Shown piece by piece: positions 1 to 64,000 of a stretch of DNA of 64,000 nucleotides. Origin of the DNA: Candidatus Stoquefichus sp. SB1 (lineage in GTDB: Bacteria; Bacillota_I; Bacilli_A; Erysipelotrichales; Coprobacillaceae). The position numbers were made by a program, and so were the translations under genes. The notes under the pieces were generated by a model that saw nothing but the letters and a program-made list of their open reading frames with translations, was not told where the DNA came from and searched no databases. Within the stretch, counting starts at the first letter, position 1, and each line of letters opens with the position of its first letter. Location: positions 62,001-126,000 of the forward strand of contig NZ_LN852695.1 in assembly GCF_001244545.1 (NCBI RefSeq), given 5' to 3'.

Positions 1-42
1 TACTACTATTTAATACAATAGACATGAACTCATAGTGAACTT

Positions 43-62
43 ATACTTCACAAATGAAGTAT
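43..62. repeat. 8-bp inverted repeat in AT-rich leader
   Basis: The arms ATACTTCA and TGAAGTAT are separated by CAAA. No T-run follows on either strand, so an operator is more likely than a terminator. Apart from this and the promoter near 170, the first 212 bases show no gene. Confidence 0.35.
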
Positions 63-145
63 GAAGATATAATATTACTTTTTCATTAATTAACTCTTCT
101 TTTACTAAAAATTAACAAATCATAACGATTAATCCGTCTAATAAC

Positions 146-174
146 TTTGTATTCCCTATATTTAATGTTATAAT
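146..174 (+). promoter_or_regulatory. Putative extended -10 promoter of the GGDEF/EAL gene
   Basis: TATAAT at 169-174 is preceded by TGT, forming an extended -10. A weak -35 (TTTGTA, 146-151) lies 17 bp upstream. The gene begins about 39 bp downstream. Confidence 0.5.
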
Positions 175-212
175 AAAATCAGTGTAAAATATCATGAATA
201 GGAGGAGATTTT

Positions 213-2144
213 TTGTCTTGGAATATAGTTCCTGAGTGTGTATCTATCATTATTCTTATGATCATATGGATATACTCAAGAAAAGGAAGTGCTTTACCAA
301 CTTTAAAGAATCAACTTTTCCAAAGTTGCTTTCTGATTACTTTTTGTGCAATGGCAACAAATATTTTATCTACTGTAATGATTCAATATCTGCATTTATT
401 TCCTATTTGGTTAACTGAACTCATAACAACTCTTTATTTCATTTGTACACCACTTATGGGAATGATTTATTTTCTTTATTCTGCTTCTATTATTTATGAT
501 AATGATTACTTATTCAAAGTTATGTTGATGGGAAGCATTCCTGGTATAGGTTATGTTATTTTGGTTTGTTTAAACCCTGTTCTTCATCTTTTATTTCAAT
601 TAGATTCAATTAATGGTTATACTCGTGGTTCATTAATTGCTGTTACTTATATTATTTTTTACATATATTGCATAGCAAGTGTCATTATTGTCATGATTAA
701 TAAAAAGAAGGTTGATTATCAAATTTATAAAATATTAACAACCTTTCCAATCATTGCTGTTATCGTTATTATTATTCAACAAATTTATCCAACTATTATT
801 TTATCTGGAACTGCAGCAACAATGGCTTTATTAATTATTTATTTACATTTACAAAATAAGCAATTAACAATTGATTCAATTACGAATCTCCCTAATCGTT
901 CTGAATTATTTTCTATGATGGAAATCTTAATTCATAAAAATAATCAAGCTCCTTTTATTCTTATGGTTATTTCTTTAAGAGATTTTAAAAGAATTAATGA
1001 GATCTATGGTCAATTAAAAGGAAATGAATTTTTAAAAATAATTTCACAATTTTTATGTACTATCACAAGTCGAAATCACGTATATCGTTTTAATGGTGAT
1101 GAATTTGCTATTCTCATTCCAGGTGATTCCCAAGAAGAGGTCAAGTCTATTACTCATAAACTGACTGAGAGAATGAATCATTCCTGGCAACTCCATGATT
1201 ATCGAATTCATATTTCTACAGTTATTGGTATCGCAAGTTATCCTTCTAGTGCTATCACTGCTGAAAAGTTAATTACAGCAGTTGAATATGCTGTCATTCA
1301 GGCAAAACATGATCCCCATAAAGACATTTATTATTGCGATTTAGAAATGATGAATTCTATTTCTAGACGTGATGAAATTATTCAAATATTAAAAGATAAG
1401 ATTGCTGATAAAAGTTTTGAACTCTATTATCAGCCAATTATTAATATGGAAACTGGAAAATTTCAATATGCTGAATCTTTACTCAGAATACCTGATTCAC
1501 CTCTAGGACCTTTATATCCAGATGAATTTATTCCGATTGCTGAAGAAACAGGATTAATTATTGAAATGACATATCAAATCATTGATAAAGTTTGTCAATT
1601 TATTCAATTACTGATTAATGATAATATAGAGATGACATCTATTCATATTAATTTTTCTGCTTCTCAATTTAATGAAGATAATCTTGTTGAAAAAGTAATA
1701 AATATTATTGAAAAAAATCAAATTCCTTTTTCCAAAATTAAAATTGAATTTACTGAAACAACTATTGCTAAAAACGTTCAGTTGGTGACTGACTTTACCA
1801 ATACCTTAGCTCAAAAAGGTATCCGCATGGGTCTTGATGATTTCGGAACAGGTTATTCTAATATTGCATCAGTTCTTGATATACCGTTTGGAACAATTAA
1901 ATTAGATAAGAGTTTAATATGGTCAGCTATTGAGCATCCTCGTTCTGCTATTATTGTAAAAAACTTAACACGTGCTTTTCAAGATTTAGGATTATCAGTT
2001 GTTGCTGAAGGAGTTGAAAATGAAGAACATGTACAATTGATTAAAGATTGTCATATTGATTATGTACAAGGCTTCTATTATGCACGTCCAATGGATAAAG
2101 AACAAACAATTAAATTTCTTAAAGAAAAATGCATCTCTAATTAA
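213..2144 (+). CDS. Membrane GGDEF/EAL protein, probable c-di-GMP phosphodiesterase
   Basis: This 643-residue protein has about seven hydrophobic segments in residues 5-230, then a GGDEF domain and an EAL domain. The cyclase signature near residue 293 reads NGDEF, so cyclase activity is doubtful. In the EAL domain the metal-binding Glu is kept in a variant ESL motif (about residue 421), and NFS, TETT, DDFGTGYS, KLDKS, AEGVEN and QGFYYARP are all recognisable. An active c-di-GMP phosphodiesterase is therefore likely, with the membrane part acting as sensor. The start is TTG, supported by GGAGGAG at 201-207. It is monocistronic, with its own promoter and terminator. Confidence 0.88.
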   Translation: MSWNIVPECVSIIILMIIWIYSRKGSALPTLKNQLFQSCFLITFCAMATNILSTVMIQYLHLFPIWLTELITTLYFICTPLMGMIYFLYSASIIYDNDYLFKVMLMGSIPGIGYVILVCLNPVLHLLFQLDSINGYTRGSLIAVTYIIFYIYCIASVIIVMINKKKVDYQIYKILTTFPIIAVIVIIIQQIYPTIILSGTAATMALLIIYLHLQNKQLTIDSITNLPNRSELFSMMEILIHKNNQAPFILMVISLRDFKRINEIYGQLKGNEFLKIISQFLCTITSRNHVYRFNGDEFAILIPGDSQEEVKSITHKLTERMNHSWQLHDYRIHISTVIGIASYPSSAITAEKLITAVEYAVIQAKHDPHKDIYYCDLEMMNSISRRDEIIQILKDKIADKSFELYYQPIINMETGKFQYAESLLRIPDSPLGPLYPDEFIPIAEETGLIIEMTYQIIDKVCQFIQLLINDNIEMTSIHINFSASQFNEDNLVEKVINIIEKNQIPFSKIKIEFTETTIAKNVQLVTDFTNTLAQKGIRMGLDDFGTGYSNIASVLDIPFGTIKLDKSLIWSAIEHPRSAIIVKNLTRAFQDLGLSVVAEGVENEEHVQLIKDCHIDYVQGFYYARPMDKEQTIKFLKEKCISN

Positions 2145-2160
2145 TTGAGGTGCATTTTTT
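2125..2160. terminator. Intrinsic terminator after the GGDEF/EAL gene
   Basis: The arms AAATGCATCTC and GAGGTGCATTT flank a short AT loop and end in T6. The A-run on the left means it could also work on the minus strand. Confidence 0.75.
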
Positions 2161-2271
2161 CTAGATTCATTAGACTCTCTTTTGCAAAGAAATGTCATGA
2201 TTTCTACATCTGTAAGACTCTAAAACGAAACAAAATCATATATATTTTTCAGTTAGAACATTAATATTATT

Positions 2272-3444
2272 CTAGTGATTTCTCATCTTATCCACAAATT
2301 CTTTGATTTTTATAGTTGCAACTTTTAATTCTTCTATACTATAAGCATAAGATACACGAATAAAACCTTCACCCGCTGGTCCAAAAGCAGTACCAGGAAC
2401 ACAGGCTACTTTTTGATCATCTAATAGTTTTTCACAAAACTCATCTGATGTTAACCCTGTTGATTTAATACATGGAAAAACATAAAATGCACCTTGTGGT
2501 TTAAATGTTTCTAGTCCCATATCATTAAATGCCTTGACTAAGAAATTTCTTCTTGTTTTATATGAATCACGCATTTTTAAAACTTCATCCTCACAATGTC
2601 TCAGACCTTCAATAGCACCATATTGAGCAGGTGATGGAGCTGACATAATAACATATTGATGAATCTTATTCATCGCTTTTGTAAGTACTTCATTGGCTAA
2701 AGTATATCCTAAACGCCATCCTGTCATCGCAAATGCTTTTGAAAAACCACTAACAACTATGACTTGATCTTTAATTTCATCAAATGACGCAATTGAACAA
2801 AATTCCTCCTCATAACTTAATTCAGCATAAATTTCATCAGATAAAACAATCATTCCTGATTCTTTAATAATGGGAACAATTTTTTGATAATCTTCTTTTG
2901 TCATAAAACCACCAGTTGGATTAGATGGATAATTCAACAAAATAGCTTTCGTTTTAGGAGTAATAGCTGCCTTCAACAACTCTGGCGTCAATTTGAACTG
3001 ATCTTCATGACGTAAATTAATAGGAACGGGAATTCCTCCTGCTAATTCTACTCCAGGGGTATAAGCAACATAGCCAGGATCCAGAACAATCATTTCATCA
3101 CCAGGATTAAGAATAGCACGAATTGCAATATCAATTCCCTCAGAGCCACCCACTGTCACAATACAGTTCTTATCAGCATGATAAGTGACTCCAAATCTTC
3201 TTTGATAATATTGACAAATTTCTTCTCTTAATTCTAGAAGTCCTTGATTTGCTGTATAGAAAGTACGCCCTTTTTCAATAGAATAGATCGCAGCTTCTCT
3301 AATTGCCCAAGGTGTTGTAAAATCAGGTTCACCAACCCCTAAAGAAATAACTCCTTCCATTTGTGAAGCTAAATCAAAAAACTTACGAATTCCACTTGGC
3401 TTAATGACTTTCACTCTGTCACTTAAAACATCTTCATAATTCAT
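2272..3444 (-). CDS. Class I/II PLP-dependent aminotransferase
   Basis: This 390-residue fold-type I aminotransferase is of the aspartate/aromatic (PatA-like) group. It carries the N-terminal motif GVGEPDFTTP, the NYPSNPTGG substrate/PLP loop, a DEIYAEL segment, and the Schiff-base lysine in SGFSKAFAMTGWRLGY. The C-terminal GPAGEGFIRVSYA contains the substrate-carboxylate Arg. It is expected to move an amino group between an amino acid and a 2-oxo acid in the cytosol; the substrate cannot be read from sequence. Its ATG overlaps the stop of the upstream Lrp gene by one base (TAATG), so the two are translationally coupled and the Lrp protein is its likely regulator. Confidence 0.9.
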   Translation of the reverse strand: MNYEDVLSDRVKVIKPSGIRKFFDLASQMEGVISLGVGEPDFTTPWAIREAAIYSIEKGRTFYTANQGLLELREEICQYYQRRFGVTYHADKNCIVTVGGSEGIDIAIRAILNPGDEMIVLDPGYVAYTPGVELAGGIPVPINLRHEDQFKLTPELLKAAITPKTKAILLNYPSNPTGGFMTKEDYQKIVPIIKESGMIVLSDEIYAELSYEEEFCSIASFDEIKDQVIVVSGFSKAFAMTGWRLGYTLANEVLTKAMNKIHQYVIMSAPSPAQYGAIEGLRHCEDEVLKMRDSYKTRRNFLVKAFNDMGLETFKPQGAFYVFPCIKSTGLTSDEFCEKLLDDQKVACVPGTAFGPAGEGFIRVSYAYSIEELKVATIKIKEFVDKMRNH

Positions 3445-3935
3445 TATGGAGTCACCACCAATCTATCATTTTGACCATCTTCATCCTCAATCAAAACAAC
3501 ACCATTATTCTTATATTGCTTTAACACAAAATAAGTCGATGTCCCAGTTACACCATCAAGACAAGCTAACTTACTAGCCACAAAATGAGCAACCTCCTGC
3601 ATTGTCTTCCCTTTTACAATAGCAACAAACTCAAAACTACCACTCAATAAATACATTGTATCAATTTCATCAAATTTATAAATATGACTAGCAATACGAT
3701 CATATCCATATTCTCTTTCAGGACTTGCATTAATTTGTATTAATGCAGTAACGATTTCTGTATTTGTTAAATCCCAATTGACAATTGTATGATACCCACA
3801 GATAACTTTTTGTTTTTCTAACTCTGTTAATCTTTCAATTACATTATCTTTCGTTTCATCTAAGGCGGCCGCTAGGTCAGTAATCTTCATCCTCGCATTT
3901 TTTTGTAACAAACTTAATAATAATCTATCTTCCAT
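3444..3935 (-). CDS. Lrp/AsnC-family transcriptional regulator
   Basis: This 163-residue protein has an N-terminal winged helix-turn-helix (residues about 1-60, LLSLLQKNARMKITDLAAAL) and a C-terminal RAM/AsnC effector-binding domain with alternating hydrophobic strands. The length is normal for Lrp/AsnC proteins, which sense amino acids and form octamers on DNA. A good ribosome site (AGGAGG) lies 7 bp before the ATG. It is first in a two-gene operon with an aminotransferase, so local control of amino-acid turnover is likely. The effector is unknown. Confidence 0.88.
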   Translation of the reverse strand: MEDRLLLSLLQKNARMKITDLAAALDETKDNVIERLTELEKQKVICGYHTIVNWDLTNTEIVTALIQINASPEREYGYDRIASHIYKFDEIDTMYLLSGSFEFVAIVKGKTMQEVAHFVASKLACLDGVTGTSTYFVLKQYKNNGVVLIEDEDGQNDRLVVTP

Positions 3936-4173
3936 AACGCTTCCTCCTTTAATATAGTATTTATTGTATTACATTTTCTTCCATTAGGAAAGCATTTCTT
4001 TTCATTAACAACAAGAAATCTATCATTTAATTTCCTAAAAACTAAAATTAAGACAATAAAATTTATCTTTATTCATAAATTTACATTCACTTTATAATTT
4101 ACAAGAAAAGTATTTCTCTATTAGTAAATATCATATGATTGTGATAAAATAGATTTATGAAAGGGGTTATATT

Positions 4174-5205
4174 ATGAAAGTATTCTACGTTTCAAGTTAT
4201 GGAAAAAACAACGATAAGGGAATTTATATAATGAAATTTGATGAAGAAACATTAGAAATGAAAAGAGTTCAACAAATTTTAACAAAAGACTTCCCTTCTT
4301 ATATGATTACCAAAAATCATGTCCTTTATGTTGCTTATAAAAATGCAAGTTCTCACAATGATGGTGGAGGCATTGGAAGTTTTACAATTCACTCTGATGA
4401 ATTAATTCTTAATAATAATTATAGTTCAAGTGGACGTTCTTATACTCATTTATGCGTTGATGAAAAGGATCGTTATATTTTTGCAGCAAATTACCATGTT
4501 GGTGCGACTGCTTCATATCAATTAGAAAATGGTATTATTACTCAAAAAATATGTGCTGTACATCATAAGGGACTTGGTCCTGATCTATTAAAAAGACAAA
4601 CTGGACCCCATGCTCATTGTGTTGGTATAACTCCTGATCAGCAATTCGTTTATTCGGTTGACTTAGGAGCTGATAAAGTTGTTATGTATCGTTACAATCA
4701 GGGTGTGCTATTAGAAGATACTGACTTTACTTTAAACATTGTTCCTGGTTCAGGTCCACGACATATGCTTTTTTCTCCAGATGGACGTTTTGCATATTTA
4801 GTTAATGAAATTGCTAATAATATTATGGTTTTTAAATATATTGAAGGACGCTTTAATTTAATTCAGGCTATTCATTGTTTACCTAGACATTTTAAAGGAT
4901 TTTCTAGTGCGTCTGCCATTCGAATGACATCTTCTGGAGAACATTTGTTTGTTTCCAATCGTGGTCATGATAGTATTGCAATGTATCGTGTGAATAAAGA
5001 GACTGGTAAGATTTCTTTACTTTATATGGTTCATACAGGCAAAGGGCCTCGTGATTTTAATATTATTGATGATAAGTATTTAATTGTTGGTTGTCAGGAA
5101 CTGAATTGTTTACAAGTTTTAACTTTTGATGAAGAGGCTGAGAAATTACTGATGAGTGATTCTTCTATTGAACTTCCTGCCCCAGTTTGTATTGCTTTTG
5201 AATAG
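4174..5205 (+). CDS. Lactonase family protein (YbhE/6-phosphogluconolactonase-like beta-propeller)
   Basis: This 343-residue protein follows the seven-bladed propeller pattern of the lactonase family (COG2706). It has repeated blade motifs such as LCVDEKDRYIFAANY, GPHAHCVGITPDQQFVY and GPRHMLFSPDGRFAYLVNE. Characterised members hydrolyse 6-phosphogluconolactone, but the family also includes muconate-cycle-like and uncharacterised enzymes, so the substrate is an inference. AAAGGGG precedes the ATG. It is monocistronic, transcribed away from the Lrp-aminotransferase operon, and ends at a clear terminator. Confidence 0.82.
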   Translation: MKVFYVSSYGKNNDKGIYIMKFDEETLEMKRVQQILTKDFPSYMITKNHVLYVAYKNASSHNDGGGIGSFTIHSDELILNNNYSSSGRSYTHLCVDEKDRYIFAANYHVGATASYQLENGIITQKICAVHHKGLGPDLLKRQTGPHAHCVGITPDQQFVYSVDLGADKVVMYRYNQGVLLEDTDFTLNIVPGSGPRHMLFSPDGRFAYLVNEIANNIMVFKYIEGRFNLIQAIHCLPRHFKGFSSASAIRMTSSGEHLFVSNRGHDSIAMYRVNKETGKISLLYMVHTGKGPRDFNIIDDKYLIVGCQELNCLQVLTFDEEAEKLLMSDSSIELPAPVCIAFE

Positions 5206-5227
5206 TTCTCCATTTGGAGAACTTTTT
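5204..5227 (+). terminator. Intrinsic terminator of the lactonase gene
   Basis: AGTTCTCC and GGAGAACT form a perfect 8-bp stem with an ATTT loop, followed by a short T-run. The stem overlaps the stop codon. Confidence 0.8.
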
Positions 5228-5304
5228 CTATCCTCAAAGAACAGAAATAAAGAGGAATCTTTTTCTTTTCTTCATTATAATTGAAGTATGGAGGTTATAA
5301 GAGA

Positions 5305-5799
5305 ATGGAAGAAATGAGAATCGAAAAGAAAGAGAGTTTTCAAATTATTGGTTTTCCTATTCATACAACAAATCGTAAAAAACAGGCTTCAAAAGCTATT
5401 TTAGAACATTGGAAACAATTTCATGAAGCGAACTTCATTGACCAATTGATTCCGCTTATGGATCAAAAAGATGATGGAATATTAGGTGTTAATGTTTATA
5501 ATGTTGATAAAGATGATGCTAAAAAATTGGATTATTATATCGCTGTGGCTAGTTCTAAGACAGCAAATGATTTAGTTACTTATCAAGTGCCTGAATGTTT
5601 ATGGGCAATTTTCCCTTGTACTACTGATACAATTGGAAAAACAGAAGTGATGGCAATTTCTAAATGGTTACCTAAATCACAATATAAACCTTTAAACTCA
5701 GGCTATATCACTGGGAAAATGAAATCTCAGGCACCTGATATTGAATATTATGGTCAAGATCATTATGCTGAAGTTTGGATTGCTGTAAGAAAAAAATAA
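5305..5799 (+). CDS. GyrI-like small-molecule-binding domain protein
   Basis: This is a stand-alone effector-binding (GyrI-like, COG3708-type) protein of about 164 residues with no DNA-binding domain. Features include the N-terminal strand FQIIGFPIHTTN, DYYIAVA, the VPECLWAIFPC strand and a terminal DIEYYGQDHYAEVWIAV. Such proteins bind hydrophobic or cationic small molecules; some act as drug binders or hydrolases, so function is open. I chose the ATG at 5305 because GGAGG ends 10 bp upstream; an in-frame TTG at 5281 lies before that ribosome site. The convergent neighbour is a MerR regulator with the same kind of C-terminal domain. Confidence 0.78.
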   Translation: MEEMRIEKKESFQIIGFPIHTTNRKKQASKAILEHWKQFHEANFIDQLIPLMDQKDDGILGVNVYNVDKDDAKKLDYYIAVASSKTANDLVTYQVPECLWAIFPCTTDTIGKTEVMAISKWLPKSQYKPLNSGYITGKMKSQAPDIEYYGQDHYAEVWIAVRKK

Positions 5800-5824
5800 A
5801 AAACGTACAATGTACGTTTTTTTA
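5798..5824. terminator. Bidirectional terminator between convergent genes
   Basis: AAAACGTAC and GTACGTTTT form the stem around AAT, with A and T runs on both sides. It serves both the GyrI-like gene and the MerR gene. Confidence 0.8.
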
Positions 5825-6667
5825 TTATAGTTTTCTAACAGGAAATTGAATTTCCGTTAACCATTCATCCTCACTATCCTTATTCCAAATACCATCTATA
5901 TAAGATTCTCTTTGATAACCAATAATTTCATATCCACTTTCCTCAATAAATTGAACTATCGCTTCATATGCTTTTGGTAATGTATAATAAGGTCCTTTAT
6001 GTAAAACACATGCAGCTAGTTCAACTGCTGGAAGAACCTTGAACTGAACAAGTTTAGTATCTTCAGGCTTTTGAGTGATAGCTTCACAAATCTCAGCATG
6101 AATATCTGATTCACGATATTCCTCATCATAATAAATTGTAAAACAGTATTCAGGAATTGCACATTCACAACCAGCTTTTTCCATTTCACTTCCCATTGCT
6201 GGCATACATTCAAAAAGATCCTCATAACTATCCATATGCACCTGCATAGAAGCGACAATTACTTCTGGTATAGATTTCATAACAACACGATAGTCACTAT
6301 TCATACAATTGCCTGCAAGGTATCCTTCCACACATGCAATTTGTTTTTGAATATGTACCATCTCTTGTAATAATTCACATTTCTTTTTTATTAACAAATC
6401 TTTTTCTGAAATACCTTCACTTGCTTTTTTAATTTCTTCCAATGAAAAGCCTAATTCACGCATTGCTAAAATTCTATGTAATTGTGGTAATTGAGCTGAA
6501 GTATAATAACGATAACCATTAATCTCATCTACATACTCTGGTTTTAATAAACCAATATCGTCATAATGTCTTAATGCTTTAATAGTGACTCTATTCATTT
6601 GTGCAAACATACCTATTTTATATAACTTCTGAGGTAACTTCTCTACATAACAATTTTCTCTACTCAT
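5825..6667 (-). CDS. MerR-family regulator with GyrI-like effector domain
   Basis: The N-terminus has a MerR winged helix (KIGMFAQMNRVTIKALRHYDDIGLL, then NGYRYYTSAQL), a coiled-coil linker at about residues 75-115, and a C-terminal GyrI-like ligand-binding domain ending in LTEIQFPVRK. This is the BmrR architecture of multidrug-sensing activators. I placed the start at the ATG at 6667, which has GGAGG 8 bp upstream; upstream ATGs at 6691 and 6682 overlap the preceding gene. It is third in the ABC exporter operon and probably controls the MerR-type promoter at 8166-8196. Confidence 0.87.
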   Translation of the reverse strand: MSRENCYVEKLPQKLYKIGMFAQMNRVTIKALRHYDDIGLLKPEYVDEINGYRYYTSAQLPQLHRILAMRELGFSLEEIKKASEGISEKDLLIKKKCELLQEMVHIQKQIACVEGYLAGNCMNSDYRVVMKSIPEVIVASMQVHMDSYEDLFECMPAMGSEMEKAGCECAIPEYCFTIYYDEEYRESDIHAEICEAITQKPEDTKLVQFKVLPAVELAACVLHKGPYYTLPKAYEAIVQFIEESGYEIIGYQRESYIDGIWNKDSEDEWLTEIQFPVRKL

Positions 6668-6681
6668 CCTTGATTCCTCCA

Positions 6682-7425
6682 TTATTCCCATTTAAATGAT
6701 ACAACAGATATAACACATCCGACAATAGTGATGATAACTAAAATACCAATTGAAAACATCATATGCTCACTTGAAACACCCATTGATATATCTTTTAATA
6801 ATTGAATACCATGTGTAAGTGGTAAAATAGTAGCTACATTTTGTAAAAATGTAGGAAATATTTCAAACGGAATGGTTGCTCCTGATAAAAACAACATTGG
6901 AAAATAAACAAAAGTTGTTACAACATTAGCAATCTTCACTGTTTTACATAAACTTGCAATAACCATACCCAAACTAAACATTGAAAATAAGACAAGAAAA
7001 TATGCTCCAATAAATGCCCATATATTTCCTTGCATGTGATAATCAAAAACAAAGATAGCAATCAATGATACAAGCATTGACGATAACAAAGCTGTTATTA
7101 GAGCAATTATCACTTGTACCAATAACATAAGCATAGGACTCACTGGTGTAACAAAGAAATGCTTTAAAATCTTCTTATCTCGATAATCTGCAAAAGTCAG
7201 TGGTAATCCCATGAATGCTGTTGCACAAATACCAACAGTCAATAATGAAGCAAAAGCACTATCCATAAATGTATATGAACTTTGACTGTTAACTGCTTGA
7301 TTACCTGCAATCATTCCAATCAAACACAAAACACCAACTGGCATACCTACTCCAAATATCAATCCATCTGGACATCTTAATGATAATTTCCCTTCAACTT
7401 TTAACATTGTTAGCATTCTCTTCAT
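6682..7425 (-). CDS. ABC-2 type transporter permease
   Basis: This integral membrane protein of about 247 residues has six predicted transmembrane segments and the ABC-2 pattern, including FADYRDKKILKHFFVTPVSPMLMLLVQ before the third segment and the LFLSGATIPFEIFPTFLQ loop. It is the membrane half of a drug, peptide or lipid exporter. The ATG at 7425 has GAGGAG 8 bp upstream and overlaps the ATPase stop as ATGA, so the two are translationally coupled. An in-frame upstream start at 7452 has no comparable site. Confidence 0.85.
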   Translation of the reverse strand: MKRMLTMLKVEGKLSLRCPDGLIFGVGMPVGVLCLIGMIAGNQAVNSQSSYTFMDSAFASLLTVGICATAFMGLPLTFADYRDKKILKHFFVTPVSPMLMLLVQVIIALITALLSSMLVSLIAIFVFDYHMQGNIWAFIGAYFLVLFSMFSLGMVIASLCKTVKIANVVTTFVYFPMLFLSGATIPFEIFPTFLQNVATILPLTHGIQLLKDISMGVSSEHMMFSIGILVIITIVGCVISVVSFKWE

Positions 7426-8147
7426 ACCAGTTTCTCCTCTCCCATATACCATAAATAAGCTTCTTCTAAATGATCGTAAGGACTTTTTTCAATGATTTCC
7501 TGAACTGTGCCCTCAACCCTTTTTTGCCCATCTTTAATCAGTAACACACGATCACAAAGATTTTCTGCTTCTTCCATATAATGTGTTGTTAATAATATAG
7601 TCATTCCCTGTTTTTTCAACAGTTTTAAAATCTGCCAAACTTCTCGACGGGCTGCAACATCAAGTCCCGTTGTTAATTCATCTAAAAAGATCACTTCCGG
7701 ACTTGGAATTAAAGCAACGACAACTGACAGTCTTTGCCTTTCCCCTCCTGATAATTTATCAACTGGCTGATGAATATACTGTTCTAACTGAAATTGCTTT
7801 AACAGATAATGATAATCTGCTGGATGGCTATACATTGCCGCTCTTTCTTCACATACTTCACCAACTCTTATATTATTTTGATAATGTGATTGCTGTAATT
7901 GTACCCCTACTTTTTCAAATACTGTTTTTCGATGTTTAGCAGCATCCTTCCCCAATAACTTCGCAAAACCACTATCAGGAGTATTTAATCCTAATATACA
8001 TTCTATGGTTGTAGACTTTCCAGCACCATTATGACCCAAAAGACCATAAACCTCTCCTTTTTTGACTTCAAAAGTCAAACAATCAACAACTTTTCTTCCA
8101 TCATAAATCTTTGTTAATTCGTGAACTTCAATACATTTACTCATCAT
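7422..8147 (-). CDS. ABC transporter ATP-binding protein (exporter type)
   Basis: This 241-residue ATPase has Walker A (GHNGAGKST), the signature LSGGERQRL, Walker B IFLDELTTGLD and the switch His in LLTTHYMEE. The usual Pro after the catalytic Glu is Leu here (DELTTGLD), a mild variation. It powers the permease encoded next to it and is the first gene of a three-gene operon ending in a MerR regulator. Two adjacent ATGs (8147, 8144) both follow GGAG, so the exact start is ambiguous by one codon. Confidence 0.9.
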   Translation of the reverse strand: MMSKCIEVHELTKIYDGRKVVDCLTFEVKKGEVYGLLGHNGAGKSTTIECILGLNTPDSGFAKLLGKDAAKHRKTVFEKVGVQLQQSHYQNNIRVGEVCEERAAMYSHPADYHYLLKQFQLEQYIHQPVDKLSGGERQRLSVVVALIPSPEVIFLDELTTGLDVAARREVWQILKLLKKQGMTILLTTHYMEEAENLCDRVLLIKDGQKRVEGTVQEIIEKSPYDHLEEAYLWYMGEEKLV

Positions 8148-8165
8148 CTCTCTCCTTTCAAACCT

Positions 8166-8196
8166 AGGATATATCCTCCTGTTAGGGGAGAGTCAA
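8166..8196 (-). promoter_or_regulatory. MerR-type promoter/operator of the ABC exporter operon
   Basis: On the minus strand the -35 TTGACT (8191-8196) and -10 TATCCT (8166-8171) are 19 bp apart, the long spacer typical of MerR-activated promoters. The spacer holds CTCCCCTAACAGGAGG, an imperfect dyad much like the operators I recall for BmrR-type regulators. The MerR gene of this operon is the obvious candidate regulator. Confidence 0.75.
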
Positions 8197-8200
8197 GAAT

Positions 8201-8226
8201 CAAAAAGGACAAAATAAATTTGTCCT
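8201..8226 (-). terminator. Intrinsic terminator of the HAD gene
   Basis: On the minus strand AGGACAAA and TTTGTCCT form a stem followed by TTTTTGA. It insulates the HAD gene from the exporter promoter immediately downstream. Confidence 0.75.
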
Positions 8227-8229
8227 CAT

Positions 8230-9084
8230 CTATAACTCTAAAAAGTTATCAATTAACCCAAAATGTACAAATGCTTTATAAATACCATCCTTATCTACAT
8301 CATCAGTTACATAATCTGCCATGGCTTTAATCTCATCTCCACCGCTATTAACTGCTACTCCTACATGACAATATTCAAGCATTGGTATATCAATTTTAGC
8401 ATCACCAAATGCAAAAGTATCTTCTATATTTGCATTTAAATATTTTAACAATTCATCAATCGCATGTGCTTTTGTTATATCTTTAACACCTAAATCTCCA
8501 AATAATGCTGTTTCTCCAGCACCACCCCAAGTTCCAGGCTTCAAATCAGGAAATTCTTTTATTGAATCCAAATGATCCTGATAACTTTCCAATATAAAAC
8601 TTACCTTATTCACATCATCACGATACAACTCACCATCAAAAATCATTTCTGGGAAAGCATCTCTCACACGCTTTTGACTTGCTCCTTCAGTTCCTTTACG
8701 TTTACAATATTCCTGAACCACTGGTTCTCCTCTTGTTTCAAAATTTTCACTTGCAAATAATCCATTATTACTCTCTAAATAAAATTCTAAATGACGAGAT
8801 TTTAACCAATCAACAATATGTCGACACTGTTCTTTTGTGATTAATTGATGCATAACAACAGTATCTCCATCTTCTACATAACTCCCATTTCCACCAATCA
8901 TTCCATCTAAACCAATATCCCATAAATAATCATAGACTTCAGCCTTACTTCTCCCTGTACAAATATAAACTCTATGACCTCTTTTTCTTGCTTCTTTAAT
9001 AGCTAAATCAGCAGATTTAGGTAAAACATTCTCATAATCCAGCAAAGTTCCATCAACATCAATAAATATAATTTTCTTATCCAT
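8230..9084 (-). CDS. HAD-IIB (Cof-type) phosphatase
   Basis: This is a HAD hydrolase of about 284 residues with motif I FIDVDGTLLDYENVLP, motif II in VYICTGRS, the Cof cap domain, and motif III/IV FAFGDAKIDIPML followed by GVAVNSGGDEIKAMADYVT. Cof-type enzymes dephosphorylate sugar phosphates, pyridoxal phosphate or similar cytosolic metabolites; the substrate cannot be fixed here. The ATG at 9084 follows AAGGAG with good spacing and puts the DxD motif where expected. It appears monocistronic. Confidence 0.86.
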   Translation of the reverse strand: MDKKIIFIDVDGTLLDYENVLPKSADLAIKEARKRGHRVYICTGRSKAEVYDYLWDIGLDGMIGGNGSYVEDGDTVVMHQLITKEQCRHIVDWLKSRHLEFYLESNNGLFASENFETRGEPVVQEYCKRKGTEGASQKRVRDAFPEMIFDGELYRDDVNKVSFILESYQDHLDSIKEFPDLKPGTWGGAGETALFGDLGVKDITKAHAIDELLKYLNANIEDTFAFGDAKIDIPMLEYCHVGVAVNSGGDEIKAMADYVTDDVDKDGIYKAFVHFGLIDNFLEL

Positions 9085-9172
9085 TTTTGTTCTCCTTTTC
9101 AATCATTTAATTAAATTTATTATAACGAATATTTTTAATAAATTCCTAATATTCATATTTAAAAAAATAAAT

Positions 9173-9201
9173 TTTCATTGATTTCAATGATTTGAATGAA
9201 A
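9173..9201 (-). terminator. Possible weak terminator after thiD
   Basis: TTTCATT and AATGAAA arms flank an AT-rich loop, with a T-rich tract beyond on the minus strand. The stem is weak, so this is tentative. Confidence 0.3.
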
Positions 9202-9233
9202 AAAAGAAATAATTTATCATATGATTGAAATGA

Positions 9234-10013
9234 TTAAAGATTCCAACAATGATTTAATGGTCCACTGCCATGTCCTAAATCAAGTCCATCTTTTAAAGCA
9301 CCTGTAATATATGCTTTGGCTTTTTGAACACTTGTAACCATATCATCACCCATTGCTAAATTGGCTGCAATAGCACTAGATAAAGTACAACCCGTCCCAT
9401 GTGTATTAGGATTATTGATATGTTCACTCTTTAACCAGATAACATCATCACCATGATATAATAAATCATCTGATCTATCTTCAAAATGTCCTCCTTTAAT
9501 TAAAATATCACCATGATACCACTGGCGTATTTCTTTAGCTGCTAAAATCATATCTTCTTGACAAGTTATTGTATGATCTACTAACACTTCAGCCTCAGGA
9601 ATATTAGGTGTAATGATATCTGCCATCAAAATGAGTTCCTCTTTTAATGCTGTTAAAGCCTGATCGGCTAATAATCTTGAGCCACTTGTTGAAAGCATCA
9701 CAGGATCAACAACAATATTTTTTGCCTGATACTTTTTGAGTTGTTCAACAATTTGATGAATCAATTGTGTTTCTGACACCATACCTATTTTAATAGCATC
9801 AGGATAAATATCTTCAAAAACACATTGAAACTGTTCTTTTAAAAATTCAGGTGTCACATTCATAATATCTTTTACACCCAATGTATTTTGTGCAACCAAA
9901 GCTGTGATAATACTCATGCCATACACCTTATGTGCCATAAATGTTTTTAAATCAGCTTGTGCCCCTGCTCCACCTGTAGGATCAGTGCCAGCAATTGTTA
10001 ATACTGTTTTCAT
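9234..10013 (-). CDS. thiD: Hydroxymethylpyrimidine/phosphomethylpyrimidine kinase ThiD
   Basis: This 259-residue ribokinase-fold enzyme phosphorylates HMP to HMP-P and then HMP-PP in thiamine synthesis. Diagnostic motifs are AGTDPTGGAGAQADLKTF at the N-terminus, VVDPVMLSTSG, and the anion-hole signature HGTGCTLSSAIAANLA. It is the last gene of the TPP-riboswitch operon, starting two bases after the HAD gene stop. Without thiC in the window, it probably works in salvage of imported or recycled HMP. Confidence 0.93.
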   Translation of the reverse strand: MKTVLTIAGTDPTGGAGAQADLKTFMAHKVYGMSIITALVAQNTLGVKDIMNVTPEFLKEQFQCVFEDIYPDAIKIGMVSETQLIHQIVEQLKKYQAKNIVVDPVMLSTSGSRLLADQALTALKEELILMADIITPNIPEAEVLVDHTITCQEDMILAAKEIRQWYHGDILIKGGHFEDRSDDLLYHGDDVIWLKSEHINNPNTHGTGCTLSSAIAANLAMGDDMVTSVQKAKAYITGALKDGLDLGHGSGPLNHCWNL

Positions 10014-10014
10014 C

Positions 10015-10647
10015 TTATACCTCCATATTTTGAAAAGATTGATATGTTTGATCGGCTGTTAAAACAATTTGATTCCAATCCGAATCATTCGCTTTATCAT
10101 AAATTGCTTTAACATAAAAACCTGCTTTTTTTGCTGTCACAATAGCATGTAATGCATCTTCTACAACAATACATTTATCAATGGATAAATTTAATGTTTG
10201 GGCAGCATATTGATAACTTCTTTGATCTTGTTTGGTATATTGTATATCTTCACAAGAAATAACACTTTGAAAATAATGTCTCATATGAAATTGTTTTAAT
10301 ACATTTTCTGTTATGTCACGATGGTTAGCAGTTAATATACACATTGAAATATTTTGTTGTAAACATTTTTCTAAAAAAGCAATAACTCCTTCTTTAAGCG
10401 TCACTGATTGATATTCTTTTTCTAATTGCGTCATAAATCCCTTTTGAATATCAATCAATGATTCAGATAAATGATATGTTTCTTTTAAATATATAGCAGC
10501 TTCATGTAATGAAAGTGGTTTTAGAGATTGCAATAAATCTTTTTGTGGTTGAATATGAAGATGTTCTAAATAATGAATAGAGAGAACATCCCATATATGC
10601 ATCGAATCAAGTAAAGTCCCATCTAAATCAAAAATATATCCTTTCAT
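10015..10647 (-). CDS. HAD phosphatase in the thiamine operon, candidate TMP phosphatase
   Basis: This 210-residue HAD protein of the beta-phosphoglucomutase-like subgroup has motif I FDLDGTLLDSMHIWD, an alpha-helical cap, motif II CILTANHRD, and motif IV VVEDALHAIVTAKKAG. It overlaps thiE by four bases (ATGA) and abuts thiD, so it belongs to the thiamine operon. ThiE makes thiamine monophosphate; cells without ThiL need a phosphatase before thiamine pyrophosphokinase. HAD enzymes fill that role in some organisms, so TMP dephosphorylation is a reasonable guess, not proven. HMP-P or a general house-cleaning substrate is also possible. Confidence 0.8.
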   Translation of the reverse strand: MKGYIFDLDGTLLDSMHIWDVLSIHYLEHLHIQPQKDLLQSLKPLSLHEAAIYLKETYHLSESLIDIQKGFMTQLEKEYQSVTLKEGVIAFLEKCLQQNISMCILTANHRDITENVLKQFHMRHYFQSVISCEDIQYTKQDQRSYQYAAQTLNLSIDKCIVVEDALHAIVTAKKAGFYVKAIYDKANDSDWNQIVLTADQTYQSFQNMEV

Positions 10648-11279
10648 AATAACAATACCTGTTCTTTTAATTCAATTGCTGATTGTTGAATATGCTCTTG
10701 TGCTAAAATAGCACTCACAACAGCTACTCCTGCAACGCCTGTATCCTTTAAAGCCATAATATTTTCATGATGAATTCCACCAATCGCAACCACTGGTATA
10801 GAAACAGCATCACAAATATCCCTTAATGTTTGTTTATCAACTACAATGGCATCATCTTTTGTTTGCGTTGAAAAAACAGCACCCACTCCTAAATAATCAG
10901 CTCCTGCCTGATAAGCACTTACAGCCTGTTCAACAGAATGAACAGAAACTCCTAAAATCTTATTTGGTCCAATTCTTTTTCTTACATCCTTAGCTTGCAT
11001 ATCATGTTGCCCAACATGAATCCCATCTCCATTAACTGCTAACATGACTTCAACATTATCATTAATGATGAAAGGAACATGATATTTTTCACAAAGCTTC
11101 TTCACTTCTTTTGCTTCCTCAATAAAACTTTGATTATCCATATGTTTTTCTCTTAACTGAACACATGTAACACCACCTTTTAATGCTTCTTCAATATCTT
11201 CATAAAAAGAGTGATGTACCCATCTTTGATCAGTCACAAGATATAAACACATTGCTTGTTGTATACTATCTTCTTTCAA
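10644..11279 (-). CDS. thiE: Thiamine phosphate synthase ThiE
   Basis: This 211-residue TIM barrel joins HMP-PP and thiazole phosphate to give thiamine monophosphate. It shows LYLVTDQRW, VTCVQLREKHMD, FIINDNVEVML with GIHVGQHDM (diphosphate binding), LGVSVHS, GADYLGVGAVFSTQTK and VVAIGGI. The start is a TTG at 11279, with GGAGG nine bases upstream; it overlaps the end of thiM by 14 bases, which suggests coupled translation. Confidence 0.93.
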   Translation of the reverse strand: MKEDSIQQAMCLYLVTDQRWVHHSFYEDIEEALKGGVTCVQLREKHMDNQSFIEEAKEVKKLCEKYHVPFIINDNVEVMLAVNGDGIHVGQHDMQAKDVRKRIGPNKILGVSVHSVEQAVSAYQAGADYLGVGAVFSTQTKDDAIVVDKQTLRDICDAVSIPVVAIGGIHHENIMALKDTGVAGVAVVSAILAQEHIQQSAIELKEQVLLL

Positions 11280-12090
11280 CTTTAAGTCCCTCCTCTAAAC
11301 GATGAAAATCCATCAAATAAAGATAATCCATTAAATAAACTCTCAAACTCCCTATTCCTAATTGTTCCTGTTGAATCCTTTGAAAAGCCAATTCACCACT
11401 ATATCCCATAATTGCTGTAGCACAAGCAACAGCTAATAAAACTGACTCTGTATTTGCTGATACATAAACACCAGTTATTGCACTTAACATACATCCTGTT
11501 CCTGTAATCAATGACATTTGTGGACAACCATTTTGAATCAGATAAGCTTCTTTTTCATTCGCAATCACATCTATAGCCCCACTGATAGAAATCACTGCTC
11601 CTGTTTTTTGACTCAATCTTTTAGCAAAAGCAATCACATCATCTCTATTATTTTCATCAATCGCATCTTCCTCGCTTGCATCAACACCTCTTGTCGTTGA
11701 TGTATTTAACGCAATTGCTTTTATCTCTGAAATATTTCCTCTAATGACAGTCATCTTAACTTCATCTAAGAGTTGCTGTATACACTCATTACGTAAAGAA
11801 CTAGCACCAGCCCCAACAGGATCCAATATAACTGGATGTCCTAATGCATTCGCCTTCTTTCCAGCTTTTATCATTGACGCTATTGTTCTTTGATTTAAAG
11901 TTCCAATATTTAAAACCAATCCCTGACAAATACTTGTAATCTCTTCAACCTCTTTCTCATCATCAGCCATAATTGGACTTCCCTTAACAGCTAATACTGC
12001 ATTGGCGCAATCATTCATTGTCACTGCATTTGTTATACAATGAATTAATGGCTTTTTCTCACACACATTTTGCATAATTTTTTCAAACAT
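11266..12090 (-). CDS. thiM: Hydroxyethylthiazole kinase ThiM
   Basis: This enzyme of about 274 residues phosphorylates 4-methyl-5-hydroxyethylthiazole, a salvage step. Key signs are PLIHCITNAVTMNDCANAVLA near the N-terminus, GSPIMADDEKEVEEI, LDPVGAGAS, VIRGNISEI and the GTGCMLSAITG anion hole. The ATG at 12090 has AAAGGAGAG eight bases upstream. The reading frame stays open for another 31 codons, but that stretch is the TPP riboswitch expression platform and is not coding. thiM is the first gene of the operon thiM-thiE-HAD-thiD. Confidence 0.93.
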   Translation of the reverse strand: MFEKIMQNVCEKKPLIHCITNAVTMNDCANAVLAVKGSPIMADDEKEVEEITSICQGLVLNIGTLNQRTIASMIKAGKKANALGHPVILDPVGAGASSLRNECIQQLLDEVKMTVIRGNISEIKAIALNTSTTRGVDASEEDAIDENNRDDVIAFAKRLSQKTGAVISISGAIDVIANEKEAYLIQNGCPQMSLITGTGCMLSAITGVYVSANTESVLLAVACATAIMGYSGELAFQRIQQEQLGIGSLRVYLMDYLYLMDFHRLEEGLKVERR

Positions 12091-12109
12091 CTTATCATCT
12101 CTCCTTTTA

Positions 12110-12141
12110 ATATAAAAAGGAATATGCCCGTGACATATTCC
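12110..12141 (-). terminator. Riboswitch expression-platform terminator
   Basis: On the minus strand GGAATATG and CATATTCC pair around a seven-base loop and are followed by TTTTTATATT. It sits between the TPP aptamer and the thiM ribosome site, so TPP binding probably promotes premature termination. Confidence 0.75.
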
Positions 12142-12158
12142 CTTACTTTGTAAAGTAT

Positions 12159-12238
12159 AAATCCCTCCGTTGGCATTACCCAAATCAGGTGCGGTCGAAG
12201 TTCACAACTTCCTCTCAGCCTATTTATAAGCTCCCGTA
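12159..12238 (-). ncRNA. TPP riboswitch (THI element)
   Basis: Read on the minus strand, the region contains the conserved GGCTGAGAGG, a variable hairpin (GAAGTTGTGAACTTC), ACCGCACCTGATTTGGG, TAATGCCAACGGAGGGA and the 5' partner GGGAGC. These are the J2/3, P3, P4-P5 and P1 hallmarks of the thiamine pyrophosphate aptamer. It lies only about 70 bases upstream of thiM and starts some 11 bases after the noc stop codon. Confidence 0.95.
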
Positions 12239-12248
12239 CTATCATATT

Positions 12249-13022
12249 CTATTTTTTCATCTTAATTATATAAATCATTTCATCATCTGTTTCTTGACTT
12301 TCTACAACTGTTTCTACTCCTGCCTGTTGAACCATCTGTACAGCTTGTTCAATTGTATTCATTGCTATTTTTAAATTTTGAGAAATACTCTTTGTTTTTG
12401 GCTTTGTCTGTGGAACTTTTGGTTCTATCTTACTCTTAATTTTTTGTTCCGTCTGTTCAACATTTAAACCTTTATCCATGATTTCTCTTAACATATTATT
12501 TTGTTTAGCAGTTGTATCTAACTTTAAGAGTGCACGTGCATGTCGCTCTGTAATATCTCTTCTTCTGACAGCTTCCTGAACTGTCATAGGCAATTGTAAT
12601 AATCTTAATTTATTAGCAATTGTTGATTGTTTTTTACCAACTTTTTGAGCCAATTGTTCTTGTGTTAAATTTTGTGTATCAATCAACTGTTGATAAGCCA
12701 AGGCTTCTTCAATTGGTGATAAGTTTTCTCTTTGAATATTTTCAACAATCGCCGCAGTTGCTGTTTGTTGTTCATCTAATGTTTGTACAATACAAGGAAC
12801 TTCATCCAATTTTGCAAGTTTACACGCACGATATCTTCTTTCTCCAACAACAATTTGATATTTACCATTATATGGTCTTACAACAATTGGTTGTAATAAT
12901 CCATTTTGTTGTATAGATACTGATAATTCTTGAATCTTTTCATTTTCAAAATGTGTTCTCGGCTGATTTTCATTAGCAACAATTTGATTAATATCAATAA
13001 ATTTATACATTGGTTCTTTCAC
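12249..13022 (-). CDS. noc: ParB-family protein, Noc-like nucleoid occlusion protein
   Basis: This ParB/Noc-family protein of about 257 residues has the CTP-binding motif GERRYRACK, the ENIQRENLSPIEEALAYQQL segment, and a helix-turn-helix KKQSTIANKLRLLQLP whose QSTIANKLRLL form resembles Noc rather than Spo0J. No ParA lies beside it, and it sits near mnmG-rsmG as noc does in Bacillus. The extended N-terminal amphipathic helix of Bacillus Noc is not evident. I favour the GTG at 13022, eight bases after AAGGAG; the ATG at 13010 is an alternative. A plain ParB cannot be excluded. Confidence 0.8.
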   Translation of the reverse strand: MKEPMYKFIDINQIVANENQPRTHFENEKIQELSVSIQQNGLLQPIVVRPYNGKYQIVVGERRYRACKLAKLDEVPCIVQTLDEQQTATAAIVENIQRENLSPIEEALAYQQLIDTQNLTQEQLAQKVGKKQSTIANKLRLLQLPMTVQEAVRRRDITERHARALLKLDTTAKQNNMLREIMDKGLNVEQTEQKIKSKIEPKVPQTKPKTKSISQNLKIAMNTIEQAVQMVQQAGVETVVESQETDDEMIYIIKMKK

Positions 13023-13090
13023 ATTCTTCACTCCTTATAATCCGTTTCATATTATAACATTTTTCGTAGCGAAACAAAAGATATCTTATG

Positions 13091-13120
13091 CTAAAAGGAA
13101 CGTGAAATTTTATCACGTTC
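13091..13120 (-). terminator. Intrinsic terminator of the first LytTR module
   Basis: On the minus strand GAACGTGA and TCACGTTC form an 8-bp stem followed by CTTTT. It separates the LytTR gene from noc. Confidence 0.7.
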
Positions 13121-13124
13121 GTTA

Positions 13125-13733
13125 TTAAAATTTATATTTTCTACCAATTGGCAGTCTTTCTCCATTATTTAATATCAGTTCCTGCCCTTGCTGAGAGTGA
13201 ACATAAGTTTGATTCACAATAATACTTTTATGAATACGTTTAAAATTTATTGGAAGTTTTTTTAGCATATCACTTATTTTCTCTCTTATTCGATATTCAC
13301 TATTTAAGGTATGAATAACGAGATAATGACCATATGATTCAATATAAGTGATTTGACTACTTTCTAATTGAATATGTGTATAACCTATTTTTAATGTTAA
13401 TATACTTTCTAGATTTTGATAAATTTTTGTAATCACATGAATGATATTTTCAATATCATTATCAAACTGATCTTTACGGATAAAACCTAGAGGGCTATAA
13501 TCTAGTGCTAAAAATATCAATTCAGCATTATTTAAAATATAGATAACGGTATGACTAGGATAAACATGTGATTGTAAATCCCAAATAGAATTAACTTCTT
13601 TAAATACAATGAATGGTTCTTTCAGGTTTTCATATGATACATATTGGATATGAGCAATAAAACGATTAAGATGAGTTTGGATATGTTGAAAAAGATAGTT
13701 ATCTTTAGTATCTATATAAACATTAAGTTTCAT
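13125..13733 (-). CDS. LytTR-family DNA-binding regulator (module 1)
   Basis: The C-terminal half (about residues 105-202) is a LytTR domain: ITYIESYGHYLVIHT, the RIREKISDMLKKLP helix, FKRIHKSIIVNQTYV and LNNGERLPIGRKYK. The N-terminal 100 residues resemble a response-regulator receiver fold in outline, but I see no phosphorylatable Asp context, so control by phosphorylation is unlikely. The gene overlaps the upstream membrane-protein gene by 11 bases. By analogy with LytTR regulatory systems such as HdrRM and BrsRM, the membrane partner may hold this regulator inactive. Targets are unknown apart from probable autoregulation. Confidence 0.82.
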   Translation of the reverse strand: MKLNVYIDTKDNYLFQHIQTHLNRFIAHIQYVSYENLKEPFIVFKEVNSIWDLQSHVYPSHTVIYILNNAELIFLALDYSPLGFIRKDQFDNDIENIIHVITKIYQNLESILTLKIGYTHIQLESSQITYIESYGHYLVIHTLNSEYRIREKISDMLKKLPINFKRIHKSIIVNQTYVHSQQGQELILNNGERLPIGRKYKF

Positions 13734-14361
13734 TGTCTTTCCTCACTTTCTCAATATATTCAGCAAATCTCATAGTTGTATCTTGTAAAGCATCTTTAAT
13801 ATGGTAAGGATCGTCTATATGAATACCTAATTGTTCGATATATTCAAGTCCTCTTAAACAATTTTGTTTTTCAAAATAAAGATTATCTGGCATGATGCGT
13901 ATCAATGTTCCATCTTTTAAAGTTATATTAAAGATAATGGAATGTCCTTTTTGCGCCCAGCCCATATAAACATCACTATATAATAATGTAAAATGGTCAA
14001 TATCATTTATCTTGATTTGTAAATCCGGTATCTGAGGCTGATTGAATATTAAGCGAAATGATTGTAAATATCTATCTTTGAGATGAGTCGTAGCATAATA
14101 AGAAAGATGTGTTTTATCAATCTCTATATATTGTTTACTCCCATATGTTGATAGACCAACAATAGTTGCAATCATATATATCAAAACAAGTGCAATCTTC
14201 ATTCCTCCTAAGGCATAAGGAGTTGTTTGAAAAAATGAGTTTCCTTTAAACAAACTAATCAAAAAATAATACACTCCTACATATCCAATTAAACCGCTTA
14301 TCAAGTCAAGCAAAATCAGTTTACGACTTGTTAACTTACCAATAATGACTTTATCTTTCAT
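13723..14361 (-). CDS. Two-TM membrane protein paired with LytTR (module 1)
   Basis: This 212-residue protein of unknown family has two hydrophobic segments (about residues 15-36 and 52-72) and a cytosolic C-terminal beta-rich region, including DIDHFTLLYSD, FNITLKDGTLIRIMP and YIEQLGIHIDDPYHIKDAL. The organisation suggests a membrane-anchored PH-like sensor, but this is inference. It is encoded just upstream of, and overlapping, a LytTR regulator, and has a paralogue in the same arrangement at 38929-39513. A membrane-bound regulator of the LytTR protein is the working idea. Confidence 0.65.
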   Translation of the reverse strand: MKDKVIIGKLTSRKLILLDLISGLIGYVGVYYFLISLFKGNSFFQTTPYALGGMKIALVLIYMIATIVGLSTYGSKQYIEIDKTHLSYYATTHLKDRYLQSFRLIFNQPQIPDLQIKINDIDHFTLLYSDVYMGWAQKGHSIIFNITLKDGTLIRIMPDNLYFEKQNCLRGLEYIEQLGIHIDDPYHIKDALQDTTMRFAEYIEKVRKDNET

Positions 14362-14384
14362 TTCTTTCTCCTCCTGACATATTC

Positions 14385-14393
14385 ATTATATCA
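14385..14393 (-). promoter_or_regulatory. Extended -10 promoter of LytTR module 1
   Basis: On the minus strand TGATATAAT gives an extended -10, with TATAAT at 14385-14390. The matching -35 position (ATGATA, 14408-14413) is poor, as expected of an activator-dependent promoter. Confidence 0.5.
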
Positions 14394-14414
14394 ATAGTTA
14401 TATCTTTTATCATG

Positions 14415-14444
14415 TTTTAGGCATAAACAACCTTTTTTCAGGCA
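14415..14444 (-). promoter_or_regulatory. Direct repeats upstream of LytTR module 1, candidate LytTR binding site
   Basis: On the minus strand TGCCTGAAA and TGCCTAAAA are direct repeats 21 bases apart (9-bp repeats, 12-bp gap), lying immediately upstream of the weak -35. LytTR proteins typically bind 9-bp direct repeats with 12-13 bp between them. This suggests autoregulation by the LytTR gene of the same operon. Confidence 0.5.
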
Positions 14445-14472
14445 CAAAAAAAGACGAATAGTTATCGTCTTA
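14445..14472 (-). terminator. Intrinsic terminator of mnmG-rsmG
   Basis: On the minus strand AAGACGA and TTCGTCTT form a stem followed by T7. It overlaps the rsmG stop codon. Confidence 0.8.
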
Positions 14473-15174
14473 TAATGGTTTCTTTTTAATTTGTCCAAAT
14501 GCTCTAGGATATTTAGCAGGCGTTGTCTTAATTTTTTGAATATAAATATTACAACGATGATCATTTTCATCTGTTAATGTAAAATCAACTTCATTCATGA
14601 CTTTTCCACCTAATTTCTCAATTCCCTGTTTTGCTTCACTCAATTCCTCTTTTGCTTTTAATCCTTTTAAAGTGATAAAATAACCACTAGGTTTTACCAA
14701 AGGTAAACACAATTCATCAAGAATATTCAATCTTGCAACGGCTCTTGCTGTTACTATATCAAAAGATTCACGATGATCTTTAGCATATTCTTCTGCTCTT
14801 GCACTTATGGCTTCAACCTGATCTAACTGTAAAACTTCTACTAAATGTTTTAAGAAAGTTATACGTTTTGTTAGTGAATCAACAATTGTGATTTTTAAAT
14901 CAGGATAAATGATTTTTAATGGAATAGATGGAAATCCTGCCCCTGCACCAATATCACATAAAGATTGATGATTAAAACCATAATCAAAAGAAATTGTTAA
15001 TGAATCATAGAAATGTTTAAGATAAACATCTTCTTTTTGAGTAATAGCTGTTAGATTCATTTTGTTATTCCATTCTATTAATGTTTCATAATATTGATGA
15101 AATTGTTGTAATTGTTTATTTGTAAGTGTGATTCCTTGTTTTAATAAGGCTTCAATAAATTGTTCTTGGTTCAT
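14470..15174 (-). CDS. rsmG: 16S rRNA (guanine527-N7)-methyltransferase RsmG
   Basis: This 234-residue Rossmann-fold methyltransferase shows the GidB hallmarks: WNNKMNLTAIT, HFYDSL, the SAM-binding LCDIGAGAGFPSIPLKI, VDSLTKRITFLKHLVE, and TARAVARLNILDELCLP. It methylates G527 of 16S rRNA on the 30S subunit. It follows mnmG by nine bases, the standard Bacillota order. The usual neighbour noc is displaced by about 1.4 kb because of the LytTR module. Confidence 0.96.
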   Translation of the reverse strand: MNQEQFIEALLKQGITLTNKQLQQFHQYYETLIEWNNKMNLTAITQKEDVYLKHFYDSLTISFDYGFNHQSLCDIGAGAGFPSIPLKIIYPDLKITIVDSLTKRITFLKHLVEVLQLDQVEAISARAEEYAKDHRESFDIVTARAVARLNILDELCLPLVKPSGYFITLKGLKAKEELSEAKQGIEKLGGKVMNEVDFTLTDENDHRCNIYIQKIKTTPAKYPRAFGQIKKKPL

Positions 15175-15183
15175 ATATACCTC

Positions 15184-17046
15184 TTAATAATATTGTTTTA
15201 AATAAATAAGCAATACAGATATGTCAGCAGGATTAATACCTGAAATTCTTGATGCTTGAGCAATTGTCATTGGTCTAATTTCAGATAATTTTTGTTTTGC
15301 TTCTAAAGATAAATTCAAGACTTGATGATAATCAATATCTAATGGAATTTGTTTTTCTTCCATTTTCTTTTGTTTTTCTACTTGTCTTAATGCTTTATCA
15401 ATATAACCCTTATACTTAATGAGAATTGTTACTCTTTTTTCTTCTTCTAATGAAAGATGAGCATCTTCAATAAAAGGTTTTATCTTCTGATAATCCATTT
15501 CTGGTCTTTGAAGTAATGATTTTGCACTCATACCTTCATTTAAACGTGATGACCCCAATTGCTCTAAGACATCATTAATTTCATGTTTAGGAGTGAAACG
15601 GATACTTTCTAATCTTTCAATTTCATTATGAATACGTTGCATTTTATTTAAATATGTTTGATAAACTTCTTCACTAACAAGATGTGCCTGATAACCATAT
15701 TTTCTTAAACGTTCATCAGCATTATCATGTCTTAACAATAAACGATATTCAGCCCTAGATGTCAACATACGATAAGGCTCTTTTGTTCCCTTTGTCACTA
15801 GGTCATCAATCATAACACCAATATAGGCTTCATCTCTTCTTAAAATCAATGGTGCTTTACCACTTAGTTTTTGAGATGCATTGATACCCGCTATTAAACC
15901 TTGTGCAGCAGCTTCTTCATAACCACTTGTTCCATTAATCTGCCCCGCTGTAAATAAATTTTTAATCACTTTTGTTTCTAAACTAGGCCATAATTGTAAT
16001 GGATCAATTGCATCATATTCAATAGCATAAGCATATTTTAAAATTTGACAGTTTTCTAATCCTGGAATTGTTCGAATCATTTGTTCTTGAATATCATGAG
16101 GCATAGATGTTGAAAAGCCTTGAACATAAATCGTATTCATTTCTTTTGACTCAGGTTCTAAGAAAATCTGATGTTGTGATTTATCTGAGAATTTAACAAT
16201 TTTATCTTCAATTGAAGGACAATAACGTGGACCGATTCCTTTAACAATTCCTGAATACATACTACATTTTGATAAATTATCTCTAATGATTTGATGTGTT
16301 GTTTCATTTGTATATGTTAAATAACAAGGTGTTTGTTCTTCTATTGAAATGAAGTTTGTTGTTTCATAACTAAAAGCTAAAGGTTCATCTGTTCCTGGTT
16401 GACATTGAGTTTTTGAATAATCAACACTGTTGATTTCTACACGAGGAGGTGTTCCTGTTTTTAATCTTTGAATTCTAAATCCTAAATCTTTTAATCTATC
16501 AGACAAAAATAATGATTGTCTCTCCTGATCAGGCCCACTTGGTGTTTTCTGATCACCAACTAAAATCTCAGCCTTTAAATAAGTTCCTGTCGTTAAGATA
16601 ACCGTCATTCCTAGATATGTTTCACCAGTATCTAAAATCACACCTTTAACAGTATCGTCTTCTATAATTAAATCTTCAACCATACCTTCAACAATATCAA
16701 GATTATCCTGTTGCTTTAAGATATTTTGCATATAACGAGGATAAGCTTTTTTATCAGCTTGAGCACGCAAAGATTGAACGCCTGGACCTTTTGCAGTATT
16801 TAACATTTTCATTTGTAGATAAGTTGCATCGGCTGTTTTTCCCATCTGTCCACCCAATGCATCAATCTCTCTGACAATAATTCCTTTAGCCGGACCACCA
16901 ATCGATGTATTACATGGTAAAGATCCTACATTATCAAAATGAGACGTTATTAACAATGTTTTATTTCCTATTCTCGCAGGGGCTAAAGCCGCTTCAATTC
17001 CTGCATGTCCTCCACCAACAACAATCACATCATACATATCTTTCAC
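15184..17046 (-). CDS. mnmG: tRNA uridine-5-carboxymethylaminomethyl enzyme MnmG (GidA)
   Basis: This 620-residue FAD/NAD protein works with MnmE to modify U34 of certain tRNAs. The N-terminal dinucleotide fold [48 protein letters not shown], the catalytic-Cys region [13 protein letters not shown], the FAD motif [19 protein letters not shown], and the MnmE-binding C-terminus ([27 protein letters not shown]) are all present. Length is normal. It leads the mnmG-rsmG operon from a promoter that overlaps a perfect palindrome. Confidence 0.97.
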
Positions 17047-17064
17047 ACTCCTTGACTAGCATTC

Positions 17065-17093
17065 ATATTAGCACAAATTGATAATATTATCAA
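17065..17093 (-). promoter_or_regulatory. mnmG promoter
   Basis: On the minus strand the -35 is TTGATA (17088-17093) and the -10 TAATAT (17065-17070), with a 17-bp spacer. The start codon is about 20 bases beyond the -10. Confidence 0.6.
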
Positions 17094-17096
17094 TTT
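17075..17096. repeat. Perfect 22-bp palindrome in the mnmG/CoA-binding intergenic region
   Basis: The half-site is AAATTGATAAT, mirrored exactly. It covers the mnmG -35 and lies upstream of the -10 of the divergent gene, so it could be an operator serving both directions. Confidence 0.5.
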
Positions 17097-17107
17097 TAAT
17101 TCATATA

Positions 17108-17116
17108 TGTTATAAT
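17108..17116 (+). promoter_or_regulatory. Extended -10 promoter of the CoA-binding protein gene
   Basis: TGTTATAAT forms an extended -10; no good -35 is visible. The ATG follows at 17133. Confidence 0.45.
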
Positions 17117-17132
17117 AAGTTGAGGTGAGATT

Positions 17133-17510
17133 ATGAATCCAAAAGAGATCTTAAATAAATACTACAATTTTGCAGTTATTGGTGTTTCACAAAATAAAGA
17201 TAAATTTGGTTATAAAATTTATCATAGATTACGTGAAAGAGGTTATAATGTATATGGTATTTCACCGATTTATGATTGTGTTGATGATATCCATTTATAT
17301 TCTAGCCTAGAAGAAGTTGAACAGCCAATTGATGTGGTTGTCTTTGTTGTAAACAAGAAGTTTGCATATGATTATATTGATGAAATGATTGGTTTAGGTA
17401 TTCATTATGCTTGGATGCAGCCGAATACTTATGATGATGAACTTTTGGAATATATGAAAAATGTTGGCATTACACCTATTTTAGCATGTGTTTTAGTAGA
17501 AACAGCATAG
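17133..17510 (+). CDS. CoA-binding domain protein (YccU family)
   Basis: This 125-residue Rossmann-type protein belongs to the CoA_binding_2 family, with FAVIGVSQNKDKFGYKIYHRL, GYNVYGISPI, the VVFVVNK strand and YAWMQPNTYDDELLEYMKNVGI. Such proteins bind CoA through a succinyl-CoA-synthetase-like fold; cellular roles are poorly defined. AGGTGAG precedes the ATG. It is the first of two genes with the acetyltransferase gene directly downstream, so a shared acyl-CoA theme is possible. Confidence 0.85.
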   Translation: MNPKEILNKYYNFAVIGVSQNKDKFGYKIYHRLRERGYNVYGISPIYDCVDDIHLYSSLEEVEQPIDVVVFVVNKKFAYDYIDEMIGLGIHYAWMQPNTYDDELLEYMKNVGITPILACVLVETA

Positions 17511-17520
17511 AGTGGAACAA

Positions 17521-18030
17521 ATGAAAATAAGAACAGTTCATAAAACAGATTATCCTCATATATATCAATTTGTAAAAACAGCTTTTTCAACAGCTGAAGT
17601 AAAAGATGGTACAGAACAAGACTTTGTCTTACAACTGAGAGCAGGTGATACATTTATTCCTGAATTAGAATTTATCGCAGAAGATGAAACAGGAATCATT
17701 GGTCATATTATGATGACTCAACAAGTTATAGAAACGTCTGATCAACCTTTTATTGGTGTTTTAGTTGCTCCACTGAGTGTGGAAATCAATCATCGTAATC
17801 AAGGTGTTGGTCAAGCATTAATGAAACATGCTTTTCAAAAAGCCATTGACTTAGGATATATGGCTGCATTTCTTGTTGGAAATCCTGCATATTATCAGAG
17901 ATTTGGTTATCGACAAACTGATGAATTTGGTATAGTCAATCATTCTGAGATTCCTGATCAATTTGTATTAGCCTGTGAACTTATTCCTGATGCTTTAAAA
18001 AATATCAGTGGAAAACTTAATATACATTAA
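17521..18030 (+). CDS. GNAT-family N-acetyltransferase
   Basis: This GNAT protein of about 169 residues has acetyl-CoA-binding motif A, VAPLSVEINHRNQGVGQALMKHAFQKA, followed by LVGNPAYYQRFGYRQ, typical of the YhbS-like subgroup. The acceptor is unknown. I use the ATG at 17521; an in-frame GTG at 17512 lies just after the upstream stop without a ribosome site. It is co-transcribed with the CoA-binding protein gene and ends at a bidirectional terminator. Confidence 0.87.
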   Translation: MKIRTVHKTDYPHIYQFVKTAFSTAEVKDGTEQDFVLQLRAGDTFIPELEFIAEDETGIIGHIMMTQQVIETSDQPFIGVLVAPLSVEINHRNQGVGQALMKHAFQKAIDLGYMAAFLVGNPAYYQRFGYRQTDEFGIVNHSEIPDQFVLACELIPDALKNISGKLNIH

Positions 18031-18034
18031 AAAA

Positions 18035-18076
18035 CAACACTAACAACTTTACGAGTTGTCTTGTGTTGCTTTTTTA
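18035..18076. terminator. Bidirectional terminator between the GNAT gene and deoC
   Basis: CAACAC pairs with GTGTTG and ACAAC with GTTGT around a TTTACGA region, with T-runs in both directions. It lies between convergent genes. Confidence 0.65.
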
Positions 18077-18766
18077 TTTATTTTCTTCTGCCTTAAATTC
18101 TTCTAAAATCTTTAAAGAACTGCTTGTTCCAATACGTGTTGCACCTGCTTCAATCATCGCTTTGCAAGTGTTCCAATCACGAATTCCTCCAGCTGCTTTG
18201 ACCTGAACCTCATCACCAACAGTTTCTTTCATCAAACGTACATCTTCTACTAATGCTCCAGAAGGTCCAAAACCAGTGCTTGTTTTAATAAAATCAGGTT
18301 TTACTTTTTTAGCAATCAATGCTAATTCTTTGATTTCATCCTTCTCTAAATAACAGTTTTCAAAAATCACTTTACATAAAACATCATGTTGATGACAAAT
18401 TGCTACAATACTTGACATCTCTTCTTCAAGATAGTCCCAATCATGCATTTTGACTTTACCAACATTAATGACATAATCAATTTCATCAGCCCCATCTTCA
18501 ATAGCCTGTTTTGTTTCAGCTATTTTAACAGCCAATGCTGTTTGACCTAATGGAAATGAAATAGCTGCTCCAACATGGACATTTTCTCCTGCCAGTAATT
18601 CTTTACATAATTTAACTGGTTCACTATTAATTGCAACCATAGCTGCCCCAATTTCTTTTGCTTCTTGACATAATTTTTCAAAGTCCTGATGTGTTGCATA
18701 AGCCTTTAAAAAAGTATGATCAAACATATGCGCTAATTCTTCACTCGTCATCCATTTTTCCTCCAA
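18074..18766 (-). CDS. deoC: Deoxyribose-phosphate aldolase
   Basis: This 230-residue class I aldolase splits 2-deoxyribose-5-phosphate into glyceraldehyde-3-phosphate and acetaldehyde. The motifs FDHTFLKAYAT, GAAISFPLG, EIDYVINVGKV, the Schiff-base lysine in FIKTSTGFGPSGA, and VKAAGGIRDWNTCKAMIEAGATRIGTS are all present. A strong GGAGG lies before the ATG. It is the last gene of the sugar region, 46 bases past the HAD gene start, and may have its own promoter. Confidence 0.95.
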   Translation of the reverse strand: MEEKWMTSEELAHMFDHTFLKAYATHQDFEKLCQEAKEIGAAMVAINSEPVKLCKELLAGENVHVGAAISFPLGQTALAVKIAETKQAIEDGADEIDYVINVGKVKMHDWDYLEEEMSSIVAICHQHDVLCKVIFENCYLEKDEIKELALIAKKVKPDFIKTSTGFGPSGALVEDVRLMKETVGDEVQVKAAGGIRDWNTCKAMIEAGATRIGTSSSLKILEEFKAEENK

Positions 18767-18811
18767 TCATATAGATCTATTAATAACATTATATTTGATA
18801 TAATCATTATT

Positions 18812-19432
18812 TCAACAATAATCCAATATTTCTAAATGATTATTGATAATCATATCACTATTGCTTTGATTTATTTCTTTTTGAGCATATGCTATGACTT
18901 TTGTATGAGCACTTTTAGCAGCTTGAATTCCATAATAGCTATCTTCTACAACAAATAATGGCAGATATCCTTGCATCTGAATAATTTTCAAATAAATTTC
19001 TGGGTCTGGTTTTCTTATATGAACATCTTCTGATCCCAAATAGAATTTAACATATTCTTTTAATTGTGTTGTTTCTAAAACATTTTGAATAATTTGTCTA
19101 GGGGAAGAAGAAGCAATGATAATTTCTATTCCCTTTTGATATAATTTTTCAAAGCATTCTTTAACATCTGGATATAAGATTTGTTTATAATCAGGTTCCC
19201 CATATTGATTAATATATGTATGATATTGATCAATAAAATCTTTTTTTGTTAAATGGATCTTATTACAATTATGAAGATAAAAACCTTCCGTACTTAGACC
19301 AGTACTTGCATTTAATCTTTGTTTAGATATTTGGATATGGTTTTCTTGTAAAAACTTATTTAAAATATTTTGATACCAAGTTTCACTATCAATCAACACT
19401 CCATCCATATCAAAAATAATATAGGCTTTCAT
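18812..19432 (-). CDS. HAD hydrolase, beta-phosphoglucomutase-like
   Basis: This 206-residue HAD protein has motif I IIFDMDGVLIDSETWYQ, a helical cap, motif II IIIASSSPRQI, and motif IV FVVEDSYYGIQAAKSA. The substrate may be a sugar phosphate. Phosphatase and phosphomutase activity cannot be separated from sequence alone, but SSP at motif II and KPDPEIYLK fit sugar phosphatases and phosphomutases. The start is one base after the GntR stop codon, so the two are co-transcribed. Confidence 0.85.
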   Translation of the reverse strand: MKAYIIFDMDGVLIDSETWYQNILNKFLQENHIQISKQRLNASTGLSTEGFYLHNCNKIHLTKKDFIDQYHTYINQYGEPDYKQILYPDVKECFEKLYQKGIEIIIASSSPRQIIQNVLETTQLKEYVKFYLGSEDVHIRKPDPEIYLKIIQMQGYLPLFVVEDSYYGIQAAKSAHTKVIAYAQKEINQSNSDMIINNHLEILDYC

Positions 19433-19433
19433 T

Positions 19434-20186
19434 TTAGTTACGCTTAAATGTTGCTGAAAAATCTACAAATGAGACATCAAGGACTGATATTGAAAATTCA
19501 ATAGGTTTTCCATCTTCTAAATATCCAATATCCTCAATAAGCATAATTGGATTCTTCCCATCTAAAGATAATGCTTTTTTTACATCCTTATCAGGTAAGC
19601 CAGGTTTTAGTTTTTCTCTAATAATCGAAATTTTATAACCATGACTTTCTAAGTATTGATAGAAATGCTGAGAAGCGACTTTTGCATCATCAACAAAATT
19701 ATCAATAAGTTTTTTATCAAAATATGAACGAGAAAACGAAGCCGGTTTATTATCAGCATATCGAATTCTATCCATAAACCAAACCTCCTGCCCAACTTCC
19801 ATTTCTAAATAAGCTGCGACATCATGAGAGGCTGCGACTACTCCTGCATCAAGGAATTCAGTTTTACAAATGAATCCATTTCTATTAATAACTCGATCAA
19901 TTTTATAAATACTCGTATTAAAAGCATCAGATTTTTCATCAATCTTTGATTGTGGTGATACAAATGTTCCTATCCCTTTTTTACGATAGAGATAACCTTC
20001 ATTCACCAATTCATTTAGGGCTTGTCTGACTGTTGTTCGACTGACATCATATGTCTTAATCAGTTCAAATTCTGTTGGAATGGCTGTATCTTGTGGATAA
20101 ATACCTTCATCTATTGAATTCATAATGATTTGTTTAAGTTGATAGTATAAAGGTAATGGTAAATTTTTATCTATACGGTATTGCAT
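19434..20186 (-). CDS. GntR-family (HutC/UTRA) transcriptional regulator
   Basis: This 250-residue regulator has an N-terminal winged helix (PLYYQLKQIIMNSIDEG, YDVSRTTVRQALNELVNEGYLYRKKGIGTFV) and a C-terminal UTRA effector domain (about residues 95-245). UTRA regulators usually bind phosphorylated sugars. It lies directly downstream of the PTS/isomerase operon and has its own extended -10 promoter, so it is the best candidate to control that operon. GAGGAG sits eight bases before the ATG. Confidence 0.9.
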   Translation of the reverse strand: MQYRIDKNLPLPLYYQLKQIIMNSIDEGIYPQDTAIPTEFELIKTYDVSRTTVRQALNELVNEGYLYRKKGIGTFVSPQSKIDEKSDAFNTSIYKIDRVINRNGFICKTEFLDAGVVAASHDVAAYLEMEVGQEVWFMDRIRYADNKPASFSRSYFDKKLIDNFVDDAKVASQHFYQYLESHGYKISIIREKLKPGLPDKDVKKALSLDGKNPIMLIEDIGYLEDGKPIEFSISVLDVSFVDFSATFKRN

Positions 20187-20219
20187 ATATTCATCTCCTC
20201 AAGTGATTTTTTCATTATG

Positions 20220-20237
20220 ATTATACCATTTTTTGGT
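20220..20237 (-). promoter_or_regulatory. GntR gene promoter with ACCA/TGGT dyad
   Basis: On the minus strand TGGTATAAT forms an extended -10 (TATAAT at 20220-20225). It overlaps the dyad ACCA-N5-TGGT, a possible autoregulatory operator. Confidence 0.45.
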
Positions 20238-20261
20238 AATTTTTATAATGTTATAGCAATT

Positions 20262-20296
20262 ATTTATCAAAAATTAGGGTATATATACCCTAATTT
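20262..20296 (-). terminator. Terminator at the end of the PTS/isomerase operon
   Basis: A perfect 26-bp palindrome (half-site AAATTAGGGTATA) at 20271-20296 overlaps the stop codon of the last isomerase gene. On the minus strand it is followed by TTTTTGATAAA, as in a terminator. Confidence 0.65.
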
Positions 20297-22058
20297 AATG
20301 ATAAGCATCACCCATATCCATATAACATTCTAAAACTGCAAGTTCTTCTTGATCCTGACAAATAGGCTTAATGACATACTGACCCACACTAGCTGGAATA
20401 AAAACAGCTTCTGCATAATGTATAATGATAGGTTCAAACTTCTGAAGCAGACTGATAATCTGGGCTTCTTCACCTTCTACAAGAACATGAAGTTTCACAT
20501 GATCTTTTGTTTCAAAGAAGATTGGCTGATTAAACCAATAACGATCAACTTTTAATAATTCATATTCCATTGTTCCACTATGTTCCTTGCGCCAACCTGT
20601 TCCTCTTGCAACTTCATTCTTTTTAGAAATCAAATGTTTTTTCACAAATTCACTCTGATATTCTTCTTGAATAACTTTCGCTCCATGTTCAATATTAATT
20701 GGACGTGGTTTTCCATCAGCATCAATACGACCCCAATCCCAAAGTTTAAATGTTTGAAAACCAATTGGATTAATTTCTAAAACAAGTGTATCTTTTCCTG
20801 AAGCATGAATTGTTCCACTAGGAATAAAAATATGATCATGTGTTTTCATTGGAAAACAATTAATATACTTTTCATCATCAAATTGTCCTGTAACTTGTGC
20901 CTGTTTAAAAGCTTCAACTATTTCTTCCTTTTTGACACCTTCTTTTGTTCCTAAATAAACACATGAATTTTCATTTGTGTCTAACATATAATAACTCTCA
21001 TAATGTCCAAATTGAGAATTAAAAACTTCTTGACCATATGCAATATCAGAATGGACCTGCAAACTTAAATTGCCACCTCCCCATGTATCTAAGAAATCAC
21101 ATCCAACAGGACAATTGTAGCCAAACCAGAAATAATTTTGATGACCTAGGAATGATAATGGTTGATATTGGATTATATCTCTTCCTACAATTCTCATTTC
21201 ATGTTCCCCTACTTTAGCTAAGGCATTTTGAAAATTCATCCAGCCAGTCATACCCCAGGCTGTATTCTCTTTATCCAAACCACCATTTAAAACATCTTTA
21301 CACCAGTGTCCACCCCAAATTCCTCGATTAAAGAAAGGTTCAAGTTTAAATGGATGACTAGCAAAATATGTTAAGGTCCTTCTAAAATCATCTCCTGTCA
21401 CCATAACAGGCTGACCTTGAGTATCTCCATCAATCACATAATCCATATAAGAAAACATATGGCGTTTATGATTATCTAATAAGCGTGCTTCTACAAAATT
21501 AAAACGTTTTTCTTTAGTTAATGGATCTTCCTTTTCATTATGAGCTCCCCAATTAGGTAAATCTTCAAAATATCCATCTTTAATACGTTGAATTGTGACA
21601 TTATGATAGATGAAAAGATCACCTCGACTAATAATACCTGCTCCTACACCATAAACAATAACTAATCCTGTTGCCACTTGGATATCTTGTTTTGCCTGTT
21701 CAACTTTATCCAAATCAAAATACTGTTTGATATCACCTGTAATAAAGACACCATTAATACGATCTTCAGTAATAAATTGACCTAATCGTTGTTGAATCAT
21801 TTCCTCACTATAACGGATATTATTCATATCAATAAGTAATTGTGGATGCAATGCATCAATCAATAGTTCCTTTAATTCTTGATGATTGACTTCATAATAA
21901 GAGTCAATCACAACAACACACGGTCTTTTTAATGTTTGAATATGACTATCAATGATATTAAAAATTTGATCATATCCCAAATAAGATGTTGTCTGTGGAA
22001 TTTCAAAGACAGGATGTAAATCAAAGTTTGGTGAGCGTGTTTTTATTTTTTCATACAT
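20295..22058 (-). CDS. Long class I mannose-6-phosphate isomerase-type protein (copy A)
   Basis: This 587-residue protein has a C-terminal cupin phosphomannose-isomerase part (from about residue 240) and an extra N-terminal domain. The zinc ligands are recognisable: Gln and His in LSLQVHSD (about residue 334), Glu in HYESYYML and His in GTIHASG (about 417). The N-terminal domain resembles P-loop kinases such as uridine kinase, for example CVVVIDSYYEV, VYGVGAG and EARLLDNHKRH, but the P-loop itself is degenerate, so it probably does not phosphorylate. It is last in the PTS operon, next to a paralogue. The true sugar phosphate is unknown. Confidence 0.83.
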   Translation of the reverse strand: MYEKIKTRSPNFDLHPVFEIPQTTSYLGYDQIFNIIDSHIQTLKRPCVVVIDSYYEVNHQELKELLIDALHPQLLIDMNNIRYSEEMIQQRLGQFITEDRINGVFITGDIKQYFDLDKVEQAKQDIQVATGLVIVYGVGAGIISRGDLFIYHNVTIQRIKDGYFEDLPNWGAHNEKEDPLTKEKRFNFVEARLLDNHKRHMFSYMDYVIDGDTQGQPVMVTGDDFRRTLTYFASHPFKLEPFFNRGIWGGHWCKDVLNGGLDKENTAWGMTGWMNFQNALAKVGEHEMRIVGRDIIQYQPLSFLGHQNYFWFGYNCPVGCDFLDTWGGGNLSLQVHSDIAYGQEVFNSQFGHYESYYMLDTNENSCVYLGTKEGVKKEEIVEAFKQAQVTGQFDDEKYINCFPMKTHDHIFIPSGTIHASGKDTLVLEINPIGFQTFKLWDWGRIDADGKPRPINIEHGAKVIQEEYQSEFVKKHLISKKNEVARGTGWRKEHSGTMEYELLKVDRYWFNQPIFFETKDHVKLHVLVEGEEAQIISLLQKFEPIIIHYAEAVFIPASVGQYVIKPICQDQEELAVLECYMDMGDAYH

Positions 22059-22073
22059 AATTTTTTCCTCCCT

Positions 22074-23819
22074 TTAAATATCCATATAGATTTCTAATAA
22101 AGCACATTCTGTATTTTGAGATTGACCATAAGGTCTAACAGTATATTGACCTGCTGCTGCAGGAATAAAGACCGCCTCAGCATAATGAATAATCATTGGT
22201 TCAAAACTATCATCTAAACTTTCAATAATAGCTTCTTCTCCTTCTACTAGAACATGTATCATAATACAATCATTTGTATCAAAATGAATAACCTGACTAA
22301 ACCAATAGCGATTCACTTCCATTGGTGCTTCAAAAGGCATAGTTCCACTTCTTTCTTTACGCCAGCCATAGCCAGAATCTACTTCAGGATGTTTAGAAAT
22401 AAATTGATCTTGAATCATTTGAGTTTGAAATTCTTCTTGAATAACATGTTTTCCATGTTCAATATGAATTGGTCGTGGTTTTCCATCATAGTCTACTCGT
22501 CCCCAATCCCATAACTTAAAGGTTGTAAAACAGAACATATCAATTTCCAAAGTAAGAGTATCTTTACCAGATGAATGAATCGTTCCACCAGGAATAAAGA
22601 CATGGTCATGTTTTTGAACAGGAAAATGATTAATATATTTTTCATCATCAAATTGTCCAGTTTCCTGTGCTTTTTCAAAAGCATTGACAAGTTCATTTAA
22701 CTTAACCCCATCTTTTGTCCCTAAATATACTGAACTGTTTTCATTTGCATCCAAGAAATAATAACTTTCATAATGTCCCCATGAAGAATTAAATTCCTCT
22801 TGTGCATAAGCAAGTGTTGGATGAACTTGTAAGCTTAAATTTTCACCACCCCATGTATCTAAGAAATTAACATGTAATGGACAACGATATCCATATAAAT
22901 ACCAAATTTTACGTCCCAATGTCTCCTTTGGATAATATTGAATCAAATCAGTAGAAGGAAATTCAAAAATACAGTTATGAATATCAGCCGCAACTGCCTG
23001 CCAATCTAAAAAACCAGTAATTCCCCAAGCTGTATTCTCTAATTCTAAACCTGCACCTAATACTTTTTGACACCAATGACCTCCCCAAACACCTTTTGAA
23101 AAAATAGGAATTGGTTTAAATGGTGTCTTTGTAAATTGTTGAATCATATATTCATAATCATTATGATTCAACATAACAAAATCATTATCTCTATTACAAT
23201 CAATAACATAATGACTCTTTTGAGTCATTTTTCTTTTATGTTTATCTAAAACCCGACTTTCTAAGAATAGAAAACGTTTTTCTTTACGAAGATACTCCTC
23301 ATCTTCATTTTCTGCACCCCAATTTCCCATTCCTTTCATCATTCGCTCTTTAACTGTTTGATAACTAATTGATCCATAAATCGTTATATCTCCAGCATGA
23401 ACAAGACTAGCACCAACACCATAAACAACTGTTAATCCCTTAGCCTCTTTAACTTTATTTTGTAATATAGTAATCTTATCGTGATCAAAAAATTCTTCAA
23501 TTTTTGCAAAGCTAAACACTCCATTTACTCTATCATCAGTAATAAAGTTATGAAAACGTTCATCTAACAACTCTTTAGAATATCTTGCTTCATCAACACA
23601 GATAACACAATCTGGATGAAGTGCATCAATAATTTCTTTTTCAATGATTGCCTGATTTACCCCATAATAATAATCAATACAAACAACTGTTGTAAAATCT
23701 ATTCTTTGTTTTTGGATTTCATTAACAATAGATTGAAATCCAGAAAGAGGTTCTCCACAATTAACTTTCTTAATTGGATACAATTCAAAATTAGGTATTC
23801 TATTCTCTATCTCATACAT
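22074..23819 (-). CDS. Long class I mannose-6-phosphate isomerase-type protein (copy B)
   Basis: This 581-residue paralogue of copy A has the same two-part layout. The zinc site appears as LSLQVHPT (about residue 330), HYESYYFL, and GTIHSSG (about 414); KLWDWGRVDYDGKPRPIHIEHG lies in the C-terminal half. The N-terminal domain starts CIDYYYGVNQAI, where a kinase P-loop would be expected but the Gly-Lys-Ser/Thr is lost. Copies A and B are clearly homologous but well diverged, so this is an old duplication. The arrangement suggests isomerisation of different sugars or a heteromer; this is inference. Confidence 0.83.
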   Translation of the reverse strand: MYEIENRIPNFELYPIKKVNCGEPLSGFQSIVNEIQKQRIDFTTVVCIDYYYGVNQAIIEKEIIDALHPDCVICVDEARYSKELLDERFHNFITDDRVNGVFSFAKIEEFFDHDKITILQNKVKEAKGLTVVYGVGASLVHAGDITIYGSISYQTVKERMMKGMGNWGAENEDEEYLRKEKRFLFLESRVLDKHKRKMTQKSHYVIDCNRDNDFVMLNHNDYEYMIQQFTKTPFKPIPIFSKGVWGGHWCQKVLGAGLELENTAWGITGFLDWQAVAADIHNCIFEFPSTDLIQYYPKETLGRKIWYLYGYRCPLHVNFLDTWGGENLSLQVHPTLAYAQEEFNSSWGHYESYYFLDANENSSVYLGTKDGVKLNELVNAFEKAQETGQFDDEKYINHFPVQKHDHVFIPGGTIHSSGKDTLTLEIDMFCFTTFKLWDWGRVDYDGKPRPIHIEHGKHVIQEEFQTQMIQDQFISKHPEVDSGYGWRKERSGTMPFEAPMEVNRYWFSQVIHFDTNDCIMIHVLVEGEEAIIESLDDSFEPMIIHYAEAVFIPAAAGQYTVRPYGQSQNTECALLEIYMDI

Positions 23820-23835
23820 ATATATACTTCCTTTA

Positions 23836-24798
23836 TTAACCCGAATAGGCTAATAAAGTCATTTCTCCTTCCCACAATAATTTTTTTGTATTCGCAGTAA
23901 TAAGAAAACTATCACCTGCTTTCAATGCGACACCATCAATACTGCCCTGACCTTCAATCACAAAAGCACCTAAATAAGGTTTAGGCATTGAGAATTCCCC
24001 TGAACCCATAACTACATATTTAAAGACTGAAAAATTCTCATTATCTGTTAGTTTAACTTCTGTTACATCGCCATTTTGGCGATATTGATAATGTGTATCC
24101 TGACAAACAAATGGTACCAAAATATTTTCCTTAGCTAAATCAACATGTGTATCTCTTAATTGACCATGACGATCTAAACGATCATAATCATAGAAACGAT
24201 ATGTTATTGGACTTGGATTACAAACTTCCATAAAAGTTGTGCCTTTTTGAATTGCATGAAGTGTTCCAGCCTGAATATTATAAAAACTTCCTGGCATAAT
24301 TGGATAACGCTTCAATAATCCTTTCCAATCTTTTCTTTCAATATAATCCTCTAAATCTTTCATTGTTTTAGCATTATGACCCATAACAATATCTCCATGT
24401 GGTTCACAATTAACAATATACCAGCTTTCACTTTTTCCATGTTTTCCTAAATGTTTCATTGCATAATCTTCTGTTGGGTGGACTTGGACACTTAAATCTG
24501 CACATGCGTGTGCAATTCCCATTGCAACAGGAATATGTTCCCATCTTAAAGTTGAAGGTGTTCCAAATAATTCTGGATGTTCATCATACAATTCATTTAA
24601 TTTTCTCCCTTGATAACTTCCACTTAATATTTCATTAGCATCTTCTGGCAATCCACTCATTGCTCCTAAGCCTGTAATTTCATCGATACACATACCTTCT
24701 GGTACATATTTTTCAACATGATAATGGTGAACCAATGTTCCATCTCCCCATAAAGCTGTTGAAAAAGTTGGTTTTAAAAATATATATTTTTCATTCAT
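23836..24798 (-). CDS. manA: Mannose-6-phosphate isomerase, class I
   Basis: This 320-residue enzyme is the standard short class I form. It converts mannose-6-phosphate to fructose-6-phosphate with zinc held by Gln and His in LSVQVHPTEDYA (about residue 100), Glu in SESWYIV and His in GTLHAIQKGT. N-terminal FLKPTFSTALWGDGTLV is typical. Its ATG overlaps the upstream HAD gene stop by one base (TAATG). As the third isomerase-type gene in the operon, it supports a mannose-like or related hexose as PTS substrate. Confidence 0.93.
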   Translation of the reverse strand: MNEKYIFLKPTFSTALWGDGTLVHHYHVEKYVPEGMCIDEITGLGAMSGLPEDANEILSGSYQGRKLNELYDEHPELFGTPSTLRWEHIPVAMGIAHACADLSVQVHPTEDYAMKHLGKHGKSESWYIVNCEPHGDIVMGHNAKTMKDLEDYIERKDWKGLLKRYPIMPGSFYNIQAGTLHAIQKGTTFMEVCNPSPITYRFYDYDRLDRHGQLRDTHVDLAKENILVPFVCQDTHYQYRQNGDVTEVKLTDNENFSVFKYVVMGSGEFSMPKPYLGAFVIEGQGSIDGVALKAGDSFLITANTKKLLWEGEMTLLAYSG

Positions 24799-25616
24799 TA
24801 TGATATCTCCTCTAATAAATATTCAATAGCTGCACTGACTGAATCAACAATTCGGGCAGCTGCTCTTTGTGCTTTTTTATCTCCATGAGTCATACAAAAA
24901 CTATTCTGAACAAGTTTCATCATGCCTATATCATTTTGACTATCACCAATAACTGCAACATCTTCGATGGGTATATCATTGATTTCTAAATATGTTTGAA
25001 TGCCTTGTTCTTTGGTTGCTATTGGCATAGTGATATCAAAACTTGTAGGTGATGTGACTTGACATTGTAACAGTGAATCTTGGAATACATTGTGATATAC
25101 TTTGGAGAACTGAAAAGCTTCCTGAGGTGTTGTAAAGATATAATTGATATGAATAATAGGATATTTTTCATTGCGTAAATATTCTTCTAATGGATATGGA
25201 TATATTTTTTGATTTTTGTTGTGTTCATTACAAAAGAGTTGATATGGATATGAACCTATTTCACCAAATATATACATATTTTCAGTATTTGTTACTTTTA
25301 ACATAGATTTATATTTACTCATTTTTTGATATAATTCATTCAATTCATATGAAGAAAAAGGATATAGTCTGACAACTTCATGATTCATATAGATTTCTGC
25401 TCCATTCCATCCAATACAGTCAAAATCATAATCACATAACTTATCAGTTATATTGTTTAAGAAGGAATGATGGCGTGCAGTTGCTAAAGCAAATATATGT
25501 CCGCACTTTAGCCATCGTTTTATAGACTGCTGATCTTGATAAGTTATATCTTTCGTCTTGGGTTGTAGCAATGTATCATCTAAATCACAAAATATTATCT
25601 TAACCATATCCTTCAC
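24798..25616 (-). CDS. HAD-IIB (Cof-type) sugar phosphatase
   Basis: This 272-residue HAD protein has motif I IFCDLDDTLLQPKTKDIT, motif II FALATARHHSFL, a Cof cap domain, and motif III/IV VAVIGDSQNDIGMMKLVQ followed by DKKAQRAAARIVDSVSAAIEYLL. It lies between PTS IID and manA, so it likely removes phosphate from a sugar phosphate of this pathway, perhaps to relieve accumulation. It starts six bases after the IID stop codon. Confidence 0.87.
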   Translation of the reverse strand: MKDMVKIIFCDLDDTLLQPKTKDITYQDQQSIKRWLKCGHIFALATARHHSFLNNITDKLCDYDFDCIGWNGAEIYMNHEVVRLYPFSSYELNELYQKMSKYKSMLKVTNTENMYIFGEIGSYPYQLFCNEHNKNQKIYPYPLEEYLRNEKYPIIHINYIFTTPQEAFQFSKVYHNVFQDSLLQCQVTSPTSFDITMPIATKEQGIQTYLEINDIPIEDVAVIGDSQNDIGMMKLVQNSFCMTHGDKKAQRAAARIVDSVSAAIEYLLEEIS

Positions 25617-25621
25617 CTCAT

Positions 25622-26470
25622 TTATACAATTCCTAATACGCCTAATACAATTGCAATAACCAAGTAAACTCCAATTAATTTAACAGCATTCATTTTCTTT
25701 TTCTTTAATAAATAATAACCTAAGAAAACTAAGCACATTGGGATCAATTTTGGAAAAATTCCATCTAATATTTCCTGGAAATTAATAGTACTGTATTCAC
25801 TGACATATTGGGCAGTAATCGTAAAATTAACATAACTTGCTGTAATTGCACCGACAACTGTTAAACCTAAAACAGACATAGCATCCTGAATTCTTGACAT
25901 CTGCTTACCCAAAAGAATATGGACTGCTTCACGACCAGATTTATAACCCTGCATATAGAATAATCTAGATAAAACAATATTAAATGCATAAATAGCAGCA
26001 ACAGCAAAGACTGCACCAAGAGCACTACCACCTGATGATAGACCTATCGCAATACTTAAGATAATTGGTGGAAGTGTTGCTTGTGTAACAGCATCACCAA
26101 TACCAGCTAACGGACCCATTAATCCAACTTTAATACTGTTAATAAATTCATCCGTCATCTCTGTTCCATTTCCTCTTTCTACTTCCATTGAGGCAACAAT
26201 TCCATTAACAACAGCTCCAAAAACAGGATTGGTATTATAAAATACAGCATGACATTTTAAACGTTTAACCATTGTTTCTGGATCATTTCCATAAAACTTC
26301 TTAAAAATAGGTAACATTGAAAGAATAAAACCTGGTGCTTGTAATCTTTCATAACCAAAAACAGTTAAACAATATTTAAACCAAGAATACCAGCTTTTAT
26401 TAATTTCTTGTTTTGTAAGTGTCACCTTACCGTTCTCTAATTCTTGTTGTTCATTTGTTTTTTGACTCAT
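25622..26470 (-). CDS. PTS mannose/fructose/sorbose family IID component
   Basis: This 282-residue membrane protein has the IID signature NKSWYSWFKYCLTVFGYERLQAPGF, then KKFYGNDPETMVKRLKCHAVFYNTNP, and GLMGPLAGIGDAVTQATLPPIILS. It forms the sugar channel with IIC. Its ATG overlaps the end of IIC as ATGA. Four or five C-terminal hydrophobic segments are seen. The sugar is probably mannose or a related hexose, given the isomerases downstream. Confidence 0.94.
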   Translation of the reverse strand: MSQKTNEQQELENGKVTLTKQEINKSWYSWFKYCLTVFGYERLQAPGFILSMLPIFKKFYGNDPETMVKRLKCHAVFYNTNPVFGAVVNGIVASMEVERGNGTEMTDEFINSIKVGLMGPLAGIGDAVTQATLPPIILSIAIGLSSGGSALGAVFAVAAIYAFNIVLSRLFYMQGYKSGREAVHILLGKQMSRIQDAMSVLGLTVVGAITASYVNFTITAQYVSEYSTINFQEILDGIFPKLIPMCLVFLGYYLLKKKKMNAVKLIGVYLVIAIVLGVLGIV

Positions 26471-27270
26471 AACAATTCGTCCTCCTCATCTTCGGATTGA
26501 CTTGACTGATCGTCAGAATGATTTCCCATAAACATATAATACATAACTGCTAAACATGTTCCAATGACTGCAGTTGCTACCATGTTTAATCCTAAAAAAG
26601 TAATACAAACAATACCAATTAAAAAATATATAATAAATTTAAAGTCTTTAAGTGTATATGTCACCAAAATAGAAATACCAACAGCAGGTAAAATACCACC
26701 AAGAACACTAGCAATATGTAAAACCAATTCTGGAATAGAAGCTAATAAATCAGCAGCATAAGCACTACCCAGCATAACAATGGTAAAAGTCAAACCAAAT
26801 CTAATTACAAAACTTGTAATTGGAGGTAAAACCATATAAGCCATCTTCATTTTTTGAATATTATTTTCAGCAATATATTTATCTCCTAATTGATAAAAGA
26901 TTGAACATAAAATTTCATATCCAGTAAAAACAGCTGCTCCTAAAACACCAACTGTTGCCGCCAATGTCACAGCAACCGTCGCATCTGCACCAGCCAACAT
27001 TGCTAATGCAATAGATGGATAAGAAACAAAGGCCATATCAGCGGTTGCAACTCCACCAATCAAAACTTGTCCTAAATACATCGCCTGTATTGCTGCACCA
27101 ATTGTTACACCTGTAGGAATATCTCCTAAAATGACACCTACAATTGTTCCACCTACAATTGGTTTAGACAAAGCATCAGAAAATGCTACACCTAAAGGCT
27201 GTGGATTTTCAACACTACCTAACCAACATGCAATACCAATTAAGATTGCCTGTATAACAGTAATTTCCAT
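26467..27270 (-). CDS. PTS mannose/fructose/sorbose family IIC component
   Basis: This 267-residue polytopic protein has the IIC motifs ACWLGSVENPQPLGVAFSDALSKPIVGGTIVGVILGDIPTGVTIGAAIQAMYLGQVLIGG and about seven hydrophobic segments. It provides most of the translocation pathway. The C-terminus is acidic (DDQSSQSEDEEDELL), an unusual tail. It follows IIB by four bases. Confidence 0.94.
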   Translation of the reverse strand: MEITVIQAILIGIACWLGSVENPQPLGVAFSDALSKPIVGGTIVGVILGDIPTGVTIGAAIQAMYLGQVLIGGVATADMAFVSYPSIALAMLAGADATVAVTLAATVGVLGAAVFTGYEILCSIFYQLGDKYIAENNIQKMKMAYMVLPPITSFVIRFGLTFTIVMLGSAYAADLLASIPELVLHIASVLGGILPAVGISILVTYTLKDFKFIIYFLIGIVCITFLGLNMVATAVIGTCLAVMYYMFMGNHSDDQSSQSEDEEDELL

Positions 27271-27273
27271 AAA

Positions 27274-27777
27274 TTACTCTCCCTTCACTAAATCATTTTT
27301 CACTGAATCCCAATTTAACCCTTGTTCATCTGGAATCAATTTAAAATGTATTTTTATTCCTTTTGCAGTCAATTCATCACAATATTGAAAGTCTTTTGGT
27401 GATAAATAAATATTGTTATAAACTTTCTGCGTCCCCTCTGCCTTACTAGCAGTTCCAAAAATGATTTCATTACCAAAATCAACACCTTGAACACTTAACT
27501 GATAGAGTTGTTCAATCTTCTTAGCAATCAAATAATATCTTTTCTTACCAGAAACAGCTTTAGGAATTTTTTCAATAGCCTGTTCAACTGTAAAGATATA
27601 AACCTTTTTCCCAATGGCATTTCCAGCATTCACAAAAACTTCCTTTAAAAACTCATCATGCCCTAATTCATCGTCAACCAACAAAATAATAGCATCTCCC
27701 TGTCTTACCTTAGACCACATTAAAACAACCTGACCATGAATGAGACGATCATCAACTCTGACTAAACTTAATGACAT
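27274..27777 (-). CDS. PTS mannose/fructose/sorbose family IIB component
   Basis: This 167-residue cytosolic phosphocarrier has the phospho-His at residue 14 in LVRVDDRLIHGQVVLMWSK, the family signature. It passes phosphate from IIA to the incoming sugar. AGGAGAGGAGG precedes the ATG, and a 96-bp gap separates it from IIA, which holds the candidate operator at 27819-27830. Confidence 0.94.
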   Translation of the reverse strand: MSLSLVRVDDRLIHGQVVLMWSKVRQGDAIILLVDDELGHDEFLKEVFVNAGNAIGKKVYIFTVEQAIEKIPKAVSGKKRYYLIAKKIEQLYQLSVQGVDFGNEIIFGTASKAEGTQKVYNNIYLSPKDFQYCDELTAKGIKIHFKLIPDEQGLNWDSVKNDLVKGE

Positions 27778-27818
27778 ATGAAACCCTCCTCTCCTTTAAA
27801 GTTATCGTGTTGTCGTGT

Positions 27819-27830
27819 TGTCATGACATC
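27819..27830 (-). promoter_or_regulatory. TGTCATGACA palindrome in the IIB leader
   Basis: TGTCATGACA is a perfect 10-bp palindrome between IIA and IIB. Read on the minus strand it includes GATGTCA, also present twice at the operon promoter (29151-29197). It may be an operator for the local GntR regulator. Confidence 0.35.
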
Positions 27831-27873
27831 TTACATTATTAAATTACCACATCTCTATTAAGATTGCAAGGGC

Positions 27874-28275
27874 TTACAGCTTTTTTTCAAATTTTGTAAG
27901 TGATTGTTTAGCACTTTCTAAAACTTGTAAACATAAATCTTCTGTTCTCATATCTGTTGAAGCAAAAATAGCCACTTCAATAATCATTGCTAAATTCATT
28001 CCTGATAATAAAACTGCTGAACTTTGATGACTTAAAATATATCGACAACACTCATTATAAGGTGTCGCATTAGGAATATCTGTAACAATAATCATTTCAT
28101 CATATGTCTTTTCCATTTGACTTAATTTTGTCTCCAATTGTTTTCTAAACAATTCTACGCCTTCTTCTCCTAATGATAATGTATCAATATTTTCTTTTTC
28201 ACCAACTATCATTTGACAACTTTCATAAATGCCTTTACATAATGTTCCATGTGTAACCAATAGTATACCTTTCAT
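27874..28275 (-). CDS. PTS mannose-family IIA component
   Basis: This 133-residue EIIA-man protein has the phospho-His at position 9 in GILLVTHGTLCKGIYES, then IIVTDIPNATPYNECCRYI. It receives phosphate from HPr and passes it to IIB. It lies 11 bases after the aldo-keto reductase gene and is separate from IIB, whereas many systems fuse IIA and IIB. Confidence 0.93.
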   Translation of the reverse strand: MKGILLVTHGTLCKGIYESCQMIVGEKENIDTLSLGEEGVELFRKQLETKLSQMEKTYDEMIIVTDIPNATPYNECCRYILSHQSSAVLLSGMNLAMIIEVAIFASTDMRTEDLCLQVLESAKQSLTKFEKKL

Positions 28276-28286
28276 AACTCTCTCCT

Positions 28287-29123
28287 TTAAAAATCAGCAA
28301 AATCTGGATGACTGCCAATCTTTCCATTCTCGCTACTTAAACTTCTTAATCTTTCTATATCCGTTTCTTTAAGGCTGAAATCAAATATATCTAAGTTTTC
28401 TTTTATTCTTTCTAATGTTTGTGATTTAGGTAATGGAATAATGTGATTGTCAATGGCATATCTTAAACATATTTGAGCAGGTGTCTTATGATAAAGACTT
28501 GCTAATTCTAAAATAAGTGGATCACTTAAAATTTGACCTCTTCCTAATGGACTGTAACCTTCAATAACAATATGATGTTGCTGACAATACTGAATTGTTT
28601 GCCAATCAGCATAGTAAGGATGAAATTCTATTTGATTCACACTCACCGGAATTTTGACAGATAATTCTTCTAAGTGATGTTTCATAAAATTACTTACTCC
28701 TAAAGCTCTTATTTTTCCTAATGCGTATAATTCTTCCATAGCTGCATATGTTTCATTATTCAATTCCACATAATTTTCACGATACTTTTTAGGGGCTGGC
28801 CAATGTATTAAAAATAAATCTACATAATCCATTTGTAAACGTTTAAGACTATCTTCAAAAGCTTGTAATGTTTCTTCTCTACCTCTAAAATCGTTACTTA
28901 ATTTTGTGGTCACAAAAATCTGATCTCGGGGAATCCCACTTTCCTTAATAGCTTGACCTACTGCCTCTTCATTTCCATATCCCATAGCTGTATCAATATG
29001 TCGATATCCAGACTGGATAGCTGCAAGAACGCATTTTTTAGCTACTTCTAAATCATCTAACTTCCATGTTCCTAGCCCAATTTGAGGAATAAAAACATTC
29101 TCATTTAACTGAATTGTTTCCAT
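28287..29123 (-). CDS. Aldo/keto reductase
   Basis: This 278-residue AKR barrel has GYRHIDTAMGYGNEEAVGQAI (catalytic Asp and Tyr), FVTTKLS (Lys), FLIHWPAP (His), ALGVSNF, VNQIEFHPY and GYSPLGRG, plus the C-terminal NADPH-binding PLPKSQTLERIKENL. It reduces an aldehyde or ketone. As first gene of the PTS/isomerase operon, it could convert a sugar or a sugar-derived carbonyl. The substrate is not determined. Confidence 0.9.
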   Translation of the reverse strand: METIQLNENVFIPQIGLGTWKLDDLEVAKKCVLAAIQSGYRHIDTAMGYGNEEAVGQAIKESGIPRDQIFVTTKLSNDFRGREETLQAFEDSLKRLQMDYVDLFLIHWPAPKKYRENYVELNNETYAAMEELYALGKIRALGVSNFMKHHLEELSVKIPVSVNQIEFHPYYADWQTIQYCQQHHIVIEGYSPLGRGQILSDPLILELASLYHKTPAQICLRYAIDNHIIPLPKSQTLERIKENLDIFDFSLKETDIERLRSLSSENGKIGSHPDFADF

Positions 29124-29150
29124 TATTTCACCTTCTTCCTTTATATTGTA

Positions 29151-29198
29151 ATGATGTCATGTCAACATTATAATACATCTCATCATAAATGATGTCAA
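29151..29198 (-). promoter_or_regulatory. Promoter and ATGATGTCA repeats of the AKR-PTS operon
   Basis: On the minus strand TTGACA (29193-29198) and TATTAT (29170-29175) are 17 bp apart. ATGATGTCA occurs twice on the plus strand, at 29151-29159 and 29189-29197; one copy overlaps the -35 and the other lies just beyond the predicted start of transcription, as repressor sites often do. Confidence 0.6.
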
Positions 29199-29230
29199 CT
29201 CTTGATTAAATAATTTACTTATTTTAATCA

Positions 29231-29279
29231 AAAAATATACTCAACAAACTTTATACTTATGTTTGAAGAGTATATTTCC
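29231..29279 (-). terminator. Intrinsic terminator of the redox operon
   Basis: On the minus strand AATATACTC-TT-CAAAC pairs with GTTTG-TT-GAGTATATT and is followed by T6. This long stem ends the nitroreductase-ArsR-EFR1 operon. Confidence 0.75.
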
Positions 29280-29283
29280 AATA

Positions 29284-30030
29284 TTATTTAGGACAAAGAT
29301 AGCGCTCTTTACCAATACTTTTTTGTCCATATTCAATAGCAGCTTTAGGACAACGTGCAATACAAGCCATACAATGTGTACAATTTCCCTGCCACAATGG
29401 TTTCCCATCAACTAACTTTATATTTTTTAATGGACAAACTTGAACACATTTTCCACAAGTAATACATGCATCTGTTGCGTAAAACTTTTTATCATGAACA
29501 AATAACGGATAGAAAACATCATTAACAATACCACTATTTAATTTATCTTTCATGGTTATTTGAACTTGAGGGAAATTTTGATTTTGTTTGATATATTTTG
29601 CTATTTTTACAATCTCATCTTGGGCTTTATCGATGATGGGCATAACCTTCTTAGAAGGCGTTGTATCAAAGAGTGCTATATAATTTTCAGGCATAATCAC
29701 TTCCTTGCACCCTTTATAATTTAGTCCTTTAGATTCTGCAAGCTTTTGAAGATATTTATCTGCATTTCCTTTAGAACCAGCACAACTCATTACAAAATAA
29801 ATATCTTGATGACCATTAAGCTGAGTCTTTTTTAACCAGTTATTTACAATTCTTGGAATACGCCATGCATAAGTTGGTGTCACAATAATCCAAGGTTTTT
29901 TTGAATCAATGATACTATAATTAAGACACTGAATTTTATCAAAAAGATTTATTATCTCATCATCAACTTCTTTAGCAAGCCTGCTTGCGATTAATTCACT
30001 ATTCCCTGTTCCTGAAAAATATAAGATCAT
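29284..30030 (-). CDS. EFR1-family flavodoxin-ferredoxin fusion protein
   Basis: This 248-residue protein has an N-terminal flavodoxin-like domain (FSGTGNSELIASRLAKE, then TPTYAWRIPRIVNNWL) and a C-terminal two-[4Fe-4S] ferredoxin domain with CITCGKCVQVCP and CTHCMACIARCP. Such EFRODO/EFR1 proteins carry electrons in anaerobes; partners are seldom known. It is the third gene of the operon, 12 bases after arsR, and may supply electrons to the nitroreductase encoded upstream. Confidence 0.88.
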   Translation of the reverse strand: MILYFSGTGNSELIASRLAKEVDDEIINLFDKIQCLNYSIIDSKKPWIIVTPTYAWRIPRIVNNWLKKTQLNGHQDIYFVMSCAGSKGNADKYLQKLAESKGLNYKGCKEVIMPENYIALFDTTPSKKVMPIIDKAQDEIVKIAKYIKQNQNFPQVQITMKDKLNSGIVNDVFYPLFVHDKKFYATDACITCGKCVQVCPLKNIKLVDGKPLWQGNCTHCMACIARCPKAAIEYGQKSIGKERYLCPK

Positions 30031-30042
30031 TTTCTGCTCCTC

Positions 30043-30387
30043 CTATTTCTTAATATGCAAAACACTTTCATAAACCAGTTCAACTAAATCCACAATTTCT
30101 TTCCAGCGTTCCTCATTACCACTCATATAATAATAATTACGTGTTCCTACTCTATTCATATTGACAATTCCAGCTTCTTTAAGAATTTGTAAATGATGGG
30201 ATACTGATGGTCTTGATAAATGGGCTTCTTTTGCGATTTGTCCAACTCGCTTTCCTGACAAATCACTTTGCAACAAGACAAGGATTATAACTTGTCTTGT
30301 TTCATCACCAATGGCTGTTAATACCTTTTGACAATCTTGAAAACCCTGTGTGATTTTTTCAATACGTTGTTGACAATCGTCTTTCAT
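30043..30387 (-). CDS. ArsR-family transcriptional regulator
   Basis: This 114-residue winged-helix protein has LTAIGDETRQVIILVLLQSDLSGKRVGQIAKEAHLSRPSVSHHLQILKEAGIV, the ArsR/SmtB pattern. The typical metal-binding Cys motif is missing: ELCVCDL is replaced by DLSGKRVGQI, so the signal is likely not arsenic and may be redox or a small molecule. It sits between a nitroreductase and a flavodoxin-ferredoxin gene. The inverted repeat at 31235-31259 may be its operator. Confidence 0.88.
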   Translation of the reverse strand: MKDDCQQRIEKITQGFQDCQKVLTAIGDETRQVIILVLLQSDLSGKRVGQIAKEAHLSRPSVSHHLQILKEAGIVNMNRVGTRNYYYMSGNEERWKEIVDLVELVYESVLHIKK

Positions 30388-30399
30388 GTTTATTTCTCC

Positions 30400-31173
30400 T
30401 TATATATATTTGATATTTGATTTTTCTCTTGGGGCACTTCGTTGATATTGAACTTTTGGATAACCCATCACTAAAGCAGTGACTAATTTTTGACCTTTAG
30501 GTAAATCTAACTGTTTTTTAATCTGACGTGAATGGTTAGCAGCCATTGTAAAAAAGCCACTATATAAAACTCCCAAACCATATGCTTCTGCAACAAATTC
30601 CATATTTTGTGCTGCGAGAGCAGCATTAATATGATCTTTTGATGCAACCAAGATGACTTTTGGTGCTTCAAAAAAGAAAAAGTGATCAGTTATTTCATTT
30701 CTTTTTGCCATTGAACTCATTAAATTAGCAATTGGTTTTATCTTTCTAAATAATGATACAGCCATTTTCTCTAATTTGTCTTTCTCTTTATCTAAAACAA
30801 TCAATGTAACATCCTGAGCATTTTTAGCAGTATGTGTTAATCTTCCTGCCTCAAGAATATTTTCTAGGATATCTTGATCAATATCTTTCTTTTGAAATTG
30901 TCTAATTGTTCTTCTAAAACGAATTGTGTTTAATACATCTTCAGGATTTAATCGATAATTGCCTTGCTTTAACATAGGCTCTTCATCATAACCACTTATA
31001 GAAACTGCATTTTTGGGACATATTGCTACACAATGTCCACACATAATACATTCATTATCAATAATAGATGCTTTTGTTTGTTGTAATTCTATATTTTTTG
31101 CTGGACAATCTTTAATACACATTTGACATCCTATACATTTTTGGGAATTAATATTTATTTGATGGTTTTTCAT
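30400..31173 (-). CDS. Ferredoxin-nitroreductase fusion protein
   Basis: An N-terminal ferredoxin region with two [4Fe-4S] motifs (CIGCQMCIKDCP, CIMCGHCVAICP) is followed from about residue 70 by an FMN nitroreductase domain (RRTIRQFQKKDI, LEAGRLTHTAKNAQ, EAYGLGVLYSGFF, LPKGQKLVTALVMGYP). Such fusions in anaerobes reduce nitro or flavin-dependent substrates using ferredoxin electrons. The ATG at 31173 has AAGAGG eight bases upstream; an in-frame ATG at 31200 lacks one. It is the first gene of the operon. Confidence 0.87.
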   Translation of the reverse strand: MKNHQININSQKCIGCQMCIKDCPAKNIELQQTKASIIDNECIMCGHCVAICPKNAVSISGYDEEPMLKQGNYRLNPEDVLNTIRFRRTIRQFQKKDIDQDILENILEAGRLTHTAKNAQDVTLIVLDKEKDKLEKMAVSLFRKIKPIANLMSSMAKRNEITDHFFFFEAPKVILVASKDHINAALAAQNMEFVAEAYGLGVLYSGFFTMAANHSRQIKKQLDLPKGQKLVTALVMGYPKVQYQRSAPREKSNIKYI

Positions 31174-31234
31174 AAATATACCTCTTTCGTTTACTTTCAT
31201 TAACCATTATATCAAAGTCTTATCAAATTGTAAT

Positions 31235-31259
31235 AATGGTAAAGATATTCGTTACCATT
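31235..31259 (-). promoter_or_regulatory. Inverted repeat upstream of the redox operon, candidate ArsR operator
   Basis: AATGGTAA and TTACCATT are separated by nine bases. A related half-site (TAACCATTA) lies at 31201-31209. On the minus strand an extended -10, TGATATAAT, follows between them. Confidence 0.5.
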
Positions 31260-31272
31260 AAATTCACCCCAA

Positions 31273-31301
31273 AAGAAAAAGGATAACTCAATTGTTATCC
31301 T
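31273..31301 (-). terminator. Intrinsic terminator of tatD-yabE
   Basis: On the minus strand AGGATAAC and GTTATCCT form a stem followed by TTTTTC, immediately after the yabE-like gene. Confidence 0.8.
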
Positions 31302-32240
31302 CTATCTCCAAAAGTTAGCATTTCCACTACCAAGTGAAACAACTTCAAAACGAGTATTATTTGAAGTTCCACCTCTAAAATATGAGTTTCCAGAACCTTC
31401 ACTACCCTTAAATATATCAATTTTATTACCTTTAATGGCTCCACCACGATCTACAACAATACCATAAATTGTTCCATCAGTTTTTAAATTATGATTAGAA
31501 ATCTTTATAATTGTTCCAAATGGAATAGAACGATCTGCAGCTAAGCAGTAATATTTTTGTCCTTTATAGTATAAATATGGTGAATTAGAACCATTCACAC
31601 CTGTTTTGGCAGATAATTTAATACCTGTAGAAGATGTTCCTCCACATCCATTACAATCTCCACCATATGTTGTCAAACGTCCTGTAAATGTTGTTCCTTT
31701 ACTTACACCACCATATCTAATGACTTTATCTACTGGTTTTTCAATGATTTCTTCTTTGATCACTTTTCTATTTGTTTCATTACCATTAGCATATGTCATT
31801 AAATAAGTACGTTTGATCTTTCCATCTTTACCTTCTTGTTCAACAGTTTTTGTCCAACTTCCATTTCCTTTAGTCACTGTTGAATATTCTAATGTTTCTA
31901 CACGAGTCATTGTTTTTGTTTCAACTCTTGTAATTTTAATCAGATCATTTTGTTGGACAACTGTATCTTTATCTTTATTTAAAGTATCATTCTTATCTAA
32001 TTCTATATTTAATTCATTCAAAACATTTGATACTGTGTCCTGCTTGACTAAATAATCTTTTTCCTCTTGAATACCATCTTTTAACTTAATATCCACAGTT
32101 GGAATAAAATTCTTAATTTGTTCTACGGCTCCTGATGATACTGTCGCTAACATAACAATAACATAAACGCAAGCCACCGCTAAAATTCCTTTTGTACGGC
32201 TATCCGCCGAGACAACGATTTCTTTAGCTTTCTTTAACAT
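31302..32240 (-). CDS. YabE-like cell-wall protein: DUF348, G5 and 3D domains
   Basis: This 312-residue protein has an N-terminal membrane anchor (about residues 18-38), a DUF348/ubiquitin-like segment (IKLKDGIQEEKDYLV), a G5 domain (EEIIEKPVDKVIRYG) and a C-terminal 3D-like domain with FGTIIKISN and VVDRGGAIKGNKIDIF. The 3D domain resembles Rpf and MltA lytic transglycosylases, so peptidoglycan cleavage at the cell surface is likely. It follows tatD by 15 bases, as in Bacillus (yabD-yabE). Confidence 0.86.
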   Translation of the reverse strand: MLKKAKEIVVSADSRTKGILAVACVYVIVMLATVSSGAVEQIKNFIPTVDIKLKDGIQEEKDYLVKQDTVSNVLNELNIELDKNDTLNKDKDTVVQQNDLIKITRVETKTMTRVETLEYSTVTKGNGSWTKTVEQEGKDGKIKRTYLMTYANGNETNRKVIKEEIIEKPVDKVIRYGGVSKGTTFTGRLTTYGGDCNGCGGTSSTGIKLSAKTGVNGSNSPYLYYKGQKYYCLAADRSIPFGTIIKISNHNLKTDGTIYGIVVDRGGAIKGNKIDIFKGSEGSGNSYFRGGTSNNTRFEVVSLGSGNANFWR

Positions 32241-32255
32241 AAATAAATATCCTCC

Positions 32256-33014
32256 TTATTTAATCCCAAACATTCTTTTGGCATTAAATGTTGTGATTCT
32301 AGCAACGTCTTCTATCTCCATGTTCTTTAGCTTTGCTATTTCCTGGGCAATATACACAACATTTGCTGGCTCATTCAACTTTCCTCGAAATGGGTGAGGT
32401 GCTAAATAAGGACAGTCTGTTTCGATCATTAAATGATCAATACCAATTTCCGTAGCCACCATTTTTGGTACTTTTGCATTCTTAAATGTCACTGGTCCAG
32501 CTAGTGAGATTTCAAAACCAATCTGAATATATCTCTTCGCCATTTCAACTGATCCACTATAACAATGCATAATGCCACGGTGTGCTGCCTGCTTTAACAT
32601 ACTATAAGTATCTTCATAGGCGTCTCTTGCATGAATAACAATTGGTTTATCATGTCTTTTCGCAATATCTATCTGTTTTTGAAAGATATCTTTTTGTTTA
32701 TCACGTGGAACATCATCCCAGTAATAATCAAGCCCAATCTCGCCTAAGGCGACAACACGTGGGTTTTGTAGTAATGTTTCAATTTCATTTAAATCATCTT
32801 CTGTAGTATCCTTGCAGTCATTTGGACTTATACCTACTGTTGCATAGATAAATGGATACTCACAAGCTATCTCCACAGCTCTTTTTGATGATGATAAATC
32901 ATATCCAGCCACAACAATATATTCTACGTTACTTGCAATGGCATGTTGTATGAATATATCTCTGTTTGCATATAATTCATCGCTATTTAAATGTGTATGT
33001 GTATTGAAGTACAT
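32256..33014 (-). CDS. tatD: TatD-family metal-dependent deoxyribonuclease/hydrolase
   Basis: This hydrolase of about 252 residues has metal-binding THTHLNSDEL, ALGEIGLDYYWD, VIHARDAYED, IMHCYSGS, and IETDCPYLAPHPFRGKLNEP. TatD enzymes act as Mg-dependent exonucleases or quality-control hydrolases. I used the ATG at 33014, with AGGGTG six bases upstream; an in-frame GTG at 33023 is an alternative. It leads the tatD-yabE operon. In Bacillus, rnmV and ksgA follow yabE; here they are elsewhere. Confidence 0.93.
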   Translation of the reverse strand: MYFNTHTHLNSDELYANRDIFIQHAIASNVEYIVVAGYDLSSSKRAVEIACEYPFIYATVGISPNDCKDTTEDDLNEIETLLQNPRVVALGEIGLDYYWDDVPRDKQKDIFQKQIDIAKRHDKPIVIHARDAYEDTYSMLKQAAHRGIMHCYSGSVEMAKRYIQIGFEISLAGPVTFKNAKVPKMVATEIGIDHLMIETDCPYLAPHPFRGKLNEPANVVYIAQEIAKLKNMEIEDVARITTFNAKRMFGIK

Positions 33015-33031
33015 CTCTTTCACCCTAGGGC

Positions 33032-33060
33032 ATAATAACAGAAATGATAACCTTTGTCAA
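33032..33060 (-). promoter_or_regulatory. tatD-yabE promoter
   Basis: On the minus strand TTGACA (33055-33060) and TATTAT (33032-33037) are 17 bp apart, a near-consensus SigA-type promoter. The rest of the 33061-33275 interval is AT-rich with no gene I can support. Confidence 0.65.
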
Positions 33061-33274
33061 ATTTCTAAATCTATTAAATGAAAAATAGTTGCTTTTTATC
33101 GACATTTTTCACTATTCCTTGCAGATAAGACCCATACTTATTTGTAGATTTAACAAATTTTTGTCATAATATTGTCACATTTCTATGATTGTAAATATTT
33201 CATCAAAGATTGTAGACAATTTCTATAATCACACTTATTCTCTACATATTATATCTGTTTAAAGCTTTTTTAGT

Positions 33275-33306
33275 CGAAAAAAAGAGTTTATCTTTTGATA
33301 AACTCT
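33275..33306 (-). terminator. Intrinsic terminator of glmU-prs
   Basis: On the minus strand AGAGTTTATC and GATAAACTCT form a perfect 10-bp stem with an AAAA loop, followed by T7. Confidence 0.88.
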
Positions 33307-33312
33307 CATCTA

Positions 33313-34269
33313 TTAACCTTTAAAATCAAATTGAGTGAAAACATCACTAACTGGTAAATTATTTTCAATACTTTCAATTGTATGAGCTAATAATTCAGCA
33401 ACACTAATTTGTACTAATTTATCGAATTGTTTATCTTCTGGAATAGAAATTGTATCAGTAATGACAACTTCTTTTGCAATACAATCTTTTAATCTACCAA
33501 TTGCTGGTCCAGATAAAACACCATGTGTACATGCAATATAAACATCTTTAGCACCTTTATCTTTCAATACTGATGCTCCGGCTACGATTGTTCCAGCAGT
33601 ATCAATCATATCATCAATTAAGATACAGTTTTTACCTGAAACATCTCCAATAATCCCCATAACCTCTGCCACATTAGGTTTTGGTCTTCTTTTATCTATA
33701 ATTGCTATTGGACAATCTAATAGTTCTGACATTTTTCTAGCACGTGTTGCTCCACCATGATCTGGAGAAACAATACATAAGTCTTCAATATTTTTATTTT
33801 TAAAATATTTACAAATAAGAGGTAGTGCCTGCATTTCATCTACTGGGATATCAAAGAATCCTTGAATTTGTGCGGCATGTAAATCAATAGTGACAACTCT
33901 TGTTACACCTGCAACTGTTAATAAATCAGCCACAAGACGTGATGTAATTGGTTGTCTAGGTTTTGCTTTTCGATCTTGCCTAGCATATCCAAAATATGGC
34001 ATTATCGCTGTGACTTCTTTGGCAGAAGCTCTCTTCAAAGCATCTGCTAATACCAAGATTTCCATTAAATTTTCAGTAACAGGATTAGATGTTGATTGAA
34101 CGATAAAAACATCTCGCCCTCGCACTGATTCACCAATCTCAACTAAAATTTCTCCATCTGCAAAATGATGAACATCACATTTCCCAACTTCAGTACCTAA
34201 TTGCTTAGCGATTGATTTTGCTAAATCTTGACTTGATGATAAAGCAAAAATAGTTATGTTATTTTTCAT
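33313..34269 (-). CDS. prs: Ribose-phosphate pyrophosphokinase
   Basis: This 318-residue PRPP synthase makes phosphoribosyl pyrophosphate from ribose-5-phosphate and ATP. It has FALSSSQDLAKSIAKQLG, FADGEILVEIGESVRGRDVFIVQS, PYFGYARQDRK, the divalent-metal/PRPP signature VVTIDLHAAQIQGFFD and LIDDMIDTAGTI. It follows glmU by 18 bases, the conserved Bacillota glmU-prs pair. Confidence 0.97.
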   Translation of the reverse strand: MKNNITIFALSSSQDLAKSIAKQLGTEVGKCDVHHFADGEILVEIGESVRGRDVFIVQSTSNPVTENLMEILVLADALKRASAKEVTAIMPYFGYARQDRKAKPRQPITSRLVADLLTVAGVTRVVTIDLHAAQIQGFFDIPVDEMQALPLICKYFKNKNIEDLCIVSPDHGGATRARKMSELLDCPIAIIDKRRPKPNVAEVMGIIGDVSGKNCILIDDMIDTAGTIVAGASVLKDKGAKDVYIACTHGVLSGPAIGRLKDCIAKEVVITDTISIPEDKQFDKLVQISVAELLAHTIESIENNLPVSDVFTQFDFKG

Positions 34270-34287
34270 GTTTACCTCTTTTTCTCC

Positions 34288-35685
34288 TTATTTTTTGTTA
34301 TTTCTACGATTATATTCTTTGATTCTTGCTTCTTCTAAAACTTTACTATAACCTTTTTTATTTTCTTGTCTTGCTCGTGCAATAGCCATAGCATCTTCTT
34401 CTACTTCTTTTGTAATAGTAGACCCAGCGGCAATATATGCATTTTTTCTCACTGTAACTGGTGCTACTAAATTTGTATTACATCCAATAAATACATTATC
34501 TTCTATTTTTGTTAATGATTTATTCTTTCCATCATAATTTGATGTAATTGTTCCACAACCAAAATTAACATCTTTTCCAACTTCAGCATCTCCCACATAT
34601 GTTAAATGCGAAGCCTTACTTCCAGCCCCAAATAAAGCCTTTTTCATTTCCACAAAATTCCCTAAATGAGCATGTTCCATAATATGACAATTTGTTCTTA
34701 ATCTTGCATAAGGTCCAATATCAACACCATTTTCAATAATAGAATCACTTAATACAGAGAATTTAATAACAACATCATCTTTAATCTCCATATTTGTAAA
34801 TTCACAATAGGGTCCAATATGACAATTGTTCCCAATAACTGTCTTTCCTTTAATAATACATCCTGGTTCAATCGTTGTATCAATACCAATCACAACATCT
34901 CTACCAATATAAGTATTTGCAGGATCAACAATATTGACACCATTTAATAAATGTTCTTTATTGATACGGTCTCTTAGAATCTGTGTTGCTTCTGCTAATG
35001 CAACACGATCATTAATTCCACCTACTTCATTAAAATCATCAATTTTAAAAGCATCTACTTTTAATCCTTGTTCATTCATGATTCCAATGACATCTGTTAA
35101 ATAATATTCATTTTGAGCATTTTGATTTGTCACTTTTGATAAAGCATCAAATAATGCCTGATTATCAAAACAATACTCACCAGTATTCATTTCAGTAATA
35201 TCCATTTGTGATTCTAACAAATCCTTAAACTCAACAATTCCCTTGACTTGCTCATTATCTTTAATAATTCTTCCATAATGAGTTGATGTATCACAATCAG
35301 CACTCATAACAGTAGCCTGATTATGATTTTGTTGATGATAATCAATAATTCCCTGCAATGTTTCTTTACGCACTAGCGGTGCATCTCCACATAATACAAG
35401 AGTTATTCCTTCTTTATCAGCAAGTTTATCTTTAGCTTGTAATACTGCATGTCCTGTTCCCAATTGTTCATTTTGATAAACAAATGTTACATCATCAACA
35501 ATCGCTTCCACTTGCTGAGCACCATGTCCAACAACGACAATTGTTTCATCGACACCTAATGCTTTTAATTCATCTACAACATGATTAATCATTGGCTTAT
35601 ATAAAACCTCATGTACGACTTTCGGTTTTTCGGACTTCATTCGTGTTCCTTTACCGGCAGCTAATACGACAGCATATACTTTCAT
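34288..35685 (-). CDS. glmU: Bifunctional UDP-GlcNAc pyrophosphorylase/glucosamine-1-P acetyltransferase GlmU
   Basis: This 465-residue enzyme makes UDP-GlcNAc for peptidoglycan. The N-terminal nucleotidyltransferase shows VLAAGKGTRMKSEKPKVVHEV, LGTGHAVLQA, VLCGDAPLV, and NEYYLTDV; the C-terminal left-handed beta helix shows repeated hexapeptides and HLTYVGDAEVGKDVNFGCGTITSNYDGKNK. AGGAGAGAG precedes the ATG. It is transcribed from a promoter just after the ispE terminator (extended -10 TGTTAGAAT on the minus strand). Confidence 0.97.
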   Translation of the reverse strand: MKVYAVVLAAGKGTRMKSEKPKVVHEVLYKPMINHVVDELKALGVDETIVVVGHGAQQVEAIVDDVTFVYQNEQLGTGHAVLQAKDKLADKEGITLVLCGDAPLVRKETLQGIIDYHQQNHNQATVMSADCDTSTHYGRIIKDNEQVKGIVEFKDLLESQMDITEMNTGEYCFDNQALFDALSKVTNQNAQNEYYLTDVIGIMNEQGLKVDAFKIDDFNEVGGINDRVALAEATQILRDRINKEHLLNGVNIVDPANTYIGRDVVIGIDTTIEPGCIIKGKTVIGNNCHIGPYCEFTNMEIKDDVVIKFSVLSDSIIENGVDIGPYARLRTNCHIMEHAHLGNFVEMKKALFGAGSKASHLTYVGDAEVGKDVNFGCGTITSNYDGKNKSLTKIEDNVFIGCNTNLVAPVTVRKNAYIAAGSTITKEVEEDAMAIARARQENKKGYSKVLEEARIKEYNRRNNKK

Positions 35686-35730
35686 ATCTCTCTCTCCTTA
35701 ACGCCACTATTCTAACAAAAATTACATAAA

Positions 35731-35783
35731 AAAAAAAGAGGAAAGAAGAAATACTTACCTTATTTTCAATATTTTTCTTCCTC
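35731..35783 (-). terminator. Terminator after ispE
   Basis: On the minus strand an imperfect long stem (AGAGGAAGAAAAATA with TATTTCTTCTTTCCTCT) ends in T10. It overlaps the ispE 3' end and separates ispE from glmU. Confidence 0.65.
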
Positions 35784-36626
35784 TTCCTGTAAGATTTCAG
35801 TCTTTCTGACAAAATTATATTTATTTTGGAAATAAACATAACCTGATTCTAGGATTTTTTGGTCTTTTGTCAAACCAAAAACACATGATCCACTTCCTGA
35901 CATTAATGCACCATCAAAACCTAATTCAAGCATTTCTTTTTTTATCAATTGTATATCAGGAACAATATCTAATGAAGGTGCTTCTAATGTATTTCCAAGA
36001 TGTTCAACAACACTTTGATAATCATTATTTTCAATCGCTTCCTTCATTTTTAAAATTGCTGGATGAACAGCAGTCTTTAAATCTAACATACCAAATGATT
36101 TTTTAGTAGGAACTCCCTTTTTAGGTTTCACTAATAGTAAATAACAATTAAACTGATGTTCAATAAATTCTAATTTTTCTCCAATCCCTCTTACCAAAGC
36201 CATTTGCTGATAAATACAAAAAGGAATATCAGCGCCAACTTCTTTACCAATACTTGCTAATGTTTCTAAAGAGAGATTTAAACGAAACATTTGATTCATC
36301 GCTCTTAAAACAGCTGCTCCATCAGCACTTCCACCTGCTAGTCCAGCTTGGGTTGGGATATGCTTATAAATATGAATCTTCACACCCGCATGTAGATGAT
36401 AACGCTCTATCAATATCTTTGCGACCTGATACATAATATTTCTTTCATCAGTTGGCATACGATACGTATTAGATGTAATTTCAATTCCTTTATTGATACG
36501 ATCTATATAAATCAAATCATGAAGCGTAATGGGTGCCATAATCATATCTAATTCATGATAACCATCATCACGCTTTCTGACAACATCTAGTGCCAAATTC
36601 ACTTTTGCATATGCTTTTACTTTCAA
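35766..36626 (-). CDS. ispE: 4-diphosphocytidyl-2-C-methyl-D-erythritol kinase IspE
   Basis: This GHMP kinase of the MEP isoprenoid pathway has KVKAYAKVNLALDVVRKRDDGYHELDM at the N-terminus, the ATP-binding PTQAGLAGGSADGAAVLRAM and the C-terminal GALMSGSGSCVFGL. I chose TTG at 36626, since the family starts right before the KAYAKVNL segment; an in-frame TTG at 36665 overlaps yabG and has its ribosome site directly abutting it. It follows yabG as in Bacillus, but veg and the ssp gene usually between them are absent. Confidence 0.93.
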   Translation of the reverse strand: MKVKAYAKVNLALDVVRKRDDGYHELDMIMAPITLHDLIYIDRINKGIEITSNTYRMPTDERNIMYQVAKILIERYHLHAGVKIHIYKHIPTQAGLAGGSADGAAVLRAMNQMFRLNLSLETLASIGKEVGADIPFCIYQQMALVRGIGEKLEFIEHQFNCYLLLVKPKKGVPTKKSFGMLDLKTAVHPAILKMKEAIENNDYQSVVEHLGNTLEAPSLDIVPDIQLIKKEMLELGFDGALMSGSGSCVFGLTKDQKILESGYVYFQNKYNFVRKTEILQEEEEKY

Positions 36627-36633
36627 TTTTTCA

Positions 36634-37380
36634 TCATCCTCTCGTTGGATATATTTTACGGGCAACTCCTTTTGTGTCTATACCACCTATGCCACTTTGC
36701 TTATGTGAAGTATGATTAATAATTTCCTCAATATCACAATAATTTCTAACACTTTCATTCGCAACTAAACTTGCTACATAAACAGGATCTAAAGCATGAA
36801 TATTAATACGTTTAGGACTGGATGCAAAGTTTGCCCCACTCGCTAACAACATTTCATAATAAGATTGACATGCTCCTGCAATGATAATCAATGCATCTTT
36901 ATCACTTTGATAGACCCTTGCATTTTTTATAGCTTCCACATAGTCATAAGAATGCTGATACTGACTGATATCTGATTTATCTCTTTCTTTTCTTAAAGCA
37001 TCATGACCAGTAATCACTAATATTTGTGGTTTATGCTTTTCTAATAAATCAACAACCTGATCTTTCATCTCTGCTTCAGGCATATAATAACAATCCGCTC
37101 TTATTTTTAATTCGTCATATTTCTTTTGACACATATTTAAATATTTTTGATCACCATCTAAGTGTAAAACCTTACCTCTTATGACGGGTTGTCTTGTGAT
37201 TGTAAATTCCTGTTCAGGTTCTGGCTGAATTTCACTTAACTCTAAATCTTCCTCTTCGCTATCTGCAATCAACCTCAGTTCAACACCTCTTAAATAATAA
37301 ACATTTTCTTTTATATCAAAAATCTCAAATAAAATATCTCCTTGATATTTCTTTCTAACAACATAATCTCCAATTTTCAT
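36634..37380 (-). CDS. yabG: Sporulation-specific protease YabG
   Basis: This 248-residue protein matches YabG, the cysteine-type protease that processes spore coat or cortex proteins: MKIGDYVVRKKYQGDILFEI, GKVLHLDGDQKYLNMCQKKY, LVITGHDAL, IIIAGACQSYYEMLLASGANFASSPKRINIHALDPVYVASLVA, and GIGGIDTKGVARKIYP. The His (TGHD) and Cys (GACQ) are likely catalytic. It indicates a spore-forming lineage. It lies between rsmA and ispE, the conserved Bacillota position. Confidence 0.92.
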   Translation of the reverse strand: MKIGDYVVRKKYQGDILFEIFDIKENVYYLRGVELRLIADSEEEDLELSEIQPEPEQEFTITRQPVIRGKVLHLDGDQKYLNMCQKKYDELKIRADCYYMPEAEMKDQVVDLLEKHKPQILVITGHDALRKERDKSDISQYQHSYDYVEAIKNARVYQSDKDALIIIAGACQSYYEMLLASGANFASSPKRINIHALDPVYVASLVANESVRNYCDIEEIINHTSHKQSGIGGIDTKGVARKIYPTRG

Positions 37381-37406
37381 AACCTCACCATATTAATATA
37401 TGATTT

Positions 37407-38222
37407 TTATAAAAATTGTGTGAGTTTTAAATAATCATCTATTGTTAATTCTTCTGGTCTTTTTTGTTCAATAATTTGACATTTTTGCAATACATCTTTT
37501 GTTTGATCATGAAATACATTTTTTAAATTATTATAAATAGTCTTTCTTTTTTGTTGAAAAGATTGTTTCAATATTCCTGTTAATAATGGATTATATGTTT
37601 TATCTATATGAATTCCAATAATTGCACTATCAACTCTAGGTGCTGGTGAAAAAACATTTTTAGACACCATCATATCTAAATGAATATCCCCAACACTTTC
37701 AATCATAAAGGTTAATGGACTATGGTAATTGGGATCTGTTAATTTCAATGCCACTTCTTTTTGTACCATTGCATGGATACTTGATAGAGCTGCTCCTGAA
37801 GTCAATATATGTTCTAAAATATCAGTTGTAATATAATATGGTAAATTAGCTACAATGCAAATATTTTGATAATCCTGTTTTAGTCTTTCTACTGTTTCTT
37901 TTAAAGGAACCGTTAAAAAATCTTGAAAAATAATTTCAATATTTTTAAATTCACCTAATGATTCTTTTAAAACATCTTCTAATCGTGTGTCTATCTCATA
38001 ACACAATACATGTCCAGCATGATAACTCAACTGTTCACTTAAAGCACCAATACCAGGTCCTATCTCAATTACACAAGTTTGTTTGTCAATATGTGTTGTT
38101 TCAACTATTTTTTTAATTGTATTTAAATCTATCAAGAAATTCTGTCCAAATTTCTTAGCAGCCTGCAATTGATACTTTTCTAATAAATACATTGTATTTG
38201 ATTTTTTTGCTATGTCTTTCAT
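37407..38222 (-). CDS. rsmA: 16S rRNA (adenine1518/1519-N6)-dimethyltransferase
   Basis: This 271-residue KsgA-type enzyme dimethylates two adjacent adenines near the 3' end of 16S rRNA. It shows KKFGQNFLID, the SAM site VIEIGPGIGALSEQL, the catalytic VANLPYYITTDIL, and SPAPRVDSAIIGI. GGTGATG precedes the ATG. It leads the rsmA-yabG-ispE operon. Confidence 0.96.
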   Translation of the reverse strand: MKDIAKKSNTMYLLEKYQLQAAKKFGQNFLIDLNTIKKIVETTHIDKQTCVIEIGPGIGALSEQLSYHAGHVLCYEIDTRLEDVLKESLGEFKNIEIIFQDFLTVPLKETVERLKQDYQNICIVANLPYYITTDILEHILTSGAALSSIHAMVQKEVALKLTDPNYHSPLTFMIESVGDIHLDMMVSKNVFSPAPRVDSAIIGIHIDKTYNPLLTGILKQSFQQKRKTIYNNLKNVFHDQTKDVLQKCQIIEQKRPEELTIDDYLKLTQFL

Positions 38223-38280
38223 CTCATCACCTTTATTTATTATAGCATAAACATTAAAAAATAGTGATATTTTCCTTAAT

Positions 38281-38307
38281 CAAAAATGAACTCATTGATT
38301 GAGTTCA
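38281..38307 (-). terminator. Intrinsic terminator of the second LytTR module
   Basis: On the minus strand TGAACTCA and TGAGTTCA form a stem overlapping the stop codon, followed by TTTTTG. Confidence 0.8.
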
Positions 38308-38936
38308 TGAATTGTTTCTTTATACATTCGCCCTAATGGAATAACCTCTCCATTATTTAAATAAATTTCTTTTGCATTATAACTTTTAATTTTTCTTTTA
38401 TTCACTACAAATGATTTATGAACTTGAATAAAACCAACTTCTGATATCTCCTTCATAAGTTCTTTGAGATTTTTTCTTTCATGCATCTCACCATTAATTG
38501 AATGAATAATAATTTGATGTCTTAATGATTCGATATAAAATATATCTGAAAGTCTGATTTTCACTTTCATAGAACCCTTTTGATAAATATAATAACGAAA
38601 ATGTTCTTGAATTTGTTTTAAGACGACATCTTTATAAAAATAGAGTTCATTTTCTAATTGATGACTTTTAAAATACAAATTAATTTGATAACATAAACTT
38701 TTTTGAAGAATTTCAAAGTTTTCTGGTCCTATCATATAAATAAGAGTATCCAAATTTCTCTTTATATTCATATACTTTTGTAAGTCATCCTGACATTTTA
38801 TTTCGATAAAATAAATGTCATATTGTCTTGTCATAAGAAATTCATTAATTTCAAATTCTTGGATATTCTCTTTTAAAAATGTTTCAATCATTTTCTTTTT
38901 TATTTGATCTTGAGAGATAATTGTACATCTAATCAT
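38292..38936 (-). CDS. LytTR-family DNA-binding regulator (module 2)
   Basis: This 214-residue protein has a C-terminal LytTR domain (about residues 118-214): LSDIFYIESLRHQIIIHS, MHERKNLKELMKEI, FIQVHKSFVVNKRKI and LNNGEVIPLGRMYKETI. The N-terminal half looks like a highly diverged receiver without a clear phospho-Asp. It overlaps the upstream membrane-protein gene by eight bases. It is a diverged parallel of the module at 13125-14361 and probably works with its membrane partner. Confidence 0.82.
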   Translation of the reverse strand: MIRCTIISQDQIKKKMIETFLKENIQEFEINEFLMTRQYDIYFIEIKCQDDLQKYMNIKRNLDTLIYMIGPENFEILQKSLCYQINLYFKSHQLENELYFYKDVVLKQIQEHFRYYIYQKGSMKVKIRLSDIFYIESLRHQIIIHSINGEMHERKNLKELMKEISEVGFIQVHKSFVVNKRKIKSYNAKEIYLNNGEVIPLGRMYKETIHELNQ

Positions 38937-39513
38937 CTTGATCAGCCTCCAATTTCTCTAAGTAATATGATAAATAACCACCCGTATTTAAGTAATCCAA
39001 TATTTTCAGTGAATCTTTAAATTGAATGCCATGATTTTTAAGATATTCTACTGCTTGACAAAATGTTTCTCTATCTCTAGTAACCAATGACTCAAATGTA
39101 TAAGTAGAACCATCATACATATTCACCACAAACAATAAATCATAACCATAAGTTCCAAATGGTGCTCTATTGACTTTTTGATACGTTACCTTAATATAAT
39201 CAATCTGATCTAAATTGAGCATCATTTGATAAACATGCTTTCTATGCCATAGGAACTGATAGAAACCCATAATTTTATCTATAAAAGAATAATGATAAGT
39301 ATAATATAATTTATTCTTATCAACTTTCCACATCACCTGACAATAAGCAATGCCTGGAATGACAATTCCTATTAAAATAACATCGAGTACAATTGCAAAT
39401 AAGCGAATGCCCTGCCATGCATTTGCATCATACAAAAAATAAGAAAAAATAAATATGACGAATGTATATGCGAGTGCTGACTTTAATTTAGGTTGACCAA
39501 CTTTTCTTTCCAT
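38929..39513 (-). CDS. Two-TM membrane protein paired with LytTR (module 2)
   Basis: This 194-residue protein has hydrophobic segments at about residues 12-28 and 37-58, then a cytosolic region with VDKNKLYYTYHYS, QIDYIKVTYQK, YGYDLLFVVNMYDGSTYTFES and YLKNHGIQFKDSLKILDYL. That last stretch aligns with YIEQLGIHIDDPYHIKDAL in the protein at 13723-14361, so the two are probably paralogues. Function is unknown; a membrane-bound partner of the downstream LytTR regulator is inferred from the overlap. Confidence 0.65.
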   Translation of the reverse strand: MERKVGQPKLKSALAYTFVIFIFSYFLYDANAWQGIRLFAIVLDVILIGIVIPGIAYCQVMWKVDKNKLYYTYHYSFIDKIMGFYQFLWHRKHVYQMMLNLDQIDYIKVTYQKVNRAPFGTYGYDLLFVVNMYDGSTYTFESLVTRDRETFCQAVEYLKNHGIQFKDSLKILDYLNTGGYLSYYLEKLEADQDD

Positions 39514-39528
39514 AATAATCCTCTTTTC

Positions 39529-40044
39529 TTATTTATTTTTAAAATAAACAACTGTAGAAATAATGAGTATGCTAAGTGCAATAACAAGATAACTATTGTG
39601 TAAAAGAAATCCTAAAAATGATGAATTATGATAGGGTGTAGTAAAAGTATACCACAGTCCAAATATGGCTAAAAGGATAAGTCCCTCTTTAATACCTAGG
39701 CTTGCTATAGTGGAGTATGAATTTCGCGTATTTTCCCCAAATAACTCTTTTTGATTGGATGGCATGTCTTTATACATAACCAGATAATCTTCATAGTTAT
39801 CAGGTGATGATGATAATAATTTCCATCCATCATTTTGATACTGACTTATTACTTTTGGAGACACATTTAATAATTGATAGACTCTCTGATCATTATTTGA
39901 TTTCACAAATCGATAAATATTGACTTTTAATGGCGCAAATAAAGTAAATGGAATTATCGTTCTTAAAATATAACCTTTTTGGGCTTTCTTATTGAAATAA
40001 GCCTCTGTTGCTACTGGATTTAAATCACTTTTTATTGTATACAT
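39529..40044 (-). CDS. DUF2812-like membrane protein
   Basis: This 171-residue protein has an N-terminal DUF2812-like cytosolic part (SDLNPVATEAYFNKKAQKGY, YQNDGWKLLSSSPDNYEDYLVMYKDM) and two C-terminal hydrophobic segments (about residues 112-130 and 148-168). DUF2812 proteins often sit beside PadR-type regulators; here the partner is a LytTR module 15 bases downstream. Its role is not known. Confidence 0.72.
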   Translation of the reverse strand: MYTIKSDLNPVATEAYFNKKAQKGYILRTIIPFTLFAPLKVNIYRFVKSNNDQRVYQLLNVSPKVISQYQNDGWKLLSSSPDNYEDYLVMYKDMPSNQKELFGENTRNSYSTIASLGIKEGLILLAIFGLWYTFTTPYHNSSFLGFLLHNSYLVIALSILIISTVVYFKNK

Positions 40045-40142
40045 TTTCTAAACCTCCTTACACCTGTATTATACTCTCTTTTATAAAACAAAAAACAACC
40101 CTGACATCAACAGATTATAAACGGCTCCAACTGCATGAATTT

Positions 40143-40168
40143 AAAAACGGATGAGTTCATCTCATCCG
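40143..40168 (-). terminator. Intrinsic terminator of the first Rpn-type gene
   Basis: On the minus strand CGGATGAG and CTCATCCG form a stem overlapping the stop codon, followed by TTTTTAAA. Confidence 0.8.
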
Positions 40169-41157
40169 CTAATCATTTTAAATATATCTTGTTCACTATT
40201 AATAGAAGCATAATGATTAACCAATAGATCAAGCTGTTCTTCATTGCATGCCTGAATCTGATTCGTCACTTCATCCGACAAATTTCCTAACTTTGTTTTC
40301 AATAGATTCGTAATCACTTCGATCTTTCCAGCTTTCAGGCCTTCTTTTATTCCAGCTTGTAATCCTTCCTTCTTTCCAACTTTTAAGCCCAATTCTCGAC
40401 CTTTGTTTGTTGCTTTGTTTAATGCATTCGTTACACTTGTACACATATCAATTTCCTCCTTTTCTTCCTGTTCAATCATTCTTAATATTCTTTCTTCTCC
40501 AATAATCGTTGCAACGACTACCGCTGCTTCCTTTGACATCACCATTCCTATTAAATGACTGATATCCCCATCCCAGCAATAGAACTGCTGAACTGCTCCA
40601 ATCACTTTCTGATTATCCTCACAGTGGAGTTTCTCATTCACTTCAATGGTCTTGATGTCAATGACATTTAAATTCCAGTTGTTTATCTTTTCTCTGATAC
40701 TTTCTGGAATCTTCATCATATCTGTCAGCGTTCTTGGCTGTATCCAATGTCTTTGCCCAGTATATAATACAAAGGTAATCACTGGAATAGGATGAAAGGC
40801 TCTTCTTGCATTTCTGTCTGACTGGTTATACTGCTGATTGTAGCCAATCGTATCATACATCAAAACCCGAAAAGGCATGGAGTAGTCAATAGCCTGCTGA
40901 TGTTCAATAGCGATAATGACATCAATATCATCGATCTTTGCAAGCATGATGGAATCCCTCCGCTTGCCAACGGAAGCAATCCTCTCATCCTGATAGAAGA
41001 CAGTCGAACTGTCACTATCAAAAACTAGTAAATCAGAAGGTGCGATCTTCTGTCTGCCATTAAAAAGAAACAAATTCACAAAATCAGCAAATCTCAGCTT
41101 ATCCTTAAGAAAATCAGCGACAACATCTGCTGGTTTTGTTTCTAATAGTTGATTCAT
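40162..41157 (-). CDS. Rpn/YhgA-type PD-(D/E)XK nuclease-like protein
   Basis: This protein of about 331 residues has a PD-(D/E)XK core visible as RRDSIMLAKIDDIDVIIAIEHQ (D-ExQ) and the family segment MPFRVLMYDTIGYNQQY. Near the C-terminus is a glycine-phased repeat (KGRELGLKVGKKEGLQAGIKEGLKAGK), typical of Rpn or transposase-31 proteins. Rpn proteins promote RecA-independent recombination; others are called transposases. The ATG at 41157 has AAAGGAGG eight bases upstream; an ATG at 41292 would translate leader sequence. A 51-bp sequence shared with the gene at 56451 lies upstream. Confidence 0.82.
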   Translation of the reverse strand: MNQLLETKPADVVADFLKDKLRFADFVNLFLFNGRQKIAPSDLLVFDSDSSTVFYQDERIASVGKRRDSIMLAKIDDIDVIIAIEHQQAIDYSMPFRVLMYDTIGYNQQYNQSDRNARRAFHPIPVITFVLYTGQRHWIQPRTLTDMMKIPESIREKINNWNLNVIDIKTIEVNEKLHCEDNQKVIGAVQQFYCWDGDISHLIGMVMSKEAAVVVATIIGEERILRMIEQEEKEEIDMCTSVTNALNKATNKGRELGLKVGKKEGLQAGIKEGLKAGKIEVITNLLKTKLGNLSDEVTNQIQACNEEQLDLLVNHYASINSEQDIFKMISG

Positions 41158-41268
41158 AAACAATTCCTCCTTTTTATATGAAAAGGCAGTAAAAACAGAT
41201 GAGGAATGTCTATAAGGACATTTTATAATATTTGCTATAAGAAAACAATGATTTATCATATTAAAAAT

Positions 41269-41319
41269 ATCCCTATACTTATATATACACAAAAAAATTC
41301 CATTTTTCTTTTTTTATTT
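41269..41319 (-). repeat. 51-bp conserved upstream sequence, copy 1
   Basis: About 46 of 51 bases match copy 2 at 57370-57420, starting ATCCCTATACTTATATATAC on the plus strand, then an A-run and a T-rich tract. Both copies lie about 85-115 bases upstream of the start codon of an Rpn/YhgA-type gene, in the same orientation. Confidence 0.7.
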
Positions 41320-41359
41320 GAAAAAAATATAAATTATTTAAAAAAACATAAAAATCATA

Positions 41360-41365
41360 TATAAT
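41360..41365 (+). promoter_or_regulatory. niaR -10 element
   Basis: TATAAT lies 20 bases before the niaR start codon. The -35 (near 41337-41342) is weak. Confidence 0.4.
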
Positions 41366-41385
41366 TGGACAAAGAGGTGAACATC

Positions 41386-41889
41386 ATGGATAGAAAAGAT
41401 AAAATTATAAAATTAATACAAAAAAATGATAAGCCAATCTCCGCAAGTAAGTTAGCTTCTCAATTAGGTGTAAGTCGTCAAATTATTGTTGGAGATGTTG
41501 CCTTACTTCGTGCAAGTGGATATAACATTATAGCAACTCCTAGAGGGTATATTTTAGATCAGCAACAAAATCATGGAACCTATACGATTGCTGTTAAACA
41601 TACACAAGAGGCTTTAGAAGATGAACTTTATACGATTGTTGATTTAGGTGGTTCTATTATTGATGTTATTGTAGATCATCCCATTTATGGACAATTGACT
41701 GGAAAATTACATATATCATCTCGTTATGATGTTGATCAGTTTTTAAAAAAGGTACATCATGGACAAGCCAAACCATTAAGTCAATTAACTGATGGATTGC
41801 ATCTTCATACAATCCAATGTCAAAGTCAAGAAATATATCAGCGTATTATAAATGCATTAGATGAAAAAGGATATCTTTTTAAAAAATAA
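41386..41889 (+). CDS. niaR: NiaR niacin-responsive transcriptional repressor
   Basis: This regulator of about 167 residues has an N-terminal HTH_11 winged helix (DKIIKLIQKNDKPISASKLASQLGVSRQIIVGDVALLRASGYNI) and a C-terminal 3H domain named for three His residues (including VDHPIYGQL, KLHISSRYD). NiaR represses NAD-synthesis or niacin transport genes when nicotinate is plentiful. The ATG at 41386 has AGAGGTG upstream; a TTG at 41365 is in frame but overlaps the -10. The adjacent transporter gene has the likely operator. Confidence 0.92.
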   Translation: MDRKDKIIKLIQKNDKPISASKLASQLGVSRQIIVGDVALLRASGYNIIATPRGYILDQQQNHGTYTIAVKHTQEALEDELYTIVDLGGSIIDVIVDHPIYGQLTGKLHISSRYDVDQFLKKVHHGQAKPLSQLTDGLHLHTIQCQSQEIYQRIINALDEKGYLFKK

Positions 41890-41894
41890 TGATA

Positions 41895-41923
41895 AGATAG
41901 TATGTAAGTGCTATCTTTTTTTA
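41895..41923 (+). terminator. Intrinsic terminator of niaR
   Basis: AAGATAG and CTATCTT form the stem, followed by TTTTTA. Confidence 0.75.
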
Positions 41924-41939
41924 TTGTGAAATTTTTGTC

Positions 41940-41967
41940 TTGACAACCCGTCTATTCTGTATATAAT
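41940..41967 (+). promoter_or_regulatory. niaX promoter
   Basis: Consensus TTGACA (41940-41945) and TATAAT (41962-41967) are 16 bp apart. The palindromic operator follows the -10 by six bases, so bound repressor would block initiation. Confidence 0.75.
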
Positions 41968-41972
41968 AGGTC

Positions 41973-41998
41973 ATAACATGTGTCATGACACATGTTAT
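41973..41998. promoter_or_regulatory. Perfect 26-bp palindrome, likely NiaR operator
   Basis: The half-site is ATAACATGTGTCA, repeated exactly in inverted form. Its place over the predicted transcription start of niaX and next to niaR makes NiaR the obvious binder. Confidence 0.75.
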
Positions 41999-42024
41999 AG
42001 ACACATATAAAAGGAGAGGGTATT

Positions 42025-42603
42025 ATGAATACACATAAAAAAATACAGACAATGGTTTTATCTGCATTATTAATTGCGGTAGGAGTTGTTATTCCAATGA
42101 TTTCACCAATTAAGATTCAAGTTGGGCCAATGTCATTTACTTTAGCTTCACATGTTGCGATTATGATTGCATTATTTGTTTCACCTGCAGTTGCAATTGC
42201 TGTTGCATTAGGAACGACTTTAGGCTTCTTGTTAGCTGGATTTCCAATTGTTGTTGTATTGCGTGCATTATCTCATGTTATTTGGGCTGGAGCTGGTGCA
42301 TATTACATACAAAAGAACACTGATTTATTCAAATCACCTACTAAGACATTAGGATTTAATTTAGCAATTGGATTACTTCATGCCATTGGAGAAATGATTG
42401 TTGTTATCCCATTCTACTGGGGAGCTGGAATGGATTTACAAGCATTTATTTATATGGTCTTTGGTTTAGTTGGATTAGGAACAATTATTCATAGTTCTGT
42501 TGATTTTGTTATTTCTTTAGTTGTTTGGAAAGTTTTATCAAAAAATGCCAGCATTGCCAATATTGCTAATGTCAAAACTGTATACTTAGTAAAAAATGCA
42601 TAA
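42025..42603 (+). CDS. niaX: Niacin ECF transporter S component (NiaX-like)
   Basis: This 192-residue hydrophobic protein has about six transmembrane segments, with AHGTL-like ASHVAIMIALFVSP, ALGTTLGFLLAG and LRALSHVIWAGAGAYY, and is close in type to the NiaX/YuiI substrate-binding subunits of energy-coupling factor transporters. It would bind niacin at the membrane and share the EcfAA'T energising module encoded elsewhere. AAGGAGAGGG precedes the ATG. The 26-bp palindrome and the upstream niaR support the niacin assignment, which otherwise rests on context. Confidence 0.82.
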   Translation: MNTHKKIQTMVLSALLIAVGVVIPMISPIKIQVGPMSFTLASHVAIMIALFVSPAVAIAVALGTTLGFLLAGFPIVVVLRALSHVIWAGAGAYYIQKNTDLFKSPTKTLGFNLAIGLLHAIGEMIVVIPFYWGAGMDLQAFIYMVFGLVGLGTIIHSSVDFVISLVVWKVLSKNASIANIANVKTVYLVKNA

Positions 42604-42608
42604 ATATT

Positions 42609-42638
42609 AAAATGGATGAAAAAATCATCCATTTTTTT
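42609..42638. terminator. Bidirectional terminator between niaX and kptA
   Basis: AAAATGGATGA and TCATCCATTTT form the stem with T-runs either way. It separates the convergent genes. Confidence 0.8.
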
Positions 42639-43179
42639 AATCCTGACTTATATATTGTGGGGGTATGCTATCAGATAACCAAACTGTCTCATTACCCAAA
42701 TAAAATGAAATACCATCTTGGTAAGCCTTATACGCTTCAATCTTTAAAATAATTGGAGATGAATCATGGCGTTTGCCAACTTGTAATGCTGTTTCCTTAT
42801 CTAAAGATAAATGGACATATTGTCTATTCATTGGTTGTAATCCTTTTTGCATAATTGAAGGGATAAATCGCTTAGCTGTTCCATGATATAAGATATGGGG
42901 AGGAACTTGTTGTTCCTTTTTTATTTTACTTTGTAATGAATGACCATAATATGCTCTTATTTTATGATTTTTCAATTCATATCTTTGTTTATTGGAACAT
43001 TGCATAAGTTCAATAATATTCTCTTCTGTTAATTGACCATACTTATCTTCCAAAGCCTTTAGTAATTGTTCAACCTCAACCCAACCTTGTTCATCCATAA
43101 CAAGATGATATTGTTCTGGATGATGTCTTAATGCAAAAGAAATTTCTTTTCCTAATTGTGTATAATTCATATTATTCAC
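42637..43179 (-). CDS. kptA: RNA 2'-phosphotransferase, KptA/Tpt1 family
   Basis: This 180-residue protein matches Tpt1/KptA: GKEISFALRHHPEQYHL with the catalytic Arg-His, DEQGWVEVEQLLKAL, YELKNHKIRAYYGHS, LYHGT, and QYVHLSLDKETALQVGKRH. In eukaryotes it removes the 2'-phosphate left by tRNA splicing, using NAD. The bacterial role is unclear because such splicing does not occur there. It starts within the end of rnmV (8-base overlap), so the two are co-expressed. Confidence 0.92.
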   Translation of the reverse strand: MNNMNYTQLGKEISFALRHHPEQYHLVMDEQGWVEVEQLLKALEDKYGQLTEENIIELMQCSNKQRYELKNHKIRAYYGHSLQSKIKKEQQVPPHILYHGTAKRFIPSIMQKGLQPMNRQYVHLSLDKETALQVGKRHDSSPIILKIEAYKAYQDGISFYLGNETVWLSDSIPPQYISQD

Positions 43180-43693
43180 CTAGTTTCTCTAAAATATCCT
43201 GTTTTGTAATTTGTGCCATATTTAATCTCTTAAATAATGTTTTAGCATTTCCATATCCTAAATGAAAGAGATCATAAACTTTCATTCGTCTTTTCTTATC
43301 TCCAATAATATCTAAAGAAATAAATTCCGGCCATGTAATCGTTTCAACATCTTTAGTAAATGTCACAACATTTTTTAATGCTTCTATAATTGCTTCTTCA
43401 CGTGCTTCAGCTATACCTAACTTTTTCTCTCCAATAGCATCTTTTTTATCAACAAAAGCCTGTTTAATATTTGGTACCCTTTCAATAATGATATTACGAA
43501 TACGCATACCAGGATAATCAGGATCAGTTAAAACAATAACACCTCTTTTTAGATTAGCCTGTTCAATTAAATCTAAAGTCTTATCATCAATAGCCAAGCC
43601 ATTTGTCTCTATTGTATCAGCATCAAATAATTTTTTTATAACAGCGGTATCTGTTTTTCCTTCTACCACAATAACTTCTTTAATCTTTTCCAT
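43172..43693 (-). CDS. rnmV: Ribonuclease M5
   Basis: This 173-residue Toprim nuclease matures 5S rRNA. It has VIVVEGKTDTAVIKKLF (Toprim Glu), GVIVLTDPDYPGMRIR (DxD), and the C-terminal KRRMKVYDLFHLGYGNAKTLFKRL. GGTGATATAA precedes the ATG. In Bacillus it lies between yabE and ksgA; here it is separate and overlaps kptA. Confidence 0.95.
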   Translation of the reverse strand: MEKIKEVIVVEGKTDTAVIKKLFDADTIETNGLAIDDKTLDLIEQANLKRGVIVLTDPDYPGMRIRNIIIERVPNIKQAFVDKKDAIGEKKLGIAEAREEAIIEALKNVVTFTKDVETITWPEFISLDIIGDKKRRMKVYDLFHLGYGNAKTLFKRLNMAQITKQDILEKLGE

Positions 43694-43723
43694 TTATATC
43701 ACCATTTTTATTATACTATGGCA

Positions 43724-43750
43724 AAAGAAAAAGGAAAGATAAACTTTCCT
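43724..43750 (-). terminator. Intrinsic terminator of the lipoprotein gene
   Basis: On the minus strand AGGAAAG and CTTTCCT form a stem followed by TTTTTC. Confidence 0.75.
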
Positions 43751-44180
43751 ACTTTAAACCTCTAAATACACCTAAAACATCTTCAGACAATCCATCAGAA
43801 ACAATAATCATATGACCATTAACTTCAACTTTACGACCATCATTTCCTAATTTCTTATCTTTTACAATACGATCATAATCATCACCATCTTCATAACGAT
43901 AAACATCAATATTCCCATTTTCAGTTACATAACGGTATCCTTCAACACCACCAATTGATGTTGCATCCAATGTATCTTTAGAAGTATAAGTAATATTCTT
44001 ATCTTTTAAACCACTTTCAAAACGTGTATACCAATCATTATTTGTGTTGTCATTGTTGTTGGTATTGTTATCAGTGATAGAATTATCAGATGTCTTGTTA
44101 TCATTATTGTCCTTTGGCGTATCATTACGACATCCTGTAAAGACTGTTAAACATAATAAAAGCATTAATATTTTTTTCAT
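43749..44180 (-). CDS. Small lipoprotein of unknown function
   Basis: This 143-residue protein has a type II signal peptide with lipobox LTVFTGC, so it should be lipid-anchored at Cys 16. A low-complexity Asn/Asp linker (about residues 22-50) is followed by a small globular domain with YTSKDTLDATSIGG and YRYEDGDDYDRIVKDKK. No family is recognised. GGAGG precedes the ATG. It is monocistronic or loosely downstream of the SOD gene. Confidence 0.75.
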   Translation of the reverse strand: MKKILMLLLCLTVFTGCRNDTPKDNNDNKTSDNSITDNNTNNNDNTNNDWYTRFESGLKDKNITYTSKDTLDATSIGGVEGYRYVTENGNIDVYRYEDGDDYDRIVKDKKLGNDGRKVEVNGHMIIVSDGLSEDVLGVFRGLK

Positions 44181-44233
44181 TTTCTTACCTCCATATAATT
44201 ATCATGCTCATTATATGAAAGAATATACATCAC

Positions 44234-44719
44234 TTAAGAAAAACGTTTGATCTCTCCACATGCTATTTTATGACCAGAATTTCCTGCTGGCTGACTATGA
44301 AAATCATCTGCATTTTCATGAATAACAAGTGTTCGATCAATAATATCCTGAGGTTTAAATTTATCTATAAAGATAATTCCCCAAGCTCTTCCTTTTGATG
44401 CAAAAAGCGGAGACAAATCTCCCAAATGACTAGGATGTTCTTTTTTTGTTGGATTATAATGTCCTTTTGTTTTTTCATAGGCAACTTTTGTATTATTGAT
44501 ACAACTATTACCTTCATGAATATGAAATCCATAAAATCCACTTTGATTTGTCTTTGGTAAACCCATAATTTCATAAACCATAATTGTTCCTGAAAGATAA
44601 GGATAAAAACAAACTGTACCAGATATTTTTTCTCCCATCATATAAGCAAAAGCATAAGGTTTATCATTAATAATTGTTGTTAAAATTTGGGTTGTCATTC
44701 TTGTTGGTTTTATTTCCAT
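44234..44719 (-). CDS. Cu/Zn superoxide dismutase-like protein (SodC family)
   Basis: This protein of about 161 residues keeps the SodC ligands: HIHEG (His 66, 68), GHYNP (bridging His 87), HPSHLGDL (His 95, His 98, Asp 101), and VIHENADDF (His 134), plus Cys 73 and Cys 154 for the disulfide. The electrostatic-loop Arg found in most SODs near PAGNSG appears as Lys (GHKIACG). There is no signal peptide, whereas most bacterial SodC is exported. Start ATG at 44719 has GGTGA upstream. It probably dismutates superoxide, but activity is not assured. Confidence 0.85.
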   Translation of the reverse strand: MEIKPTRMTTQILTTIINDKPYAFAYMMGEKISGTVCFYPYLSGTIMVYEIMGLPKTNQSGFYGFHIHEGNSCINNTKVAYEKTKGHYNPTKKEHPSHLGDLSPLFASKGRAWGIIFIDKFKPQDIIDRTLVIHENADDFHSQPAGNSGHKIACGEIKRFS

Positions 44720-44752
44720 TATTATCACCAACACATTATATTCTTACTTTTT

Positions 44753-45175
44753 TTAAATAGAACTTTCTTTCCATCCTTCTTTATGTAAATCCAAACTATA
44801 GAGAATATGACCAATGTTCCCATAACCTGCAAAACGTTGTACATCAAAAAAATTCTCCCGTAAAGATATCCAGTTTAATTCATTTTCTTCACCATAAACA
44901 TCAATATTCTCTTTAAGTTGACCAGCCCAAACTTCTAAAATCATATCTTCTAAATAATAATTTAAATCATGAGTATGTGCTAAAGATATATCCTTACTGC
45001 TAATATGTGTTTCTTCATATAATTCACGATAAGCAGCTTGTACACTTGTTTCGTTCTCTTTTCTTTTTCCCCCAACCAAATTATACATTCCTTGAAAAGG
45101 ATTTTTTCTTCTTAAACACATCAAGACCTTTTGCTCATCATGACTAAAGACAACAATTACATTATACTTCTTCAT
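44753..45175 (-). CDS. Nudix hydrolase
   Basis: This 140-residue protein has a complete Nudix box (GKRKENETSVQAAYRELYEE, then THI) after the N-terminal VIVVFSHDEQKVLMCLRRKNPFQGMYNLVGG. This fits MutT-like 8-oxo-dGTP or related nucleotide hydrolases, a house-cleaning role. It lies just upstream of the SOD gene in the same direction, 34 bases apart, so an oxidative-stress link is plausible. Confidence 0.87.
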   Translation of the reverse strand: MKKYNVIVVFSHDEQKVLMCLRRKNPFQGMYNLVGGKRKENETSVQAAYRELYEETHISSKDISLAHTHDLNYYLEDMILEVWAGQLKENIDVYGEENELNWISLRENFFDVQRFAGYGNIGHILYSLDLHKEGWKESSI

Positions 45176-45243
45176 ACTTTTCCTCTTTTCCTATTCATAA
45201 TCATAACAAATTTGTTTATAATAAGAAAGAATTGGAGGTTATT

Positions 45244-45930
45244 ATGACAAAATATACAACTTTATTATTTGATGCTGATGGAACACTATTAGATTTTCAA
45301 TCAGCAGAAAAACAAGCTCTTAAAAATACGTTTGAAAAATATCAAATTCCTTTGACACCTCAATTAAAAGAAAGATATGAAGTTATCAATTCTGATTTAT
45401 GGAAACAATTTGAATTAGGTATTATTGACAAAAAAACAGTTGTTTATACCCGTTTTGTTAAACTTTTTCAAGAATTTGAAATTAATGCAGATGGTATTGC
45501 TTTTGAAGATGATTATCAATCCGCATTAGGAAGAGGACATGAACTTTTACCTCATGCTTATGAAGTTATTGAGAACTTATCACAAAACTATCAACTTTAT
45601 ATTGTTACAAATGGGGTTTCAAAAACTCAATATAGTCGTATGAAAGAATGTGGTTTAAAAAGTTATTTTAATGATATTTTTGTATCTGAAGATACTGGAT
45701 ATCAAAAACCTGCCAAAGAATATTTTGATTATTGTTTTCAAAGAATTGAGAATCTTGATTTAAAAAAAACATTAATCATTGGTGATTCTTTATCTAGTGA
45801 TATTCAAGGAGGAATCAATGTAGGAATTGATACATGTTGGTATAATCCACAGCATTTAGAAAATACAAAACAACTTCCTATCACTTATACAATATCTGAT
45901 TTAAGGGAATTATATATGATCTTAAAATAA
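45244..45930 (+). CDS. YjjG-type noncanonical pyrimidine nucleotidase (HAD)
   Basis: This HAD protein of about 228 residues has LLFDADGTLLDFQSAEKQAL, motif II IVTNGVSKTQYSRM, KPAKEYFDYCF and motif IV LIIGDSLSSDIQGGINVGIDTCWYNP, the YjjG pattern. YjjG removes phosphate from damaged or noncanonical pyrimidine nucleotides. The ATG at 45244 is five bases after GGAGG; a TTG at 45232 lies before the site. It is divergent from the Nudix gene and ends at a shared terminator. Confidence 0.88.
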   Translation: MTKYTTLLFDADGTLLDFQSAEKQALKNTFEKYQIPLTPQLKERYEVINSDLWKQFELGIIDKKTVVYTRFVKLFQEFEINADGIAFEDDYQSALGRGHELLPHAYEVIENLSQNYQLYIVTNGVSKTQYSRMKECGLKSYFNDIFVSEDTGYQKPAKEYFDYCFQRIENLDLKKTLIIGDSLSSDIQGGINVGIDTCWYNPQHLENTKQLPITYTISDLRELYMILK

Positions 45931-45963
45931 AAACATGAATCATTACGATTCATGTTTATTTTT
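45928..45963. terminator. Bidirectional terminator between the yjjG-like and yhgE-like genes
   Basis: AAACATGAATC and GATTCATGTTT form the stem, with T-rich flanks in both directions. Confidence 0.8.
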
Positions 45964-48523
45964 CTTCATTTACATTTTCAAATGCCTGTGGAATAAGATG
46001 TTTATCTTCTTTATTTTTGATTTGGAAATATAAGATTGTTAATAAAGAACATACAATAAAGATACCAATAAATACCCATATTTCTGTTGTTAATGAAGCA
46101 GAAGCCATACTAATGACTTTTCTAAATCCATTAACACTATAAGTGTAAGGCATAAAGGCATGAATTGCTTTATAGAATACACTTGATGTTTCTAATGGAT
46201 AAGTTCCAGCTGAGCCACCTAAGTTAATAATCATAAAGACAAGCAATAAGAAGTCTCCAATGTAACCAGTGGTCATACTTAATAATATGACAATTGACAT
46301 ATAAGCTGCTGCAACTAAAATTGCAAAGAGATATGTTAATAGTAATTGTTGTGGTTCAAAACCATTAATCACTCTTAAACATGTAATCATAACAATTGCT
46401 GCTATAGTTGAAATACTATACATAACACTGGCTTTAGATAACCAATATTTCCATCCATTTTCTGCATTTTTAATACCATGTCGAATTGGATACATCAAGA
46501 CAAAGGCTAAAGCTGTTACATATAATGCTACACTCATCATATATGGTGCCATTGCGTGTCCATTGTTTTCAACAACTGAAATTTCATTATGTGTTGTATC
46601 AACTGGTGTACTCAACATATCAATTGTTGAATTTGTTGTATTCATCTTGCTTTGATCAGCACCATCTTTTAAACGAGAATTGAGTGTTTGAACACCATCA
46701 TTGACTTCATCTAAACCACTACCTAAAGTTTTAGATCCATCAGCCAATTGACTTGCACCACTACTGATTTGTCCTGCTCCACCATTTAATTGATCAGCAC
46801 CATTAAGTAATGTCTGATTATGAGAAACAAGTTGTGTTGTCCCCATATAAATTTGACTAGCACCTGTATCTAAAGCTTTAATACCACTGACAAGTGTTGG
46901 TGTTTGTTTTACAAGTAAATTCGTTCCTTGTGCCAATTGTGTGCTACCAGAAGTCAATTTTTGGTTGTTAGATGTGATTGTTGCTAATCCATTATTGACA
47001 TTTTCAGTTCCTTTGACATATGCATTCACACCATAAACCAAACTCTTTTCTTTTGCTATATTAACATTAACAACTTCATTTTTATCATTAACTGTTTGAT
47101 AAGTTCCACCATTCACAGATGCATCTATCTTATCAAGTCCTGCCTGCATTGTTGATAAAGCCTGAATCATTCCCATTGTCTCTGGTGTTTTTCCTTGTGC
47201 ATTTAGATTGTCTAAAACACTCTGAATAGATGCTGATAATTCATTAATTGCCTCATTATTCTTAACAGCAAGGTACTGAGCTGTCGTAATTACACCGTCT
47301 TCAGACAATAAACTATCATTGATACCATTTGATGTTTTTAATGCAGTAAGAATTTGCGTTTTTAAATCTTTATCCATCGTTGTATCATTTTCAATTTGAG
47401 CAATCAGTGCATTGTTTTGTTCTTGAGAACTTGTGGCTACGTTTTTAAGACCATTTAATTTCTCACTCAATTCTTGATTGCCTGCTTCTAATTTAGCAAT
47501 ATCTTGTGCTTTGGCTTCTAATTCTTTTGCCATTGATTCAGATAATGTTTGTATTTTTGTCAATAATAACTTATTGGCACTACTGATTTGTTTTGTGCCA
47601 CTTCCTAAATCCTGTACACCTTTCATGAGTGTTGGATTGTTGCTTACTAATTGTTGTGTTCCTAAGTAAGCTTTTGATACACCATCTGTATAATCAGTAA
47701 GTCCACTCTTTAAGGCTTGTGAGCCTGTATTTAATTCTTGGATACCAGTAGATAAAGCACCAGTTGAACTGTTTAATGTATCTAACCCATCTTTTAAGGT
47801 ATATACACCATTATCAACAGTCAATACACCATCTGTATAATCTTTTAATCCTTTTGTTAAAGTATTCGCACCATCTTTAAAAGTTAAAGAACTTGATGCA
47901 AGAACTTTTAAATTATCTGAGATTGTCTGATTTCCATTAACCAACTGATGAACACCATCAGATAACTTATCCGTGCCATCACTTGCTTCACCTAATCCAT
48001 CAGATAAAACACCAATTGAATCAAAGATTGTTTGTGCATATGTTTTCGTTACACTTGAAGAAATTTCTGCTTTAATCTTAGCAATTGCTGAGTCATCCAT
48101 CTTAGAAGCAATATAGTTTGTTCCTGGATTGGTTGTATAATTGATAATCATTTTTTGTGGTTGATTATCTAAGAGTGTTGTAGCATTTTTTGAAAAATCC
48201 TGAGGAATTGTGATAATCATGTAATAATCACCATTCTCTAGCCCTTTCATGGCATTTTGCGCATTCACAAAATGAAAGTCCATAGATTCATTATCCTCTA
48301 GGTTCTTAACAAGTTCCTCCCCTACATTTAACAATGAATCATTATAAGTGACTTCTTTATCCTCATTCACAACTGCAACGGGAATGCTTCCAGAATTTCC
48401 ATAAGGGTCCCACATAGAACCTAAGAAAACACATGAATAAATACTTGGAATAGCAATAACAGCCACCATAACAATCTTAATCCAAGTATTATGGAAAACA
48501 TTCTTCCATTCTTGTTTAACCAT
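45956..48523 (-). CDS. YhgE/Pip-domain membrane protein
   Basis: This membrane protein of about 855 residues has an N-terminal transmembrane segment (near residues 16-36), an extracellular domain starting with PVAVVNEDKEVTYNDSLLNVGEELVKNL, and a long repeat-rich middle of LxxGxxxLxxG units (for example DGVHQLVNGNQ, LNTGSQALKSG), forming an extended rod. The C-terminus has about six hydrophobic segments of ABC-2-like type. YhgE/Pip proteins include phage-infection receptors and putative exporters; function is not settled. The ATG at 48523 has GAAGGA upstream. The promoter carries a large inverted repeat. Confidence 0.85.
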   Translation of the reverse strand: MVKQEWKNVFHNTWIKIVMVAVIAIPSIYSCVFLGSMWDPYGNSGSIPVAVVNEDKEVTYNDSLLNVGEELVKNLEDNESMDFHFVNAQNAMKGLENGDYYMIITIPQDFSKNATTLLDNQPQKMIINYTTNPGTNYIASKMDDSAIAKIKAEISSSVTKTYAQTIFDSIGVLSDGLGEASDGTDKLSDGVHQLVNGNQTISDNLKVLASSSLTFKDGANTLTKGLKDYTDGVLTVDNGVYTLKDGLDTLNSSTGALSTGIQELNTGSQALKSGLTDYTDGVSKAYLGTQQLVSNNPTLMKGVQDLGSGTKQISSANKLLLTKIQTLSESMAKELEAKAQDIAKLEAGNQELSEKLNGLKNVATSSQEQNNALIAQIENDTTMDKDLKTQILTALKTSNGINDSLLSEDGVITTAQYLAVKNNEAINELSASIQSVLDNLNAQGKTPETMGMIQALSTMQAGLDKIDASVNGGTYQTVNDKNEVVNVNIAKEKSLVYGVNAYVKGTENVNNGLATITSNNQKLTSGSTQLAQGTNLLVKQTPTLVSGIKALDTGASQIYMGTTQLVSHNQTLLNGADQLNGGAGQISSGASQLADGSKTLGSGLDEVNDGVQTLNSRLKDGADQSKMNTTNSTIDMLSTPVDTTHNEISVVENNGHAMAPYMMSVALYVTALAFVLMYPIRHGIKNAENGWKYWLSKASVMYSISTIAAIVMITCLRVINGFEPQQLLLTYLFAILVAAAYMSIVILLSMTTGYIGDFLLLVFMIINLGGSAGTYPLETSSVFYKAIHAFMPYTYSVNGFRKVISMASASLTTEIWVFIGIFIVCSLLTILYFQIKNKEDKHLIPQAFENVNEEK

Positions 48524-48545
48524 AAGAATCCTTCTTTCTTTGTTT

Positions 48546-48587
48546 TCTATAGACATTTAATATCTATGGATATATAATGTCTATAGA
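48546..48587. promoter_or_regulatory. Inverted repeat with 12-bp arms at the yhgE promoter
   Basis: TCTATAGACATT and AATGTCTATAGA are exact inverted arms around an 18-base centre. They lie between the -10 (48590s) and the yhgE start, on the transcribed side, as expected of a repressor operator. Confidence 0.55.
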
Positions 48588-48589
48588 GT

Positions 48590-48617
48590 ATTATAGTGAA
48601 ATGACTATAAAAGTCAA
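48590..48617 (-). promoter_or_regulatory. yhgE promoter
   Basis: On the minus strand TTGACT and TATAAT are 16 bp apart. A second small dyad, TGACT-N5-AGTCA (48602-48616), overlaps the -35. Confidence 0.65.
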
Positions 48618-48676
48618 CTCTTTTAGATACAAAAATGGATTTTTTTGTTAAAATAGAATAAGAAGGTGAAAGTGAT

Positions 48677-49102
48677 ATGAAAATTAGACAGAGTTTTGAA
48701 CAAGCAATATGTATTTTATTATTAATTGGTGCCAGTGATAGTCCTATTAAGAGTCATGAATTAAGTCAAAAGTTAGATATATCTGATTCTTATCTAAAGA
48801 AAATAACCAGACAATTAGTTGTTGGTGATTTAATCACTTCAAAAGCAAGTAAACTTGGAGGCTTTGTTTTAAAAAAGAAACTTCAGGAAATATCTTTTTT
48901 AGATATATTTGAAGCGATTGAAGGAAAGGAAAAATTTATTGAAACTACTCATTTGGTTGAGAAAGTATTTGATCCTAATCTAAAAGTTAAGGAAACAGAA
49001 GCTGTTATTGTTGACTATTTAAATACTGCTGAAGAACAATATAAATCAAAGTTAAAAGAAATTACTTTAGATCATATTTTTAAATCAGCACATCAATCAT
49101 AG
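48677..49102 (+). CDS. Rrf2-family transcriptional regulator
   Basis: This 141-residue winged-helix regulator has RQSFEQAICILLLIGA, SHELSQKLDISDSYLKKITRQLVVGDLITSKASKLGGFVL, and a C-terminal dimerisation helix. The Fe-S-binding Cys cluster of IscR/NsrR is missing, so the ligand is unknown. It is divergent from yhgE, and the intergenic repeats are candidate targets. It is followed by an M42 peptidase gene 32 bases away, perhaps as one transcript. Confidence 0.87.
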   Translation: MKIRQSFEQAICILLLIGASDSPIKSHELSQKLDISDSYLKKITRQLVVGDLITSKASKLGGFVLKKKLQEISFLDIFEAIEGKEKFIETTHLVEKVFDPNLKVKETEAVIVDYLNTAEEQYKSKLKEITLDHIFKSAHQS

Positions 49103-49134
49103 TTATTTATTAATATTATCAAGGAGAATAAAAA

Positions 49135-50151
49135 ATGAATGAATATATATTAAATTTTGTAAAAGATATTATGGCTATTGATAGTCCTTCAGGATATACA
49201 CGTGATGTAATAGCTTATTGTGAAAATGAAGCTCATCACTTAGGTTATCAAACAACAAAGACTAAAAAAGGAAATTTAGAAATATATGTAGATGGACAAG
49301 ATGATTATACGATTGGATTTTGTGCTCATGTAGATACTCTAGGTTTAATGGTTAGAAGTATTAATAGTGATGGCACTTTAGCTTTTACAAATGTTGGCGG
49401 TCCTATTATTCCAACATTAGATGGAGAATATTGTCGTATTCTCACTCGTAATCATCAAATCTATACAGGTACAATTCTTTCTAATTCCCCTGCTGCGCAT
49501 GTTTTTAAAGATGCTAAGGATAGAGAAAGAAGTTGTGATACTATGCATGTCCGCATTGATGAAATGGTGAAATCCAAAGAAGATGTTTTAGCCTTAGGAA
49601 TTAATAATGGAGACTATATAGCCATTGATCCTAAAACAACCATCACATCATCTGGTTTCATTAAATCAAGATTTTTAGATGATAAGATGAGCGTTGCTAT
49701 TTTATTTGGTATGTTAAAAACACTTCATGAAACTAATAAGAAACCTCTACATAATATTATTTTAACTATCTCTACATTTGAAGAAGTGGGTCATGGTAGC
49801 AGTTATATCTCTGATCAAATTGATGAATTAATAGCCGTTGATATGGGATGCATTGGTTTAGATCTAGATTGTAGTGAGTATGATGTTAGCATTTGTGCAA
49901 AAGATGGTAGTGGTCCATATGATTATGAAATCACTTCTCGTTTTATTCAATTAGCAAAAGATCATCAATTACAATATGCTGTTGATATTTATCCTTTCTA
50001 TAGCAGTGATGTATCAGCGGCTTTAAGAGGTGGACAAAATATTAAAGGTGCACTGATTGGTCCTGGTGTTGCAGCATCTCATGGGATGGAAAGAACACAT
50101 ATTCAGGCGGTTGAAAATACTTTAAAATTAATTTTAGCTTATATTAATTAA
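49135..50151 (+). CDS. M42-family metallopeptidase (glutamyl aminopeptidase/endoglucanase type)
   Basis: This 338-residue M42 protein has the metal ligands in FCAHVDTLGLMV, RFLDDKMSVAIL, STFEEVGHGSS (catalytic and ligand Glu), AVDMGC and ASHGMERTH. These dinuclear metal aminopeptidases trim peptides in the cytosol. AAGGAG precedes the ATG. It lies downstream of rrf2 and ends at a strong terminator. Confidence 0.93.
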   Translation: MNEYILNFVKDIMAIDSPSGYTRDVIAYCENEAHHLGYQTTKTKKGNLEIYVDGQDDYTIGFCAHVDTLGLMVRSINSDGTLAFTNVGGPIIPTLDGEYCRILTRNHQIYTGTILSNSPAAHVFKDAKDRERSCDTMHVRIDEMVKSKEDVLALGINNGDYIAIDPKTTITSSGFIKSRFLDDKMSVAILFGMLKTLHETNKKPLHNIILTISTFEEVGHGSSYISDQIDELIAVDMGCIGLDLDCSEYDVSICAKDGSGPYDYEITSRFIQLAKDHQLQYAVDIYPFYSSDVSAALRGGQNIKGALIGPGVAASHGMERTHIQAVENTLKLILAYIN

Positions 50152-50177
50152 CTCTTTCTTACGAAAGAGTTTTATTT
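50150..50177 (+). terminator. Intrinsic terminator of the M42 peptidase gene
   Basis: AACTCTTTC and GAAAGAGTT form a 9-bp stem with a TTAC loop, followed by TTATTTT. Confidence 0.85.
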
Positions 50178-50229
50178 TCGTGATTTTATTGGAGAAATTC
50201 TATATAATAAAAGAAAGTGTGGTGAAAAC

Positions 50230-52416
50230 ATGAAAAATCCTTTAATGCGAAGATCAATTATAGTTGCAATGCTTCTATTAGTCCTTTTTGGCTTTTTTGC
50301 AACTATATATACAGATAACATGTCTCAAAGTCTTTATAATGAAACAAATGAGTATTTAAAAGATACAACGATTCAAACATCTATTGCGATTAGAAATCGC
50401 ATGAATGAAAACATTACTCAATTAAAAACAATTGCTTTAATGATTGAACAAAATCAATTCCAAGAAGACAGTCTCATGCATTATTTAGATGAATTAGCAC
50501 AAATAAATGGTGAAAAAAGATTTGGTATTGCTGATTTAAAGGGGAATGTAGTCACTTCTGATCATCAAGATTTTAATATTTCAAATCGTCAATATTTTAA
50601 AGATTCTTTAAAAGGAGAAAGTTACATTTCAGAAACAATGATTGATTATGTTGATGGTCAAGCAATCAATGTTTGTTCAGTTCCTATCTATAATCAAAAT
50701 AAAGAAGTCAAAGCCGTTTTATTTGCTACATTTTCAACTGATAAATTATCATATATTCTATCTTCAGCAACTTATAATGATATTGGATTTTCATTTATAT
50801 TTAATGAAGCTGGAGTAATTATCTTATCTTCTACAAAAGATGATTCTCAAAAAAATATTAATGATATTAGTCAGGGTTGTCTCAATCAAATAGATGTTTC
50901 AGGAAATGGTATTTTAACATTTACTGATGCTAATCATACAGAGAATTATTTGATTTATGCAAATATAGTTGATAGTGACTGGTTAGTTGCATCTGTATTT
51001 CCAAGAGAAATTGCAACACATAAGATTCAGGAGTTTATTCAGACTGCTTTTCTAACTTGGTTAGCTATTGGTAGTGGTAGTGCTCTTTTGATTTCGTATG
51101 TTTATTTTATACAACGTAAAAATAAACAGGATATTACCAAACTTGCCTATATTGATCCTGTTACAGAACATTATAACTTTAATAAGTTTTTAGAAATATG
51201 TCAGAAAAAACATCATCTTTCTCAATATGTTTTAGTTAATTGTGATATTAAAGGTTTTAAATGGTTTAATGAAATTTATGGTGAAGAAATTGCGAATAAT
51301 CTTTTAAAAACAATTATATCTTGTATGGAGCATATTTGTCATGATGACGAATTATATTGCCGACAGGAATCAGATCATTTTGCCTTATTACTCAGAAAAC
51401 AAGATCATCAACAATTAGAATTAAGATTACTTAATTTAGCACAATATATCCGAAGTCAATTTTTTAACTTGCATACAACTTCACAATATTATTTCTATTT
51501 TAGTCTTTTTGAAATCCAAAATGATATTATAGATATCCACTCTGCTTTTAAAAAGACACAATATGTCAAAAAAGAATTAAAAGCGTTATCAAAAGATGAT
51601 GTCATCTTTTATCAAGAATCATTCTTCCAAGAAGGTCTTTACGCACAACAAATCGAAAAAGAATTTCAAACAGCTATCGACAAAAATCATTTTAAAGTCT
51701 ATGTTCAACCAAAAGTAGAATTAAAAACAGGGTTAGTCCAATCAGGTGAAGCACTTGTGCGATGGCAACATCCTAATCATGGTATTATTTCTCCTGGTTC
51801 ATTTATACCTATCTATGAAAAAAATGGTATGTTAGAAATTTTAGATGCTTATGTTCTCGAAAAGGTTCTCCAAAAATTAGTTTACTGGAATGAATATTAT
51901 CATCAGAAAATTTCTATTTCAATTAATGTTTCTAGAACTTATCTGTTTAATGAAGGATATATTGATCAATTTATTGAGTTAATTGAATCTTATCCTATTG
52001 AACCTTGGCAAATTGAAATAGAAATTACAGAAACAACAGCTTTAAATCATAAAGAAGAATTAATTATGATTTTAAAGAAATTAAAAGAACATCATTTACG
52101 TATTTCTTTAGATGATTTTGGAAGTGGTTTTTCATCTTTAAATATGTTAAAAGATTTTCCTATTGATGTTGTGAAAATTGATCAGGAATTTTTTAGAACG
52201 AATACTTATACGCATAATCGAAGTCATATTATTATTGAAGAAGTTATTGAATTATGTCATAAGCTTAATATTATTGTTGTGGCTGAAGGTGTTGAAAATA
52301 AGGAACAAAATGATTTTCTGATTGAACATCATTGTGATTATATTCAAGGTTATTATTATTATAAACCAATATTAATAGAAGAATTTGAAAATTCATTTTT
52401 AAAAAAAGCTGAGTAA
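50230..52416 (+). CDS. dCache-GGDEF-EAL protein, probable c-di-GMP phosphodiesterase
   Basis: This 728-residue protein has two transmembrane segments (about 10-28 and 275-295) around an extracellular double Cache sensor (NGEKRFGIADLKGNVVTSD, NRQYFKDSLKGESYIS). The GGDEF part is degenerate, reading QESDHF at the active site. The EAL domain keeps GEALVRWQHP (about residue 507), INVSRT, TETTAL, DDFGSGFSS, KIDQEF, AEGVENKEQ and QGYYYYKP, so phosphodiesterase activity is likely. It should sense an external small molecule and lower c-di-GMP. GTGGTG precedes the ATG. Confidence 0.9.
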   Translation: MKNPLMRRSIIVAMLLLVLFGFFATIYTDNMSQSLYNETNEYLKDTTIQTSIAIRNRMNENITQLKTIALMIEQNQFQEDSLMHYLDELAQINGEKRFGIADLKGNVVTSDHQDFNISNRQYFKDSLKGESYISETMIDYVDGQAINVCSVPIYNQNKEVKAVLFATFSTDKLSYILSSATYNDIGFSFIFNEAGVIILSSTKDDSQKNINDISQGCLNQIDVSGNGILTFTDANHTENYLIYANIVDSDWLVASVFPREIATHKIQEFIQTAFLTWLAIGSGSALLISYVYFIQRKNKQDITKLAYIDPVTEHYNFNKFLEICQKKHHLSQYVLVNCDIKGFKWFNEIYGEEIANNLLKTIISCMEHICHDDELYCRQESDHFALLLRKQDHQQLELRLLNLAQYIRSQFFNLHTTSQYYFYFSLFEIQNDIIDIHSAFKKTQYVKKELKALSKDDVIFYQESFFQEGLYAQQIEKEFQTAIDKNHFKVYVQPKVELKTGLVQSGEALVRWQHPNHGIISPGSFIPIYEKNGMLEILDAYVLEKVLQKLVYWNEYYHQKISISINVSRTYLFNEGYIDQFIELIESYPIEPWQIEIEITETTALNHKEELIMILKKLKEHHLRISLDDFGSGFSSLNMLKDFPIDVVKIDQEFFRTNTYTHNRSHIIIEEVIELCHKLNIIVVAEGVENKEQNDFLIEHHCDYIQGYYYYKPILIEEFENSFLKKAE

Positions 52417-52433
52417 AATCAGCTTTTTATTTT
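52403..52433. terminator. Bidirectional terminator between the EAL gene and the hydrolase gene
   Basis: AAAGCTGA and TCAGCTTT form the stem with long A and T runs on both sides. Confidence 0.8.
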
Positions 52434-53384
52434 CGTATCAATAAATTCAAAAACTTTATTCCAATAAGCTTCAGGATTATAATCTTTTGCTTGGGCATGT
52501 CCAGCTTCTTCTACTACGTAGATATCCTTGACTCCTTTGGCAGCTTCATAATTCGTATAAACCATATCAGTAGGTACAAAATCATCTTTACCCCCATGTA
52601 TGAATAAAATAGGTTGTTTAGCCTTTTTTAATTGTTCTACACTAGATGCCTCTTTAAAATCATAACCTGCTTTTAATCGCCCTACTAAATTAGATATATC
52701 TAAAACAGGAAATGTTGGTAATGAAAAACGCTTATCTAACTCACTAGCAAAAATATCCCATACACTCGTATATCCACAATCTTCCACATACCCAATAACA
52801 TGTTCTAAATTATCTCCAGCACTCATCATGACAGTTGCTCCACCCATAGAAACTCCATGCAGAATAATTTGAGCCTGTGGATCTTGACTTACAATCCAAT
52901 CTACCCAACAAGCAATATCATCTTTATCTAACCACCCCATACCAATATAATCTCCCTGACTTGTTCCATGAGCACGATTATTAGGTAAAAGGATATTATA
53001 TCCTTTCTCATAATATTGAATACCATAAGACATCATATTTGTATTATCAGACTTATATCCATGAATCAATATACTCCACATATGATTATTCTCATGCGTT
53101 AAATATTGTCCATTTAAACGTGTCGAATCATTTGATTCAATAATCATTGGCTTTGTCTTTTTCATAAATGCCTTACCAATAGCATCTTCTTTTTGTTTAT
53201 TATCTGAAATAATCTTCTCATCTTGAGTCAAAACTCCAATTTTATCATCCTCTTTAATCTCCCTTTGATCAGATGAACTTGTTGGTGATAATGCATATCC
53301 TACAAAATAAGACCCTATTCCATATCCCATACTTAATAATATAGAAAATATAATAAATCCTATAATGAATCCCTTTTTTTTCAT
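52419..53384 (-). CDS. Membrane-anchored alpha/beta hydrolase
   Basis: An N-terminal hydrophobic segment (about residues 5-27) anchors an alpha/beta hydrolase domain exposed outside the membrane. The motifs are WSILIHGYKSD, PNNRAHGTSQGDYIGMGW, the nucleophile LHGVSMGGAT, IHGGKDDFVPT (Asp) and EEAGHAQ (His). This is the YqkD/BAAT-like hydrolase group; substrate unknown. The ATG at 53384 follows AAAGGA with nine bases; upstream in-frame starts lack one. Confidence 0.87.
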   Translation of the reverse strand: MKKKGFIIGFIIFSILLSMGYGIGSYFVGYALSPTSSSDQREIKEDDKIGVLTQDEKIISDNKQKEDAIGKAFMKKTKPMIIESNDSTRLNGQYLTHENNHMWSILIHGYKSDNTNMMSYGIQYYEKGYNILLPNNRAHGTSQGDYIGMGWLDKDDIACWVDWIVSQDPQAQIILHGVSMGGATVMMSAGDNLEHVIGYVEDCGYTSVWDIFASELDKRFSLPTFPVLDISNLVGRLKAGYDFKEASSVEQLKKAKQPILFIHGGKDDFVPTDMVYTNYEAAKGVKDIYVVEEAGHAQAKDYNPEAYWNKVFEFIDTKIKS

Positions 53385-53440
53385 ATATTTCAATCCTTTC
53401 ATTTCTCTCATTTTATATAAAAGCTCTTCATTAATCAAGA

Positions 53441-53472
53441 AAAAAAATAATAGCAGAATATTTCTGCTATTA
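53441..53472 (-). terminator. Intrinsic terminator of the Opu operon
   Basis: On the minus strand ATAATAGCAGAA and TTCTGCTATTAT form a 12-bp stem with T8 following. Confidence 0.88.
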
Positions 53473-53473
53473 T

Positions 53474-55039
53474 CTATTCACTAATTAATTGTTTTTCAAT
53501 TAGAAATTCTTTTGCTACATCCATTGATTTTTGTTTTAATTCATCAACTTTATAATTCAATTCAACCATAACATCTTCATTTAAATAGTTTTGTAATTGA
53601 TTAATCAAAGGAATAATTTCAGGACATTCATCTTGAATTCTTTGATTAATAACTGGAATTGCATGATATGGTAAGAAGAATGACTGATCATCTTTTAATA
53701 CTTTTAAATCAAATTTCTTCAATAACCCATCTGTTGAATAAGCATCAATAACATCACACTCTTGACTTGCTAAAGCAGTATATCGAGGTGAACCATCAAT
53801 AGGTACAATCTTTTTAAATTGGATAGGATAGGCTTTTTGTAGTCCTAACCAACAATCTTTTCTTTCCATAAATGTTAATGTTGGAGAAAAAATCAACTGT
53901 TTAGATACTTTACATAAATCACTAATGGTTTCTATGTTATATTCCTTAGCAGTGTTTTTATCCATAGCTAAAGTATACGTATTGTTAAAACCAAGAGCAT
54001 CTAATACTGTTAAATTAAATTGAGATTGAAATTCTTGTTTTACTGTTCTATAAACTTCATCCACATCACTATTTGGTTCAAGACCTAAAATACTACCATA
54101 AATAGTTCCAGTATAATCAACATACATATCAATATCGCCACCTTTAATGGCATCTAATACAAAAGAACTAGAACCTAATGATAATGCTTGTTCAACTTGA
54201 ACATCAGTATTTCCTTCAATTAAATATTTTAACATATAACTTAAAGTTTCCTGTTCTGAAAAATCCATACTTCCGATTTTTATTTGAATACCACTTTTTT
54301 GACTTCCCATATTGGTATAAATGAAACTACCAGCCAATGCAAGACATGTCAAAACAATAACAATTTTATCAATCATTCCTTTTAATGCACTTCGTGGTTT
54401 CGCTAACTGAAAACTTTTAGGTGTAACAAGTCGTTCTAAGATAGAGAAAATATAATCAATAAGTAATGCTAACGCACAAGCAGGAATAGCCCCTGCTAAA
54501 ATTTGATCTGTATTGGTTGTACGAATACCAGCATAAACAAGATAACCTAAACCACCAGCACCAATAAAAGCTGCTAAAGTCATCAATCCAACAGAACTTA
54601 CAGCACTAATTCTCACCCCAGCCATAATAACTGGTGCCGCTAAAGGAATCTGAACTTTATATAAAACCTGTAATCTTGTAAGTCCAATCCCTTTGGCTGC
54701 CTCAAGAGTCTCTTCATTAATACTATCCAAACCTGCAACTGTATTTTTTATAATTGGTAACAATGAATAAAGAATAACCATCACAATAGCTGGCTTTGTT
54801 CCTATTCCTAATAAAGGTATCATAAACCCTAATAATGCCATTGATGGAATTGCCTGTATTAAATTAGCGATTGCCATAACAGGCTTTTTAGATGGCTTAA
54901 AATAAGTAATCAATATTCCTAAAGGAATTCCCACCACAATAGATATCAATATAGCTAACACTGTTAATTGAACATGTTCTACAAACAATCCTAAAATGTT
55001 TGAAAAGTTTTGGATAAAATAATTAAAAAATCCGCTCAT
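53474..55039 (-). CDS. Opu-type osmolyte ABC transporter, fused permease and substrate-binding protein
   Basis: In this 521-residue fusion, residues about 1-215 form a permease with the ABC loop EAAKGIGLTRLQVLYKVQIPLAAPVIMAG; residues about 245-521 form an OpuAC-like binding domain (IKIGSMDFSEQETLSYMLKYLIE, DMYVDYTGTIYGSIL, CDVIDAYSTDGLL). Such fusions import glycine betaine, carnitine or choline for osmoprotection. It overlaps the ATPase gene by one base (TAATG). Confidence 0.92.
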   Translation of the reverse strand: MSGFFNYFIQNFSNILGLFVEHVQLTVLAILISIVVGIPLGILITYFKPSKKPVMAIANLIQAIPSMALLGFMIPLLGIGTKPAIVMVILYSLLPIIKNTVAGLDSINEETLEAAKGIGLTRLQVLYKVQIPLAAPVIMAGVRISAVSSVGLMTLAAFIGAGGLGYLVYAGIRTTNTDQILAGAIPACALALLIDYIFSILERLVTPKSFQLAKPRSALKGMIDKIVIVLTCLALAGSFIYTNMGSQKSGIQIKIGSMDFSEQETLSYMLKYLIEGNTDVQVEQALSLGSSSFVLDAIKGGDIDMYVDYTGTIYGSILGLEPNSDVDEVYRTVKQEFQSQFNLTVLDALGFNNTYTLAMDKNTAKEYNIETISDLCKVSKQLIFSPTLTFMERKDCWLGLQKAYPIQFKKIVPIDGSPRYTALASQECDVIDAYSTDGLLKKFDLKVLKDDQSFFLPYHAIPVINQRIQDECPEIIPLINQLQNYLNEDVMVELNYKVDELKQKSMDVAKEFLIEKQLISE

Positions 55040-56160
55040 TATTCTCCCTCACTTTCATCATACTTCTTAGATAACGTTGTCACTAAAGTACTTTTTGTAA
55101 TTAATCCAACCAAATGCTGATCATCAACAACTGGTATCGTATATTTATCTTTTTCTCTAGCAATATTTAAAACATCAACAATAGAATCATCAGATTGTAC
55201 AGTTATACAATCCGTTTCCATTACTTCGTCTACACGTTTTCCTTTATTGGCTTCATCGGCAGCCTGCGCAGCATAAATCATTCCCATAAAGGTATGTTTT
55301 TTATCAACAACCATTAAACTATCTACACGATAGTTAAACATAATATTTAATGCTTTAATACTTTTTAATGTATGTGGACAAACGATTGGTTCTTCAATCA
55401 TAATATCTTTTGCCTTAATCAGTTCTGGAGAATCCCAGATACGTTTTTTACCTACAAAGTTTAAAACAAAATCATTAGCAGGATTCTTTAAAATTTGTTC
55501 AGGTGTATCAAACTGTTGCACTTTTCCTTCATTCATAATACAAATACGATCAGATAATTTAATTGCTTCAGCCATATCATGTGTTACAAAAACAATAGTT
55601 TTTTGAATATTGTTTTGTAAACTCAACAATTCATCTTGTAACTGATTTCTTGTAATAGGATCAAGAGCACTAAAGGGTTCATCCATTAAGATAATATCTG
55701 GTTCACTCGCAAAAGCTCTTGCAACACCGACTCTTTGTTGTTGTCCACCACTCATTTGAATAGGATATTTGTCTAGGAATTCATCAACATCTAATCCTAC
55801 CATATTCATGACATCTTTGACTTTATCAAGGAGATGTGGATCTTTTTTATTTTTAAGTTTGGGAATTAACTCTATGTTTTCTTTCACTGTCATATGTGGA
55901 AATAAGCCAGTTTGTTGAATAACATAACCAATATTTCGTCTTAATTCTATTTCATTTTCTAAACTAATATCTTTCCCATTAACAATAATTTTACCACTTG
56001 TTGGTTTAATCAAGCGATTAATCATTTTTAATGCAGTTGTTTTTCCACAACCACTTGGTCCAATAATACATACAAATTCACCATCATTGATTGTTAAAGA
56101 TATATCTTCTAGTACATGTTTGTCTTTAAATGACTTATATATATTTTGAAATTCTATCAT
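55039..56160 (-). CDS. Opu-type osmolyte ABC transporter ATP-binding protein with CBS domains
   Basis: This 373-residue ATPase has Walker A GPSGCGKTT, the signature MSGGQQQRVGVARAFA, Walker B ILMDEPFSALDP and the switch VTHDMAEA. Two C-terminal CBS domains (about residues 255-370) likely sense ionic strength or c-di-AMP in this transporter class. It pairs with the fused permease-binding protein encoded next. The 290 bases upstream (56161-56450) hold the second Rpn gene terminator and AT-rich sequence with no further gene. Confidence 0.93.
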   Translation of the reverse strand: MIEFQNIYKSFKDKHVLEDISLTINDGEFVCIIGPSGCGKTTALKMINRLIKPTSGKIIVNGKDISLENEIELRRNIGYVIQQTGLFPHMTVKENIELIPKLKNKKDPHLLDKVKDVMNMVGLDVDEFLDKYPIQMSGGQQQRVGVARAFASEPDIILMDEPFSALDPITRNQLQDELLSLQNNIQKTIVFVTHDMAEAIKLSDRICIMNEGKVQQFDTPEQILKNPANDFVLNFVGKKRIWDSPELIKAKDIMIEEPIVCPHTLKSIKALNIMFNYRVDSLMVVDKKHTFMGMIYAAQAADEANKGKRVDEVMETDCITVQSDDSIVDVLNIAREKDKYTIPVVDDQHLVGLITKSTLVTTLSKKYDESEGE

Positions 56161-56421
56161 TTTATCAAATCCTTTCTTATTCTATTTTATTCCTATAATG
56201 TGACTAATTTGTGAATTATTGAACAAGATCAATGAATGACTTTTATTATTATAACACATTTTTTTCATTTTGTCTTTCTCCCTATTTTTAACGAACATCA
56301 AAACTCTATTAAATAACAATCTCTTTATAAAATATTCATCAATCATAAAATTATCAATCTCTATAATAATTACTTTTTTTATTTGAAAACTTTGAGTTTT
56401 ATTTTATAACATTCATAAGAA

Positions 56422-56446
56422 AAAGGACAAAATCAATTTGTCCTTT
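56422..56446 (-). terminator. Intrinsic terminator of the second Rpn-type gene
   Basis: On the minus strand AAAGGACAAA and TTTGTCCTTT form a stem with TTTTTC after it. Confidence 0.78.
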
Positions 56447-56450
56447 CTCA

Positions 56451-57287
56451 TTATGAAGTGAATATTTCTATGTATGTAGAACGCTCTTTTTCAGGAATAT
56501 CTAAGAAATCTAATGCTTCTTCTAATGTATAACCATTTTTGCTCATCAGTTTTTTAATAAATTTCATCATTCCATACGTCTCTCCTATTGCCTTTCCTCT
56601 TGCTTCTCCAATGGCTTCACCTTCAAGCAATCCCTTTCTTCTAATCTCTTCCCATATCTCACACATCTCTTGTTTCCCTCCTTCATTTTCTTTGTAATAG
56701 TTTACTCTCTTTCTTAGAAACTCATAGTGTATATCTCTTGAATCAGTACAGAACATATCATGCATTAATCTCCCTAATGCTGTATCCTCCTGAATGCTTG
56801 CATTCACATAGATAATTTCTCTTCCTTCTTCAAACATCTGATTGTTTTCATCAATTCTACAATGACTATGATAGATTGGCAATCCATATCCCAATACATC
56901 TGTCTCAGTTATAAAGATAATGATGACATTAGGCAGCTTATCCCATTGTTCATTGGGAAACGATGTATTCGCATCTATCAGACTTCCATGAAACCTCGCT
57001 CTTTTGGGATGGGCTCCTTTCGTATCTCTCTGTACTTCAATGTTGATATAGTCATCACCATCCCTGACAAGTACATCAATGCTGATAGATCTACCCAGAA
57101 TATTATTGATATCATACTGAGCATGACATTCAATGATATCAACACTCCTTTCAAGGATAATTTCAAGAAACTGTCTGACAACATCCTCATCCTTAAAGAC
57201 AATCCTCATGAAGTCATCATCCATCAGCCTCAGTCTGGCAATAGAATCAAGATAATCAGTATTGTTTTCACAAATCAAAAAACTCAT
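56451..57287 (-). CDS. PD-(D/E)XK transposase/nuclease-like protein (Rpn-type)
   Basis: This 278-residue protein has the PDDEXK_2 pattern: LMDDDFMRIVFKDEDVVRQFLEIIL, SISIDVLVRDGDDYINIEVQRD (D-ExQ) and KRARFHGSLIDA. A Gly/Glu-phased stretch (LLEGEAIGEARGKAIGETYGMMKF) near the C-terminus is shared with Rpn-like proteins. These are annotated as putative transposases or recombination nucleases; no terminal repeats were found. A strong ribosome site precedes the ATG. Upstream lies the 51-bp sequence shared with the gene at 40162. Confidence 0.85.
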   Translation of the reverse strand: MSFLICENNTDYLDSIARLRLMDDDFMRIVFKDEDVVRQFLEIILERSVDIIECHAQYDINNILGRSISIDVLVRDGDDYINIEVQRDTKGAHPKRARFHGSLIDANTSFPNEQWDKLPNVIIIFITETDVLGYGLPIYHSHCRIDENNQMFEEGREIIYVNASIQEDTALGRLMHDMFCTDSRDIHYEFLRKRVNYYKENEGGKQEMCEIWEEIRRKGLLEGEAIGEARGKAIGETYGMMKFIKKLMSKNGYTLEEALDFLDIPEKERSTYIEIFTS

Positions 57288-57369
57288 TACATAACCTCCT
57301 TATATTGATATAAGGAATCTAATAACAATATAGCACAATAATTGCTTAAAGTAAATATTCATTCAAAAG

Positions 57370-57420
57370 ATCCCTATACTTATATATACGCAAAAAAAGT
57401 TCATTTTTCTTTTTTTAAAT
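57370..57420 (-). repeat. 51-bp conserved upstream sequence, copy 2
   Basis: About 46 of 51 bases match copy 1 (41269-41319). It lies about 83-133 bases upstream of the Rpn-type start codon. The similarity does not carry on into the leaders beyond it. Confidence 0.7.
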
Positions 57421-57444
57421 CATAAAAACTCAATTTTTTTCAAT

Positions 57445-57475
57445 AAAACAAAAAATAGACCTCTCGATCTATTTT
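57445..57475 (-). terminator. Terminator next to a vestigial gene end
   Basis: On the minus strand AAAATAGA and TCTATTTT form an 8-bp stem followed by a T-run. It lies right after the 3' remnant at 57469-57501. Confidence 0.7.
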
Positions 57476-57501
57476 AAGTTCTTAAATGCAGTTGATATTA
57501 A
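57469..57501 (-). pseudogene. Possible 3' remnant of an activase paralogue
   Basis: On the minus strand this encodes LISTAFKNLK and a stop, against LSTAFKNMK and a stop at the end of the activase at 58206. Nineteen bases are identical (57479-57497 and 58216-58234). An in-frame stop lies two codons upstream, so only this tail survives. A chance match is possible. Confidence 0.4.
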
Positions 57502-57534
57502 TCTCTATGGCATACTTGCAAATTAAAATTGAGT

Positions 57535-57570
57535 TTTAAAAAGAGGAGTTCAATTTCCATGAACTCCTCC
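57535..57570 (-). terminator. Intrinsic terminator of the DUF1307 lipoprotein gene
   Basis: On the minus strand GAGGAGTTCA and TGAACTCCTC form a 10-bp stem followed by TTTTTAAAA. Between this and the Rpn gene (57288-57614) the only other contents are the 51-bp repeat and the remnant. Confidence 0.85.
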
Positions 57571-57614
57571 ATTGTTCCAAGTGCTTAACTTAATGATTTT
57601 AGCAAAATTGTTAT

Positions 57615-58070
57615 TTATTTTTTAGTTAAACCAGCAGATTCTAAATTTTTTACTGTTTGTTCATAACTTACATATAAGACTTTACCATCTTCTTTAGTAT
57701 TTGTAATTAATTTAGCATTTTTTAAGGCTTCAAAATCTGTTTTCTCATAATCTACAACTGTTGTTTCAGTAATCTTTTCATCAGTCACATCAGCCTTATA
57801 ATTAACACCCTCAATATTATACAATTCTTTATATTGAGCAACTGTTTGTTCTATTAATGTTTTTGTTATTCCTAAACTTTTAAAGTTCATCTCAGATACT
57901 GCAGTTTGTTTTAAAACACGATCTCCTGAATACTCGATTGTGTTTGAAATTTTAGCGCCATTAATTTCACCTTCATAGACTGCTGTCTCAGTTTTAGCAT
58001 TTCCACCACAACCACTTAATATAGCAGCTGCCATCATAATACACATTCCCATTTTTAATAATTTTTTCAT
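57615..58070 (-). CDS. DUF1307 (YehR-family) lipoprotein
   Basis: This lipoprotein of about 151 residues has a signal peptide with lipobox AAILSGCGG and a mature YehR/DUF1307 domain: ETAVYEGEINGAKISNTIEYSGDRVLKQT, YKADVTDEKITETTVVDYEKTDFEAL. It would be lipid-anchored outside the membrane. Family function is unknown. The ATG at 58070 has GGAGG five bases upstream; the frame is open further upstream without a site. Confidence 0.88.
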   Translation of the reverse strand: MKKLLKMGMCIMMAAAILSGCGGNAKTETAVYEGEINGAKISNTIEYSGDRVLKQTAVSEMNFKSLGITKTLIEQTVAQYKELYNIEGVNYKADVTDEKITETTVVDYEKTDFEALKNAKLITNTKEDGKVLYVSYEQTVKNLESAGLTKK

Positions 58071-58188
58071 AATTCCCTCCACTTTTTTGTAAGTTCCCAA
58101 TCTTACTATTGTTATTTAACATTAAAATACAACTTTCCTTTAAAATTGTAAATCATTATTTTGTTATTGATTTATTAAGTCTTAAAAG

Positions 58189-58220
58189 CAAAAAAAGAAT
58201 ATGAATTATTTCATATTCTT
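58189..58220 (-). terminator. Intrinsic terminator of the activase gene
   Basis: On the minus strand AAGAATATGAA and TTCATATTCTT form an 11-bp stem that overlaps the last codons, followed by T7. Confidence 0.85.
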
Positions 58221-61200
58221 AAATGCAGTTGATAACATCAATTTAATTCTATTTAACTGATTAACTTCACTTGCCCCGGGATCATAATCCACTGCAACAA
58301 TATTACTTTGAGGATATTTTTTACGTAATGCTTTAATTACACCTTTTCCTGTCACGTGATTAGGTAAGCAGGCAAATGGCTGCATACAGACAATATTAGG
58401 TGCACCTTCCTCAATGAGTTCAATCATTTCACCTGTTAAAAACCAACCTTCTCCTGTCATATTTCCCATTGAAACAACTTCTGTTGCTTTTTTAGCAATT
58501 TGATCAATTGGTGTAGGTGCATCAAAACGCTGCGAAGCTTTTAATGCTTTAATCATATCTTTACGTAAGTAATCAACAAACTTAATTGCTGTATTACATA
58601 AAATAACAGATGATTTCTTGACATCAAAATGTTCATGTTCATACCAAGTATTATAGAAACAATATTGGAAGAAATCAATTAAATCTGGCATAACTGCTTC
58701 TCCACCTTCAGATTCAATAATTTCTACAATCTGATTATTAGCTGTTGGATGGAATTTAACAAGAATTTCTCCAACCAATCCAACTCTTGGTTTCTTAATA
58801 TCTAATAATGGTAATTCATCAAAATCTTTAACAATCTGATAAACATTTTTCTTAAATTCTTTCATACTTCCATTTTGAACATTTTTTTGACACTTTTCTA
58901 CCCATGACTGATAAAGACGATTAGCAGAACCTTCTACGGCTTCATATGGTCTCACACGATATAAAACACGCATGAATAAATCTCCATACATTGCTCCAAT
59001 AACGACCTTTTTAGCAAGGTGATAAGTAATTTTGAAACCTGGATTATTTTCCAAACCTGATAAATTGGCTGAAATGACAGGAATTTGTTCCATACCTGCA
59101 TCTTTTAATGCCTTTCTAATAAATGCAATATAATTTGTTGCTCGACATCCTCCACCTGTTTGAGAAATCATTAAGGCAACTTTATTTAAATCATATTGAC
59201 CACTATTTAAAGCATTCATCATTTGTCCTGTTACTAAAATACTTGGATAACAAGCATCATTATTAACATATTTCAATCCTTGTTCAACAGCATCTTTATC
59301 AACTGATGGTAAAACTACAAAGTTATATCCTTCTGAGTTCATGGCTGTTTCTACAAATTGAAAATGTAATGGTGACATTTGTGGGCAAAGAATCGTATAG
59401 CGCTCTTCTTTCATTTCTTTTGTAAAAGGAACTTTTACTTGTTCATATTTTTGAGAAAGATCAATTTTTTCAACTTTCTTTTCAACGGTTGCTTTTAAAG
59501 AGCGAATACGGATACGAATAGCTCCTAAATTACTTCCTTCATCAATTTTTATTAATGTATAAATCTTATTTCTTGCTTTTAATATTTCAGCAACTTGATC
59601 AGCAGTAACAGCATCTAATCCACAACCAAATGAAGTCAATTGAATCAATTGTAAATCCGTTTGTGATGAAACAAATGATGCTGCCTTATATAAACGAGAA
59701 TGATAAGTCCATTGATCAACAACCCTTAACTTTAAATGTTCCTGATCCAAATAACAAACACTATCTTCACTTAATACAACAAAACCTTCACTCGTAATCA
59801 AATCAGGAATTCCATGATTAATTTCAGGATCAACATGATAAGGACGTCCTGCTAAAACAATCCCTTGCAAATGATGTTCCTTCATATATTGCATAGCACG
59901 TTTTCCTTCTTCACGAATATCTTGTTGGCAATGCTGTAATTCTTGATAAGCTTTATCAATCGCCTGATGTAATTCTTGAGCAGTGAGATGGAATTCTTTT
60001 AATTCTTCTTTTAAGACTTGAAATAATGTTTTAGGATTATTTAATGAAATAAATGGATTTTTAAAACAGATATTTTTCTGTTGAATATTATCTACATTGT
60101 TTTTAATAACTTCAGGATATGAAGCAACAACTGGACAATTATAATGATTTCCAGCATCTTCATTCTCCAATCTTTCATAAGCAACTGAAGGATAGAAAAT
60201 AAATTCAATTCCTTTTTCAATTAGATTCTCAATATGTCCATGAGTGATTTTAGCAGGATAACAAGCACTTTCACTAGGAATAGATTCAATTCCTTTTTCA
60301 TATATTGCTTTAGATGATCTTGCTGATAAAACAACTCTAAACTTTAATTCAGTAAAGAAAGTATGCCAAAATGGATAATTTTCATATATATTCAGTGCTC
60401 TTGGAATACCAACAGTTCCTCTCAATGCATCCTCCTGAGCCAATGAATGATAATTAAACACACGACGGTATTTATAGTCAAATAAGTTAGGTAAAGTTTT
60501 TGATTTCAGTGGTAAATTAGCTCCACGTTCACAACGATTCCCACTAATAAATTCTCTACCATCATTAAAAGCAGTAATTGTTAACATACAATTATTTGTA
60601 CATTTTCCACAATTTTTCATTGTATTTTCATAAGTTAATTGTTCTAATTCAGATAAAGTTAAAATCGTTGACCCTTTACCATCATCTTTTTCCATGGCTA
60701 ATCTTGCCATTCCATATGCACCCATCAAACCTGCTATATCAGGACGAACAACTTCAATATCAGCTTCTTTTTCAAAAGCTCTCAATACAGCTTCATTATA
60801 AAAAGTTCCCCCTTGAACAACAACATTCTTGCCAATCTGATCTTTATTTCTTAACTTAATAACCTTATATAAAGCATTCTTAATAACAGAATAAGATAAT
60901 CCAGCTGAAATATCAGCTAATGTTGCACCTTCTTTTTGAGCCTGTTTGACTTTTGAATTCATAAACACAGTACAACGGCTTCCTAAATCTAGTGGATGCT
61001 TAGATGTTAAAGCCAATTCAGCAAATTCATCAATTTGATAACCTAAAGAATGAGCAAATGTTTCTAAGAACGACCCACATCCTGATGAACAAGCTTCATT
61101 TAATGTAATATCCTGAATCACATTATCTTTAATTGTAATAGCCTTCATATCCTGCCCACCAATGTCCAAGATAAAATCTACATCAGGCTGAAAATGCTTT

Positions 61201-62423
61201 GCAGCTGTATAATGGGCAATCGTTTCAACTTCTCCAATATCAACCTTTAAAGCAGCTTGTATTAATGCTTCACCATAACCAGTAACTCCTGCTTTTTTTA
61301 TCTGACAGCCATCAGGTATTAAAGCATAAACTTCTTTCATGATGCGAATAATTAAATCCAACGGATTTCCTTCATTAGAATTATAGAAAGAATAAAGAAT
61401 AGAACCTTCATTATCTATTAATATCACTTTTGATGTTGTTGAACCAACATCAATTCCTAAATAAATATCTCCCTGGTATTTTTTTATATTTCTTTTCTTT
61501 GTCATAGCTTGAAGATGGCGTTCTCTAAAACCTCTTAATTCATCACTATTATGGAACAATGGTTCTAAAGTATGAGCAGCTTCATTTCCTTGACTTTTTA
61601 ATGCTCTTAAATTTTCTATTAATTCAGATAATAAGATATCTTTTTCTACTTCTTTCGCATTTAAACATGCTCCCATAGCAACAAACAATTGAGAATTATC
61701 TGGGAAAATCACTTCATCCTCAGTTAAGTTTAATGTTTCAATAAAACGTTGACGTAACTGATCTAAGAAATATAAAGGTCCCCCTAGAAAAGCAACCTTA
61801 CCTTTAATTGGCTTTCCACAAGCCAATCCACTAATCGTTTGATTCACAACGGCCTGAAAAATAGAAGCAGCAATATCTTCTTTTTTGGCACCTTCATTAA
61901 TAAGCGGTTGAATATCGGTTTTAGCAAATACACCACAACGTGAAGCAATTGGATAAATACGTTGATAATTTTTAGCCAGTTCATTTAATCCAGAAGCATC
62001 AGTTTGTAATAGCGTTGCCATCTGATCAATAAATGCCCCTGTTCCTCCAGCACATGTTCCATTCATACGTTGTTCTAATGAACCCTCAAAGTATGTAATC
62101 TTAGCATCTTCACCACCAAGTTCAATGGCTACATCTGTTTGAGGTATATAGGTTTCTATTGTTTTTGTACAAGCGATAACCTCTTGAACAAATTTTACAT
62201 TTAATGATTCAGAAATTGATAATCCTCCTGAACCCGTAATAACAGGATGAATTCTCATCTGGGGATATTGTTTTTCTATTTCTTCTAATAATGTTAAAAT
62301 TGTATTTCTGACATCAGAGTTATGTCTTACATAACGTGAAAACAAACAGATATCATCCTGATCTGTCAGATATGCTTTTACTGTAGTAGAACCGACATCT
62401 ATTCCTAAATAATATTGACTCAT
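58206..62423 (-). CDS. 2-hydroxyacyl-CoA dehydratase activase-type protein, tandem BadF/HgdC and HgdB-like domains
   Basis: This 1405-residue protein has two ASKHA ATPase domains: the first (about residues 1-255) with YYLGIDVGSTTVKAYL, NGTCAGGTGAF and SRCGVFAKTD; the second (about 315-570) with IYLGIDVGSTTSKVIL, NEACSSGCGSF and SRCTVFMNSKV. The paired Cys residues would hold [4Fe-4S] clusters. The remainder has a Cys-rich CGKCTNNC and HgdB/DUF2229-like parts (GGGCRATNY, TGEGWFLTGEM). Homologues in many anaerobes are of unknown substrate. No separate dehydratase genes are next to it. The ATG at 62423 follows AAGGAG. Confidence 0.88.
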   Translation of the reverse strand: MSQYYLGIDVGSTTVKAYLTDQDDICLFSRYVRHNSDVRNTILTLLEEIEKQYPQMRIHPVITGSGGLSISESLNVKFVQEVIACTKTIETYIPQTDVAIELGGEDAKITYFEGSLEQRMNGTCAGGTGAFIDQMATLLQTDASGLNELAKNYQRIYPIASRCGVFAKTDIQPLINEGAKKEDIAASIFQAVVNQTISGLACGKPIKGKVAFLGGPLYFLDQLRQRFIETLNLTEDEVIFPDNSQLFVAMGACLNAKEVEKDILLSELIENLRALKSQGNEAAHTLEPLFHNSDELRGFRERHLQAMTKKRNIKKYQGDIYLGIDVGSTTSKVILIDNEGSILYSFYNSNEGNPLDLIIRIMKEVYALIPDGCQIKKAGVTGYGEALIQAALKVDIGEVETIAHYTAAKHFQPDVDFILDIGGQDMKAITIKDNVIQDITLNEACSSGCGSFLETFAHSLGYQIDEFAELALTSKHPLDLGSRCTVFMNSKVKQAQKEGATLADISAGLSYSVIKNALYKVIKLRNKDQIGKNVVVQGGTFYNEAVLRAFEKEADIEVVRPDIAGLMGAYGMARLAMEKDDGKGSTILTLSELEQLTYENTMKNCGKCTNNCMLTITAFNDGREFISGNRCERGANLPLKSKTLPNLFDYKYRRVFNYHSLAQEDALRGTVGIPRALNIYENYPFWHTFFTELKFRVVLSARSSKAIYEKGIESIPSESACYPAKITHGHIENLIEKGIEFIFYPSVAYERLENEDAGNHYNCPVVASYPEVIKNNVDNIQQKNICFKNPFISLNNPKTLFQVLKEELKEFHLTAQELHQAIDKAYQELQHCQQDIREEGKRAMQYMKEHHLQGIVLAGRPYHVDPEINHGIPDLITSEGFVVLSEDSVCYLDQEHLKLRVVDQWTYHSRLYKAASFVSSQTDLQLIQLTSFGCGLDAVTADQVAEILKARNKIYTLIKIDEGSNLGAIRIRIRSLKATVEKKVEKIDLSQKYEQVKVPFTKEMKEERYTILCPQMSPLHFQFVETAMNSEGYNFVVLPSVDKDAVEQGLKYVNNDACYPSILVTGQMMNALNSGQYDLNKVALMISQTGGGCRATNYIAFIRKALKDAGMEQIPVISANLSGLENNPGFKITYHLAKKVVIGAMYGDLFMRVLYRVRPYEAVEGSANRLYQSWVEKCQKNVQNGSMKEFKKNVYQIVKDFDELPLLDIKKPRVGLVGEILVKFHPTANNQIVEIIESEGGEAVMPDLIDFFQYCFYNTWYEHEHFDVKKSSVILCNTAIKFVDYLRKDMIKALKASQRFDAPTPIDQIAKKATEVVSMGNMTGEGWFLTGEMIELIEEGAPNIVCMQPFACLPNHVTGKGVIKALRKKYPQSNIVAVDYDPGASEVNQLNRIKLMLSTAFKNMK

Positions 62424-62497
62424 AACTTTCTCCTTCAACCAAATAATCCAACCATCCACCATTTTATTACAAATTACTCCACAAATATTAACCGAAT

Positions 62498-62523
62498 ATC
62501 ACAATTATTTCAATCATTGTGAT
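62498..62523. promoter_or_regulatory. Inverted repeat between marR and the activase gene
   Basis: ATCACAAT and ATTGTGAT are exact inverted arms with a 10-base gap. It lies after marR and 75 bases before the activase start, so an operator is likely; MarR-family sites are often such dyads. Confidence 0.4.
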
Positions 62524-62536
62524 TAAAAATCATTCA

Positions 62537-62968
62537 TCACTGACACTCTTTAACAATTTGTGATATTCTCTGCAAAATCCTTATATACTCTTTTGCATCC
62601 TTTTCACCAAGTTCTGATAAAACATAACTCATCCTTATAATAATTGCATTTCGACGATTCTCACCAAATTTTCGACCTTTATCTGTTATATAAACTTGAA
62701 TCTTTCTTTTATCTAAAGGATCCATAGTTCTTTCAATATAACCTTTTTTAGATAAACTATTTAAAACAGCTGCAACTCTAGATGTATTAACATCAAACCT
62801 TTGACTTATTTCATAAGCATTAGCCCCATTATTTTCATCTATCAAATAAAGTAAGACACCAATTTCTCCTTTAGCAATTTCAGAAATATTATTATAAATA
62901 ATATTTCCAACCTGTTCATTTCCAATAACACATTCAATCATTTGTTTTGCATAATTTTGATAATCCAT
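62537..62968 (-). CDS. MarR-family transcriptional regulator
   Basis: This 143-residue winged-helix protein has the MarR core: GVLLYLIDENNGANAYEISQRFDVNTSRVAAVLNSLSKKGYIERTMDPLDKRKIQVYITDKGRKFGE. The DKRKIQVYIT wing is typical. It is upstream of the activase and may control it or itself. It has a consensus promoter. GAGGTAATTA precedes the ATG. Confidence 0.9.
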   Translation of the reverse strand: MDYQNYAKQMIECVIGNEQVGNIIYNNISEIAKGEIGVLLYLIDENNGANAYEISQRFDVNTSRVAAVLNSLSKKGYIERTMDPLDKRKIQVYITDKGRKFGENRRNAIIIRMSYVLSELGEKDAKEYIRILQRISQIVKECQ

Positions 62969-62991
62969 ACTAATTACCTCACACTATGAGC

Positions 62992-63020
62992 ATTTTATAC
63001 AACTTATTCTCTTTTGTCAA
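62992..63020 (-). promoter_or_regulatory. marR promoter
   Basis: On the minus strand TTGACA (63015-63020) and TAAAAT (62992-62997) are 17 bp apart. It is close to consensus. Confidence 0.65.
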
Positions 63021-63064
63021 TCAAATTATTATTTTGTCGAATTTTTAAAAAGCGTTAATAAGAA

Positions 63065-63093
63065 TTGATGAAAAATAATGAACTTGATACAAT
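63065..63093 (+). promoter_or_regulatory. Promoter of the AbgA-like gene
   Basis: TTGATG (63065-63070) and TACAAT (63088-63093) are 17 bp apart, upstream of the start at 63119. Confidence 0.55.
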
Positions 63094-63118
63094 AGAAGAA
63101 AGAAGGAAGTGAAATAAC

Positions 63119-64000
63119 ATGTATCAAACAATAAAAGAACTTTCCCAACAATATTATTTAGATACAATTGAAACCAGAAGAGATTTGCATAAATATGCAG
63201 AAAGAGGATGGTTAGAAACTAGAACAGCCTGTATCATTGCAACTAAATTAGAAGAATTAGGTTATCAAGTTTTTGTAGGTGAAGATATTATGGATAAAAA
63301 TGCACGAATGGGTCTACCACCTGAAACAGTTCTCCATCTGAATTATCGTCGTGCACAAAAAGAAGGTGCTAACCCTCAATATTTAGAAAAAGTCAAGATG
63401 GGAATGACAGCCGTTGCTGGTGTATTAAAAAATGGTGAAGGTCCTACTATTGCTTTGAGATTTGATATTGATGCTTTAGGTTTAATAGAAGAATCTTCTC
63501 AAAATCATTATCCATTCTCAAAAGGATTTTCTTCTGTTCATATTGGTGCAATGCATGCTTGTGGACATGATGGACATACTGCAATTGGTTTAACAACAGC
63601 ACGTATATTAATGGATATTAAAGAACACATTCATGGTACAATTAAACTTATATTTCAACCTGCTGAAGAAGGTGTAAGAGGTGCTAAATGTATTGCTGAA
63701 AGTGGTTTTTTAGATGATGTTGATTATCTCTTAGCCGCTCATATCATGCCTTCAAGTTCTCATAAATATGATTTATATTTTGGTATGAATGAATCTTTTG
63801 CGACTACAAAATTAGATATTACTTATCATGGTATTTCAACCCATGCTGCTGAATCACCACAGTTTGGTAAAAATGCATTACTTTCAGCCGCTAACTGTAT
63901 CATCAATTTACATTCTATTCCTCGTAATAGTAGTGGTGAAACACGTGTTAATGTTGGAACTGTTCATGCTGGAACAGGGCGAAATGTTGTACCTGAAACT
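63119..64000 (+). CDS. M20-family amidohydrolase, AbgA-like, 3' end outside the window
   Basis: The first 294 codons are visible. They match AbgA (p-aminobenzoyl-glutamate hydrolase subunit A) closely: TRRDLHKYAERGWLETRTA, the insertion NARMGLPPETVLHLNYRRA, metal-binding GAMHACGHDGHTAIG, FQPAEEGVRGAK, and RVNVGTVHAGTGRNVVP. The M20 zinc ligands and catalytic Glu-Glu are present. It probably cleaves an amide of an amino acid, but the exact substrate is unknown. The ATG follows GAAGGAAGTG. It is divergent from marR. Confidence 0.9.
   Translation, partial: MYQTIKELSQQYYLDTIETRRDLHKYAERGWLETRTACIIATKLEELGYQVFVGEDIMDKNARMGLPPETVLHLNYRRAQKEGANPQYLEKVKMGMTAVAGVLKNGEGPTIALRFDIDALGLIEESSQNHYPFSKGFSSVHIGAMHACGHDGHTAIGLTTARILMDIKEHIHGTIKLIFQPAEEGVRGAKCIAESGFLDDVDYLLAAHIMPSSSHKYDLYFGMNESFATTKLDITYHGISTHAAESPQFGKNALLSAANCIINLHSIPRNSSGETRVNVGTVHAGTGRNVVPET

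Follow-up and report, generated by a model that had tools for sequence, protein, structure and literature searches.

A conserved gene pair for a membrane protein and a LytTR regulator in Candidatus Stoquefichus sp. SB1 that resembles LytTR Regulatory Systems

Between rsmG and noc of Candidatus Stoquefichus sp. SB1 lie two overlapping genes for a small membrane protein (M) and a LytTR regulator (R), which we consider fairly probably to be a positively autoregulated membrane-inhibitor/activator pair resembling the LytTR Regulatory Systems (LRS), with R also activating an FtsX-type ABC transporter operon. In the best reading the pair departs from known LRS in that its gene order is turned round, its membrane module is new and its regulator carries a pseudo-receiver. 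The stretch studied, here called the window, comprises 64,000 nucleotides (G000:C5:62001-126000) of a genome of 3.59 Mb. The pair would extend LRS, in a form with a new membrane module, to Erysipelotrichales of the gut, and its analysis predicts concrete targets, namely FtsX-type ABC transporters. The switching mechanisms of pseudo-receiver regulators were called a mystery by a 2025 review (PMC12632262); a family that joins a pseudo-receiver to a conserved linked membrane partner and a defined operator makes this question directly testable.

According to the ORF list, the M and R genes share 11 bases on the minus strand, so that both ORFs and the overlap originally proposed for a two-TM protein and a LytTR regulator were confirmed. 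The pair is directly preceded by an intrinsic terminator of rsmG, the T run of which overlaps the distal half-site of the operator described below, and therefore has its own promoter. The original prediction had the pair inserted in a normally conserved operon. This agrees with relative G052, where rsmG is separated from noc by just 8 bp, without a gene pair in between, and a pair is located about 1.7 kb past noc, on the other strand. Elsewhere in this region, a TPP riboswitch (RF00059, 60.2 bits) was found at 12145-12247 (minus strand), upstream of a thiamine-related gene (11266-12183).

Table 1. Features of the two M-R loci (positions in the window)
Feature	Position	Strand	Remarks
noc	12249-13031		ORF; NCBIfam nucleoid_noc, 325 bits
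R	13125-13733	-	ORF; 202-aa regulator: pseudo-receiver (1-108) and LytTR DNA-binding domain (109-202)
M	13723-14361	-	ORF; 212-aa membrane protein, first gene of the pair
-10, M-R	14385-14390	-	Extended (TG-A-TATAAT)
-35, M-R	14408-14413	-	ATGATA, weak
Proximal half-site, M-R	14419-14429	-	TGTTTATGCCT, LytTR-type; 31 bp separate its GTTTATG from the -10
Distal half-site, M-R	14440-14450	-	TTTTTGTGCCT; 21 bp upstream of the proximal one
Intrinsic terminator of rsmG	14451-14471	-	Directly upstream of M-R
rsmG	14470-15174		M-R lies between rsmG and noc
R2	38292-38936	-	214 aa; second regulator with pseudo-receiver and LytTR domain; shares 8 bases with M2
M2	38929-39513	-	Paralogous membrane protein, 194 aa
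Weakly DUF2812-like membrane protein	39529-40044	-	Opens the M2-R2 operon; E 0.015, not reaching the Pfam cut-off
-10, M2-R2	40068-40073	-	TATAAT
Proximal half-site, M2-R2	40102-40112	-	TGTTGATGTCA; 31 bp separate its GTTGATG from the -10
Distal half-site, M2-R2	40122-40132	-	AGTTGGAGCCG; 20 bp upstream of the proximal one

M homologues were present in 17 of the 43 genomes of the family. The original prediction would have been refuted by a pair not conserved together in relatives; the pairing was kept, with an overlapping R (LytTR) gene directly downstream of M in 27 of the 31 homologues examined in the family. Two of the other four were broken or truncated (one with an in-frame stop), one was short and the last (L050) is unexplained. 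R also follows three more distantly related M genes (L069, L070 and L071), and M precedes R in all intact pairs, both the 27 of the family and these three. With a profile of M, matches were obtained in 33 of the 294 genomes searched in the order and in 13 of 392 sampled throughout the phylum; nearly all came from this family and order. Among named organisms, Candidatus Stoquefichus massiliensis (same genus, G001) and Longibaculum muris have the homologues closest to M, and a contig search with a closer M alignment gave matches only in these two species. Searches of plasmids and phages did not find an M homologue. The distance matrices of M and R were correlated (r = 0.87, 0 of 5000 permutations), which is expected from partnership and from shared vertical descent alike. 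The comparison of genomes supports M and R as a conserved unit.

The window contains a second pair, M2-R2, which is located upstream of rsmA/ksgA and behind the weakly DUF2812-like gene. Ca. Stoquefichus massiliensis carries both pairs, each at the matching place.

The repeats noted first, TGCCTGAAA (14444-14436) and TGCCTAAAA (14423-14415), lie 21 bp apart. They had been described as phased by 21 bp and abutting a weak -35 with an extended -10, and these positions were found to be correct, the promoter scoring 10/12. The TGCCTRAAA repeats are the 3' part of the half-sites, for which GTTTATGCC gives a better register. Alone they are weak evidence, and a repeat finder did not report them, as would be expected of chance repeats beside chance neighbours between rsmG and noc; that reading has a next to negligible probability, being refuted by the conservation of both pairing and operator across the family. 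Once compared across relatives, the putative half-sites are highly significant. When 24 non-redundant upstream regions were aligned by their -10 boxes, which had been picked automatically, a single block proved conserved, GTT[TG][AG]TG[CT]CA, and its GTTnnTG is separated from the -10 by 31 bp. Over 11 columns this block carries 5.72 bits of information, and none of 2000 rotations gave more than 2.63. A second copy of the half-site peaked 20-21 bp further upstream, which was reached in 0 of 500 shuffles. Common descent of the aligned promoters makes them less independent than the shuffle figures imply. This information content was a far stronger signal than a fixed literature consensus, which was tried against the automatic -10 picks and whose weak signal was reached by 10 of 5000 random rotations. 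Several pairs (e.g. L008, L069 and L071) had no clear half-site in the orientation facing M. In the subclade of L005, L047 and L048, the spacing of the TGCC/TGCT copies in front of M is 19 bp and not 20-21.

The pattern GTTKRTGYC-N29-TATAAT had exactly two matches in the 3.59-Mb genome, both at the M-R operons; it was drawn partly from these two operons, and the informative part is the absence of others. In the 43 genomes of the family 15 matches were found, versus one for the reversed control. Five of these were M-R promoters, three were upstream of an ABC permease gene, two were in other non-coding DNA and five were inside long ORFs. A search of the own genome with two mismatches was discarded, as its 135 matches (115 for the reversed control) are attributable to chance except for the best few. 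A strict operator-promoter match (L141, G046:C77:4083-4126) is found upstream of a gene for a 179-aa protein with a signal-peptide-like start, with an M-R pair a few kb away. The repeats behave as a candidate LytTR operator, as the promoter comparison supports. R could be an autorepressor, with M as co-repressor or anti-repressor, in the manner of the LytTR protein CoxC, which represses from repeats overlapping the -35 (PMC11347149). However, half-sites that precede a weak -35 and an extended -10 are the layout of LytTR activators and the 31-bp geometry recurs in many promoters, and we therefore regard repression as improbable.

The three matches in front of ABC permease genes were L133, L137 and L143, and the FtsX domain was confirmed by Pfam for L137 only (E 2.7e-10). 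The L137 permease has an orthologue with 69% identity in the own genome, and one of the six matches obtained there with one mismatch was immediately upstream of the orthologue. This permease operon (L147, outside the window; G000:C5:617920-619242, and 617920-619305 with its operator and -10) is preceded by CAGTGATGTCA-9 bp-TGTTTATGCCA-28 bp-TATACT, with the second half-site 20 bp from the first. Judged by this promoter, the FtsX-type ABC transporter operon of the own genome is predicted to be a third target of the LytTR regulators, a prediction made in one species that was borne out in another. Most ABC permease homologues in other genomes do not have the operator, and the permease is therefore no fixed target of the whole family. 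In four relatives (L114, L115, L117 and L125) the half-sites upstream of M face away from it, towards a divergent gene. A -10-like hexamer was present 31 bp downstream in three of them (distances counted by eye on the printed sequence), the gene encoding an FtsX-type ABC permease in two and a small predicted protein in one.

R matched the LytTR family (PF04397, 59.7 bits). In its structural model (pLDDT 94), residues 1-108 are receiver-like (Z about 12), the LytTR domain compares with AgrA LytTR structures at a Z of about 14.9, and the overall structure resembles full-length ComE. R thus shares with LytTR response regulators of the ComE/AgrA type a receiver-like plus LytTR architecture and direct-repeat operators upstream of the -35. 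Unlike them, it lacks the DD pair and a conserved phospho-acceptor Asp, and its linked partner is no histidine kinase. The residues were judged by alignment with the canonical LytTR regulators of the own genome, nearly all of which differ from R at these positions; in the R family the acidic DD pair is lost and the position of the phospho-acceptor Asp is mostly Glu. By this alignment, the usual phosphorylation cannot take place in the receiver-like domain. That R is an ordinary two-component response regulator with its histidine kinase elsewhere, M being unrelated, would suit the ComE-like combination of domains and the Asp that 4 of 29 family members retain at the aligned position. It is nevertheless most improbable in view of the altered residues, the conserved linkage of M and R, and the absence of a histidine kinase gene among the ORFs between 9 and 19 kb in the window.

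The Pfam search and structure prediction proposed at the outset for M gave no family and a likely PH-like fold, respectively. M matched neither Pfam nor NCBIfam, Pfam gave nothing convincing over 30 M members, and the best hit of a PDB sequence search had an E of 0.07 and was no relative. The AlphaFold model (pLDDT 92) consists of a strand at residues 5-8, TM helices at 13-39 and 48-73 and then an alpha/beta cytosolic domain, which specifies the two-TM protein with a beta-rich cytosolic part of the original prediction as a TM hairpin with a probable PH-like domain. The best VIA-align matches were nearly all PH-superfold chains (Pob3/SSRP1, Rtt106, p62, FERM and bacterial 3dcx), with Z 6-8 (best 8.2), and the best Foldseek match had a weak E of 0.05 (prob 0.99); a PH-like fold of the cytosolic domain is likely, not certain. 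The VIA-align matches span residues 1 to about 185, with only 80-108 aligned, an extent that would make strand 1 part of the PH-like fold, with the TM hairpin inserted behind it. Bacterial PH-like domains (PF08000, 3dcx; PMC2817789) are like M in its predicted fold (3dcx, Z 6.9, 93 residues) and unlike it in that M has no Pfam sequence match and carries a TM hairpin between strand 1 and the remaining fold.

There are paralogues that join the complete M module to a MerR HTH domain (PF13411, with E values of about 1e-17 to 1e-21). Together with the M-R pairing, these fusions argue that the module controls transcription factors; the fusion only indicates that the module accompanies DNA-binding domains and does not give the sign of control. 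The own genome contains one MerR-M fusion (L093, G000:C5 near 48.4-49.3 kb) with an in-frame TGA in the HTH region, and intact relatives of it are L095, L098 and L099. Five short paralogues (L072, L074, L096, L097 and L100; about 140-149 aa) match only the C-terminal (PH-like) part of the profile, with no TM hairpin seen, and may be natural hairpin-less versions of M.

LytTR/membrane-inhibitor systems with this promoter geometry were defined in a 2018 paper as LRS, according to which they have been characterised only in S. mutans, in the form of HdrRM, BrsRM, SMU_294/295, SMU_433/434 and SMU_1070c/1069c (PMC6193735). M-R is like these systems in combining a LytTR regulator and a small non-enzymatic membrane protein in one operon, and in the association of some systems with ABC transporters. 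It also shares their arrangement of direct repeats. In LRS these are 9 bp long, lie 11-12 bp apart in S. mutans (11-13 bp as a defining feature) and are followed closely by a weak -35 and an (extended) -10; in M-R the half-sites are 20-21 bp apart from start to start. The distance from half-site to -10 in S. mutans (mostly 8-11 bp plus -35 and spacer) agrees with the 31 bp of M-R (PMC6193735). Unlike in M-R, the regulator gene comes first in S. mutans and the regulators have no receiver domain. The S. mutans membrane proteins contain DUF3021/DUF2154 in four of five types (PMC6193735), whereas M is predicted to be PH-like, without a Pfam family, and 30 members lacked a DUF3021/DUF2154 match (a separation made by Pfam only). 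A gene order and a membrane-protein type different from those of HdrRM and BrsRM had been noted from the start, and both differences hold. The second pair in the window, the pseudo-receiver, the PH-like fold and the ABC-transporter target were not part of the original prediction. 'LRS-like' operons with the membrane gene upstream of the LytTR regulator were reported in the Bacteroides fragilis group (PMC6193735), which like M-R encode the membrane protein first and have repeats upstream of the promoter. There, however, the membrane protein has NfeD and DUF2154, the regulator has transmembrane segments, and the repeats are of 11 bp with 11-bp spacing. The suggestion of a new class was therefore too strong, LRS and M-first operons having been described before, although the pair does have features of a new variant. 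No earlier description of a PH domain paired with LytTR was found in the literature covered, which excluded subscription journals. As far as visible M-R works like an LRS, yet it is not of the S. mutans type.

The computational analysis supports the gene pairing, the operator, the fold and the target promoters; beyond these we infer DNA binding by R, inhibition by M, contact between M and the pseudo-receiver, and a signal. R would be a LytTR activator that binds the two direct half-sites that closely precede the weak -35 of the operon encoding it, giving positive feedback, and it probably also activates the FtsX-type ABC transporter operon of the same genome. M would hold R inactive at the membrane, probably via the pseudo-receiver, and release it when the membrane, a lipid or peptide ligand or a partner transporter changes state. 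The TM hairpin with its short loop and the link to ABC transporters suggest that M may sense the membrane itself or act via the transporter. Inhibition by M is proposed by analogy with S. mutans, where all five LRS membrane proteins tested are inhibitors and deletion of the membrane protein induces the operon (PMC6193735). Since these systems have the same promoter design, we consider it unlikely that M is instead a positive partner, which would sense a signal and activate R in the manner of a kinase but without phosphorylation, so that deletion of M would silence the operon. The ancestry of the pseudo-receiver, suggesting a receiver that once answered a sensor protein, and the M-first order, which resembles sensor-regulator operons, do speak for such a role.

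Beyond the pair as an LRS-like inhibitor and activator, we tentatively raise a wider possibility, which we hold to be rather doubtful: that a PH-like domain with a TM hairpin after strand 1 is a general membrane switch for transcription factors of Erysipelotrichales, replacing the histidine kinase and directly controlling the pseudo-receiver. If true, this switch would act in trans on pseudo-receiver/LytTR proteins, and in cis in the MerR fusions.

The own genome has four further operons (L015-L018) in which a small LytTR gene is followed by a gene for a small predicted membrane protein. We do not claim these as classical LRS, as Pfam gave no DUF3021 in the membrane proteins of the two tested. 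Upstream of L017 the arrangement ACCATATAT-12 bp-ACCACTTAT is present, which resembles classical LRS repeats.
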